The translations under genes were made by a program, and so were the position numbers. A stretch of 64,000 nt of DNA, taken from contig OU744448.1 of the NCBI GenBank assembly GCA_916610825.1, forward strand, positions 18,661,936 to 18,725,935, read 5' to 3'. Source of the DNA: Haliclystus octoradiatus (taxonomy: Eukaryota; Cnidaria; Staurozoa; Stauromedusae; Haliclystidae). This document shows, piece after piece, positions 1 to 64,000 of the stretch (positions are counted from its first letter, which is position 1; every line of letters begins with the position of its first letter). The notes under the pieces are model-generated. The model had not been told where the DNA came from, ran no database searches, and worked only from the letters and a program-made list of their open reading frames with translations.

Positions 1-370
1 AAAATAAACGTGGACAATTAGTGAGAATATAATCAAGACGTTCTTTCCGGCCTTTCGGACCAGAGAAAGTAGCACGTCTTGACAGAGGTTTACGATACAA
101 AGAATTTAACGGAGTAAGGTCATAGATATTAATAAGATCAATTAAATAAGGGGAATTATCATTTAAATTACGTCCTACAGGGTTTAATGACAAGGGGTAA
201 CACGCATTAAAATCACCACACAACATAATAGCATCACGGGATGGTATTTTAACTAAGATTGAAGATAACTGAGCATAGAAAAGGGAGGCCTCGATCTGTC
301 TGACAGCAGTGGGAGAGTAAACAGAGAAAACATGTACGATACGATCAAATAATTTAACAGATGAAGACAT
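1..370 (-). mobile_element. LINE (non-LTR retrotransposon) endonuclease fragment
   Basis: Read on the minus strand, this stretch is open from about position 369 down to 1 and runs off the left edge. The translation has the feel of an APE-type endonuclease/exonuclease/phosphatase domain of a LINE ORF2: a segment ending FSVYSPTAVRQIEASLFYA, then CGDFNA (the conserved GDxN metal and phosphate motif), then an LxxDxxR-like region and RLDYIL near the edge. In LINEs this domain nicks target DNA for target-primed reverse transcription. The N-terminal part is missing and the fragment abuts the (AAT)n tract on its 5' side. The reverse transcriptase, if present, lies outside the window. The family is clear; the clade is not. 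Confidence 0.75.
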
Positions 371-410
371 AGAGCCCTATATTATCTGCTATTAGATAAA
401 CATAAATTTT

Positions 411-822
<412 letters not shown>

Positions 823-1184
823 AGTATGGTATCACTGGGAATGGGAAAAACACCCCCAAGCTATTTCACTATCCAACGAAGTGCATCGATAGCCTACTCA
901 TACATACAAATATCAATTTCATAGCAATATACACAAAATACATATGAAAACTTGTGATCTGTATCACATTAAACAATTTAATGCTGATTTTCATTGAGAC
1001 TTCAATCAATAACTGTTTTAGTCAATGATAAACTTGTGAATTTTGGAACATATGATCATAACAGGAAGCGATCTTTACAGTTTATAAATGACCAGAGATT
1101 GACCAGACATTTGATTGATCGAATTTCTCGATTTAGCTCGATTTCTGTATTGACCTATTGGTCAATGACTACCCTATGAAAAAA

Positions 1185-1450
1185 TTCCATGGGTTTATTA
1201 AAGCTCATGAAAGAAATTTTGACTGCCCATGAACAGTTCATGAACAATCACAAAGAGTTCATGAACACTTCATGAGCAGGCGTAAAAATAACAATTCACA
1301 TTCTAAAGTCTCGAAGTTAATCATACGGTTGATTTTGATATATGACGCTGAAAAAAACATTTGCTGAGTTCATAAACTGTTCATAAACCGTTCATGAACT
1401 CCATAAACTTAAATGAACTGCTCAGGAATGTTCATGAAGAAAATTTTTCA
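1185..1450. repeat. Cluster of imperfect GTTCATGAAC palindromes
   Basis: About ten copies of the 10-bp palindrome GTTCATGAAC or close variants (GTTCATAAAC, CTTCATGAGC) lie in some 260 bp. The two halves are roughly inverted relative to each other, as in a small foldback or MITE. It sits in non-coding DNA upstream of the first visible RSPH exon. The rest of 823-2137 is AT-rich non-coding DNA, presumably intron of the same gene, in which I see nothing else. Confidence 0.6.
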
Positions 1451-2137
1451 CAGGAAGATGGATTGTACTGACTTGGTTTTTCAGCTAATTATAAAATTAT
1501 TTTTGAAGAGTGTAAATTGCTTTCGGGCAAAGAAACATTTAAAAAATGACAGTTTCAAATCTTGAGAACCGGAGATTCAAATTGAAGTGACGTCATAATA
1601 GCTAATTTCTGATCATGATGAGCGAGCGCGACGAAGATCACGAATTTTTCAAATTCTCAAATGTCTCAAAAAATACTTATCCTTTATCGACAAAACGTGC
1701 CAAAGTAATCAAGGCACTTAGTACAACAAGTTAATGTAAAATTTGCCAGTTTTAATTTTTATGAGTCGGCCTTATTGAAATTTTGCAATCATATTCCCTA
1801 TCGACTTTATTGAAGTATTAACTTAAGTGAGTTGTCATTTCCCTAGGAACTACAATTTTTAAATAGAATTTTCAACACAGCTAGAATAATGAAAATTGAA
1901 GATAGAGTTCATCTTTCAATATTTAAATTTTTGTACCGGTGTATTAGAAGTCTGATAGATTGTCTATAAGCATAATAGTTTCTGGTCAATTCAGTCCCAA
2001 ATTCTACACTTTTATACGATTACTTCTACGTAATACTACCCTGTCATAAACATGTGTAGAGTTAATGAACTGTTTTCGCTGGAGATAATAGTATGCATGA
2101 TTTCAAACTATTTTCAATGCCTTCTGTTACATTATAG

Positions 2138-5100
2138 GCATCATGATTGGAACTATTAGCAATTATATTATCGCTGAAGTAGAATTTAAAGACGGACAAG
2201 ATTTACACATGGAAGAAGAAGATGAGCATGTAAAATCTGTATGTGTTCTTTTATTTTACATTGTTTCATTTGTCAATGAAAAATCAGTATTTTGATGACT
2301 GCTTATGAGCACATATTATTCTAACTTTAACTTAAATGCAATTGCTAAATTTCAAAAGTGTTTTAAGAAGATGTGGTTACTCTTGCTATAGAATTTTAAA
2401 ATGATGAAAGTCCCGATATAAGTCCACAATATTATTATATTTTGCAGTAACATGTAATCAAAATTTGCAATTTCTTTTAATCATCACTTTCTTTTGATAT
2501 TATGAGTGGAGATATATTTGGCACTGTCATTTTTTGTTCTGTAAACATATTGTGAATCTCAATATTTATTTCACATTAGCCTCAGCCTGTAATGGAACCT
2601 AGTCCACTTGTCAAAAGTCCAGGTAAATATAATAATTATCATTACATTGATTGGTTTCTGTATCCTTGGGGTTTTTGATATCTGCTTGCGAAATTGTTTT
2701 CTGTATATGAATTATCTTAATTTCGTTATAGTTGATGTTGATAATATGGAGGATTCACTTAATGAGAATTTTGACCTGCCGCAATCTGTGTACAAACCAC
2801 CTCCCATAACAGAACGGGAATCAGGAGGTCAAGGATGTAACTCTAAAGTCTACTTTGTTTGTAATCAAGGTGAGCATACCCACAACACAGAAAATATAAT
2901 GCGCTATGTAAAACATAATGGATACAACATTATTCAATTTCAACACACAGTTTCGTGTTTCTTGAACAATTGCCTTTGCTTCATTTTGATAAAAGAGTAT
3001 AAATTTTGACAAGGTCCATGCATATATGGGCGGGACTATGTAGAACGTAAGGCCTTGCTACTCAATACGTTGATTCCCTATACGTTAACTTTTCACGGAC
3101 TGCATAATGCTTAACTATATTGGATCTGTGTTAGGTTCGGGCATATTCTCGTATAGCATGTCTTGTGTATGGAGATCACTGGGTCTGAAAACCGTCATAT
3201 TAATATTTTGGTATTTTCACATTTTTAATGAATCGGAAAAACTAGAAACTAGAAGATAAAAAGAAGTCATTTGATGGATTTATCTTGGTTTTTTCAAGAG
3301 AATGATGACATTATTACTATAGTAAAATTTAGAACCATCCATTTAGATTAGACGAAATTACTTTTTTATGCGGAACCAATTCCATGTCTTGATTTTCGTG
3401 TGTGGTATAGAAGGAAATATTACTGATTTCTGATCAAGTTTCATGTTTCAGCTGGCAGTTCATGGAATCGTTTACCTTCGGTGACACCAGCGCAAATTGT
3501 TGCTGCAAGGCACATTAGAAAGCTGTTGACAGGAAACTTGGATGCAGAGGTGAGATATGCATCATTCGCCTAATGATTTAATCCAAGTTTGTTCACATCA
3601 CTGTTATATTGAATGTGTGTGTACTGTGTACACTGTACGTGTGTGTGTTTTGATATGAAATGGCTTGTTAGCAGTATTTTACTGTTTTGTAGCATGTTTT
3701 TCGTATTTCACGTGTTCCTCTAACTATGCGCTAATTATTCTTTCATTGCTTCATGACGAATAACTCATATCAAATATTAAAAACATCTATAGCAAAATAT
3801 GTTCAACAATTCTTTTCTGTTATTTTATGGTTAACCTAACTCTGCACTGTCCTCCTTATTTTCAATTCCACCTTGTGCTAGTTTAAAGTCACTATTCTAC
3901 TTTTGAAGATTGTGGTAATTAAATGTGTGATTCATGATAAAGTAACAGTGTGTATAAAAGTTTGGATAAAAAAGAAATCCATGAAAATATTACTAATTTG
4001 ATTATTCAACAAATAATCATATTTATATTTTGATGTATCTTTTGTGTATAGGTCATCAGTTATCCACCATTTCCTGGCAATGAAGGAAATTACTTACGTA
4101 CACAAATTGCTCGTATTACTGCAGCAACAGTGATAAGTCCACAAGGCTATTATATATTCGAAGAGGAAGAAGAAGAAGATGAAGATGGTACAGGTAAATG
4201 AATGTTATATATGAAGTTATTGTACTGCATCATTAAAGTATATATATATATATATATCGCCTTTTGGAACACAACGGATTTGGATAGAACTTTGTTTCTA
4301 TCCTTACATGTCATTGTTGCGTTATTGCACAGCGCGACATAAAGATTTCCCCTTTCCAGCTTTGAACATGGTCTTTTGGAGATTCTCGTGTGCCAACTTT
4401 TGAAACCAAAACAGAGAGTTTGACTGTGATAAATGAGAAGTGAAACCATAAAATAAAAGTGAAGGGGGATGAATATCAATTCGAGAGTTGATCTGAATCA
4501 AGGAGTTAAAATACAGCGCCTGATGATCACCCAATGATGTGCTGTGAAACTTGGGGGTAGGGTATGTCTCCCCTTTGACTCTCATTCTATATCTATAATA
4601 TTCAATTATTATTTATATGTAACTGTGTACATTCCAAGAATCGCACTATTAGTTATTCTACATGTTGTTATCCGCGTGCGTTTATTATCCGTTTTGTAGC
4701 TACGGTATTCCACCTTTATCTACAAGCCGATAACAAGCTTATATAGAACTGTTAAACTATTCAGTACAATATCGAGAAGAAAACGGTCAAAATACACGTT
4801 ATTAATTATTGGTATGATTATTTATCTTTGATTGCTTAAGGTCGAGAAACTTTCGTTCGTAATGATGAATTCGAGGGTATGCCAATCAGTGACCTTGCTG
4901 ATCCATCTTTGTCGTTTTGGGTTCACCATGCCCCATTTATTCTACCTCAGGTATGTTTTTATAATATGCTATAGAATAATTGCATTTTGCTATCTGATTG
5001 TTCAGAATGGTATTCCTGTATTTCTCAATGGCAATACAGAGCATCATATAATATTTGAATAAAGAATTCATAGCAGTCATGAAGAAACTTTAACCTCTGT

Positions 5101-8100
5101 CAAACTTTCCGAACCCCACGCTCGAATTTTGTCAATTTGGTATCAAAGTCACATATATACTGTAGATCACAATCATCACAATTTCTCAGCCTGTTAAACA
5201 TTTACTAATGCAGTACTTTTCTCTTGAGTAGCTATGTAAATTAATTTCAAAAAAAGTGTCAAACTACATCCGCCCATCTACAAAATCTCTCGTTGTTTTT
5301 TTTAGTCGAAATTTGGATCACAATCATCTCAAATTGCTCAGCTACAGCTAATTTGCTCACGCTTCATTTCACTATATTTTAGTCACATGGGCATTTGGCA
5401 CCGGATTTGGCAATGTTTATATTTTACTGATCCCTATTTATCTGTTTATATAATCTTCCAATGCAGATTCATTTGTAATTTGCATATTCGAAGTATTGCA
5501 TTTTCCTTTGTTATCAAGGTAGATTACTTTGATGGACGACATTCAAATGTATGATATAATTATTTGTAATCCGTTGTTTCAGGGGAGATGTACATGGTGG
5601 TCACCAAAAAAAGCATATACTAATGAAGAAGAAGAAGAGGAAGAGGACGACAATGAAGACGAGGACGAAGATGAAGCAGATGAACCAGAACCAGAAAGTG
5701 GTCCGTCATTACTTACACCTCTCTCCGAAGATAATGGTAAGTACCCTATACTTGTATATTACATATCTATATATATATATTATCTAATAGCAAAAAATAG
5801 TGCTCGATATCATTTGACAGAGCTAATTAATTAGTTAGTTTATTTTTCTGATGATTGCGTAAGCATGAAACTATTAGTAACATTTATGAATGTGTAGTCT
5901 TTGACTCCTCTAATAATATATATATACTAGCAATGAGTGTAGTCCATAATGGACCTTCTATGATAAAACTTTCAGATCACTTATAATTAAACAATTGACT
6001 AAGCTGACTATCGCTGTATAATACGGAGTATGAACTCTGGAGGAGAACATGAGACACAATACGCATTGAAACGATGTAGCATTAATCAATACATCTTAAT
6101 CATTCCTTTAATAAAAGTTTAATTTATTTCACATCAATTGAGTCGATTGAAATGTATAATTTAACGTAGCTTTGTCTACATAGAAAAGCTTTATTTTATG
6201 TGTTGAAAGGAAGCCAGAACACATTAATTATTATAAATTACAAATACTCAGTCAAATTTCGAAATCTGAAACTATCCATAAAAAATCACTTCAAATCCGA
6301 TCCGATCCGAAGACCTATAATATTAACCCGAATCTGACCCGACACGATCGGATCGCGTTCGGTTCGAATTCATAAATCTTTATTGCAATATATACAACAC
6401 TAATGTGGTGTTCACAAAATAACGCCGTCAAGGTGTGGTCGATAAAACTCGTGGCATTGCATGCAATATATTCAATATTGAATTGATTTAGCTTTGACAA
6501 GACACATTGTCCACTAATTTCTGTTATTAACATGATCAAACGATATCTATTGTTAATTAACAATGATTTACTGCTTCATATTAAAAAAAAATCAGAAAAA
6601 TCGTTGATAAAAATTGCCGAATGGCGGATTTGGACTGACGACCCTGATATTGTAATACCAGGGCATTAACCAATCGGCCACTACCTTATTTTTTGTTATC
6701 GGTGTTTTAACTGAAGTGGTCAACAAACCTACTGCTTCGACAACGTATTATTGAACAAGGCCGACCCACGCGCGTGTATTGAAAATCAAATTATACATAT
6801 AATCTGAAAATATTATGATATGATAGTATATGAGCCTATATATTTTTGATCTTTGCAATCTCAGCAAGCAGGCCTGTGATTTTCATGGCAGTCTATCAAA
6901 ATATCAAGAGTTCGTTGAAAATAAAATTTTGTAAGTAGAAAAAAGATGTGAAAAATTGGCCTGATAGTGCTTCTTGTTATCAAATTTTCCAGAATAATAG
7001 CATCAACATTCTTTTAAAAGGAAATAAAGTTCTATAATAAATCGCTATACTAATTTGATATTGTATTGATATCATGTTACATCTTGTTGTCAATATTTCT
7101 ACGCGCTATTTATAATACATTACAGAATGTCGAATGAAAGAAAAGACGATGATGAATAAATTAATTATTTTGATAGAAAAACGAAAACAACTCATTTTGC
7201 CAGATTCGTGATATGCATATTTATTCAGAATTTATTGAAACGGACGCGATGGTTTATAGAGTGGAAATGTTTAGTGCAGCTTCAAAGATATAAAATACCA
7301 TAGCCGATGGTAGTATTTAAATGCTCATGTTATGATGTCTGACGGAAAGCATTGAGTACTCTCATTGATGTTTTGCCTCACACATTTATAATTATATATA
7401 TATATGCTGCTATGTATGTCTCAATTGTGCATGCGCGCAATTTTGAGCACTATCGACTTGGGATGTGTCTATACTATTTGCGATATGCATTGCCCACTAC
7501 TTCGGTAGTTTGAGCACTCTGGTATGGCACAGATGTTTTTTTCATGTGATGAATTTTTTCACCACATTTATAACTCATCTTGACTTAGGTTATATACTGA
7601 AGTCAGTTCCTTGTTCGCTCACTGAGCAGTACTGATGAAGGCTAATGGCCAGAAACATGTACTTGTCTGCTGCTATGTATGTCTCAATTGTGCATGCGCG
7701 CAATTTTGAGCACTATCGACTTGGGATGTGTCTATACTATTTGCGATATGCATTGCCCACTACTTCGGTAGTTTGAGCACTCTGGATGTTTTTTTCATGT
7801 GATGAATTTTTTCACCACATTTATAACTCATCTTGACTTAGGTTATATACTGAAGTCAGTTCCTTGTTCGCTCACTGAGCAGTACTGATGAAGGCTAATG
7901 GCCAGAAACATGTACTTGTCTGCTGCTAATTATATATATATATATATGTATTAGATATTATCTAATAGCAAAAAATAGTGCTCGATATCATTTGACAGAG
8001 CTAAATATATTAAAAGAAGTCAAAGACTACACATTCATAATTGTTACTAATAGTTTCATGCTTACGCAATCATCAGACAAATAAACTAATTAATGAACAG

Positions 8101-11100
8101 AACAAAGGATTTTGATGCTCCATTCAATTTTGTAGTTTTTTTTCCTATCTTTTAGTCTCCAAATGTATTTCGAAAGTTGTGTGCTGTTAATATATTTTCT
8201 GTGTTTGAATGACATCATATGCTGAGCGTATCTTTGTTTGAAGGTTCCCTCCGTCAAACCGATGTAATTTTGACCTTCCTGATCTTCTGTCGTAGTAACT
8301 TTTGCCTTGTAAACGAGGCTTTCTGTGAGGCAATCATTGTTAAATGGGCAAGGCCGTTTTACCCTACAGTTGCATTGTTTAGTACAAGCCTGCTGATTTT
8401 TCTTTTCTCTGTTAATTATTTCGTTGTTATGGTTGGTTATAATGGTCTTCATGTTTGAGGTGCAGCTGTAGCTAACTTTAACAGTGTTGGCGTTGAATAT
8501 TTTGCTTAACTCGTTCGACTTTGGAAAGTGTTTTTTAATAAGGTTTAGAAATGTTTGGCCGATGTTTGTTCTGACACTTTTATTATAGGGTGGATTAAAC
8601 CATGTGATATTTCTGCGCCTGTTTCGCTTGTTCCTGGTAATTGGTCGTTCGTGTCTTGGTTGATAGGCAAAATTTGTGTCGTGGCCACTTTCAATAAGGG
8701 CGTTCTCATAGCTGATTTTAGTATTTTCGAAAATAGTGTTGTTGGATGACTCAGATGTTCTTTGATTAATGGCGATAGGTATGTGTTTTAGGATTGTTGG
8801 TGGATGGTTAGACTTGATGTTGATGTATAGTGGGTCGTCGTTAGGTTTCCGATATGGTTGAAAGGTGCCATTTTGTAGGTTGAAATTGACATCCAAATAA
8901 TCGACATATTTCAAGTTGCATTTAGTTGTAATCTTTAGGCCACTCTCTTTAAATAGTTTTATTAATTTTTTCTTAAGCCTCTCTGCTTGTGGGCCGGATT
9001 TATTCTTCAAGACTGCAAGGCTATCGTCTCTGTACAGGCCAATGTACTCCTTCCCAAAAATTTTCCCAAGTTTATCAAGAATATAAAGTCCTACTAGCTC
9101 GCAAACTTCGGTCCCATCGTAACTGCCCATTGTTACATAGAAAAGGCTATCATTACATTTCTTTGTCCATGCTGCTCCTTTGCTAAATAAGACTGATTTC
9201 CTGGCGTGCATTATGATTCTAATGTCTTTTTCCGATATCGGTGTGAACTTTCTGGCGTAATCGATTGCTTTTTTCAATAGAGTTTCCGATATTGTCAGAT
9301 AGAAATTTTCTATGTCAAAAACCATAAATGATAATTTTTGCTTGTCCCTTAAATTCTTGAACCAATTAATAACAGAAAAGGAGTTCTTCCATTGGTTTAA
9401 TTTTGTAGTTGTCTTTACATTAATGATAATTTTCTCTAGCAGCTTCTTGCTAACAATCCCGATTTCGCTTTTTGCTGGATTAATTAGTCGACATGATGGG
9501 TTGTTTTGAAAGTTTTCTTTGTGATCTTTCAGCGTTATGAACGCTGGTTTCTGTGCAATGCTTTCCGCTCTCTTGTCGATTTTTAACTCTTTGCTTATCT
9601 GCTTGGCCTCTGTATTAATTTCGTTGACTGTGTTACTGTTTGCCTTTTTATAAGTTGTTGTTACGTTGTTGTGTAGTAATTTCTCGTGTTGATTAATTTC
9701 TAATTCATAAAAATTTCTTGATTTATCAGCGGCTATAAAAGTCTTCGAAGAATGCTTTATTTTGTTTATATCCTGTTTATGTTGGCGCTGGAGTTGGTCG
9801 TCTACTTTCCTGAATTCTATATGTTGGGTCATTTTCATAAGGTGTAATTCAAATTCCTCTAATTCGTTAATCTGTGGTGGGCAATTTCTTGATTTAAATC
9901 CAAATTTATCTTCAGTAGTTACGTTGTTAATATCTTGATCTGTTTCTTTATTTAAGTAGAAAAACGCTCTCCATCGCTCTCCATCAAAATCCTTTGTTCT
10001 GTTAAACAATATGTCACGAAAATAAATATTACCTGTCCAATTTTAATAATTCAAAAACATAACAAATAATCATTTAATTTACTGAGAATAAAGGAAACCA
10101 TCACATTTTTCTACCACTTGTATCAACAATAGCAATAACAATAGCATTGTATTAATTAAACAATAGAAAGCAGCATTACGGAGAGTTTATCATAGAACGT
10201 AGATATCATGTATATTTTTCATTGAGTAAAAAATCTGTCTGAAGATCGCAGTGAAAAGCGTGAAACTTGAGTAACAGTAAAGAATGTGTATTCTTTGACT
10301 CTTTCGCCATATATTATTATTATTATATATATATGGGATTACTCTGGAAAACGAGTTTTATTTGGAGATGGATTCCAATTTTAGATTATTAATTTCCATT
10401 CCATAATTGTTTTGCAGAGGTTAATGGGATGGCAGCCTGGACAGTTTCTAAAACGAGCTCACTTCTTCCCCAGTATGCCATTGCAGCATTGCATTCAAAC
10501 CAATGGCCTGGAGCACATGCTTTTGCTATTGATAGGTAATTATTGAGTTAATAATAGAGAATGTTGGGTCAGTACTGGCCCTGCTGTGATAAATGATTAA
10601 GGACCAAGGCTACCGAGAAACGTTTCCACCTATAGGAATAATTGCAAATATTGCCCTGACAACAAATGTTTGTGCTCTGTTGCAATTTTTCTAACATATT
10701 AGCAATCAAAATCAATTGAAGACTCAAAATGTAGCAGAAAAACAGTGTGGTTCCTAATACTTGTTCAGTAGACTGGTCCAAAAAAAATGATTAAGTTTGA
10801 AAGTTGAGTTGCATTCTTGATTTTACTGTTCTTCAAAGTGCAAGTCAAATTTTAAGTGCAGAATTTGAGTTCAAAAAATATTGGGAAATGGGCGCTCAAT
10901 GCCTCTCCAAATTAATGCACAAAGTCAATGGAGAAAACGCTTCAAAGTTAAAAAAATATATATAATATCGGTAAAGTAATTTTGAATAATTTTTATGTCT
11001 GTAAGGGTAACAATCTCAGAAATATTATGTAATAATATGTGTTTCGAAGTGATGCATTTAAATGTATAGCTTCCACTGTGATGTTGACAAATCATACAAG

Positions 11101-14100
11101 TGTGTGGTTTTCTGTTCTGTGAAGGTGTTGATAGATGTTAATTTCAATTTACTATGATTTTTCAAAGAATTGTTGGCAACTGTTAGTAATAAAAAAGTAA
11201 TATGGACAGTGGTTTTTGTGCATTTTTGTTGGGAAATATGAGCCAAAGTTCAAGAAAAACTAAATCTGTCAACACCTTTCCATTTCACACCTATTTTTAG
11301 TTTTATAGAGAACCACACACTTCTATAATCTGTCAAAATCACAGTGGAAGCCATACATTCAAATGCATCACCTTGAAACACAGTTTTTCAGTATTAGGCC
11401 GTGGGCCGAACTAAGAATCGTTCGAAAAGGCTAGACACTTGTCGAGGACAAGGTTTGAGGTCAAGATATTCAATTATATACAGTTAGCAATGTTTTGTTA
11501 AATTTTCGCAAGTTTTCACTCACCAGTTCAGTATTTAATTTTGTTGTTAATATCGCCAATTTTATGCCAATTTTTGTAGCCATTATGTCAAGTTCAACTG
11601 AATGTTTTCGAAGGCGCAATTTATTTTGCCTCGCTTTCATGAGCACAATGCACCTGATTGGCTGTTGTCCGTTGACAACAGAATGCGTTGGTAGCAACAT
11701 AATGGTGCAGCGATCGTTAATATCCTAGATTTCGCAATAAAGAACGTTTTCATTTTAGAATGGCAAGCGTTTAAATTAATTTTTCGAGTTAAAATGATAG
11801 TTACTGGTCATGGAAACTGATAATAGTAGTAAAGAGCCTTTAAATTGTGTATGTTTGGTTCATTTTGAGAGTTTTACTGGAAAATTATGCTCTTTCACAG
11901 CCAAAAGATTTTCTACTTTTTTATCACGTCGGGACGAGTGGCTAAATTTTGCTAACATCCAAAGCTCCATTGACAAAAATTCATTAGATTTTTGCAAAGG
12001 GACACCAGAGGATTTATTAAATTGTGAAAAATATTTTTATCATGAAAGATGCTACCAGCGGTTTACTGATAAAACAGAATTAATCCGAGCAAATAAACGT
12101 CAAAATTCAACGAAAGTGTCACAGAGCAATGAATCTCAATCAGAATTTTCAGAGAACTTTAGCAGCAAATCAGAATTTGTCCCTGCTAAGGTCACAAGGT
12201 CAGCTAGCTCATTTTCTCTTGTTGGAAAGGGAAGGAATCCACATGTGCTACCAAAAATCTGCATAATTTGCAAAAAAAAGTATTCTTATTATAATTGTAA
12301 GGTAAGATTTATCAACAAATCGTTATGAAAAACATCACTTTGTATAACGTCTTGTGAATACACCTATACTAAATTATTTCTCCTGGATCGTATATAGGTC
12401 AATTTTAAGACAACAATGGATCCTCTTCATCAGGCAACTTCCAAAGAAGGGGGTACACTAAGGGAAGCAGCCGACATTAAGAAAGATGAAAGTATTCTGC
12501 ATTACGTTATGGTTGGAGATTTTGTTTCCAACGAAGTGCATTACCATCAACGATGTTACAACAACTACGTCCGTTTCTTGTACCCAGTAAAGTCTGCCAA
12601 AAATGAGCAATCCAAAGCGGACACGCCCAAGAACACAAGACTGTACGAAGCTTCATATAAAATTTTTGTAGATAATGTGATTAAAGTTAAAATTTTGAAT
12701 TTGCATGAAACCTATACAATGAAAACGTTATTCTCAATCTTCGTCGAAACCGTTGATCAAGTCGAGAACCTTGATGCGAAAAATTACAATAGGTCTCGGT
12801 TCAAACACAAGTTAGTTGTAGATTTTCCAGAGTTGAAATTCTTCACGCCGAACAATAAAAGTAAAAGTGAAATTGTTTACTATGAAGATATTGATCCAGG
12901 ACCAATTTTAGAAAAAAAAATGGAAACTGAAAGACTGTTGGAAGAAGACATCGACATCTCTCTAGAGGATGAGGATCAGGTGATGGACGATGATACGCTA
13001 CAACAAATGCAAAACGAAGAGGTGTCAATACTTTACAAAGCAGCATTAATCATACGCGGCAGTTTAGAGTCCGTAGAGAACTTTGCTAATGTATGGCCAC
13101 CAACCTCCGTTGATATAAATAATGATGTCGCCAAAACCTTTATTCCACCAGAGCTATATAACTTCCTATATATGCTCCTGAATAAGTCAATGAACGATGA
13201 ATTAAAAGAAAATGACGTTAGTCTTGAGAGAAAAATAATGGCAGTCGCCCAAGATATAATATTTATCTATCATCGTGGAAGAAAAATCACCCCCAAATCT
13301 GTTGCTTTGAGCATGGCTGTAAGGCAGATAGCTGGTTGCTCAAGTATAATTGATATTCTGAACGGCTTCGGTCACTGTATTTCCCATTCATCCACTTTAA
13401 GGTAACATCATGATCCTTTTTACTGCTGTATAGAAATGTTTTTGAGACAAGTTTATGTTAAATATTCACTCCTGTGGTTTATCCGATAGGTATGAAACTG
13501 ACCTGGCCAAGATAAGTATGTGCAATGGTGTCCCGAAGCAATTACACCCTGGTTGTCATACTATGCTCGTTTTTGATAACGATGATTTTGGCGAAGAAGT
13601 CAAGCAGGCAACTCATATTACTAATGGAATTGCCATTCAACCTGTAACTTCAGTTTCAATTGCTGCTGATTCTGTTAGTAGAGTGTCCATAAAAAAGTCT
13701 AGACGTAAAACTCTGCAATACCAAGAACCCCAGATATTGCCGTATTGCATTACCAAAAAAGCTTCACCAGATTTTTCCGGTAATAAATTAGTAGATGTAA
13801 CGTTAAATAGTATTGATTTACAGCTGCCAAAACAAAAATTGGATTTTGCATATTCCGTTATGAAAAAGATCAAAGGCAATGAATTACCAGATTGGACGGG
13901 CTTTAATACTCTTTTAGATTCTTCAGACATCGCTGTACTTTCGAAAGTTACTTACCTTCCCGTTATTCCTGCCTCTCCTACAGAATATTTAACAGTTTAT
14001 ACCATACTAATAAAATGCCTAGAAATTCAGAAGTATCTAGGACTACCTTCTATTCCTGTTGTATTTGATGAGGCCATCTATGCCAAGGCGCAGCAAATTC

Positions 14101-17100
14101 GTTGGGAAAACAAGGAATTTCAAGAAAATTTAGTACTTCGTCTTGGTGAATTCCATACCGCAATGTCGTTTTGTGGTGCTATAGGAAAGCTATTCCGATA
14201 TGCAGGATTGCAGGTAATTGTTTTAGTATAGTCTAGCTCAATGCTCGTACCTAGATTAATAGTAAATATAATGACATTCTAAAGTTCTTTCAAATTGTGA
14301 CTTTCAGGATATTCTAGTTGAAGCAGGCATTGCGGGGCAGGAGTCAGTCAACGGTGTTTTAAGTGGAAAATTTTATAATGGAAGTGTCCGTTGCCATAAA
14401 GTGATGCACGAAGCACTTGAAAGATTACGATTTGAAACATTCTTAGACCACTGTGAAGAGTCTGTTGTTTCAAAATTCAGCGAACAAATTAGTCAGCTAT
14501 CATATGCATTTCCAAGTGATCAATTTTCCAAATGTTTAGAGAGCGAGGATTTTAATTTTATTTGGGATCATTACATGAAATTCGTAGAAAAAAGCAACGA
14601 TGAATGTCCGACGTTTGCGCTATGGTCCTCTTATATTAAAGTTACTGGTAAGAATTGATTTTCGGAGCAATTATCAATTGTCTGTAATTTCACTGTTGTA
14701 ATAACTATCGCATTCTTCGTTGAAATCAGGTCTGCTGATGACGTTTATCAGAGCAACTCGTCAAAATAACTGGGATTTACACGTATCGTCTTTACGATCT
14801 ATGCTTCCGTGGCTCTTTGTGGCAGATAGAGTTCATTACTCTCGTTATTGCTCTGCGTATTATCTCGAAATGATTTCGTTGGAAAGCTCTCATCCAGGTA
14901 TATACATTATCCAACATTTCAAAAAGTATTAAATAAAATAGTGTTCGCAAATATTTATATAGGTGTAAATATATACTGAATAAATCGTTATCAATTTTTT
15001 GATAGAGACATATTCAGCACTCAAAAAACAATGGACTGTCCAGCGACAGGATAAATATGGCTTTTCTTCCGTTGCCTGTGACCAAACAATTGAACAAACA
15101 GCGAACAGAGATTCAAAAACTAAAGGTGGTGTTATTGGTTTTACTCTCAATAAAGGAGCTGTTCATCGTTGGCTTCTCGCACAACCTGAAAGATCCTCTA
15201 TTATGAATCAATGTCAATTGATGGCTGGTATCAATTTAGAGACAAGGTACCAGTCGCGTTCATTTTGTATGATAGTATAAAGTATATTATTGAGCTGAAC
15301 TAATATTTTTGTTTTGGATTTAATAAGGAAACGGAAGAACCTTGATAAACCGCAACGCCAGAGGCATGAAAAGGATGTACAAAGTGTTCTTTCCACCCTA
15401 AATTCAATGGTCAACCCATTTGATATTTCTGAAAAATCTGTTATTCAGCTTTCTAGTGGTATTGTTGGCCCAGAAGATGTGAAGAACGGTCTATTAAAAG
15501 CAGAAGAAACCGGAGAAAATCTATTTGTGAAATTTGCTAAAGAAAACTTACTCGGTGATTCCCCAGATTTGTTTGCGACATTAAAGAAAGTGCAGCTTCA
15601 TACCTTTACCACATGCGCGAAAACTTTCAAATTGACAACTTCGAAAGGACAGGTGATATCCTTGAAATCTTCTAGGAATCTCTGCGCTCGACTGCTTCTG
15701 CTTGCCCGCTCGCAAGAAATTGATCTAAAAATCGTTCTATCGTATTCCCTTGATATGGTCCCACTCAGTTTATCCACTATCGAAGGTTGTATGACGAAAA
15801 CGAACAAGTCAAAGCTTCTACATATCTTAGAAGGTATTTTTAACCTTTCACAATTGAAACAAAAGTCAAACTCTTATTATACATCTTAACCATTATTTTC
15901 AATTTACATATTTAGGTCTATCATCTAATTGTCGTGTCACTACTGTACCAGAAAATTGTGCATTAATGGTTGACGCAATGGCTATATTACAGAAATTGAG
16001 CAACATTCCCAGTACATTTGGTGGTATTGCAGCCACTGTTATTTCAAAACTAAAATCCCAAGCATATTTGTATGGTGCCAAAAGAGTCGATTTTGTTGCC
16101 GATACTTATCCATTGATGAGCATAAAAGCAACTGCAAGGGACCGTCGAGCTGCCAAAGGCGCAACCATTATAAAAATATACTCTTGTGAACAAAAAAGTC
16201 CTGTTCAGTGGGCAAAGTATTTACGCCATAGATATAATAAGGAAGCTTTAATAGACTTCATTTTTAATACTTGGAGTAAAATAGACCCCAAAGATTTACC
16301 ATTCCATTTATACTGTACAGTTGGTACTGAATGCATGAAAATCAACCCTCAACACTCTGAAACTGTTGTAACAACAGTCCCGGAACTATTTTCCGATCAT
16401 GAAGAAGCCGATACCAGACTCTTACTACATGCAAACCATGCATCTGAAGCAGGGTACGAAAACGTTATCATTGCCAGTCCTGATACAGATGTTCTCGTAC
16501 TAATGACTGAGAAGCAATCAGAAATGAAGACCAACCTGTATTTTTCTACTGGATCTCGAGACCAGGCTAGAATATTGAATGTTAAACACATCTCAGACTT
16601 TTTGAACAATCATATCCGTAAGAGTTTGATTGGTTTTCATTCATTCACAGGTATGTATTCTAATACATATATATTACTTCTAATGAAAAAACGACTGCAG
16701 GGCTACCAAGAAAGATGCTCAAATAGGCGAACATTTTTTGAAAGGGCGTTTTCAAAAGGCTCACTCTTCTAAGCGTCCATAGTTGATTTTATACTTCGTG
16801 AACATTAGCAGGCTGCCATAATTAATAGATATCGAATAATTCCACAAGGAAGAAACAGCAATAGAGTGAAGCAAGCATTAATGTTCATATTGAAATGTCA
16901 TATTCAGCTGTGTACGTCCTGAAATGCCTGTTTCAATGTCATTCCAGGTTGCGATTCTGTTAGTTCATTTTTTGGCAAAGGTAAAGAAACTTGCTGGAAA
17001 TTGCTTAACACCTCAAAACGAACAGAAATATTTCAAACACTTGGACGTGCTAACAAGCTAACTGAACAGCTTTTGAAAGATTTCGAGATATTTATTTGTT

Positions 17101-19567
17101 CCCTTTATGGCCAACATGGAACCATCAGTGTAAATTGTGCACGCTTTAATGCATTCAAAAGTGGAACATTTTCCAGTGAGTCCCTTCCCCCGAATGAAGA
17201 TTGCCTCCGTAAACATTTGCTACGCGCCAATTACCAAGCCTATATTTGGAAAAATTGTTTGAAACAGAAAATTATCGCTCCCAATCCAATCGGAAATGGT
17301 TGGCTAGATAAAAACAATACCTTAAAAATAGATTGGATGGACAAAAAACCTATACCTGATGAGCTTCTAGAAACAGTGAACTGCGGATGCAAAAGTGGCT
17401 GTACAACAAACAGATGTTCTTGCCAAAAATCAGGCCAAAAATGTAATGAATTCTGTAAATGTAAAGGTTGCAAAAATTCTGAAATGAATTCTCTAGTTGA
17501 TCCAGACGAACCCATAGAAAAAGAAAACGATAATCAAAATACCTACTGCCCCGATGATTTGGAATCTAGTGACGACGATTACGAAGTTGATAATTTTTAA
17601 CACCGTTATGTTATATAAATCACGTTATAAATTATGAATTATTATTTATTCCATTTTTGTAACCATTTGATTTGATAAATATTCATAGTTTAGTATATTT
17701 ACTCAGTTTTCAACAATGCAATTATAATCATATTAACTTTAATCGAATTAATATATGTTAACACATTAACACGTTAATTTGAAAATGTTTCGTTGTTGTT
17801 CATGTTGGCCCCATTATGTTGCTACCAACGCATTCTGTTGTCAACGGACAACAATTCTGTTGTCAACGGACAACAGCCAATCAGGTGCATTGTGCTCATG
17901 AAAGCGAGGCAAAATAAATTGCGCCTTCGAAAACATTCAGTTGAACTTGACATAATGGCTACAAAAATTGGCATAAAATTGGCGATATTAACAACAAAAT
18001 TAAATACTGAACTGGTGAGTGAAAACTTGCGAAAATTTAACAAAACATTGCTAACTGTATATAATTGAATATCTTGACCTCAAACCTTGTCCTCGACAAG
18101 TGTCTAGCCTTTTCACGCTTTCTGGCGTTTATTGCTTTTTGGCCCACGGTATACAACTTCTCATGCAATAGACTTTTATAGGCAACAGTAATATTTCTGG
18201 GATTGCTACCTCTACAGACATAAAAAATTATTGAAAATACTTTACTGATTTTTAATTATATTTTTTTGAAGTCTTGAAGCGTTTTCCCCATTGACTTTGT
18301 GTATTAATTTGAAGGGGCATTGAGCGCCAATTTCCCAATATTTTTTTGAGCTCAAATTTTTCACTTATGATTGTTTTACCCACTAGAAAAATAAAATCGA
18401 GAATGCAATTCAACTTTCAACCTTTCATTTTTTCGGACGAGTCTATTGTTAAGGCTCCGTGGCAATTCAATTTCCCCCTTGCTCCACCATCTCTAGATCT
18501 GTGATCCTGCTAATCTAAAAGGTTGGGAAACGGCGGCAATTTATTGTTAAGATTCTTATCTATACTACTAGCAATAAGTCAACCGGTTGCTGTGTTAATT
18601 TAAATAACAGATATAAAAAATAGGAAATGTGTGAGCCCCTAAGCTTGCAGCACTCACGCATTTGAAAGAGTTTATTTGACTTTATAGGTCAGTCATTATT
18701 AACGGTGGGGAAAGGCGCAGGCTAAGTTTCCGAAAATCTTGAACATTTCAAACTCCATGTAATCTCTTACATACTGCGATTCCAAAATATATTTTTTTAT
18801 AACAAAGCATAACTGTGTTTGATATACCTGGGGATTTCTGCCTGCCCGTACAGAAGATTTTCAGGACGTTGTGAATTCGGTGGATCACAAAACCCAGAGC
18901 CATCTATTTACAAGAGTTGGGACACGCTTTCATGTGCCGCTATCGTCTCCTATTGGATAGATGCCATTCACGTGATTTTTTGGACGCCATTTTCGTACTT
19001 TCGGCACCAGAGTTCTTGTTCTTTTGGCACCAGGTTTCCTGTTTTAAGCGAAGCGCGCGGAAACATGGTGAAACTAGTTAACAAATTTCGAGTTGTATAA
19101 GGTAGACACGCAAGTAAGCGCACTGGAACGTGGTTTCTCTTTCGCGCGTATAAAGCTGAATATTGACGTACTTCATGATATTTTTGTAAAATAGACTTAA
19201 TAAAATCGGCAGAATAAGTGCAGAAGTGTTTTTCATAAGAAACCCCATTCAGCTTACGTTGGACAGCTAGTATAATGCAACCCTTCTAGTCGGGGTTTCG
19301 TGATGTTGTGCTTTTCTATATTATGTTTACTGTTTCGTTTGCAGTAAACATGAATGCATCTATATTGGCTTTGGTTTGAAGTATAGCCATGATAATTACA
19401 GTCCTCCTGCTCCTCCAACAACTCAAGAAGAATATCCAATAGGCCCGGATGTAGCAGAGATCGAAGATCCTACTGTAGAAGAAGAACGAGCATTACAGGC
19501 TGCACAGCAGGAAGCATTAGAAGCAGAAGAGGAAGAAGAAGAAAGTGACGAAGGAGAAGATGATTAG
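2138..19567 (+). CDS. RSPH4A: Radial spoke head protein 4/6 homologue (RSPH4A/RSPH6A), nine 3' exons
   Basis: Component of the radial spoke head in motile cilia and flagella, which passes signals between the central pair and outer-doublet dyneins. Exons: 2138-2238, 2580-2622, 2732-2869, 3452-3549, 4052-4193, 4841-4950, 5583-5736, 10418-10535 and 19345-19567 (TAG stop). Every junction has AG/GT sites and the phases join, giving 374 full codons plus a partial first codon. Family hallmarks occur in the usual order: [121 protein letters not shown] and an acidic tail. The human orthologue is about 716 aa, so the N-terminal half lies upstream of the window. Vertebrates have two paralogues (RSPH4A and RSPH6A); which one cannot be decided here. 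Introns 7 and 8 (4.7 and 8.8 kb) hold mobile elements. Confidence 0.95.
5781..5824 (+). repeat. 44-bp direct repeat, copy 1 (copy 2 near 7956-8003)
   Basis: The stretch from TATCTAATAGC to GACAGAGCTA just inside RSPH intron 7 recurs in the same orientation near 7956-8003, next to the 3' end of the antisense Penelope-like element. The two copies bracket about 2.1 kb that includes a hammerhead-like motif and the retrozyme. It could be a target-site duplication or the result of a local duplication when the element inserted. Confidence 0.75.
5838..5910 (+). ncRNA. Hammerhead-like motif, copy 1 (Penelope-associated)
   Basis: CTGATGA at 5848-5854, a short hairpin (TGC/GCA around GTAA), GAAA at 5867-5870, then ACTA pairing with TAGT and ending in C at 5899. 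This is the conserved box order of a hammerhead core, with stems II and III visible. Stem I is poor here and the first pair of stem II is U-U, so self-cleavage is doubtful for this copy. The same ~70-bp motif recurs at 8015-8085, 10229-10303 and 50236-50312, usually next to TA-rich DNA. Confidence 0.5.
5930..7390. other. Non-coding part of RSPH intron 7, with a weak tRNA-like segment
   Basis: AT-rich DNA with no gene seen. On the minus strand, about 6690-6610 resembles a tRNA head: GTGGCCGATTGGTTAATGCC looks like a D-arm/A-box and is followed by a strong hairpin, but the B-box is degenerate. It may be a decayed tRNA-derived SINE. Elsewhere in the stretch I see nothing. Confidence 0.4.
7625..7674 (+). 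ncRNA. Hammerhead ribozyme, retrozyme monomer 1
   Basis: Stem I: AGCAGTA (7625-7631) pairs with TGCTGCT (7668-7674), seven pairs including one G-U. Core CTGATGA at 7632-7638. Stem II is GGC/GCC around TAATG, closed next to the core by an A-A mismatch. GAAA is at 7652-7655. Short stem III is ACA/TGT, and the cleavage triplet GTC is at 7665-7667, so the cut falls between 7667 and 7668. Open stem I with a very short stem III is the type I form reported in animal retrozymes. The A-A mismatch next to the core may lower activity. Confidence 0.82.
7878..7927 (+). ncRNA. Hammerhead ribozyme, retrozyme monomer 2
   Basis: Same fold as in monomer 1: AGCAGTA at 7878-7884, CTGATGA at 7885-7891, GTC ending at 7920, and TGCTGCT at 7921-7927 completing stem I. 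The predicted cut is between 7920 and 7921, where the second monomer ends. Confidence 0.82.
8015..8085 (-). ncRNA. Hammerhead-like motif, copy 2, just downstream of the Penelope ORF
   Basis: On the minus strand: CTGATGA (8076-8070), a TGC/GCA hairpin, GAAAC, ACTA...TAGT and C at 8025. It lies directly 3' of the Penelope-like reading frame and in the same orientation, the place expected for the terminal repeat of such an element. Stem I is weak. Nearly identical to copy 1. Confidence 0.5.
8090..10009 (-). CDS. Penelope-like element: reverse transcriptase + GIY-YIG endonuclease
   Basis: One open frame of 639 aa, antisense to the host gene inside RSPH intron 7. From about residue 160: [29 protein letters not shown] (first catalytic Asp region), [15 protein letters not shown], and GLYRDDSL, the catalytic YxDD-type motif. 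The C-terminal third has a Cys cluster (CNCRVKRPC...C) followed by [16 protein letters not shown], a GIY-YIG nuclease start. Such elements make DNA by target-primed reverse transcription. There is no internal stop or frameshift. The C-terminus ends soon after the IEWSI segment and lacks about 45-50 residues present in the copy at 46.1-46.8 kb, so it is probably 3'-truncated. The true start may lie upstream. Confidence 0.88.
   Translation of the reverse strand: MFNRTKDFDGERWRAFFYLNKETDQDINNVTTEDKFGFKSRNCPPQINELEEFELHLMKMTQHIEFRKVDDQLQRQHKQDINKIKHSSKTFIAADKSRNFYELEINQHEKLLHNNVTTTYKKANSNTVNEINTEAKQISKELKIDKRAESIAQKPAFITLKDHKENFQNNPSCRLINPAKSEIGIVSKKLLEKIIINVKTTTKLNQWKNSFSVINWFKNLRDKQKLSFMVFDIENFYLTISETLLKKAIDYARKFTPISEKDIRIIMHARKSVLFSKGAAWTKKCNDSLFYVTMGSYDGTEVCELVGLYILDKLGKIFGKEYIGLYRDDSLAVLKNKSGPQAERLKKKLIKLFKESGLKITTKCNLKYVDYLDVNFNLQNGTFQPYRKPNDDPLYINIKSNHPPTILKHIPIAINQRTSESSNNTIFENTKISYENALIESGHDTNFAYQPRHERPITRNKRNRRRNITWFNPPYNKSVRTNIGQTFLNLIKKHFPKSNELSKIFNANTVKVSYSCTSNMKTIITNHNNEIINREKKNQQACTKQCNCRVKRPCPFNNDCLTESLVYKAKVTTTEDQEGQNYIGLTEGTFKQRYAQHMMSFKHRKYINSTQLSKYIWRLKDRKKNYKIEWSIKILCSVH
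10229..10303 (+). ncRNA. Hammerhead-like motif, copy 3 (decayed core)
   Basis: CTGAAGA in place of CTGATGA at 10239-10245, then a short hairpin, GAAAC at 10262 and TTCTTTGAC in place of GTCTTTGAC. Because both essential boxes carry changes, this copy should be inactive. It lies beyond the 5' side of the antisense Penelope element and in opposite orientation to copy 2, so the element is bracketed by inverted copies. Confidence 0.5.
10769..11710 (+). repeat. Left terminal inverted repeat of the CXC transposon
   Basis: Pairs with 17807-18445. The inner part (about 11440-11705) is nearly identical to the right arm. The outer part (10769-11038) is recognisable but diverged, for example GGGAAATGGGCGCTCAATGC against GGGAAATTGGCGCTCAATGC on the other arm. 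The CCGTGGGCC block at about 11399 is matched on the right at 18141. Confidence 0.85.
11039..11382. mobile_element. Palindromic MITE inserted in the left TIR
   Basis: A 344-bp foldback whose ends are 44-bp inverted repeats with about four mismatches: GTGTTTCGAAGTGATGCATT on the left against GTGTTTCAAGGTGATGCATT on the complementary strand at the right. It is absent from the right arm of the host transposon, so it arrived after that element was formed. Confidence 0.8.
11810..17600 (+). CDS. Transposon-encoded FEN1/XPG-like nuclease with CXC domain
   Basis: Nine exons: 11810-12301, 12398-13401, 13490-14213, 14308-14647, 14730-14897, 15006-15246, 15328-15833, 15916-16650, 16948-17600. All splice sites are AG/GT, all phases join, and the total of 4,863 nt is 1,620 codons plus stop with no break. 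N-terminus: two Cys/His clusters, each ending in a HxxCY motif (YHERCY in exon 1, YHQRCY in exon 2). Exons 8-9 carry the acidic residues of FEN1 in order: MVDAMA (Asp ~1178), FVADTY (Asp ~1221, followed by basic KATARDRR), [12 protein letters not shown] (Glu ~1322, Asp ~1324), [10 protein letters not shown] (Asp ~1348 and ~1350), and [14 protein letters not shown] (Asp ~1406 plus a helix-hairpin-like segment). These match human FEN1 D34, D86, E158/E160, D179/D181 and D233. A TSO1/tesmin-type CXC cluster follows (~1549-1579), then an acidic tail. Nuclease activity and a transposase role are inferred. Confidence 0.85.
17807..18445 (-). repeat. Right terminal inverted repeat of the CXC transposon
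   Basis: Mirror of the left arm without the MITE. Its inner end carries a short tandem duplication (ATTCTGTTGTCAACGGACAAC twice at 17832-17873) absent from the left arm. Open frames of about 75 aa occur in both arms only because the arms match. Confidence 0.85.
18446..19344. other. Remainder of RSPH intron 8
   Basis: Unique-looking AT-rich intron DNA between the right TIR and the last RSPH exon. No gene or clear repeat was seen. Confidence 0.6.
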
Positions 19568-22070
19568 ATCATTATTTTATTGTGATGTATATCTTCTAAA
19601 TGAAGAGAATGTTCTTCAGTTTAATCCGATTTGTACATAGTGTTTATTATGATATTGTTGATTACAAAATGGTAATTGAATGTACTGATTGGTTACTAGC
19701 TTGTTATACTCAAAGCTGTGCGTATATCGTCTATGACCAACGCCTTCCAGGCGTATGTTAGATCGATTTTTCGTCTCACGATACGTCGCAAGTCTTGAGC
19801 AAGACCGTAAAACCTGGAAGGAGGATTGTGACACCCCAAATATAAATTTCTGAATCAAATTTCGGGTAATTTTGAGACGAAAAAATTGCAAAATATCAAT
19901 TTTAAGGTATTACAGTACTGAAGCTCACGGATATGCAAATGCCATATCTTCTTCTCGGGCAAAATAGACCTATACCCCCTGGTAAGAAGCAGTTACGACC
20001 GTGTCGCAAGTAAAATATCCGTACGGACGGGTCACCCATGAAAATACTCTATCAGCTCTTTCACTTGAATGAATGTAAACAAATTCTCTCCTCCCTTTTC
20101 TCGGTAAGGAATTCTCTTCAGCAAAAACGATGTCAAACCAGGGGCGTTTCAAAACTTCAAACTTACGAATGTAATTTTGAAATTTAGGAATTTCGAGCCT
20201 CATTTCTTCTATAATAACTTTGACAAAAACAATGCACTTGTTACTGCTTGTCAATTTATATTATTGCACAATGTCTAGACAGTTTTCCTTTGAGTTTCTT
20301 TAAAAGTTGAAATGCTTCTCTAAAATTTCTCTAGAATTGAAACTTTCTTCGAATGTCGTCAAAATCTGTGTTTAAAAGGACAATTGTACTGTTTCTGTTA
20401 TTATCGTGGAAGAAACGTCGATGACTTGGATAATACAAAGTCTACTGAGTATTTTCCTTACATTAAATTTCGAAGTTTTGCGAACAAGAAAGCTGCTAGT
20501 GCTAGTCATTTTCCAAGGGGTTCAACATGAAATGTTGAGAATACCGCATGTTCACATCATGCTCACATTAAAGAACATCTTTTTTGTTAATCACTAGAGT
20601 AATGGAACGGTTTGTTAAAGAAAAAAAAGTTGTCACTGACTTATTCAAATAATTCATTGATTGACGTAAATATCTAAAACAATTTATCTACAGTCCAATT
20701 TTATAGCTTTCCATCCCCACGTTCGGAGTGGAGTCATTTTGACTCAACAAGAGCCTGGTTCAACTAAGACGTTTAATCTGTCAAATTTTAAACTTTACTG
20801 TTTGCAGATGTAGCTCTCTGTTCATGTCGAAAAGCAATTTAAATGCATTTAAAAATATTCTATTATTTTTCTGTCGTCGATATGAAGTAATGGAATTTAA
20901 GCCACGCCTACTGCGTTGCTTCTGTCTAATGTTGGTAGGTATTATATCATACACCGTACGACGAAGTCGCAAAATGATTATTGCAATTTCTGTGAATATA
21001 TTCTATTTGAACCCACGTAAATATTTTGTGAATAATTTCTGTGAATATTAGATATTAGAACCCACTTGAGCCATTTGATAAAGTTAAAAAATAGAATTCC
21101 CAAGCAGTATGGAGGGTATGACTGATAATATCGAAGGAGAGAAACTTATCATTGCAGCTGTTCGGACATGTTTTCATATCTTTCTGTCGAGTTCAATATT
21201 ATGGCTATCATGAATTTGATATGTTTCTTTTATACAAACGTTTCTTTGTTCTTGTATAATAATATAATGCTTAAGAAAAAGCAATGAATAATGTTCAATA
21301 ATAAATTTCACAGTCCGCTACAGGTCGCTATATATGTTTGTATCGTTGAAAGAACAAGAACTTCATTCCAGAACAATAATCTTGTTGCCATCTGAACAAT
21401 TGTGGACTAGTATTGACTCTCAAAATTTTTGTTTTTTAAATTTTTGATCCTTTGTCGTGAGCAAGTAGCCACCCCGGTAGCCACCCTTTAGACAAATTTC
21501 AATTTTTCCAATATCTCATCAAAAGAGGAACGATTATTTCGCGTATAAATCGTGGGCGTTTGCTCGAAAGTTCGCTACTCCACGAGTGTCCCCTGTAGAA
21601 ATGTGTTGCTAGTGTACACAGGGCAGCCAGACCATTATCTTCATATTTTTTGAGCGACACTTGTACGTCTTTTCATGCAGCATAATTCAAGCGTGATAGC
21701 TTTTAAGCCAATCATTTTACTAGATGGGGGATAGGAATTTGAAATGCTCTGCATGAGATGATCGTTGCCTAGCTCCTGGTAGATTGTTATTCGTCGGCGT
21801 ACTGCCTCATTTTTAAATGCGACAGACCATGGACAGACAGAGGGAAGGTAATTTGTGAAAATATTGAGAGGAGAGGGCCCAGTATGCTCTCTTGAGGAAT
21901 GTTGTTTAACTGTAACTGTGTTTATAACTGTGCATATAATCATCAAGCTGTTCTATCTTGTATATGTGGAGTTGTAATTATATGTGTAATTTACGTCATC
22001 ACTCTATGTAATTCCTGTAATCATCTATGTGCAATCATATGGTGTAATTTGAATAACAAATTAGGCTAGG
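19568..22070. other. Intergenic DNA downstream of RSPH
   Basis: AT-rich DNA after the RSPH stop codon. I found no convincing AATAAA poly(A) signal close to the stop and no exon, RNA gene or intact element. Short open frames here show no family resemblance. Confidence 0.6.
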
Positions 22071-22074
22071 GTTA

Positions 22075-22320
22075 TATGGACGCACCGAACTCAATTGATT
22101 CCTTCATTCGAATTAAATCTCATGATAGCGCGCTTCGTATAACATCATTCGGTTCATCAACATTCCTCAAAAAACATTAAGTGCGTCAAGCTAGCTCCGC
22201 ACGTCAAGCCTTGACGTGCGGAGCTCTTCTCCATGAATTAAATTCATCGCCGCGTTATACGAGCGAGCTATCATCGCACCGAACTAAATACATTCTACTC
22301 ACGGTGCCGTGACTGAGCTC
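22075..22320. repeat. Palindromic MITE-like element with a GC-rich central hairpin
   Basis: Two arms match in inverted orientation: ATGATAGC...CGTATAAC near 22123 and GTTATACGAGCGAGCTATCAT near 22255. They meet at a perfect 16-bp inverted repeat, AGCTCCGCACGTCAAG, at 22193-22225 with one central base. The hairpin is GC-rich in AT-rich surroundings and contains ACGTCA. CGCACCGAACT also occurs near both outer ends, in direct orientation. Confidence 0.65.
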
Positions 22321-22625
22321 CTATATTTACCTTATATGGCAATAAACCGGGGGATGAAAAAATCATAAATCCTTTTAAAGAATGTTTCCATGGCAATGCG
22401 ATGGAAAGAACATCGCTTTGGGAAGTTGTTATGGTGACTTGTTTATATGATTGAAAGATGGCTGACAGGGAAGCTGATGTTTTCCAAAATCATGATTTAA
22501 AACATTTAAAAACGCTTTCTTCTAGTCAATCACAATGCATCAGCACTAGAATTGGGGTCGCTTTTATCATAATACGTTATCTAAATGGAAATTCGCATTC
22601 AATTTGCTCTGAGTACTATGCCTTG

Positions 22626-23740
22626 CTAGAACAAAAACTTCTTATTAATTGCTACGTCGACCTTTTCATCCCAATTAATATTATTAGTTAATCTTTTCAG
22701 CATGCTACAAGTAACTCGTAACCAATTACAAACGGGATTTATACCAACCAATTTACAACAAAGAGAATATAAATCACGTTTGGTAATATCAACACAATCC
22801 GATTGCACACATTCAATCGGATTGGCACGTTTCCACCATAATGAATCTCCTTTTTTCTCAACATCCAACCCAAGCACGCGAACGAAAGAATCGATATTAA
22901 TACATTCAGGCTGTTTTGAATCTAAACCATATAATTCTAAATGACTTTTAACATCTTGAGATTTAACGACATCTTCATTAACAAATATATCATCTATATA
23001 GGAATCAGTACCAGCTTCAACAATCTTGTTTAATGATAAAACTTTGGATAATATCGTTGACATGATCAATGGTGCTGAACTTAACCAAAACCAACACGGG
23101 TCAAACACCAACGACGATCATTAAACATAACTGTTTGAAAATTAGGCCATAAACTTGGACCTATATAAAGCTGCAAATATGCGGGCAAATATGCAACACG
23201 TAAATCTACTATGGTACAATTAACTCCCCACTGACGCCACTTTCTAATTTTATCAAGACAAACGTCACTCCCACCTGAATACACATTAACGTTGACATTC
23301 ATCTCACGAAAGTCAAAAATAGGTCTAACCTTCTTCTTTGCAGGTTGCTTAACAGCAAACATAGGGATTAATCCTTTCGGTTCACCATGAATATTAACGT
23401 CGTATGGTATTAAATAACCTTTGCTAATCCATTCATTCATTTTCAAATTGTAAGCATCACGGACATCAGGTGACATTTGATAAGTAGCGATAGTGTTACG
23501 TGATACTGCTGGCTCTTTACCGTCTGTCCATTTCCAGGACACTGTCCATTTAAAACCATCAAAATTAGCAATAAAATTATCATTATCAATATTAATAGGC
23601 AAAGATGCATTAACTTTACTAATAGCAGAAATAACATCGGACTCAATTTTATCACCGATATGTACTGTACCATTTTTAAAGACTGTTAATCCGCTAAGAT
23701 TCATGATAGTATCTAATCCAATAATCCCATTAATATCTCT
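22626..23740 (-). pseudogene. LTR retrotransposon A: reverse transcriptase, frameshifted
   Basis: Two overlapping minus-strand frames form one RT region. The upstream frame has WISKGYLIPYD, MFAVKQPAKKKVRPIFDFRE and NCTIVDLRVAYL (first catalytic Asp). It ends at about 23081 in RWCLTRVGFG and continues after a frameshift in the next frame as LSSAPLIMSTIL and SYIDDIFVNEDVV (YxDD catalytic motif), then a GDSLWWKRANP region. It ends without a recognisable complete RNase H or integrase. It belongs to the same element as the gag and protease at 24.3-26.4 kb. I would place it among LTR retrotransposons without naming a family. It cannot be functional as it stands. Confidence 0.8.
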
Positions 23741-23744
23741 TAAG

Positions 23745-24430
23745 CCTGGTTCCCACATAGCAAATTTGCCGGCGACACTGCCTGCGATCATGCCGGCGGT
23801 AGGGCCGGCGACGAATCGTCAGTAAATTATCACCTTTCAGGCTATTGTTCTACCGGAAGCCGTAACGTTGGCTGCGACTGTCTCAAAAGTTGAACTGGTT
23901 CAACTTTTGCGGTTGCTGTAAGCCAGCATATCAAAGACCCCGACATCCGCCGTAAGCATTCAATGGATACTATTGTTAAACGATACATCACATGGTCAAC
24001 ATTATCCAATGAAATCAGTTGACAAAAAACGTGAGTTTGTTTCCCGCCAATATTTAATTAAAATGATATAATATTATAATGGTATTATTAATCTGTATAT
24101 TAAATTACGATAAAATACACTAAATTATGCTGAAATACTGAATGTACTGTATTATGATAAATTAGTGATTAGCAAAGTGTATAGAACTAAAATATAGTAG
24201 AACGTGATAACATACGTTGCATGCTACTATATAATTTGTAAAGAAGGGAGAGACAATTGATCAGGGCAACTTCATCTATTCAGGTTGTCGCCGGCGCGGC
24301 TGCAGAAGCCTGCGTTCAGCGCCGGCATGCCCCCGGTAGCCTGCAGTTCATCGCAGGCTCTACCGCCGGCTCTACCGCCGTCACGATCGCAGACAGTATC
24401 GCCGGCAAATTTGCTATATGGGAACCAGAC
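23745..24430. mobile_element. GC-rich MITE inside LTR element A
   Basis: About 685 bp between inverted copies of CTGGTTCCCACATAGCAAAT followed by GCCGGCG-rich DNA (23745-23815 and roughly 24360-24430). It separates the protease-side reading frame of element A from its RT frame. It contains a perfect 24-bp palindrome near 23890 whose arm is AAAAGTTGAACT. The ends are repetitive, so the exact boundary and target duplication are uncertain. Confidence 0.65.
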
Positions 24431-24537
24431 TTTACTAATTTCTCAACCACAAGACAGCATGCAGACAGTTTACGACGATTAACAATTAATTCAATATTCA
24501 CGCATCCCACACTTCCGATACTTGCATTGTCCATTAA

Positions 24538-25492
24538 AGGGTCAAAACAGACCGGGAAACCTTACGCGCGCACACTTTGAATATTGCACGTAAAATTCAA
24601 ACACTCGTTTCCAAACATGGCTTTGCCTCGTCTAGAATGCGTTTGTCGTAAAATATTTTTGAACCATTCTTGAACAAGAGCTTTACTTACTAGCGTATTC
24701 TTTATTTCTAATCTTCGATAATTTTAATAACACGAATGCCAAGTTTCCTGAAGATCCAGAACATGGTGGTAAAAGGGAAGGAGCAGGTAGAAGGCTACCG
24801 ATAACTCAAGAGCTTTCACTTATACATCAGGATATCTGTTCATATGCTGTGGCGATAAACCATGTCCATAACAAAGTTTTACCTAAATTTCGTGATTTGC
24901 AAAGACTGGTATAAGGAATTTTGTCTAAAGGAACACCTGAGTGAAGACTTGACAATGTTTTCCTGTTTACAAACCAATCAATGCGAAATCCCTTCAAAGA
25001 ACAAAAAGCGAAGCTCCATTTTCACAACCTCAAATCAACAGCTTATTTTCAAATTTCAATCACACTTGATATTTATGGAACTTCGATCGAGATGAAATAA
25101 ACATCATATGTATTTTCTGGACCCATGAAATATATGAATTTCTACAGCAAAATTAATTAAAATAATATTTTATTATTGATCAGTTTTGCCATTCCTTCGT
25201 GTATTTCTCTCTGTGGTTTGAGTATGTTTTAATAAAAATTTCAGACTGTTCGGCATAGTTTGATGTTAATGTTTCACGGTCGTACATAATTACCATAGTT
25301 TTCATTATCCTTATTCAATTCGCATTGTTTCGCTCCTGTTTTCATGTTGTTTTTCAGAAATATCCATACAAAATTAAAAGGTTGCTACGGCACAAATGAA
25401 ATTATGAGGAATGCTATGACGTTGATAAAAAGGCTGCGAGACTCCATTTTGAAAATAGTTGAATGCAAAGGCTGCCGGTCTGGTTTGACCCT
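24538..25492. mobile_element. TTAA-flanked non-autonomous DNA element, copy 1
   Basis: 955 bp with TIRs AGGGTCAAA...TTTGACCCT, flanked on both sides by TTAA (24534-24537 and 25493-25496). Removing it with one TTAA rejoins the protease frame of LTR element A (...VKNTITL to MDNASIGSVG...), which shows the insertion directly. TTAA duplication is typical of piggyBac and Kolobok elements; no transposase is present. A longer copy lies in inverted orientation at 38580-39710. Confidence 0.88.
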
Positions 25493-25757
25493 TTAACGTA
25501 ATTGTATTCTTAACAGGTTGAACTTTCAAAGCCAGTTTTATTGCCAATTTTAAACTAATTATTGTAGTTGAACAACCAGTATCAATCAACATTTCGGTTT
25601 CAAAACCATTAACACAAACATTAGTAAATAACAACTCTTTTACTTTCTTGGGGCCGCAGGTGATTCCACATGTGCTACGGCCCCTCGAGCGTTTCCCGAT
25701 GATGATTTGATGGCACACCCATAAGTGAAATGTCCAACTTGTCCACAAGTAGAGCAA
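25493..25757 (-). pseudogene. LTR element A: aspartic protease fragment
   Basis: The minus-strand frame reads KKVKELLFTNVCVNGFETEM and then LIDTGCSTTIISLKLA, a retropepsin-type active site (DTG in the form DTGCS). It overlaps the gag end in another frame, so a frameshift, programmed or mutational, separates them. The domain is cut by the TTAA element at 25496 and resumes at 24534 as a short segment ending at the GC-rich MITE. Retropepsin matures the polyprotein. Confidence 0.8.
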
Positions 25758-26399
25758 CGAATATCTTCACCATCTTTACTACGTTTAGGACAATTCGTAG
25801 CATAATGTCCAACTTCCCCACAAAAGAAACAATTTCTAGACGTCTCCGGTTTGTCGATGCTCTTTTTCTTATGAAATTTTCCAGACTTCCCCATACTCAC
25901 TGTTACGATGTCGTGCTCCCGCTCAGCTTCCATTAAAACCCGCGCATGTCGTAATAATGTTTCATCAGATACATTGCGATATGTTCTTAATCTTTGACTC
26001 ACTGCAGCTGGTAAACCTACAACAAATGCTACTCCAGCAACATCAGTAGCACCAACTAAATCAGATAACCTCTGTAATTCAGCGAAAAAAGCATCAAGAT
26101 TTTCACCACGCTTCAAGCGACGCGTTTGTAACTGCTCCCAAGCAGCAAATTTTGACGTTGAGAAGGCCTCATGTAACCTTTCTTTAACTTTAAGAATATC
26201 CATTTTGTCTACATCTCTCATTTTGTCATAAATTAAAAATTCCGAATCACGTAATAAAAGTGGCAGTAATGTGGCTTTATGATTATTTGTTAATTTCTTA
26301 ATTAACGCCACTGCCTCAAATCTTTTCCACCATTCTGAAATATCACTTTCTCCTTTAAATGATGGAACAACATCCGTAATTTTAATTTTATCTGACATG
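25640..26399 (-). CDS. LTR element A: gag-like protein with two zinc knuckles
   Basis: Start chosen at the ATG complement of 26397-26399 (MSDKIKITDVVPSFKGESDI), because upstream residues in the same frame do not look like gag. The capsid-like region has SEWWKRFEAVALIKKL and the usual Ty3-type helices (KRGENLDAFFAELQRL). Then come two CCHC knuckles: CFFCGEVGHYATNCP and CSTCGQVGHFTYGC. Gag packages the RNA in the particle. The frame runs into the protease through a shift near 25700. No LTR was located for this element. Confidence 0.85.
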
Positions 26400-26489
26400 G
26401 CCTGGTTAGCTTGTAAGATCACCTTAAACCTGAGCAAGTAATACCAATGAAAGAGTGTAACACAATAATGAGACACGTGCTGCACAAGC

Positions 26490-27570
26490 GAACGCTAACG
26501 AATCTAATCTATCTCAAAACAGAACATGTGCTAAATACACCATAAATGAATAAGAGGCTATAGCATTAAAACGAGGTAAATATCTATATATGCTTACATT
26601 CACCAAATATCCAAATATTTTACACCCCATAGTGATAATAGTTATTAAATCTAAGATTGATGAAGATAGCCATAAACTAAGTCTCACAACCAGTAATACC
26701 ATCGCAAAACAAGCGTATCCGATACCAATTCACATAAAAATGTGCTAATTTTTATTATAATCAATGTTTCCGTATCATTAAATCCATATTAAAAGTGCTC
26801 AAAAGCAAGACAAATAGATGTATGCAGCGATTTAAATCAATTCAAGCACTTTGTGTTTACTTTAAATACCAAATTGTTTTGGAATTTATGCTTTTGTGGT
26901 CAGTTTACAACATACAACTGCAACTTTGGGCGCATGTGTCTACCATTTTGGCTGTCCACGAGTGCCACGCGTCACGTGACCCCTTCATCGGTCTATATCT
27001 ATTATGTCTATGATTTTTCCACGGCGCTGACTAGTTTTTTGAATTGATATAGTTGCGATCTAATTTTAATATTTCATGGTATGTCCAATTATTGTAAACA
27101 TTATTTATCAATGCAATCAAATGGAAAGACAGGAGAGAAGTGATAGAAAGTAAAGATCAGAAATATCTGAAGCGGAGACAGGACCTCAGCTCAAAGCTAC
27201 GAAAATCTGTCCGTGCAAATACAATGACAGCATGCGTGTGTTTGAAATTTTACAAAAAAAACTACAAATTTCTGAGAGTCTTTCAGAATCTCGATAGGCT
27301 CTTGTCTTTTTAAAAATTATTTATTATCTGGATAATGTAATCAAGGTAACTTATACTGTGTGATGTGATGTTGCTATCCATGCTTATATGCTTCGTAGAT
27401 TAATCGGCTATTCTATTTGGAATAGGGCTCCGCGCCTAGTTTAAAATTAGAATCAGCGAAATGCTTCGTGGGTAATATTCGGACAAATAAAATTTACACC
27501 ATTTCAAAACATCAGCGTTCGCAGTTAGATTGTTCTTTTATTATTGCTTATATTTCCTCGATGAATCAAG
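26490..27570. other. Non-coding, nothing recognised
   Basis: AT-rich DNA between LTR element A and the THAP relic. Short open frames show no family resemblance. A 5' LTR of element A might be hidden here, but no second copy is present to prove it. Confidence 0.5.
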
Positions 27571-27600
27571 CTGATTAAATCAAAAAAAAACTGCGAAAAG

Positions 27601-28631
27601 GTGCAACAGAGCACTGTTGTTGGAGTAAATGTAATTTTGATTCAAGATATGAAGAAAGGCTTCCAGAACGTACTGCTTTTATTGGTTTTTCCTAAGCCTG
27701 GCAAAGTCAAACCAAATATGCCTGTCATTCAACGTCGTGAGATGGATCGACGAACAGCCAAGGCTAAAACATGGCAACATGCTTGTGGTAGGAGTGATTT
27801 TTCAACGATAGATCGAATAACTAAGGATACTTATATTTGTTCTCTGCATTTTATCGGTGGGAGAGTTCCAAATGAAGAAAATCCAAACCCAATAATAGCT
27901 ACAAGACTTGAAGAAGTTACACGAAAAAGAACATTTCCTAGACCAGTTGTTGATGTAGATCAAACCAATTATGGCCAAGATAGCAGCAATAATTCTGATG
28001 GTTTTGAACATAATTTTATTGATAGTCCTGCTAATGATTGTAATGACCCAACTTGTGAAAAATCAACGCAAACTACGTTTTCAAGAGAGGGACTTGCCGC
28101 TACCGTTGAGGCTATTACTCTTAGGAATGAAATTGCTATTGCTAAGACTGAAGTCTCCAAACTATCCCTGAAGCAGCCTACACTTATGTCAGTTACAGTT
28201 ATACTGGGGGATATCAAAAAGTGCAAATACTTTACTGGATTAAATCCCGCTCAATTTGATACTCTTTATAATTATCTTGAGGATGCAAAGTTTTATTTGA
28301 CTTACTGGTTTAGCAGTGCTGTTAACGGCACTGATAAGGCACCAAAGGGTACACCTAAAGATGTACCTATCAAAGAACCATTATTAATTACTTTGGTCAG
28401 ACTCCGTAGAGGTTTCTGTATCGCCACACTAGCTCACATGTATAATATAAGTGAAACATTAGTGTGAAAGATTTTAATACATTGATACAATTTTTATATT
28501 ATCATTTTAAGGACTTGGATCAGATGATGTTTCCACCAAGGCAAGATTTGAGACCATATCTACAAAGGCAATCCTTGTTCATTGAAGCACTTACAATGTT
28601 AATAAGACGTCAAAATTATTTAAAGTGCTAA
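27601..28631 (+). pseudogene. THAP-domain transposase relic (Harbinger/IS5-type)
   Basis: A C2CH THAP zinc finger: CCWSKC at about 27615 in one frame, then a one-base shift near 27695 to the frame holding TWQHACGR and DTYICSLHF. THAP is a DNA-binding domain of transposases and of genes derived from them. Further on, FTGLNPAQFDTLYNYLE and KEPLLITLVRLRRGFCIATL resemble the helix-turn-helix preceding DDE_Tnp_4 domains. After another shift at 28467 the sequence continues as HFKDLDQMMFPPRQDLRPYL and stops at 28631. The DDE catalytic core is absent, so it is a broken, truncated copy. Confidence 0.75.
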
Positions 28632-28639
28632 ATCAACCA

Positions 28640-29050
28640 AACTCGTCGCACACAAAAGACAACAAAAACTGAAAGGTAAGGCTTCGATTTAGAACTGATT
28701 TCTCAATATTTATCCAGTAGTTATCATTTTATATAAAATACTCCTTGCCTGATTATCTGCTACGCAAAAAAAGTATCATGTTTAGATAGAAAAAAGGGCA
28801 AATATGTTTAAAAATGTATTTATAAAGTAACATGCTGATATTAAACTTCATATTTGGTCCCTGATAATAATGCCCTTTGGCGATTACCAAACAATAACGA
28901 TTAAAGAAGGCAGTTGTTTTGATAAAGTATAAACCTTGAAACTTTAATTGACAGATTATCATATAACACTTAACCATAATTATTAAAATATAACAAACTA
29001 TAAAACCAAATATATTAACTCAATTGTGTTAAATAGTGTTGAGTTCATCG
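28640..29050. other. Non-coding, nothing recognised
   Basis: AT-rich DNA between the THAP relic and the CXC relic; no feature seen. Confidence 0.5.
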
Positions 29051-29053
29051 CTG

Positions 29054-29478
29054 TCAATCATCTTCACTGCTTATTTCTCTAGTAATTAACTTATTTTCAC
29101 AAAATAGTGCATTTACACAATTCAAAACATTTGCCTGCAAACTGCTGCATCTTTGCGTGGTACACCCACTTTTGAAACAGGCAACAAACAAAACACAGTA
29201 ACAATTCACGCAGGAAATCCAGAAAGCCATATTTTCTGATAGAGCCGTCATCGTTTGTATCATCGGTTGAGGGAAGAAACTTGATTTTCTATTGATTTGG
29301 TTGCATGACGCCAAATGTATGCTTGACAATTGCAGCATGTAGTATGGAGATAAAGAGTGTCTTGATTTGGGGTTAGCAATTCTTCTGAAAAATTACAGAT
29401 TTGGAAATTACATACATAAATGTGAAAAATAATGATGCAAAAAAGACGCTGCTGAAAACTGCTTTTTATAGTCTGCAT
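29054..29478 (-). pseudogene. Relic of the CXC-domain transposon gene (last exon)
   Basis: Two minus-strand frames correspond to the last exon of the gene at 11810-17600: LLTPNQDTLYLHTTCCNCQA with YIWRH, matching the [21 protein letters not shown] region, then CFKSGCTTQRCSSLQANVLN, matching the start of the CXC cluster. Frames are broken and the middle part is lost. It shows that the family has at least one older copy in this genome. Confidence 0.65.
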
Positions 29479-29509
29479 TTGAAAATCATTGATTCATAGT
29501 AGTAATACC

Positions 29510-31581
29510 TTAAATCATTGACATCTGTATCTTCTTCACCTTAAGAACCAAAGCATAAGAATATGGACAATGTTCATCACGTTTCCTCATAAACAGATAA
29601 TCAAAATGAATCACTTCGTTAGGTGCATCTGCATGAATTACATCACCAAAAGGTCTCGGGATAATAGTCTGACCATCAGCCAATAAACAATGCAAGCAAG
29701 ACTTACAAAACATAGATACGTCATGTTTCATACCTTTCCATGCAAACCGGCTCTTCAGTATTGACATCATAGCTTCACTGCGTCTATGACCACTGGCACC
29801 AGCATGAGCAATAACCAATAACCGATAGCGAATATCATGGTCCTCGGGAATCCATATTGCATTGTTGTGATTTCGGTACAATCCTCCGCCATCTCTCGCA
29901 AATGTTGAGTCAGGAGTGCCATTGTCGTGTAAGTCAACAAGTTCTGCAAATGAAGGCCATGTCTCTGGCTCAAACAAAGACTTAGTAGCATCAGGCGTAC
30001 AAATAACAGCTTTTACAGTAACATTATCTGTAATACAGTCAACTCCCCAGCGGGTTAACAAATCCGACCATACATTTAATTCTCCAGGTATATGCTCAAT
30101 TCTGTAATTGTAACACATCAAACTCAACGCCCAGCGTTGTAATCGATCAGCAACGTGACGTTTAATAGTAGCATTTACGGTAAAAGGATCAAAAATGTAC
30201 ATCAAGTTACGATGATCCGTAAAAATCCGAAATCCCTGTGGTCGCAATAACAGGTAATCAAGGCGGTCAACTGCTTCAATAATAGGAAACGCCTCCTTTT
30301 CAATAATAGACCAACGAGAAGAAGATCCAGTAAACTTACCACTCATAAACACCAACGGTTCATGCTCTTGTTGATCAACTGGTAAGGACAACTGGTACTT
30401 GAGTAGCAACAATCGACCAAAAATCAATACTAGCATCGGTAAATAAGCATAATTCCTTACGGCTTGTTCTAACAACTTTTTACAGTTTTCAAACGACTTG
30501 CTAGCATTTTCATCCCATCCCAAGTCATCTAGTAAAATTGTAGCTGCACTTCTCTTAGTACGAGATCCACATAAAGTAAATGCTTTCTCCAATAGCGCTC
30601 TCAAGGGAGATACCAGTCAGCAAAATTAGGGAGACTGGTTCTCATCCAATTTAGTGCACAAATAAATTGCTGCAGTTGTGCAGCAGTGCGTGGTAAACTC
30701 AAATTTATTAACGCATCAATACGAGAAGGATCAAATTTAATCCCTTCTGAAGATATGATGCGACCGCACCAACGGATTGATATTTTGTACAAACAGCTTT
30801 TCATTGCATTGACTTTTAATTTGTACTTTTCTAACAAACCAAATAGCGAGTCCAGAACTCTCAGTAATGTATCAAAATCAGGTGCAAATATTAGTATATC
30901 ATCTACCCATACCAAAATGTAATCAGCGTAGGGACTCTCATCAATAATAGACTGCATCATGGACTGAAAGTATTGTACACTATCCGTAGCTCCCATTATT
31001 ACTCTAGTGGGTGTGTAAACCCCTTCATGTGTCATAAAAGAATGGTATTCTTGTGAACTGACATCTAATGGACTTTGCCAATATCCTTTAAACAAATCTA
31101 TACTTGCAAATACATTCATACCTTGTAACTGTTGTAGCAGTACTTCAATATTCGGCATAGGCCAAACAGTTCTCTTAGTGACATTGTTTACTGCCCGGAG
31201 GTCAACAACCATGCGAGGTTTTCCATTTCCAGAGGATACAACAAACGCAGGTGACGCCCATTTTGCTTTGGTGTTCCTTCTAACAAGACCATAAGCCTCC
31301 AGTTTCTTGACATGATCATGGAGATAATCTTGATGACTCGGTGCGTAACGACGTTGACGACATCTAATTGGCTCCACATCAGGTATATCTACAGTCATCG
31401 GTGTAACTAGGGCTGGCTCATCCGGGCCTAAATTTACCCTCCATAAGTCACCGTACTTTGTAACAAGATCTGATAAGGCCGACCTGTTGTTTGCGATCAA
31501 GCCTTCAGGTAAATTATTTAAAACAGTTTTCAATGCCTCATCTTGGCAATTAGGACCAATTCTTTGTCTCATTACAATCAT
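29510..31581 (-). pseudogene. Ty3-type LTR element B: RT, RNase H, truncated integrase
   Basis: The RT frame (31581-30601) has PRMVVDLRAVNNVTKRTVWP, FASIDLFKGYWQSPL and ILVWVDDILIFAP (catalytic VDD). A one-base shift near 30604 moves to the RNase H frame (RALLEKAFTL..., EHEPLVFMSGKFTGSSSRWS, FRIFTDHRNLMYIF). The integrase zinc finger follows (HAGASGHRRSE..., CKSCLHC), then HFDYLFM, the first Asp of the integrase core, and the frame ends at 29510 with the rest of the core missing. Shifts and truncation make it inactive. It lies next to the CXC relic on one side and its own protease on the other. Confidence 0.88.
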
Positions 31582-32005
31582 TCACCTCATTATCATTAAC
31601 AGGTGAATCATAATGTATTGATTTCAATTCAGTTTGAGAAACGGTGCTTTGTTGCGTTGCTAAGGCGGCAATCATAGCATCTACGTCAATGCCAAGTGTT
31701 TGCAACAAAGGCTTTCCCAATAAAATCTCATCTAACATATCATTTAGAATAATGCAATTAACTTTTCTAACAATTAATAAGCCGGCATTTGTTGTAAGCT
31801 CCAAATCAACACATATCTTTTTGTCGGCAATTATGTTAGATCCTTTCTTAGCGTACAGCACACTTAGCGGCTTTAATAAAGGCTCAATGAAAGCCGAAGT
31901 ATTCTTTGAAATATCATTTGCTAATGCTTCAGAGATAAACGTTTCTTCCGCTCCAGTGTCTAACACATATTTGGCACTTATCTGACCATTTATTAAACGA
32001 AGTGT
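31550..32005 (-). pseudogene. LTR element B: aspartic protease
   Basis: The minus-strand frame reads LINGQISAKYVLDTGAEETF (DTGA active site) and later LLGKPLLQTLGID. It overlaps the RT frame by a shift at 31581-31550. Its N-terminal side was split from gag by the MITE at 32006-32542. Excising that element with one GTC restores a continuous frame (...LINAVT to LRLINGQ...). Confidence 0.82.
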
Positions 32006-32542
32006 CTATTTGACCGGCAGTCGCAGCCATTATGGATTCAACTGCGCGTGCGCTGACAGTCAATTACGTCATTCACTCGATCACGTGTTTCACTCGTCCC
32101 AGTATTAGGGTTAGGTTTAGGGTCCGATCACGTGATCCACCCGTTTAGTGTTAGGGTTAGGGTCAAGTCACGTGATAACCACTCGGTCGAGTATAAATCC
32201 ATTTCTGTTTCACTAGTTCTCGTCGGTTGGCGTAGCTCATTCGGATTGAGTCTGACTAGAGTGCAGGGTATGCTGGTTCGAGTCCTGGTCGATCCGAGAT
32301 TTTCGTTTATTTTCATTATTTAAATCCCGAAATGTTTATAAGTTACTGTTCGTTCATTATACGCATGCGTTGGTATCCATAATGGCTGCGACTGCCGGTC
32401 AAATTAGTAATAGTTACAGGCGAACAGTCGAACATAGCGAATAGTCGAACATAGATACTGTGACGTATACATCTTTGCGCATGCGCTGATGACTGCCGGT
32501 CAAATAGCCTTGGCGCTAAATGACCGGCTGCCGGTCAAATAG
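32006..32542. mobile_element. Non-autonomous DNA element (MITE) inside LTR element B, 3-bp TSD
   Basis: Perfect 14-bp TIRs TATTTGACCGGCAG / CTGCCGGTCAAATA, flanked by GTC on each side. Excision restores the gag-protease frame of element B. It contains a second internal inverted pair (CCATTATGG-side repeats at 32023 and 32377), a third TGACTGCCGGTCAAATAG at 32487, telomere-like runs of TTAGGG (32104-32122, 32148-32163) and a tRNA-like segment. The layout suggests a compound or nested element. The superfamily is undetermined. Confidence 0.82.
32224..32298 (+). repeat. tRNA-like segment (SINE head)
   Basis: TAGCTCATTCGG resembles a polymerase III A-box and GGTTCGAGTCC is a perfect B-box, spaced as in a tRNA. 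The acceptor and T-stem pairings are poor, so this is a tRNA-derived repeat rather than a working tRNA. It is embedded in the MITE at 32006-32542. Confidence 0.6.
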
Positions 32543-33566
32543 TCACAGCGTTTATTAAAACGTTTTGGTCACGATTTTGTTGGCCCTTAACATCAATTTT
32601 CTTAGCGTTAACATTTTCAACATTTGAATTTGAATAAGTTGTTCCCTGGCGTGTTGTAGAAGGCTTAGTAAACGCACTTAAAAGTTCCATTTTTTCAACT
32701 TCAGAGGCATCAGGGCATTTGTTCAACCAATGATCTCCCTTACATTTTAAACAACCATCTCGAGGTCCCTTTTTAGCAGTGTTAGTGTCAGATTGAGTAT
32801 TGTTATTTTGCTTAATTTTCGGACAATCAGACCTTAAGTGATTTCCTTTACAATGCCAACAGGTTTTGGTTGACGTTTTCACAACCACTCCCTTAACTGT
32901 GGTGGGTGAGTCATTTCCCTTTTTGTTGGATTGCGTTTTGTCAAAATTAAATAAGTCAAACTTTGCTGCTAAATCCTTCAATAAAGCAAACAACTTACCA
33001 GTGTCCTTTTTCGCTTCTGAATGACGTAATTTTAATTCTGACTTCAGAGTGTTTCTCAATGGCGCTGGTTGAACAGCATAGACAATACATTCTACCATAA
33101 GTTTCTTATTCGATGCCTTTTCAAATAAAGATTCAATTCCGTGTAAATCCAAAATATTATCGGCATCCCGAAATAATTTCAGCACACGCGCGTCACTGTC
33201 CCTGATACTAAGGTCCATTTTCAACTCCCTTTTTAATATAGCTTCAACATTGGGTAAACTGCCATTATCAGCTACATTCAATTTGCTTGTCAAAAAATCT
33301 TTAATAGCATTTTCACTTAAATCTTCAAGTGCAACGTTCAACTCGTATTTCGCTATAGCTTTCAAAAGCAGAGGCTCGATGCATGCTTTTATCGTCAACG
33401 GAATAACTCTCTCCGCTCCGCTATCCGTTCTTTCTCTAACAAGACTTTGATACTGATGATATTTTCTCATAAAAAGAGCAACATCTTCTCGATCAGCACT
33501 ATTTAATCAAGGTGCCGTAATTGGCAAGAATAACAGCCTCTCCTGAGTAGTTTCTTCTTCACCCAT
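32543..33566 (-). pseudogene. LTR element B: gag-like protein with two zinc knuckles
   Basis: The probable start is the ATG complement of 33564-33566 (MGEEETTQERLLFLPITAP), followed by an in-frame TGA near 33510. The frame continues NSADREDVALFMRKYHQYQS with no further stop. There are two CX2CX3HX4C knuckles: CWHCKGNHLRSDC and CLKCKGDHWLNKC. One premature stop plus the downstream MITE inactivate it. It belongs to the same element as the protease and RT at 29.5-32.0 kb. LTRs were not found. Confidence 0.8.
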
Positions 33567-33787
33567 GATTAAATATGAAATTCAACAGGTTTCAACTAAA
33601 CCAAATAAACATCCACAGTGTCGAACAGACAACCGCTAAAGTTAACTTTGTGGTGTGTGCCACACAAAAAACAACAGTAAAATAAACCAAGACAACAAGT
33701 CACATGGTAACAACAACTGTTCTGAGTCATAGCAAAAACTAACTAACTTGAAATACAGCAAACAGCAAGAAATATTAATAAAGGGCG

Positions 33788-36097
33788 TTGGCTTCAAACC
33801 AAAACGAGGATAGCCTCGCTACACTACCTCATCATGGTGTTATTAATGTCAACAAACCAGGAAGAATTCGGGTGGTATTTGATGCTGCAGCTCGTTATAG
33901 TGGTTTGTCTTTGAATGATTGTCTTGTTAGCGATCCGGATTTGTTAAATGACTTGTTATGTTGTATTCTACGTTTTGGTCAACACCCTATTGCTATTATG
34001 GCTGACATTCGAGCCATGTTTAACAATGTTTTAGTTGACGAAGTTGACCGTGATTCCCTTCGATTTTTGTGGTGGGAAAAAGGGGACACATCCAAACCCC
34101 CTATTGAATATAAAATGAAGACTCATGTGTTTGGTCTCATTAGTAGCCCTTGTTGTGCCATTACTGCCTTGCGTAGGACTGCAGAGGACGATAAGGATTT
34201 ATCTGATGATGTTGTAAATATTGTAAATCGCTGTTTTTACATGGATGATTTGTTGTTATCAATGAAGAACAGGGAAGAAGCTGTTGCCATGGTTGCAAAA
34301 CTAACTGACGTATTGAAGACAGGTGGATTTAATCTTACACAAAGTGGATATCAAATGACCGAGATGTCCTCAAGAACGTCGAAGATGAAAAGAATTCATC
34401 CAAGCTATCAAATATGGACAAAGAAGAGAAATTAGTTGAAAGAGCACTTGGAGTTAAATGGGACGTGAGTAAAGATGAATTTGTATTTAAAGTTGATAAT
34501 TTTGATAGACCACCTACAAAAAGAGGCATATTATCATTTGTTGGCTCTATTTTTAATCCTGATGGTTTATTATCTCCATTACTATTGATACCAAAGTTGT
34601 TAATTAGGGATTTATGGCATCTAAAAATAGATCGGGACGATCCTTTACCGCAGGATATATTAGAAAAATTGTTATTATGGAAGGAGAATTTAAAAAGTAT
34701 TGAGTCCGTTACAGTACCAAGATATATTGGTGGACAATTTAGTATTGATACCTGGAAGTTTATTGATTTACATATATTTTGTGACGCTTCAGAATTGGGA
34801 TTTAGTGCTGTGGCATATTTACGTTTTGAATTAGATGATATTATTCACTGTTGTTTTATTTTGGGTAAAATCCGATGTGCCCCACTCAAAACTTTAACTG
34901 TACCTCGTCTAGAGCTACAGGCTGCTGTACTTGGTGCAAGATTATTGTCCAAGATAAAAGAAGAATTAGATATTAAACTGGACTCTGTTTACATTTGGAG
35001 TGATTCAATGACCACATTAGCCTATATTAGAAATAAGAAAAGAAAGTTTTTACCATTTGTAGCTAATAGAGTAGCTGAAATATGTGATATTACTGATGTT
35101 AATATGTGGAATCATTGTCCTGGAGTAATCAACGTTGCTGATGATGGCTCAAGAGGATTGCTACCATGTCAGTTCAATCAAAATTGCAGATGGCTGACTG
35201 GTCCATCGTTTCTGTGGAAACCAAGATGTCATTGGCCCCAAGAAGATTGCAACATCGATGTCCCGGAGATCAACTTGGAAGTGAAGAAGACACCTCAAAT
35301 CTGTGCAACACAATTGGTAGAAGTAGACCCGCATGAAGAAGTTACTACCAGGATTGGATCTTGGTATAAATTGAAAAGAATTGTTGCTTGTTGTTTTAGA
35401 TTTGCTTCTTTTTCTAGTAAAAAATGTAACAGAGAAGATGTATCAATCACCACAGATGACCTCAAGAAAGCAGAAATCGCAATTATCAAATCTGTTCAGA
35501 AGAAGTTGTACTCCAAAGAGATCGATTGCCTGATGAAAGACACCCAACTGAAGGGTAAAAGTAGCTTGCTGAAGTTATGTCCAACAATTGACGATGATGG
35601 TGTTGTACGTGTGGGAAGTAGAATAAAATTCGCAGATTTACCAGAAGAAACGAAGTTCCCTGCAATTATTTCATTTAAGCATCCAATCGCTGACGCAATC
35701 ATCCATGAATCTCATGTTCGTATGGCCCATGGTGGAATTGAAATGGTAATGGCTGAAGTACGAAGAAGTTATTGGATTCCTAAACTGAGATGTAAGGTCA
35801 AATTTATTTCTCATCGTTGTATTGGTTGCAGAAAACTATTAGCAGGAAGATTGCAACAACAGATGGCCCCTTTACCCTTAACTAGAGTCACTATGACCAC
35901 GCCCTAATGTCAAAATTGGAGATTTAGTTCTCATTGCTGAAGACAACATGCCACGTGGACATTGGTCAATGGGAAGAGTAACCGATGTACATCAAGGAGC
36001 AGATAAATTAATTAGATCAGTTAAAGTTAAAACGACTGATGGTGAACTTTGTCGCCCTGTCACCAAGCTGTGTTCTTTGGAAAACTCGTCTGTGTGA
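33788..36097 (+). pseudogene. BEL/Pao retrotransposon pol, 5'-truncated and integrase-deleted
   Basis: The RT half begins abruptly inside the domain (KPGRIRVVFDAAARYSGLSL, MADIRAMFNNVLV, DSLRFLWW, FYMDDLLLS as the catalytic YxDD). A shift near 34410 leads to the A17-peptidase/RNase H region (ERALGVKWDVSKDEF, LSFVGSIFNPDGLLSP, HIFCDASELGFSAVAY, LTVPRLELQAAVLGARLL, YIWSDSMTTLAYI) and the integrase zinc finger (HVRMAHGGIEMV, CIGCRK). At 35907 the integrase core is absent. A short frame then reads VKIGDLVLIAEDNMPRGHWS and ends at 36097: the C-terminal DUF5641-type domain of BEL/Pao. The deletion removes the DDE residues. Confidence 0.88.
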
Positions 36098-36128
36098 TAC
36101 TATACTGCAGTATCTCACGGGGGGACTA

Positions 36129-36825
36129 TGTTGATGACAGAACGCGTTTGAATTGATCATATGTCAGAGCCTAACACGTTGACGTCATACGTCAACTCAG
36201 ATATATGCGTCACTTACCAGATAGTTATAGAGCGGAACAAAATTGTAGTTAACTAGAAATGTTCCTGTTTGTTAGTTTAATAATAGCTTATAATTGATAT
36301 GTTTATTCCGTATTATGTAAAAATTGTTCCTTTCTTAATCCATTTATTGTATTAGTATTATTTGGACTTTGGCATTTACGTGAATAGAATTTAGTATAAA
36401 TACAGAGTCATTTGTAAGTTTTAGTGAGAGTTGAAGTTAACAAGAGCATGAAGAAGTCAACAACAAGAAGAATTATAAACTGTATTATTATTATTAAGAT
36501 TTTGGTTATTGTTAGAATACAAGTATTGGACATATAATTTGGTTGTCTTGGTTGCGTCTTGTCTTGGCTCCCGGAGTAATATACTATTATATTGACTTCG
36601 TTAGTAAAGTTGAACTGGGTGAGTTCGTTCTGATTATAAGTTACATTTTACGGGAACACATTTTGGCTATATTCAAGTTGAAGACTCGAATCATCTTAGC
36701 TCGTTGATTATTGCTATTGTCATAGTTGAAGGCACACTAGAGAAACCTGACGCTTTGGGTTTAGTACAGTCCGCCCATATCGTTTAGTGTGGTCTATCTA
36801 GGAGTGCGAGCCCCCCATCACAACA
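36129..36825 (+). repeat. 3' LTR of the BEL/Pao element
   Basis: Starts TGTTGATG and ends CATCACAACA (inverted TGTTG...CAACA), right after a polypurine-like CACGGGGGGACTA. It has a TATA-like TATAAATA at about 36396. The pol C-terminus stops 31 bp upstream. No 5' LTR is in the window, so the limits rest on the terminal motif alone. Confidence 0.7.
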
Positions 36826-37375
36826 CCCGTGATAATTTGAATATGCGTTTGTTTTTATATTCCATACGAAACATTGTTAATTTGAATATTCGTCCAAACT
36901 TTAGACTACACCCGTGATAATTTGAATATGCGTCTGTTATTTTATTCGATAAAACCCTATTAATTTGAATATTCGTCCAAAGTTTAGATCACACCCGTGA
37001 TAATTTGAATATGCGTTTGTTTTTATATTCCATACGAAACACTGTTAATTTGAATATTCGTCCAAAGTTTAGATCAAACCCGTGATAATTTGAATATGCG
37101 TCTGTTTTTTTATTTAGATCACACCCGTGATAATTTGAATATACGTCTGTTTTTCTATTCCATAGGAATCCCTATTAATTTGAATATTCGTCCAAAGTTT
37201 AGATCACACCCGTGATAATTTGAATATGCGTTTGTGTTTATATTCCATACGAAACACTGTTAATTTGAATATTCGTCCAAAGTTTAGATCACACCCGTGA
37301 CAATTTGAATATTTGTCTCTTTGATTTCCAATACGAAACACTGTTAATCCATATCTTTGTCTAAACATCCGTGAT
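36826..37375. repeat. ~84-bp tandem repeat made of two ~42-bp half-units
   Basis: CCCGTGATAATTTGAATATG starts at 36826, 36911, 36994, 37079, 37124, 37209 and 37294, giving periods of 85, 83, 85, 45, 85 and 85. Each unit holds two related halves (TAATTTGAATATGCGT and TAATTTGAATATTCGT), and the single 45-bp step is loss of one half. The array starts at the base after the proposed LTR end. Confidence 0.9.
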
Positions 37376-37379
37376 TAAT

Positions 37380-38575
37380 TTGATCAGTCATGCGTTTATC
37401 TGCGGCAAAATGAATAATTCAATTTTTTGGTGCGGTTTTGTATGTTCTGATAATTTATTTTCTTTAAAATAATTCATATTGCTTTTATCGACTTTATTAT
37501 ATATTTTTTGTAGTTTATATGATTCCTTAACTTCGTAAATCTTCCATTAATATGTCTGTTATGCTCACATCATTTTTGCGAAGCGTTATTTAACGCGCTC
37601 CAATATAGGTCTATTTGAATATTCGTCCAGACGAATATGCGTCTAACTTCACAGACAAATGGCATTATTCAAAATCCGTCAAGTCATGAAATCACATCTA
37701 TGCCGACCTAGATGGCTGTTGCTAAATATAGACTTCATATTTTTTCTTTTAGTTTTTGTAAATCTTCGATACATGTCTGAGTAGGAGATACTAAGTTTAA
37801 TAGTGAATTGTATCGCTAGAATTTAGTGTGAGAGACAATATAGTTGAGTGAGGGAAAAACCGCTTTTTTCAAAATCTGCAAAGTGGTGAAATCACACTTT
37901 AGGTTTATATTTTTTTTCATCTAGTCTTTTCAAATCAGTACGATACATGTCTGAGTATGACATACTAAGATAAACATTGATTGGTTAAAAGCTTGAAAAT
38001 GAGGTACCTTTTAACATGAAACGATATTTATTTTATTATCTGTAGGCCTACGTAAAATAAGTTAAAATAATAATACATTGATAATCAAGGTGGCGACTTA
38101 ATTTGCAATAATCAAATATTCACGAGTTTCGTCAAATGCCACGGCAAACTATGTTTAAAAAAAACAGGTCGCACACACTTACCTAAATAAAAATCGTGAC
38201 ATCAATCTTTCACAACGAAAGGTGATTTTTGTTTTTCGACTGATGTTTAACGCATTTATTTTTTAATCAAAGGTGTGTTGCACGATTTTACATTGTTAAA
38301 GATGTTGCATGTCTATTTTATATTTTTAAAACAATGTGTGGCAGCTTGGTTTTTAATATCAAGAATGTTTTTTTACGTTTTCAACATGTTGAAGCGTTTT
38401 ATTTTTTAATGTGCCGTGACAGTTGTGGGCCACCGTATTTACATTATTTACATTCACATATTTACATTATTACAATTCAATATTTGAAATCGACGACATT
38501 TTCACATGTAGTTAATGTGTAGTTTACAGACAGGAAGTAATTCCCGTCTCCACAGTCATGTTAATGACCTTATGT
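37380..38575. other. Non-coding, nothing firm
   Basis: AT-rich. A short foldback around TTCGTCCAGACGAATATGCG near 37620 echoes the tandem array. No gene seen. Confidence 0.5.
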
Positions 38576-38579
38576 TTAA

Positions 38580-39710
38580 AGGGTCAAACTGGACCAGCAG
38601 CCTTTGCATTCAACTTTTTCAAAATGGAGTCTCGCAGCGTTTTTATCAACGCCATAGCATTCCTCATAATTTCATTTGAGCCGCTGCAACCTTTTAATTT
38701 TGTATGAATATTTCTGAAAAACAACATGAAAACAAGAGCGAAACAATGCAAATTGAATAAGGATAATGAAAACTATGGTAATTATGTACGACCGTGAAAC
38801 ATTAAAGGGGCAAAATTGACTGGCGACTGCCGCGAGCTCAAGTTGAATTTATGCTTAGCGTAATTCAACCGTCTCGCGTTGAAACTATTGTTATACGCAG
38901 GCCTAATTTGTTGTAAATTCATGTCAACAATGAACATTGTGTTATAAACAATAAACATGCACGTGATCCTAAGTGCGTAGCGCCTGCCGGTCATTTTTGC
39001 TCCTTTGACATCAATCCATGCGAAACAGTCTGAAATTTTTATCAAAACATATTCAAACCACAGAGAGAAATACACGAAGGAATGGCAAAACTGAGCAATA
39101 AGAAATACTATTTTAATTAATTTTGCTATAGAAATTCATATATTCCACGGGTCCAGAAACTATATATGATGTTTATTTCATCTCGATCGAATCTCCATAA
39201 ATATCAAGTGTGATTGGAAATAGAAATTTTAGAAAATAAGCTGTTGATTTGAGGTTGTGAAAATGGAGCTTCGTTTTTTGTTCTTTGGAGGAATCTTGCA
39301 TTGATAGGTTTGTAAACAGAAAAAAAGTATCAAATCTTCACTCAGGTGTCCCTTTAGACAAAATTCCTTATACCAGTCTTTGCAAATCACGAAATTTAGG
39401 TAAAACTTTGTTATGGTTTATCGCCACAGCATATATGAACAGATATCCTGATGTATAAGTGAAAGCTCTTGAGTTATTGGTAGCCTTCTACCAGCTCCTT
39501 CCGTTTTAGCATCATGTTCTGGTTCTCCAGGAAACTTGGCATTCGTGTTATTAAAATTATCGAAGATCAGAAATAAAGTATACGCTAGAATGGTTCAAAA
39601 ATATTTTACGAAAAACGCATTCTAGACGAAAGTTTGGAAACGAGTGTTTGAATTTTACCTGGACTATTCAAAGTGTGCGCGCGCAAGGTTTCCCGGTCTA
39701 TTTTGACCCT
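38580..39710. mobile_element. TTAA-flanked non-autonomous DNA element, copy 2, with a nested MITE
   Basis: Inverted relative of the 955-bp element at 24538-25492, bounded by TTAA at 38576 and 39711. It is longer by a nested insertion of about 205 bp (around 38799-39007) whose own ends are AAAGGGGCAAAATTGACTGG and, inverted, AAAGGAGCAAAAATGACCGG. Copy 1 shows the empty site, so the nesting order is clear. Confidence 0.85.
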
Positions 39711-39714
39711 TTAA

Positions 39715-40325
39715 AAAGTTGTGATGTCTTGAATTGACACAAATTAAAATTTATCTCATCGCGGTTTTTTCAAAGTTCTTTGCTATGTGAGAGCATAGAA
39801 CATTAGCATTGCTTTGAGTTGGAGCCAATTTGTGCTAGGATTACTTTAGTAAAGTAGAAACCAAGATTTACTGCTGTGTCAGCTTGAACTATGTTATTCT
39901 ATCACAAATATTCAACCTTTGTTATGAAATATGATTGTGAGGATTCCCTCCTCAGGGATTTCCTCCGCGTTCAACAAACAAAGTTGAAACGAAGAAGCTC
40001 TCGCGGAAAGTACGATTTTCGCTTCGTTCTTTTTGATTGAGTAATAATTGATCCAAATATTAGGTGGGAAATGATTACCGGAAGAATTCGAATAGTTTGA
40101 GATATTAAACTCAAAAATTGAGCGAGATTTGGTCGGGTTATAATGTAAACATAAACACTTACACATAAATACACACACAACAGGGCTATTTGTGATAGGA
40201 TGAGGCAAAACAGAGGGAAAATGTCTTTTATTACTTTTCCAAAATTGAAAAATTAAGCATAAACAAAAAGCTGTTATTAATTAAAAAACTTAAAGTGACA
40301 GAAATTAGAATAGCATGTATAAACA
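39715..40325. other. Non-coding, nothing recognised
   Basis: AT-rich DNA between the TTAA element and the inverted-duplication arm; no feature seen. Confidence 0.5.
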
Positions 40326-40329
40326 TCAT

Positions 40330-41507
40330 AGGGGTGCTATCAGAGCATAGTTCACGGAAAGTATGAACTATTTGGTTTAGAACATAGCCAGCCCCGATTT
40401 ATGATTGTTGGGGACGTTTTTTCAGAGCATTTTATGATCTTTATAATCCACGATCAAGTATGTAATTCTTCTATTTTCGTGACGCCACAGGAAGAAAGCT
40501 GAGTCGAGAGCTGTACACTTGCCTTTTTTTAATAAATCAACTAATTGCTGGGAGGAAAAATTGATATCGAGAAATTTATATTTCTCTCGGATTTCTCTTC
40601 TTGGAATTAAAAGAATGGTTGATTAACATCGTTTTCTTTCATAGTCAGTGATTCTTATCTTTAAACAATATTTTTTATGTTCTTATGTGTGTTATTCATT
40701 ATGGAAAACTGACTGGAAAAACTTAATATTTTTATATTATATTAGGAATATTGCATATATTTTTTGAATTTCGTAAAAAGCCGTGAACGCAAAGAAAGAA
40801 ATGAAACAAAGAAAGATTTATTGACTAAATGTTTGCTAATTGCCTATTTAAAAGAGCAGATTATTGAATTTATGATAACTTTTTAGCTAATTGATTATCT
40901 AATATGTTGCTAACTTTCATTTGGAGAAATGGTTTAATTATTCGAAATTTTAGCGGTTGATTTTGGTTAGCCTATGTTTTCGTTTTGATGGTTTATCGAA
41001 AGCTTTCCTTTCTATGCCAGGAATTTAGTGGTTATACTTATATCTAGGAACTTGCAAAAAATTGGCCATAAAAGGACGAGGGGATGTATTAATGAAATGA
41101 AGTTCTGTTATTGTTATATTTTTACAATTATCAATACTGTAAAAGTTAAAAGTTAGGCAAATTGCTTTTGAATTGTTAATTTGTGCAAAATATTTCTATA
41201 CACTTTAAACCTGTTAGATACTTCTCCTGCAAGCCATTTGATTTATTTTGAACAACTGAGAAACTGCATGAAACAGTAACTCAATTAAATTGTGTATGAC
41301 TCTACAAATATTCACTGTACTTGCTTTTTACTTTTTATTACTTGCCAGTTTATAATGCCATAATTAAATAATTATCGGTTTGTTTGGTATTTTCATAAAT
41401 TTCTTGAAATCGACGGGGTCAAGCTCAGCTATAGTGAAATGGTGTTATTGGCGTTAACCAAACAAATTGCAAGAATAAATCGTAGCAGATCCTTGATATG
41501 TTCTAAC
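40330..41507 (+). repeat. Left arm of an inverted segmental duplication
   Basis: About 1.18 kb that matches 50342-51490 in inverted orientation, with moderate divergence and small indels. Examples: the block from GAACTATTTGGTTTAGAACA to the TTTCAGAGCATTTTATGATC region, and TTTCTTGAAATCGACGGGGT near 41400. It lies upstream of the + strand copy of the secreted-protein exon, just as the right arm lies upstream of the - strand gene's exons, so the arms and exons were duplicated together. Confidence 0.82.
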
Positions 41508-42186
41508 TTTAGATAGAAGATGAAGAGAAAATGGAACATGTAAGGTATTGACTAGGATAATTATTAACAACATTTCCTACCTATTTTCTTTGCAATTGGT
41601 TTTAAAATTTAACATTTTGCATTCTGTTTTGCATTTTTGTTATCGAACAACGTTCGGTGATGGTACACTATTACCTCGTTTGAATTTATCGCTAATGATC
41701 CCAAATGACTTCATCACGGCTTAAGAACTGATAAAAAAGTGATAAAAATCGCATCAGAAATGGTCAAAAAGTAGCCTCCAAACCCGTGTCTCTTGGCAGT
41801 GGCATTTTGTTGAAGAACTATATACCTTCGCAGAATCAACGCCTTTTGCCTTGTTGGCATTTATCTAACTTTGTGCCCCACTTGCTTACCCGCAAAGCAT
41901 TATGCGATCACAATATATTCCTGAAAAAAGAAAACATTAGCGTTTTTCTAGCATCATAGGATAAACCGGTGACTTATTAAAAAACAATGTGTCAGAAACA
42001 ACATCAGTATACATAACTAAAACAAATCAATTACCTGCAAATAAGAAAAGTCACAATTACATCGACCTTACGGGGAAAACCTTCGAAACCCACCCTGCGA
42101 GCCATAACATGTCAATCAGGCATGAAACTGAAGGTATTGAATATTTATACACTCTTTCCTAGTAATGGATGTTTTTTATCTTGCAG

Positions 42187-42526
42187 ATTGTATGATGATG
42201 CTTTCCGATGCGACATAAGAGATTTGGAGCAGAATTGTAGAAGCTCATCAGCTATTGCGGAGGCAAAAGCATTACTGAGACATATGTCAAGAAAGGACGC
42301 TAATCCTTTTTGCAGCTTGAGCCAAGGGGGTTCATATGTCGATGAAATCTTGTCGGGTAATTATAGCCCAGGAACTGACGATGTAAAATCAACATCAATT
42401 CCAACTACAAGGCGTGGAATCGTGACGAGAGTATCTTATTCTGGATCGAATAAAATCACCTACCAAACTATTATCATCTCATTTGCACAATGCATGGCTT
42501 CGATTTTATCATGTTCCACGATATAA
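42187..42526 (+). pseudogene. Last-exon copy of the secreted cysteine protein gene
   Basis: From a good acceptor (TTGCAG at 42181-42186) in the same phase as the - strand gene, the exon reads LYDDAFRCDIRDLEQNC, SRKDANPFCSLSQGGSYVDE, ILSGNYSPG, one TTTRR-like unit and a hydrophobic tail ending SCSTI before a stop. It matches exon E of the gene at 48909-49350, with one instead of five Thr/Arg repeat units. The exon equivalent to exon D was not found, and the distance to the duplication arm is about 310 bp shorter than on the other side, so it appears deleted. I regard it as a partial duplicate, although a longer upstream gene cannot be excluded. Confidence 0.65.
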
Positions 42527-42530
42527 ACAT

Positions 42531-44390
42531 ATAAACAAAAATGAAACACTCTAGATTTCCGCAACTTCAATATTCACACCAGAAGGTGATCATCAGTCGA
42601 TTTATTTCAACTATCCTACAAAAACTCATCCCTATCCTATATGAGCTACTCAGTTTTACAGTTGATTGGTTATTGACTATGCTATTGTTTATTTGATTAT
42701 GTCTATTGTATAAAATTCCGGTTTTAGTTATTACGATGTCTTTAGATTAGTGAGATAACATTTGTTTCCGTGGCGACATTTGGAAATCAATTCCGATCTT
42801 TTGTTAAGTAGGTTGTCTTTCTTGTAGGTTATAATGTGATATTTTTTGGTTAGGCATAACGCGATTTTTTTGAGGTGTTGTTGTAGGCTACACTGATTGT
42901 TAATATTGACCAGTTGATGTTGTATGGTTTACTGTTTTCTTTTGGATTCCATATATGTTTTGAAAGTTCGCTGCTATGTTTATAATTCTTGTGCTTTAAA
43001 ATGACTTTGTGTTCTGTGTAGCTTTCCCTGAAAGTTCGTTCAGTGAGGCCAATGTAGGTGTGGCCTTCCAGGTTATCCGGTGCTGTTATTTTTGCTTTGC
43101 AGACGAGGTTTGTGGTAAGACACTTTTGATCGAGTGGGCATTCGTTCTTTTTCCTACAGCTACAGGTTTTGTCAGTTTGCGTTTTGTTCTTTTCGCTGAA
43201 TATTTTTCTGTTGTGTTTCTTTATTTTCGTGGCTACGTTTTCCATGCAGCTGTAACTAACCTTGACGTTGTTGGTGTTAAAAATTTTATTTAGCTTGTTT
43301 GATTTAGGGAAATGTTTCTCTACAAGTTTTAAAAAATTCCTCCCAACATTGGTTTCGACGCTAGCGTTGTAAAGCGGGTTGAACCAAATGATGTTCCTTT
43401 TTCTGTTTTTTCTATTTGTATTGTCGCTGGTATTTCTAATAGCATATGAAAGTTTAGTGTCATGACCACTGGATTTGAGGGCTGTCTCGTATGTAGATTT
43501 AGATTTGTCGAAGGTTTCTTTGCTGTTTGGAGAGGTCTGATATCCATCCGTTGATAGCACCTGGCAAATGTTTTATGATGGTAGGAGGGGGTTTGATTTG
43601 GTGTTGATGTAAATTGGGTCGTCATTTGGCTTTCGGTATGGCCGATGGGTTCCATTGTTCAAGTTAAAAGTTACATCTAAGAAGTTGATAACTTTTAGGT
43701 TTGTTGTTATTGTTATTTTTAGTCCTTGCTCTTGGAATAATTTAATTATTTGTTTTTTGTTGACTGGGGTCCTGATGTTTTTATTAATAGGGTGAGGCCA
43801 TCGTTACGGTAAAGTCCTATGTTTCTGATGCCATATTTTGCTTCAAGTTTTTCCAATATGAATAGGCCCACGAGCTCGCATGTTTCTGCGCCATCGAAGC
43901 TCCTCATTGTTACGTCAAAGAGACTGTTGTTTGCTTTATTTATCCAGGCTGTACTGTTATCAAATAATAGCGACTTTCTTGCGTGCATTATTATGTGTAA
44001 TTCTTCGACGGAAATGCTTACGTAGTTTTTTGCGAAAGTAAATGCATCTTTTGAAAGTTTGTCAGAAATCGATGGATAGAAGTTTTCAATATTAAAGATG
44101 GCGAATGAATAATTGTGTTTGTTGTTAATGTTGTTAAACCAGTTCATTACGCTGTTTATGTTTCTCCATTGGTTCAAGCTGGTTTGTTTCCTTATATTGC
44201 TGTTGATTTTCTCCGGAATATTCTTACTGATTCTGCCAATCTCGCTTTTGGTAGGATTAATTAGTCTGCATGTAGGATGGTTGTCAAAATTATCTTGATG
44301 GTCCTTCAACGTTATAATGCTTGTTGTTTTGCTAAGCATTCTGTTTCGTTTGCAGTTTTCAGGGACGCCGCGATCGATTGAGCCTTTCTG
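42531..44390 (-). pseudogene. Penelope-like element 2, minus arm of a palindromic pair
   Basis: Two frames (44339-43746 and 43560-42850) joined by shifts: SIITLKDHQDNFDNHPTC, FNIENFYPSISD, SFDGAETCELVGLFILEKL, GLYRNDGL, then WFNPLYNASVETNVG, the Cys cluster CSCRKKNECPL and YIGLTERTFRESY (GIY-YIG). The catalytic YRDD has become YRND here, so the RT of this arm should be dead even without the shifts. The arm ends at about 42531, directly after the gene copy at 42526, and mirrors 44400-46975. Confidence 0.85.
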
Positions 44391-44394
44391 TTAA

Positions 44395-46975
44395 TCCCGT
44401 CAGTAATACTAAAATTAACATTAACATTAACAACAAACACAATTATGTATTCGCCATCTTTGATATTGAAAACTTCTATCCATCGATTTCTGAAAAACTT
44501 TTAAAAGATCAATTACATTCGCAAAAGTCTACGTAAGCATTTCCGTCGAAGAATTACACATAATAATGCACGCAAGAAAGTCGCTATTCTTTGATAACAA
44601 TACGGCCTGGATAAATAAAGCAAACTACAGCCTCTTTGACGTAGCAATGGGGAGCTTCGATGGCGCAGAAATATGCGAGCTCGTGGGCCTATTCATATTG
44701 GAAAAACTTGGAGCAGATTATGGCATCACAAATATAGGACTTTACCGTGACGATGGCCTCGCCCTATTAAAAAAAACATCAGGACCCCAGTCACAGCCCA
44801 ACAAAAAACAAATAATTAAATTATTCCAAGAGTAAGGACTAAAAATAACAATAACAACAAACCTAAAAGTTATCAATTTCTTAGATGTAACTTTTTACTT
44901 GAACAATGGACCCATCGGCCATACCGAAAACCAAATGACGACCCAATTTACATCAACACCAAATCAAACCACCCTCCTACCATCACAAAACATTTGCCAG
45001 GCGCTATCAACCGAAAGATATCAGACCTCTCCAGCAGCAAAGAAATATTCGACAAATCTAAATCCACATACGAGACAGCCCTCAAATCCAGTGGCCATGA
45101 AACTAAACTTTCATATGCTCCTAGAAATACCAGCGACAACACAAATAGAAAAAACAGAAAAAGGAACATCCTTTGGTTCAACCTAGCCTGCTCGCAGACC
45201 TTATTTGAAAACCTTTCTTCCTCGTTAGTAAGGTCTGCGCATCCGAGCGAATTCTCTTGTTCTGAGACAAAGTGTCATAATTAAAAGCTATTTTAATTTC
45301 AACCAATCGTTGTTGAGTACAACATATATTGTACTGTTTAGTGGTTGGTTGATGTTTTCAGCTATTGTTTAGCAAATCTTTTTACATCAAACATTCACAA
45401 TTGTCTTCGCATCAACGTGTAACGATCGATGATAAACAATTTACACAGTTTACGGAACGGGATTAACTTATCAAATTTTGATTTTACAAGAAAGATGTTA
45501 TCATGTTCTCGTTGGTTTACATAATTATCAAATATACGAACATTTTTTCAAGCTTAATTCTATTTTGACTGCCGTGTTTACTGTTTACAAATATTTCAAA
45601 GAATTGACTTGAATGCAACTGATTAATAAAACAGTAGGCCTAAATCACTGACCTTTTATTGACTATTTCAGTCAAATATTCATTGCCGGTTAAAAATGAA
45701 TGAATACTCAAGTTGAGAAACATATTTAGAGACAGAAACGCCACAGTAACACCGATATTAACTTGGATTTGGCTTATTTAATGGCTAAACCTACTGAATT
45801 CAACTGAATTTCTAACAAAACCAATTCTTGATGAATTATTTTCTGGTAATTTTACTGAAAGAAAATCAAAAAGTTCCATTAAAGTGGAGCGGTGAATATA
45901 AAAATAAATAAACTAAAACTTTTTTATATTAAAAGGTATATTTTCTTGTTTCTCGATGTGTTGTTTTCACACGAATGGTCGACATTGCAAAGGTATGTGT
46001 TTCACGCAGGGTGTGTCCATCTTTGGTTGTCTCAGCACATCCTGTCAGAACAAGAGATTTAGCTCGGATGCGCAAGACCTTACTAACGAGGAAGAAAGGT
46101 TTGCAAGTAAGGTCTGCGCGCAGGCTAGTTCAACCCGCCTTACAACGCTAGCGTCGATACCAATGTCGGGAGGAATTTTTTAAACCTTGTAGAGAAACAT
46201 TTCCCTAAATCAAACAAGCTAAATAAAATTTCTAACACCAATAGCGTCAAGGTTAGTTACAGCTGCATGGAAAACGTAGCCACGATAATAAAGAAACACA
46301 ACATAAAAATACTCAGCGAAAAAGAAAAAAACGCAAACTGACAAAACTTGTAGCTGTAGGAAAAAGAACGAATGCCCTCTCGATCAAAAGTGTCTCACCA
46401 CAAACCTCGTCTACAAAGCAAAAATAACAACACCGGATAACCTAGAAGGCCACACCTACATCGGCCTCACTGAGCAAACATTCAAGGAAAGATACACAGA
46501 ACACAAAGTCATTTTAAAGCACAAGAAATATAAACATAGCGGCGAACCTTCAAAACATATATGGAATGTAAAAGAAAACAGTAAACCATACAACATCAAT
46601 TGGTCAATATCAGCAATCAGTGCAGCCTACAACAACACCTCAAAAACTTTTTACCTATGCCTAACCAAAAAATATCACAATATAACCTACAAGAAAGACA
46701 ACCTATTTAACAAAAGATCGGAATTGATTTCCAAATGTCACCACGAAAACAAATGTTATCTCACTAATCTAAAGACATCGTAACAACTAAAACCGGAATT
46801 TTATACAATAGGCTTAATCGAATATACAATAGCATAGTCAATAACCAATCAACTGTGAAACCAAGTAGCTCATATAGGATAGGGATGAATTTTTGTAGGA
46901 TAGTTGAAATAAATCGCCTTATGATCACCTTCTGGTGTGAAACTTGAAGTCGAGGAAATCTAGAATGTTTCATTT
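44395..46975 (+). pseudogene. Penelope-like element 2, plus arm of the palindromic pair
   Basis: Runs head-to-head with the minus arm from about 44395. It has IFDIENFYPSISEKLL with a shift, MHARKSLFFDNNTAWINKA, GLYRDDGLALL with intact YRDD, a stop after KLFQE at 44835, and RKNRKRNILWFN at the insertion site of the hAT-type MITE. It resumes at 46136 and carries an open GIY-YIG segment (LEGHTYIGLTEQTFKERYTE) to a stop at 46782. The C-terminal ~50 residues missing from the intron-7 element are present here. Several stops and shifts make it inactive. The homology with the minus arm extends past the ORF to AATGTTTCATTTTT at about 46975. Confidence 0.85.
45184..46127. mobile_element. hAT-type MITE with 8-bp target duplication
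   Basis: 944 bp, ends TAGCCTGC...GCAGGCTA with longer subterminal inverted repeats (AGACCTT..., CTTCCTCGTTAGTAAGGTCT). Flanked by GTTCAACC at 45176-45183 and 46128-46135. The minus Penelope arm shows the empty site. An 8-bp duplication is the hAT signature; no transposase is encoded. A lone end (GGTCTGCACGCAGGCTA) occurs at about 53191. Confidence 0.9.
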
Positions 46976-47060
46976 TTGACTGTCATTTTATATAAATGCT
47001 CTGATTAATTTCATTGAGCACTATACCAAGAACTGATGTGGAACAATCTACCTATTAATA

Positions 47061-48012
<952 letters not shown>

Positions 48013-48014
48013 CC

Positions 48015-48905
48015 TATAATTAATAATCAGATGAGTCATCCGTCAATTTCAGTTCAGGATCAAATAGAATCCGTGAAAGAATTATCTTTAACTTTATGAT
48101 TTGTATTGCATTAGCTACAACGTTATAATTCTAAGGAGGTGTTTATAATAATCACATACTTTCCAATAAAAATATGAATGCACACATGCTAATAAATGTA
48201 GCTTCATAACCACTTCCCGCCTCCATACCTTTGTATCCTCGCATTCCCAAGCGTTCTGAGATCCGTAGATAAGATTAAGATCCAAAATAAAGGTCGCTCA
48301 AAAACAGTTCAGCCTAAACGTATACACACATGGAGCTAAATCTCGTAAAGGGTCAAACATCTCAGCGGCTGTGATATTCTAAGGACAACTTTGAATATGA
48401 TTAAGAGGCTATGTGGCTTTAAAGTGAGATATGACACCAGAGGAACCATATTCAACTGCTTCCATAGAGAGTAGCGTACAGTGAACCCCATTCCGGGATA
48501 GGGCAGAGCATATAAACTTGTATTTGGTACTTGTACCGGGGGCAGTACCGGGGGTGTATTTTGAAAAGACCGTGACCCAGGGATGTATTGTTATACCACG
48601 CCAATATGGCAGATTTGAAAAAGATCTAATCAAAAGTATAAAACACGAAACAAACACTGACATATTTCAAAACTGTTCTAAGCAACAAATTAAATAATAA
48701 AACAGCACAAGAGTTTGCACTTCATTATGTTAATTCCATTTAAGATATATCTAGGCAGATATGTCGAATTGTAAAATTCAAATATGCATATAGCATCGAT
48801 CTAATATATACGCTTAAAGCGATTGTGTGACCGATATTGATAACATTTAATAATTTCCAGGTTTATAACTGAATACTTTTATTATTAATTAGTAAGCACA
48901 TACAA
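48015..48905. other. Non-coding, nothing recognised
   Basis: AT-rich DNA downstream of the minus-strand gene. It should hold that gene's 3' UTR. An AATAAT-rich stretch lies at about 48880 on the + strand, but I would not call a poly(A) signal with confidence. Confidence 0.5.
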
Positions 48906-48908
48906 GTA

Positions 48909-51900
48909 TTATAAGATGGAGCACGATAAAATTGAGGTAATGCACAGTGCCAATGAAATCATGCTAGGTTGGTAGGTGATTTTACTCGACCCAGATGTTG
49001 GTGGACGCCTTGTAGTTGTAATAGATGTTGGTTGACGCCTTGTAGTTGTAATAGATGTTGGTTGACGCCTTGTAGTTGTAATAGATGTTGGTTGACGCCT
49101 TGTAGTTGTAATAGATGTTGGTGGACGCCTTGTAGTTGTAATAGATGTTGGTTGTACACCGTACATTCCTGGGCGCCAGTTACCCGCCAATATTGCATCA
49201 ATATCTGCTCCACCTTGGAATGGCCCACAGAAAGGATTTGCATCTCTGTTCAGGAGGTATTTGGTATGCTCAAGAGCTTCTCTGATCGGTGATGATTGTG
49301 AACAGGTTTCTAATGTATTTATCTCACATTTTATGAACATTTCAAAACCTCTATAAGAACAATAGAAATAAAAGGTTTTAATTTTTTGTTTTCTGAAACT
49401 AAATTGTGGGCTGATTTGTTAAACACACTTACAAACATAGAGCAGGATTACCACGGTCATTATCATACATCGTATGGAATGGATTCGCACAGGCTGCGAA
49501 CGAAGCTTCATGGGATGTGCAAAAGTGCATCCGAATAGGAGGTGATTTTCTATAAATATTTCCATCATTGCAGTAAATCTGAATTGTTAATAATGGTAAC
49601 AGTTATAAATTATCTAAATTAGGAATTATGAGCCTCTACAGTACTTTAATGTTAATTATTGGAATATCCACAGCAAAATCATTGAAATCGCTTATAAGAA
49701 GTTTTTGATAAGTATGAAGAATAAATTTCCTTGAAACAACAGATTTGGCTATTCCGTGAGGTAAGAATATTTGGACTGTGTAAGCATATAAATTGCTATT
49801 TGAAGTTGAAATTTTCTTTTTATTTCACACATTATTCAATGTAATTTAGCTGTTAATTGCTGGTACTTTCTTGTTTGAAGAATAATTATCTACATAGATT
49901 CAGATATTCTCACACCTTCCAACAATAATATCCTCTTTTCAATTGATTTTTTCAATTGTCTCAATTGGAGAATATTTCTGTCCAGCCTAGTATGGTATTA
50001 TAGCCTGGCAGAAATAGAATCAAAATCCAAAAAACAAACGATATAACTTAATCAATTTCATGATTTTAATTAAAATATTATAGTTCATTTATCAAATATC
50101 AAACATTTTATTCAACAACCAACATGAATGATTCCAAGAATTTTTACATATTTTGTTACTAGACTCAATCAAACAGAACCAATGTAATTTCAATACAGAT
50201 CACTTAATATATATATAATAATAATAAAAATAGAAAGGAGTCAGAGACCACACATTCTTATACTGTTACTTTAAGTTTCATGCTCTTTATAGCAATCATC
50301 AGACAGACATAAACTATTAATATATAATAATAATATATAATATATATATTTAGAACATATCGAGGATCTACTACGATTTATTCTTGCAATTTGATTGGTT
50401 AACGCCAATAACGCCAGTTCACCATAGCCGAGCTTGACCCCGTCGATTTCAAGAAATTTATGAAATTACCAAACAACCGATAATTATTTAAATATGGCAT
50501 TATAAACTGGCAAGTAATAAAAAGTAAAAAGCAAATACAGTGAATATTTGTAGAGTCATATACAATTTCATTGAGTTACTGTTTCATGCAGTGCCTCAGT
50601 TGTTCAAAATGAATCAAATGGCTCTGGGTGGAATATGCAAGCTAGTAAACAAACATGTTTACAATGTATAGAAATATTTTGCACAAATTAACAATTCAAA
50701 AACAATTTGCCTAAATTTTACAGTAGGCCTATTGATAATTGTAAAAACATAACATAACTTCATTTAATTAATACATTCCCTCGTCCTTTTATGGCCAGTT
50801 TTTTCAAGTTCCTAGATATAAGTATAAGCACTAACTGGCATAGAAAGGAAAGCTTTCGATAAGCTATCAAAACCAAACAAATTCAACCGCTAAAACTTCA
50901 AATAATTAAACCATCTCTCCAAATGAAAGTTAGCAACATTAGATAATCAGTTAGCTAAAAAGTTATCAAAAATTCAATAATCTGCTCTTTTAAATAGGCA
51001 ATTAGCAAACATTTAGTCAATAAATCTTTCTTAGTTTCATTTCTTTCTTCACGTTGACGGCTTTTTACGAAATTCTTCAAATTATAGGTAAGAAACATTT
51101 TCTTTCCTTTTCAAGTTTTTCCAGTCAGTTTTCCATAATGAATAACACACATAAGAACATACAAAATATTGTTTAAAGATAAGAATCCATGACTATGTAA
51201 GAAAACGATGTTACACATCCATTCTTTTAATTTCAAGAAGAGAAATATAAATTTCCCGATATCAATTTTTCCTCGCAGCTTTTAGTTGATTTAAAAAAGA
51301 CAAGTGTAAAGCTCTCGACTCAGCCTTCTTCCGGTGACGTCGCGAAAATAGGAGAATTGCATGCTTGATCATGGATTGTAAAGATCAGAAAATGCTCTGA
51401 AAAAACGTACAAAACATTCACAAATCGGGGTTGGCTATGTTCTAAACCAAATGTTCATACTTTCCGTGAACTATGCTCTGATAGCACCACTCGAGTCACT
51501 TCAGGAGAAAACTCGAAGGCGAAAATTACTCGCCGAGGCGGCTCGTAATTTTCTGATGCCTTCTCGTTTTCTCCTTACGTGCCTCTCGTGGTGCTATCAG
51601 AGCATAGTTCACGGAAAGTATGAACTATTTGTTTAATAATACTTAGTAGTTATATTTAATAAAAATGTTTATGCCTACTTAACAAAGCTCAAGATTATTT
51701 AGACTATTTACGATGATTATGATAGTAATTTGTTATTAATATGATTACTATCTAACTTCAATATAGTTCATTATTGACAGTACAAAGTTCTTGAGTTTGG
51801 TTTTACCAATAAAAATACACATTGGCATTGCCAATAAGAATAGATGCATGGTATAGTATATTCCCAGATTGAATAATTAAAACAAAGTAACAGATATGTG

Positions 51901-54431
51901 TTCCTGGTGAAAAAAGCAAACAAAACAGAGTTGTGTAAATGAAACACATATCCTCAGTTAAAAGAGGAGAAAGGACACAGTGATACGGTAGCGAGGCTAG
52001 TAATATAAAAATGATAACAGCTCATAATATATGATGAGCTTTACCTAAGTTTAAATTGATTGTAATTATTCAGCGATACACAGCTATATTAAGTTACTTC
52101 AACTTCAGGAATCCAATTTCTAGTTAACTTAGGTGCAATTTGAACCATCATAATCTAGCATATATTATTTTGTCTATCATTCTATTATATTATCTAAAGC
52201 CAAATTAATAAAATATAATATCTTCTGTGATTGTCGTCGGAATCTCTCGATTATTGATATTATGAAGTCTAATATAAATTATAATAATATTAATAATAGT
52301 AATAGTGGTATTATAAAAATAATGGGATCGTTCAGTTCTTGGTACGTGGTCAATAAAAATAATGAAAGCATTTATAAAATGAGAATCGAAATTGACATTT
52401 GCTAGATTATGTTACTTCACGAATCATCCTTCTAGATAACTTAGGTGCACCTTGAGGCACCATAATCTAGCATACGTTTAATTATTAAACGCATATAATA
52501 AGTTAATAACAAAGTATAATAGACCTACCTTTCTTACACGTTTTGAATCTTCTCAGTAAAATCCCATACAATAATTCATTCATTCAATAATGTTCGAGGA
52601 AAGCTCAGATGGCAGGGGAAAAGGGGATTAGCTCAGATGGCAGAGCAGCCGAACTTCAGATCGGACCATATTTGATTGACTGTGGTCCAAATATCCCGAA
52701 GGTCAACTCAGCTTTGACTTTATCTAAAACATCAAGTAAGTACCATCTTCTGATGGCGGATGGAATGGTCTAGAGGGCATTGCATTGTGTGTAGCTGCGG
52801 CTCATCGTTGCGCATTAACAATCGATACCTATCTGCCATGAAATCTGTTTAGATTGGTCTGTCGTGTCGCAGCTGAGATCAATAAAGAGCGAATGAATTG
52901 CTCTCAGCGAAAAGAGCCACTCCTCTAGAAATTGTTTTCATAAACAAGAAAACCAATTAGCCAATTCCATGTTTTCAACTTATATAATTCATCGTGTAAA
53001 TATTATTTGGAACATGTTTACAAGTTAAAGCTAAAGCCAAGCCAGGTTGAAAACATCTTATTCTCTGAGTTTTGCAAGTCGTAAACTGCAAATGCAAACG
53101 ATCACAGTTTTCTGTTTTCTTTCAAATCTTCATAACGCGCCTTTGATTGAGAACCTGGGTATCAGTTTGAAAGGACGCGATTGGATGAAATAGGTCTGCA
53201 CGCAGGCTAATAAGTTTGGAACTTTGACGCATTTTACGGGACAGTTATTTAGCAGTGTGAAAACCTAAAAACATGAGAATTCTTATTTCTAGAATATTGG
53301 CCTTATCCCACTTGAAACTAGTAATGACTCAAATCATATAGCTATATTTTTTTATCTGGAGAAAAAATGTGTCAATATAAGAATCTTAGGATATGCTTGC
53401 TTTCAGTCTTTGCTGTAAAGTGATAGACTTTGTTACCCGATTTCTTTTTTGATGTCAAGCTATTTACCATTGCGGCAATATATTTGAATATAAAAGAAGC
53501 CTGAGATAAAGATTAAAATGTACTTTTCCTATTTCTCCAAGTTTAGTTTCTATTAATTGCCTTCAAGATTTTATAAAATATTATAACAACCTTTTTTTGT
53601 TCAAGCTTTGTTCCAGATTCCGTTCGATCTCCAAATTAAGCTGTTACTCAATCACTAAATGCCATTTAAACGCCATATACCTGAAATTTGTTCTGATCAA
53701 TCTCCTCTACATGTTTTAAACACGCCGTAACGCTGCCGTGATCATGAACCAAAATGTTCTGGGTGGATGAATTTGAGAGATAACAGTGAAAAGAAGTGAC
53801 ATTATTTATAAAAAACGTTTTCCTTCTGTGTAAACGGTAGCAAATAGTAATATACGACAAGCAGTAAATCGCCTTTGTAGATTTCTATGATAACGATTGT
53901 AAGAAAAAGACAACGGCCATTTGTTGATATCTATAAAAACACCATCTCCCATGTAGATTTCAAAGAAACGGGACTACAACGAACACAATTGATCACATTT
54001 TCTAGAGATCGTTTTTCCTGGAGATCGGTAGGAGTTCGATACCAAACTCTTCATTTGAAAATATAATAATATACCAATAGTCCATTGTTGCTTTCCATCA
54101 CGCTTATCATTCAATGTAGTAACATCTGAAATATCATAATTAGGTATCTTTCAAGTGTGATTTGGCTTGCTTAAAATTAAATTAATTTTACGTTATATTG
54201 CGTAAAAGAACATGAAACAAGAAAGAAACATTAATGTGTTATAATAACGAAGCCCGTCGATGTTTTTATAGCAATATTCAAATGCTGCTTACCTTTTTGA
54301 GGGCTTCAATATCGAGAGATGTTCTAACTCCCTCAATAGCATTATTGATTTGTGCTTGCGTCAAAGTACTCGAAAGGCATGCTTTCATCACTTCCATGGC
54401 ACAATCAAGGAATAGATTTGAATATTGGGCA
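48909..54431 (-). CDS. Secreted, probably GPI-anchored cysteine protein with a Thr/Arg repeat
   Basis: Four exons join in phase on the minus strand: B 54431-54293, C 53758-53681, D 49578-49433, E 49350-48909 (stop). All have AG/GT sites, and C has a long pyrimidine tract before CCACCCAG. Translation: NLFLDCAMEVMKACLSS..., NILVHDHGSVTACLKHVEE..., IYCNDGNIYRK...MHFCTSHEASFAACANPF, then CEINTLETC and RDANPFCGPFQGG. Cysteines are regularly spaced, as in a disulphide-bonded extracellular domain. Five copies of a 10-residue PTSITTTRRQ unit follow, likely an O-glycosylated stalk, then a hydrophobic tail ending SILSCSIL, as in GPI-anchor signals. The first coding exon is not settled; a signal-peptide-like stretch lies at 55137-55075. 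I do not recognise the family. Intron 3 (4.1 kb) holds the duplication arm and MITEs. Confidence 0.7.
48995..49150. repeat. 30-bp coding minisatellite in the secreted-protein gene
   Basis: Five tandem 30-bp units (GATGTTGGTTGACGCCTTGT followed by AGTTGTAATA on the + strand) encoding PTSITTTRRQ or PTSITTTRRP on the minus strand. First and last units have G for T at one site (Pro for Gln). The duplicate exon at 42.4 kb has a single diverged unit. Confidence 0.93.
50236..50312 (-). ncRNA. Hammerhead-like motif, copy 4
   Basis: On the minus strand: GTCTGT, CTGATGA, a TGCT/AGCA hairpin, GAAAC, and GTC followed by TCTGAC. Here GTCTGT and TCTGAC can form a six-position stem I with two U-U mismatches, the best of the four copies. 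No Penelope ORF is adjacent, so it may be a solo terminal repeat. It is flanked by TA-rich DNA. Confidence 0.5.
50342..51490 (-). repeat. Right arm of the inverted segmental duplication
   Basis: Inverted match of 40330-41507, lying in intron 3 of the secreted-protein gene about 760 bp upstream of exon D. Its outer end overlaps the foldback MITE at 51447-51634. Confidence 0.82.
51447..51634. mobile_element. 188-bp foldback MITE
   Basis: A near-perfect hairpin: the left arm starts CAAATGTTCATACTTTCCGT and contains TGATAGCACCAC; the right arm is its complement (GTGGTGCTATCA...GAACTATTTG). A diverged relative lies at about 57715-57850 and shares the CACTCGCC/GGCTCGTGATTT centre. The left duplication arm keeps only one hairpin arm (about 40333-40376). 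Confidence 0.78.
52119..52480. repeat. Pair of ~50-bp direct repeats
   Basis: TTCTAGTTAACTTAGGTGCA at 52119 and TTCTAGATAACTTAGGTGCA at about 52430 each continue to CATAATCTAGCATA. They lie about 310 bp apart in intron 3 of the secreted gene. Possibly the ends of an unrecognised element. Confidence 0.55.
52617..52905 (+). repeat. tRNA-derived SINE, probable
   Basis: GGGGATTAGCTCAGATGGCA resembles a tRNA 5' end with an A-box. The B-box region (GAAGGTCAACTCAGC) is degenerate, and a unique-looking body follows to about 52905. An extra AGCTCAGATGGCAG lies just upstream at 52607. Confidence 0.5.
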
Positions 54432-55074
54432 CTGCAAAAAAGTTAATTGACATTAAAGTGTGCATTTGTTTCTACATTAGATGCTTTCCGTGCTTAGATG
54501 ATTTTCATTTATCTATATATAGCGTTTAAAACCATTCATGAAGGTTCATTCCACAAATAGCAATAGTGTCTTCCACTTATCAAGGCATTCAAAAAATAGA
54601 ATTCGTTCGGAAAATATTATCTTAAAATTGAAAAGTGTAGGCCTAAATATCTCATAAGATACAGCAAACAAACGAATTAGCGCTATATAATCATGAAAAT
54701 GTTGATCTATTTGATTTTTTATCGTTTCATAACAAGTTTGAGAAGGCAAGGAATTTTATTCAACAAGGAATATAGTATGTAATTTAATATACCATATCAT
54801 TCATACGAAAAATATTTTCGAATGCAACTTCCTTATCGAATTTAATTAAACGAATATAATAAATTTATTAACAACACACCGCGGTCTTAACAACTATACC
54901 AATCTCACACGTAATGTCTGCATTGTAAAAAAAAATCAAGTGATTCGATAAAAGTGACAACGAAAACAAACCTCAGGTGTGAAAATTTCGATGTTTCCTA
55001 ACCAGGGTTTGTTTCTATAAACTATGATCAGAGCCAAGGGTTACACATAATGATGATATACTACCACAAATTAA

Positions 55075-55137
55075 GCAGATTTGATCATTTCCAAGACAGA
55101 ACAACAGTAGCACAACAATGCGGAGGAGCTTCAATAC
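55075..55137 (-). other. Possible signal-peptide exon of the secreted-protein gene
   Basis: The minus strand encodes LKLLRIVVLLLFCLGNDQIC, a textbook signal-peptide profile, 650 bp upstream of exon B. The codon at the expected start is TTG, with no ATG nearby, and no donor gives the phase required by exon B. It may be a decayed first exon, or the true one may lie elsewhere. Confidence 0.3.
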
Positions 55138-55639
55138 GTAAGTTCGAGGCCTATTTTCCCCATTTGTGAAGCAATCTTGAACGGTTTTTTGCCAAACATT
55201 TTATAACGTGATTGCAAGTCAGACAAACAAGCAGAATTTTATGAATACAAAAGATTAGTTTTCGGTGAAAATTCATGTCTATTTTTAGCACATTTTGTTA
55301 AATTACCACTGGCATCAGAGGCGATATTATAATCAGCTTCTATGGAGTGCTGAAAAAGATATGGATGACATTCGTGCATCAGTAGAAATTGAAGAGAAAT
55401 GCTATTGAATTATACCATCATCCAATTGGTAAGTTATGGGAACAGCTGGCATGCATTCCAGGAAATGGGTATCCAATAGTAGTTATTATTACAACTCATC
55501 CCAATACAGGACAGAGCCGAATGTGTGCAATTATATTGCGGCATATTACACCACTGATAGACATCAGGAGATATATAGGACGCAACAAAACATTGTCTTG
55601 GATTTAATGCAGTGTAAACATTTAGGCAATTTATTCTAT

Positions 55640-56580
55640 TGAAGAGAAGTACTATAAACAATATTGCCACGATATTTGATCGTGGATATAGTGGAAAATT
55701 TATATTACAAAATTTATGGCTGAATGGTTGCAATAGGGATGGTTCATTAAATACAAATATTGAGAATAATGCAGCTAGAAATTATTTTGCAGAGGTAGAT
55801 CCTGTATAAAAAATTAAAGTAGAACGCCCATTGTGTGGCAATCAGATGTCTAAAAGACATTTCAATACATTTATTATTCGACCCCTCTTCTGAAGCATAC
55901 GCAATTGTTTCGCTATCTTAGAACCCAATATGTAAATTTAAACATTTCATTTTATAGCGGCTAAATCTAAAGCTACATCATTAAAGGCCATGAGTATTAC
56001 ATGTTTGGGATTAGTAGGCGCTACATTAAGTGCTGATTTGTCAGTAGTTATTAATAGAGTTTTCAAATTGCCTTTATTTGAATTTGATTTCTGGAGCAAA
56101 TATGGAGTTTCTTTAATTAAAGAGAAAATTTATAAACAACACTGGCAGTGCATATCAGCACAAAAGAAAATCATTTCGATGTAGCGACAAGAGGGTCCTT
56201 AATTGTAGATTTGGCTACAATGAACTATGGTGTCAAGTTCTTGTCTTTTAGCAGCATCCATAACAAGACTGGCCAAAAATTATAAACCTAGACAGACAAA
56301 GTAGGTTATAAAAATCGAAATTATTCTGCAGTAACTTATTTCACTATGGCAGCAACGCAATTTGAAGTTGATTTAGATTCGTTCTTTATGCTAGAATAGT
56401 TTGCATCATTTCGTCCTTACAAAAATGCTTAAGCATGGGCGAAACGATTTATTAGACGTTGCAAACAAGTTGTTAGTAATAGAATTTACAGTGAATAATC
56501 TATAGATGAAATCCGTGATGTGGAGAGATCTACTATTATTATTTGTCAAAAAAGGAGTTTTGAGGTGAGTTGAAGAATTT
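55640..56580 (+). pseudogene. Decayed BEL/Pao pol fragment
   Basis: Short frames in order: KRSTINNIATIFDRGYSGKF with LQNLWLNGCNRDGSL (A17/RNase H lead-in, compare LSFVGSIFNPDG...DLW in the copy at 34.5 kb), KATSLKAMSITCLGLVGATL (RNase H, where intact copies have PRLEL), FEFDFWSKYGVSLI (FWSDS...), TRGSLI, then AWAKRFIRRCKQVVSNRIYS and SIDEIRDVERSTIIICQK. Many stops. It is a different and older lineage than the element at 33.8-36.8 kb. Confidence 0.6.
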
Positions 56581-56589
56581 ACGTAAACA

Positions 56590-59540
56590 AAATATTTTAG
56601 CTAATGAGAGCAAATTATCAATTTTAAATCCATTCCATTTATGTTGATGATGTTCTGAGAAGCAATAACATAATAATAATACTAATAATAATAAAATTTA
56701 TATCGCGCTACTTGTACTAGGTATTCAGTAGCGCTTCACAATCTTTGGCTTGAAAGGATAATTGCTCAAAATTTATTCATAATCACGATTAAAGCATTTC
56801 AGATTAAACGTTCTAAATTTAATCGTATGAGAAAATGCCGTATGCTTTCTTGATTAAAATAGTTTTCAATCTATTTTTAAAAATGTCTAATGTTGTGCAA
56901 GCTCTGATATCATCCGGGATTGAGCTCCAAAACTTTGGCACTAAATAGGAAAATGCTCTACCCCCATATGCTTTTAGATTGTATGAAGGTTGGTGTAATA
57001 AGCACTTAACTGAGGAACGCAGATTTCTGGAAGGAACATAAGTATTTATTAGTCCATTGATATATTCTGATTAGCATTAGCATCTATCCTATAATGTGAA
57101 ATTTCCAATTATCTTAGCTAAAGATTGTTCCATAAATACATTGATTATTTAACAATTATCGAACGAGATCGATCACAACACTTGGAATAATCAAGCCGAG
57201 GCCGTAGGCTGAGATGGATAACACGCGCCGAGGCCTGATAAATTCTCAGTGTCATGCGAAATTTCGTTCGATAATTGTTTTATTATTAATCCATACTTTG
57301 ATTAATCCCATGAAGCACTCAAGAACAACTGCGTTTTGAGAAATACTGTATTACGAATTCATCGCAACAAGTTTGTATAAAAATGTCTTCATAATTTAGA
57401 GACTTTAACGCTATCGATTTGATTAGATGAAGACTTCTTTGCATTTCTTTTTCCTCTTTGCAATTATTTGCATCCCTTTTTATCATATATAATAAACTTG
57501 ATAGCTCTGGCTTCTGGTAATGTAGTAAATTTTAATTTTGAAATGTGAAACATTTGTAAAGCAGTGGTGTTCTATCACGTCAGCCTTGAAACCTTGGAAA
57601 AGCTATTGTCGCGACCTAATTGTCTCGAGCTCTCAGATTACCCTATTTTGTCAGATTATTTCATCACGTTCGAAGACACTAGGAATTGTCGGTGTTCGAT
57701 TACCCAATAGGAAGCAATAATACGTTCGAAAGCCGAAAATCACTCGCCAAGGTGGCTCGTGATTTAGTGATGCCCTCTTGTTTTCTCCTTGCGTGTCTAT
57801 CGTGGTGCTATGAGATCATAGTAAATGGAAAGTGTGATCTATCTATTTGTTTAACGATTTCAGAGTTCATGTACAGGGCCTTATCAGCCCATGCTAGATA
57901 ATAATTTCACTACAATCATCGAGAACAATCATTTCATATTTGCCAATTGAGGAAAGTAAACTTATGCCAGAATAGCAACATGGCAAAACAAGTTTATTAA
58001 GATTTGATCAATGTCTACAATTGTAAAACTACATCGTTCATTGCATGAATTGTATATTTTATTTTGCTAATTTTATTTCTATATTGACAATCATTTTCTA
58101 TGATAGTGATATACATAGCTGTATATACAAAATGAATTTTTTTTTAGAATGTTATTGGATATTTTCCTGATGATGAGATTTTGCTGATGCGTGTTTCATT
58201 ACGATTGTCTAATCTGCTCTATTTTCAATATGAAAAGAAACTCTACGCCTTATGATTAAATAAAGAGAAAACATCTGTTCCACATTTTTGATAAGTCTTA
58301 TTGTAAAATGCTGTAAAATATGTTTTGTTCCTTAAAAAAAAAATTTATCGAAAGCTTTCCAATGCCTGAATTATAGTCGTGTGATTTGCTTACATTACTT
58401 GGTTAACTGGCCAATAGTACAGTGTAAACATATCCATCGTACTTACTTGAAAAGTTGGAAATAAATTTAGACTGAATTTAATCACGAATATGTTGATGAT
58501 TAATAATTAATTCGGATTAGCCTGAAAGGCAAAAGATGTATAGAATCTATCAAGCGCGACAATAAACCTGTATGCAGGTGATAAACAGTTCCCAACAGTT
58601 TGAATCAGCAGAAGCAGATTGAGTAGAAGTTGGAATCTTTAAAAGAAACCATTTTGAGCGAAAATGCAAGAATGTGAGTATAATTTCACAGCGATATAAC
58701 TGTTTTTATAGCACAAAATCATCCACTCTTTTAGCTCTAGAACTTTCAAATAGTTATGTGCTCGTAATAGAAATTCTTAAAATCAAATCTGCACAATATG
58801 TCTGCGCTAAGATTGCCATGGTTTATATAATTGTAAAAAGCTTTCTGATGGAAAGGAATAAATCACTATGAATTAATTATGTATCGCATAAATGCGAACG
58901 ATCTGACGTGTTTCCACTTATTACAAATAAAATAAGGGAAACATGAATAGTTTTTAGCAGTAGTAATCTTTAAATCCCAATCCTAAAGGACATCCAGATG
59001 TATGGATTCCTAGCGTTTCCATATGTACTACTCTGTTACGTGACCTGCTAGATATATAGTCCAAAAACGTTTTCCTTTATATGTTCATTATCTTTGAAGC
59101 CTATTTCAAATCATTATTCAGATTTCATATCAATCAAGATATATCTTTGTTTTCATTGTATATGAATCGTTTAAAGACAATGTGCCACCAAATGTTCTGT
59201 TATCGAATTATATCCCGCTTGCAAGATACGGTTATACTTTATTCTGATAACTGTTAATATGGTTAGTTGACTTTGTTATGGTAATTCGAAAGTTTGAGGT
59301 AATGATGTGTAACAATAATTATATGTATATACTGTATATGGTCAGATGTTGTCATTTCTCAGTTTAACCATGGTTTGAAGGCCTTCAAACAGAGAGTAAA
59401 CTGAGCAAGACAACATTTATATCATTAATCTATAGGCCTGTTTCTATTTAATATTGACAATAATAAAGAAAAGGTAGCTGTAAAAGTTTCTTTCAACAAT
59501 TGAATTGCATTTTCCATTTTACGACCAAACAGCCTCAAGA
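56590..59540. other. Non-coding; one MITE relative near 57715-57850
   Basis: AT-rich DNA. A short (AAT)n patch is at 56670. At 57715-57850 is a diverged copy of the foldback MITE described at 51447. No gene was recognised. Confidence 0.5.
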
Positions 59541-59549
59541 GCAGAAACG

Positions 59550-60074
59550 ATGGGAGCTACATCTAATTCCAAACAAGAGAGCACGAAATCAAAGAGGTAG
59601 CCATTCATTAATAATATGATATTCAATTAAGATAATATCAAGATATATTCCTAGACATAATTTCCTACTTCTTCAACATGAACTTCTTATTTTCTACTTT
59701 ATGTAGCATAAAGAAAGATGAAAACTGCAATGACCTGTATTGTTTAGTTCGACAGTTTTATGTTGAAAGACCCATGCATCCATCTACTTATGTCCATTAT
59801 GACATGGCATCATGTTAACTTCGAAATTATTAAATCGACAAAATACTATTGAAAATCAGATAATGATAAATAATGTATGCAATCATTTCATAATTACATT
59901 ATAATGTGTACGAAATAATATTTAGGAAGATATCTATCGACATTACATGTAGAGATAATTAAATGGAGAGAGAATCCTTCACACTGTAAATTAGTTCAAG
60001 GTGGATCATATACACCAAGCTATGACATAGAACACAATTGTGAAATAAACACAGAAAACAACCATGGAAATTAA
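59550..60074 (+). pseudogene. Possible remnant related to the secreted-protein family
   Basis: A short exon 59550-59596 (MGATSNSKQESTKSK, phase 2) can splice to 59707-59818 (SIKKDENCNDLYCLVRQFYV..., stop). A separate frame after the acceptor-like TATTTAG at about 59934 reads VEIIKWRENPSHCKLVQGGS and ends at 60074. NPSHCKLVQGGSY resembles NPFCSLSQGGSY of the duplicate at 42.3 kb. The pieces do not join in frame. The relation is suggestive only. Confidence 0.3.
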
Positions 60075-60079
60075 TTCCT

Positions 60080-61430
60080 CGAACTAACAAAATGCTTGAT
60101 ATCTTTTAACAATTTTTAAAAGGAGCAGTTATATCCAAATAATCTATAATGTAGCCCTTGCATAAATTCCTGTCATTGCATTTATCATCCAATATGTAAG
60201 AGGTAAAATTAAAACCGCGATTAGATGATTACTAAACTGCGACTAAGTTTAGAATGACAAAATGGTTAAATCAAGCGACAGTTTATTCTTGATTATCGAT
60301 CGAATAATTGATTGACAGCGACAAAACAATAAGCGCGACTAAACAATTTATTTCCGCACACAATAAAATCTTCTACAGCAGACAATAAAGGTCGCAAATA
60401 CAAATCAAAAACTGCAGCAAATTTATAGCAGCAAATTTACTTGACATATGGAGAAAGGGTTCAGTTTCCGATTCAGATAAAAAAATTAACAATTGTAGTA
60501 TATATCATCCATCACGAAAACGTAATTATTAGAGACGATTAAAATGAAAATACATTTAAGAATAATAATAATTGAAAAAGAACAGGAGAAAATCAATTCA
60601 AAATTTTCTTTGAACCGACAATGAATATCTCGTTACGACATTGCGAATTCAAATTTGTTGTAATCGTGCATCTGTTTTGTTTGCTTCATTAATCGTTTAG
60701 TTATTCCAAGCTTCAAATCTTCTTTTATTCTAAATTAAAATGTCAACACATACTGTTTATGAGTGAAATATATGAATGAGGTTTGAGTGAATAATTTATT
60801 TATAGAAAACGTGGCGGTAGATTTTCTAATTTAGCAAGTGTTTACGCAATTTTTTATTAGCAGTTTCTTCCTTTGTGGACTCGCAGGTCTGTAATTATGT
60901 TGATCCCGTTAGAAACTTTCTAACTTTCATTTATTTCCATCAAACAACAACTTTATTTTAAATGTTATACGTATTTGATATGATTTATTTAAACAATTGT
61001 TGCATCAAAACGATTAATTAAAGTGCGAGGATTCCCTAGCAAGAAAGGAAGTATTTTGCTGCTGATATGAATCAATTAGCTGTTATCTCCTCTTTATTTG
61101 CTGCGGGAGATATAATAAACTGTCGCTGTATTATTTGTCTTCTAATAAATTCGATAAGTTGTAAATGGACAGACCATTTCTTCGCTGAAAATAGCGGTCA
61201 CGTTTCAAATCAATTTGCTACGGAGATTAATCAATTAGATGATGAATGAAGCTAATTTTTGGCTGATAGTAACACTTTTGTCGCGGAGTTAAATCCATGC
61301 CAATATGTAATACAATCTCAATCTGCAATCCGATACTCTGCAATCAACACTTGGTCTACTCTGCAATCAACACTTGGTAAAGAGCTTTTTCACGTGACGA
61401 CACATCCGTCCTGATGGTGTTCCACTCTGT
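60080..61430. other. Non-coding; weak inverted motif
   Basis: AGCGACAGTTTATT at about 60278 recurs inverted at about 61114, and GCGACTAA-type words repeat nearby, perhaps a decayed foldback element. CTCTGCAATCAACACTTGGT is tandemly doubled at 61336-61378. No gene seen. Confidence 0.4.
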
Positions 61431-61435
61431 ACAAA

Positions 61436-62556
61436 ATGGCGTCTAGCAAACGTGTTATTGCAATTGAGACTTCTGAATCTTCTATTAGCGCTCATTCTAA
61501 GGATGTTTTAAAGTTATCAAGATATGCAGAAGGTCTTGATAGCCTTGTAAAGTAACGTTATATTAATAAAATATCGTTTATTGGTGGGATTGATCCGTTG
61601 TTAGTTCCAGAAAGTGAGTTTGAGGGAGAATGTTTACCGTCAGTTGAAGCAATGCATTTAGTCTCTTACTTGGTTCACAAACAAGCTTTTACATTCAAAA
61701 ACAGTTCAATGCTTTTAAAAGTCTACTAGCTTACAATCAGGTAATTTCAGGCTTTGTAACATCAGTTTTGGGAAAAATATACGGAGATAAGTATTTAGTA
61801 GTTGAAAAGGTAAGACATTAGCAGCGTATGAATGTACCTTTACCTCGAGCCTGGATCATTATTAACCAGGAAGGCGAAATATTATGCGCACCCCTTGATT
61901 GCATGGCTGGGTTAGGAGAATGCTGCTCCCATGTTGCCAGTATTTTATTTTATCTAGAAGTGTGGACAAAACTTAATGGTGGACGTACTGTGAATGAAAA
62001 ACCTTCAGATTTTGAAATGGAGGAGTTGTTTTCAAAACTCAGTACGTCCACTGTCAAACCTGTAATCTTGAGCTTGATAAGTGCCCATGCTAACAACTTT
62101 TAACATTATGGACTTATTTGACGAAAAATTTATTTATCTAAAATATCCTGACCTGATGATTGAATGCTCAAAGGTAGTCATGGTAATTTATAATAATGAT
62201 GCAAAATTGATCCAAGAAGACACTAGAGACCAAGCAAGAAATAAAGTATTCTTCCATCATAGAGCGGGTTTCATAGGGGCATCCCTTAGCAAGTCTGAGT
62301 GTCGATCTAATCTTGCCCAACCCGGGGCCCAACCATCCAAGAGTCTTATCAAGTCGATTTGCTATCCAAAATTATGCAACTTCAGTTCCTCTGCAACAGA
62401 AATATGGCTGTAGACATAAAGGTGATGCTGCTGAGTATTCGCTGAAATGATGGGTAAAAGCACAGAAATTATTTAATGGAGCAATGTGGCATGTTTGTAA
62501 ATATGGACTTTCCTTGGCTACATGCAACATCAGGCTTTATAAGTCTAGTGTTGGAT
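61436..62556 (+). pseudogene. YqaJ-type recombinase/SWIM zinc-finger ORF, broken
   Basis: ATG at 61436 begins MASSKRVIAIETSESSISAH and continues with a stop at the codon after SLVK. Later frames give ECLPSVEAMHLVSYLV, FNAFKSLLAYNQVISGF, then AWIIINQEGEILCAPLDCMA followed by GLGECCSHVASILFYLE, a SWIM finger (CxCx(n)CxH). Further on come LIQEDTRDQARNKVFFHHRA and SLIKSICYP, resembling the start of a YqaJ nuclease domain. Several stops and shifts. The catalytic part would follow where the TRIM element inserted. Such ORFs are repeated in many invertebrate genomes and are probably parts of mobile elements. Confidence 0.65.
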
Positions 62557-62558
62557 AT

Positions 62559-62891
62559 TGTAGTGGATTATTTTATATCTATTGTCTTATCCATAATGTA
62601 TTTCCTTTGTTAAATGTAAAGCTTCCGTTTGTAATCACGTATACCTTGTAATGTAAATCACTGTATGTAATATATCAACCCTCTTCTCGTCTGCCCTTCG
62701 TGGCGACAACATCTACATTAGCAAAGCTGGTCCACCTTCATAGAGGCTCTGTTTATCAACGGTCATGTTAACCCTCATTCATCCTCTCCCTGTTGGTGGC
62801 CAGCTACAACTATTACACAAATATATATCTTATCAACGCCTATGTATGTGTGGTGGTATTAATCAATACATCGTTCATTCCACCCGCTACA
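62559..62891 (+). repeat. 5' LTR of the TRIM
   Basis: 333 bp, TG...CA ends, no difference from the 3' LTR seen by eye. A TATATAT stretch lies at about 62822. Confidence 0.92.
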
Positions 62892-63498
62892 TATTGGTGA
62901 CTATCGACGTGATCTGAAAAACGCAGCCGAATATTACGCGTCGTAAACCCTGGCTAGTATATGGTCATATCTGGTAACGTTTTAGTTGAAATTCGCTCCT
63001 GGGTGAGTGTTATCATGAAGAAAAAAAAAGAAGAAAATAATTGAATGCACTCACGCCGTCACAAGCCAAGTTCTGGCAGGAACCACGAAAATTATTAGGG
63101 CTTAACCCGACAAGAAAATAAAGATTGCCAGGCTTGAGCACAAAGAATTGTAACAACAAAACAACATTACCAACATAGATACATAACACCATCAAAAACA
63201 GAAGATCAAAAAGATAGGCTATATACAATCATGACTTGCACTAAGGCCCACCACAAAGAATTATTAAATTTTTACAAGATTTTGTCGCTACAACCATACA
63301 ACACATACTTAACCAACTATACAACATGAAAGAAAACAAACAATCTAATTCATCTAACTCAATCGAAACATTATTATTAACTTATTTTAAATCATATTCT
63401 ATTTTATTATACGTATTTTTATTCATTCATTCGTCCTGTATATATTATTTCGTATCTTTCACTCACAGACGGGACTCCGTCTCCGTGGGGGAAAGTTA

Positions 63499-63831
63499 TG
63501 TAGTGGATTATTTTATATCTATTGTCTTATCCATAATGTATTTCCTTTGTTAAATGTAAAGCTTCCGTTTGTAATCACGTATACCTTGTAATGTAAATCA
63601 CTGTATGTAATATATCAACCCTCTTCTCGTCTGCCCTTCGTGGCGACAACATCTACATTAGCAAAGCTGGTCCACCTTCATAGAGGCTCTGTTTATCAAC
63701 GGTCATGTTAACCCTCATTCATCCTCTCCCTGTTGGTGGCCAGCTACAACTATTACACAAATATATATCTTATCAACGCCTATGTATGTGTGGTGGTATT
63801 AATCAATACATCGTTCATTCCACCCGCTACA
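63499..63831 (+). repeat. 3' LTR of the TRIM
   Basis: 333 bp, same sequence as 62559-62891, preceded by a purine-rich tract. Confidence 0.92.
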
Positions 63832-64000
63832 ATATTACGTACAATAATCTAGCTGCGGCTATGGGTGTTGGGAAGTCAAATGTCCTTATTGCCTTGAAGA
63901 CATTGACTTTTTTGGTTACACAACAAAGAAGGCAAGCTGCCTGGAACAAGTAGGTGATGAACTAAAATTGAAACGTGGTCATCAATAATATTACCAAGTG
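63832..64000 (+). other. Right edge, open but unassigned
   Basis: After the TRIM the + strand is open and reads NNLAAAMGVGKSNVLIALK and onward to 63951. It continues the locus interrupted by the TRIM, but I cannot match it to the YqaJ family or to any other. Confidence 0.35.

Follow-up and report, generated by a model that had tools for sequence, protein, structure and literature searches.

A probable AcademX-type transposon of Haliclystus octoradiatus with a candidate DDE transposase fused to a FEN-type nuclease and with unequally spaced ends

The window, a 64,000-nucleotide stretch of the Haliclystus octoradiatus genome, contains an element that, judging from its sequence, is very probably an autonomous cut-and-paste transposon that was active recently and belongs to AcademX, a lineage within the Academ superfamily. 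One spliced gene would yield a single protein comprising N-terminal Cys/His clusters, a candidate DDE core (D528, D692 and E939), a FEN/5′-nuclease and a C-terminal CXC-like cluster. The new feature reported here is a 9–10-bp difference in spacing between the two ends of AcademX-type elements. The coordinates of the window element, its gene and its host repeat are given in Table 1.

The borders of the element were defined by comparison with other copies in the genome searched for copies and relatives (262 Mb, 33 contigs). A 30-base piece of the inner repeat occurs ten times in this genome, as five inward-facing pairs ~6.4–6.7 kb apart. Copies L009–L012 carry TAGGCCGTGGGCC at both ends and are flanked by perfect 3-bp duplications (TAA, GTG, ACA and GTA, respectively), and 5′-TAG termini with 3-bp target duplications are thus found in all four copies with both ends intact. 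The right end of the window copy, GGCCCACGGTA, is two bases shorter than that of the other copies. A reading of TA as a 2-bp duplication (ends TA/GGCC) is excluded by the TAG...CTA termini and 3-bp duplications of the four complete copies.

Divergence among the copies ranges from 0.01% (L010 versus L011, 1 of 6,737) to ~1.2% (any copy versus L012), and 24 gap columns in all separate the window copy from L010 and L011. The reading frame is whole in four of the five near-identical copies; L012 is deleted and frameshifted. Coding differences are few overall and mostly non-synonymous (for the window copy versus L010, 22 non-synonymous and 5 synonymous codons), so the copies themselves give no indication that purifying selection has acted on them since they inserted. 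The window element probably moved recently.

Table 1. Positions in the window of the transposon, its ends and exons, and the repeat that hosts it
Feature	Position	Strand	Basis or remark
Complete AcademX-type element	11395..18151	+ (gene strand)	Left end TAGGCCGTGGGCC, right end GGCCCACGGTA; comparison with other copies
Left target-site duplication, TAT	11392..11394	.	Right side 18152-18154 is TAC; imperfect in window copy
Left terminal block, TAGGCCGTGGGCC	11395..11407	+	Copy comparison
Left (short) end spacer, 16 bp	11408..11423	+	End-spacing comparison
Left inner inverted-repeat arm	11424..11684	+	100% complementary to 17854-18114
Exon 1, N-terminal Cys/His cluster	11810..12301	+	Exon joining
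Exon 2	12398..13401	+	Exon joining
Exon 3, D528 and D692 (candidate DDE residues 1 and 2), GxxH (H721)	13490..14213	+	Exon joining, cross-family conservation
Exon 4	14308..14647	+	Exon joining
Exon 5	14730..14897	+	Exon joining
Exon 6, E939 (E-x3-N), candidate third catalytic residue	15006..15246	+	Exon joining, cross-family conservation
Exon 7	15328..15833	+	Exon joining
Exon 8, FEN-type nuclease D1178, D1221, K1229, E1322, D1324, D1348, D1350	15916..16650	+	Exon joining, alignment, profile comparison
Exon 9, nuclease D1406, GKGK helix, CXC cluster, stop codon	16948..17600	+	Exon joining, conservation
CXC cluster	17382-17477	+	Position derived from exon phases
22-bp tandem duplication, inner edge of right arm, window copy	17832..17875	.	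Repeat search
Right inner inverted-repeat arm, 261 bp	17854..18114	-	100% complementary to 11424-11684
Right (long) end spacer, 26 bp, exceeds left by 10 bp	18115..18140	-	End-spacing comparison
Right terminal block, shortened by 2 bp in window copy	18141..18151	-	Copy comparison
Older host repeat, left part	10769..11391	.	Genome matches, empty-site alignment
Older host repeat, right part	18155..18445	.	Empty-site alignment

A preliminary description of this DNA had placed a transposon at 10769..18445 and taken the outer inverted repeats (10793–11027 and 18189–18424, 77–88% identity) for its ends. The transposon is borne out, but its borders lie further in, and the outer repeats belong to an older, multicopy element. 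Specifically, the left part of the older repeat has 131 matching stretches in the genome, with scores given for the best candidates only, and the near-full-length matches to it, the window's own excluded, are 74–82% identical, with one exception at 66%. Three loci were taken for an empty-site comparison. The joined flanks are unbroken at the insertion point against L056 (82.6%, 978 columns) and L057 (81.7%, 982 columns), and L058 likewise spans this point over 804 columns, with a gap further on. Because L056 and L057 carry the repeat as an uninterrupted empty site, the transposon is nested in it. The older repeat, as seen in the window, L056 and L057, is an inverted-repeat element of ~0.95 kb with many copies, and is apparently non-autonomous. 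Elsewhere in the window, a 650-codon open frame on the minus strand (8090–10042) bears, by eye, YRDD reverse-transcriptase-like and YIG (GIY-YIG-like) motifs, which suggests a Penelope-like element; a Pfam scan of this frame at E 0.01 gave no match.

The gene structure proposed earlier is upheld: nine exons splice together in phase to give 1,620 unbroken codons, and all eight introns have GT..AG borders. So is the FEN1/XPG-style order of acidic residues in its 3′ part (D; D with K/R; E-x-D; D-x-D; GCD with G-x-K), which is invariant or nearly so across families. In particular, D20, D63, K71, R75, R78, E163, E164, D166, D190 and D248 are invariant and in FEN order in an alignment of eight families (A1), and the FEN residues are kept in all ten families read apart from single exceptions: L064 has N at position 1350, L061 has R at 1414 and L044 has a gap at 1233.

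Profile comparison by hhalign points the same way. The nuclease profile matches PolI-type 5′-nucleases (probability 70%, E 4e-5, score 42.9) and a mixed FEN/PolI set (E 1.2e-4, score 40.7), and gives no significant match to an archaeal FEN1 set with XPG/EXO1 pieces (E 0.11), the E-values being those of single comparisons with three template sets tried, of which the PolI-type set is small (four sequences). As controls, the profile was shuffled 40 times by single columns and 40 times by 8-column blocks. The highest scores were 22.2 (columns) and 27.0 (blocks) with the PolI-type set, and 24.0 (columns) and 20.0 (blocks) with the mixed set; reversing the profile gave 13.9 with the former set and 13.4 with the latter. 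In the alignments, EEAD falls opposite EADD, DTD opposite DKD, and GCDSxSS opposite GDSSDN. The nuclease region has no HMMER match in Pfam, and hmmsearch of its profile against the PDB returned no FEN1 and one chance-level match (E 0.37); a phage search with archaeal FEN1 and an NCBIfam search gave nothing useful. The domain thus resembles FEN1/XPG and bacterial PolI-type 5′-nucleases in the order and neighbourhood of its acidic residues and, for the PolI type, in profile homology, but differs from them in lacking a HMMER match in Pfam or the PDB and in being fused to a putative transposase.

The cysteine cluster that follows had been called a tesmin/TSO1-type CXC domain. The cysteine pattern is confirmed in nine of the ten sequences tested (present in the window protein, L043, L044, L047, L048 and L061–L064; absent from L045; L046 was outside the test), and the Pfam TCR model stays under its curated cut-off of 23.5 bits, scoring 16.5 bits in the window protein and 10 bits in L047, with no listing for L043–L045. 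Taken together, the data support a predicted FEN/5′-nuclease-superfamily domain followed by a CXC-like cysteine cluster.

The absence of a DDE transposase, as first described, is probably wrong. Between residues 520 and 1000, the acidic and histidine residues D528, D531, H541, D692, H721, D886, D935 and E939 are invariant in five diverged families, and positions 528, 531, 692, 721, 935, 939 and 943 are kept in ten of the ten families read; L065 and L066, which are end fragments of family E, do not extend over these positions. The layout of the candidate core, D-163-D-28-H...E-x3-N, is similar to that of transposases with a C/DxxH motif as presented in the accessible parts of two accounts (PMC9587614, PMC3706591), except that the window family has GxxH instead. 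The same middle region is weakly similar to DUF6589, with matches in three of five families that stay under the cut-off (best E 0.0005). Of a DDE/RNase H core elsewhere in the protein, which the preliminary description had named as a finding that would refute it, what is seen is thus a conserved sequence pattern rather than a fold.

If instead the FEN-like nuclease were the only catalytic domain and itself cut the transposon ends, the element would represent a new superfamily. This would agree with the nuclease alone having statistically clear homology, with the lack of any Pfam DDE family over cut-off in scans of the family proteins, and with the lack of a match to a solved transposase, or to any solved structure, when the middle-region profile was searched against the PDB by HMMER. 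However, we consider such a superfamily very improbable, given a D-D-GxxH-E-x3-N pattern that is independent of the nuclease and kept in every family read, a resemblance to DUF6589 that recurs in the helicase-bearing relative L060, and a duplication length and domain make-up as published for AcademX in the available text of PMC10045372.

The nuclease region has at least 151 matches in the genome. Each of the three intronless families read has a single open frame (1,518, 1,527 and 1,542 codons, stop to stop), and other families are spliced. On the 3′ side of one intronless family, ~167-bp tandem repeats lie within ~1 kb downstream of the gene (L033–L040) and extend further in other copies than in L033. 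Four scans of viral_contigs gave no relatives. In genome_contigs there are two: L047, whose best segment is 42% identical, belongs to an assembly labelled as a Planctomycetota MAG, and L048 to one of a mussel symbiont (Bathymodiolus). Both are most likely animal DNA, that is, eukaryotic contamination within those assemblies. TAG termini are accompanied by 3-bp duplications in L044, L046, L062 and L064 and by a 4-bp duplication in L045, and family E has a 3-bp duplication, as read from scans that, for these families and for L060, favour pairs with matching flanks. For L045, several rival end pairs were equal or higher on termini, and the TAG pair, picked for its termini, was later seen in many copies.

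A DUF6589 search of the genome gave matches at 55 places; 25 exceed the cut-off, one of these only when its neighbours are counted with it. Two loci, L059 and L060, were taken for study. The element at L060:521–7393 has TAG termini, a 9-bp duplication (ATTATTTCA), a DUF6589 exon (Pfam E 2.2e-23) and, on the opposite strand, a helicase (Helicase_C, 2.9e-14). L059 shares 4.3 kb with L060 at 99.9% identity and lacks its left part, so the 9-bp duplication is read in one copy. L060 resembles the window family in its TAG termini, in a common FDN-x-D motif and in an alignment around the D..E..N motif (P 0.07 and 0.004), with DUF6589 over the cut-off in L060 and weak in the window. It differs in having a helicase rather than a nuclease, the 9-bp duplication, and symmetric ends of ~60 bp. 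The comparison suggests that DUF6589 may be the transposase core of AcademH; a literature search of limited coverage found no paper with DUF6589.

The nuclease of AcademX is classed as XPG-type; a literature search of limited coverage found no paper with both Academ and XPG. According to the available text of PMC10045372, AcademX elements carry a nuclease and have 3–4-bp duplications, and AcademH elements carry a helicase and have 9–10-bp duplications; Academ is listed among the superfamilies with a DDD/E transposase in the part of PMC9587614 available to us. Two apparently related elements in this genome fit both halves of this description, and for that reason we file the window element as AcademX, by published description rather than by sequence comparison to Repbase AcademX. 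Specifically, the window family has 3-bp duplications in all four intact-ended copies, FEN/5′-nuclease homology and no helicase match, while L060 has the helicase and the long duplication. The element is therefore a new family of a known kind, and the earlier statement that no named superfamily has this architecture gives way to a published lineage.

The likeness to AcademX covers a candidate DDD/E-type transposase pattern, the nuclease and the 3–4-bp duplications (PMC10045372, PMC9587614, in part). The CXC cluster and the one-turn asymmetry of the ends go unmentioned in the portions of the published Academ text that were available. These two features, and an assignment made by description, leave some room for a sister lineage of Academ, in which transposons with TAG termini, 3–4-bp duplications and a DUF6589-like region gained their nuclease independently of AcademX. 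That the combination of a nuclease with 3–4-bp duplications is just what has been described for AcademX (PMC10045372, available text) speaks against a separate origin. We regard the sister lineage as unlikely.

Other superfamilies were compared. Pfam contains KDZ models, and Pfam scans gave no KDZ match. The window family has 3-bp duplications; Kyakuja-Dileera-Zisupton elements have a KDZ-type transposase and 7–8-bp duplications (PMC12730594, accessible part). Kolobok elements with accessory nucleases match the candidate make-up of the window element in combining a DDE transposase with an extra nuclease, but they have TTAA duplications and other nuclease folds (PMC9587614, accessible part), and are excluded by the 3-bp duplications, which are not TTAA. 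RAG/Transib, with CAC termini and a 5-bp duplication in the available text of PMC7204232, is excluded by the TAG termini and 3–4-bp duplications.

Both ends of the elements have a common terminal block followed by a common inner arm, and the distance from block to arm differs between the ends. We measured this difference as the best ungapped diagonal at 16 to 60 bp from the terminus, with the sign given by the gene's 3′ end minus its 5′ end, all measurements coming from one genome. The diagonal is +10 in the window family and L045, −10 in L044, L062 and family E, −9 in L064 and 0 in the AcademH-like L060. In L046 it is −10 but weak (score 9; the null distribution has its 95% point at 8 and its maximum at 11), and the arms further in have a shift of 9. 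The end spacing thus differs by 10 bp in six families (one weakly) and by 9 bp in one, that is, in all seven families with ends found, of 11 attempted (L061, L043, L063 and L067/L068 were left out, their ends not being found). Among copies of the window family, the shift is 10 in L009, L010 and L011 and 8 in the window copy, which is two bases short; L012 has a shift of 10 close to the terminus that becomes 39 deeper in the arm, a change that an internal deletion would produce.

The difference is reproduced within the two multicopy families. In the L044 family, the inner block lies at 28 (nine) or 38 (eight) in 17 of 17 terminal blocks, and seven of seven pairs join 28 with 38. In the L045 family, it lies at 22 (20 blocks), 32 (12) or 31 (one) in 33 of 36 terminal blocks, and the difference is 10 in nine of 11 pairs, 9 in one and 0 in one. 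The zero-difference pair, at C1:9332795, has a second right end, with a spacing of 22, at a distance of 343 bases outward, and the wrong end may therefore have been joined by the script. Across both families, the difference is exactly 10 in 16 of 18 paired copies.

These observations raise the prospect of a one-helical-turn end-pairing rule for AcademX, in which an inner block would lie ~21–30 bp from the terminus at one end and 9–10 bp further in at the other, and only unlike ends would be joined. Such a rule would parallel the RAG 12/23 rule but have a separate origin, in TAG-ended elements with a nuclease-fused DDE transposase. We hold the chances of such a rule to be evenly balanced. Alternatively, the asymmetry may be an inherited indel without function, a reading that leaves the identity of the element untouched. 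Transposition would copy an asymmetry within a family, all the families come from one genome and share common descent, and the polarity relative to the gene varies: two families, the window family and L045, have the long end on the 3′ side of the gene, and the other five have it on the 5′ side. Yet a difference of 9–10 bp recurs in both polarities and in seven of seven diverged families with ends found. The spacers look unrelated by eye between most families, in contrast to the long inner arms, which in several families are almost the same. We regard an inherited indel as less likely than not.

The ends resemble RAG signals, with spacings of 12 and 23 bp, and the asymmetric TIRs of ProtoRAG in being bipartite, with spacings about one helical turn apart (available text of PMC8289069). 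They differ in having TAG rather than CAC termini and 3–4-bp rather than 5-bp duplications (PMC7204232, available text), and because of these differences the likeness is an analogy only. A literature search, made up mostly of listings and with the key Academ paper outside its coverage, found no published report of the end asymmetry. Searches on asymmetric ends and the helical turn gave nothing on Academ by title, and those on Academ with Transib, RSS or asymmetric TIRs gave RAG papers and reviews only, within the same partial coverage.

In a plausible mechanism, the cysteine clusters and the CXC cluster would bind the bipartite ends, and one short and one long end would be brought together in a pairing that needs both types. 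The DDE core would cut the transposon ends and join them to a target with a 3-bp stagger, and the nuclease may trim 5′ flaps or the non-transferred strand left by transposition, at the ends or at the junctions. As far as we have seen, fusions of a transposase with a flap-type nuclease have been named but have received little study, and the window family, being recent and intact in four copies, is therefore a good place to test the role of the nuclease. Furthermore, the tie between DUF6589 and a helicase-bearing transposon offers a likely role for a family of unknown function. The end asymmetry would matter more than the nuclease fusion. The 12/23 rule is a well-known peculiarity of antibody-gene rearrangement; should a second lineage prove to share its one-turn difference, the mechanical reason for the rule could be probed outside the RAG family.
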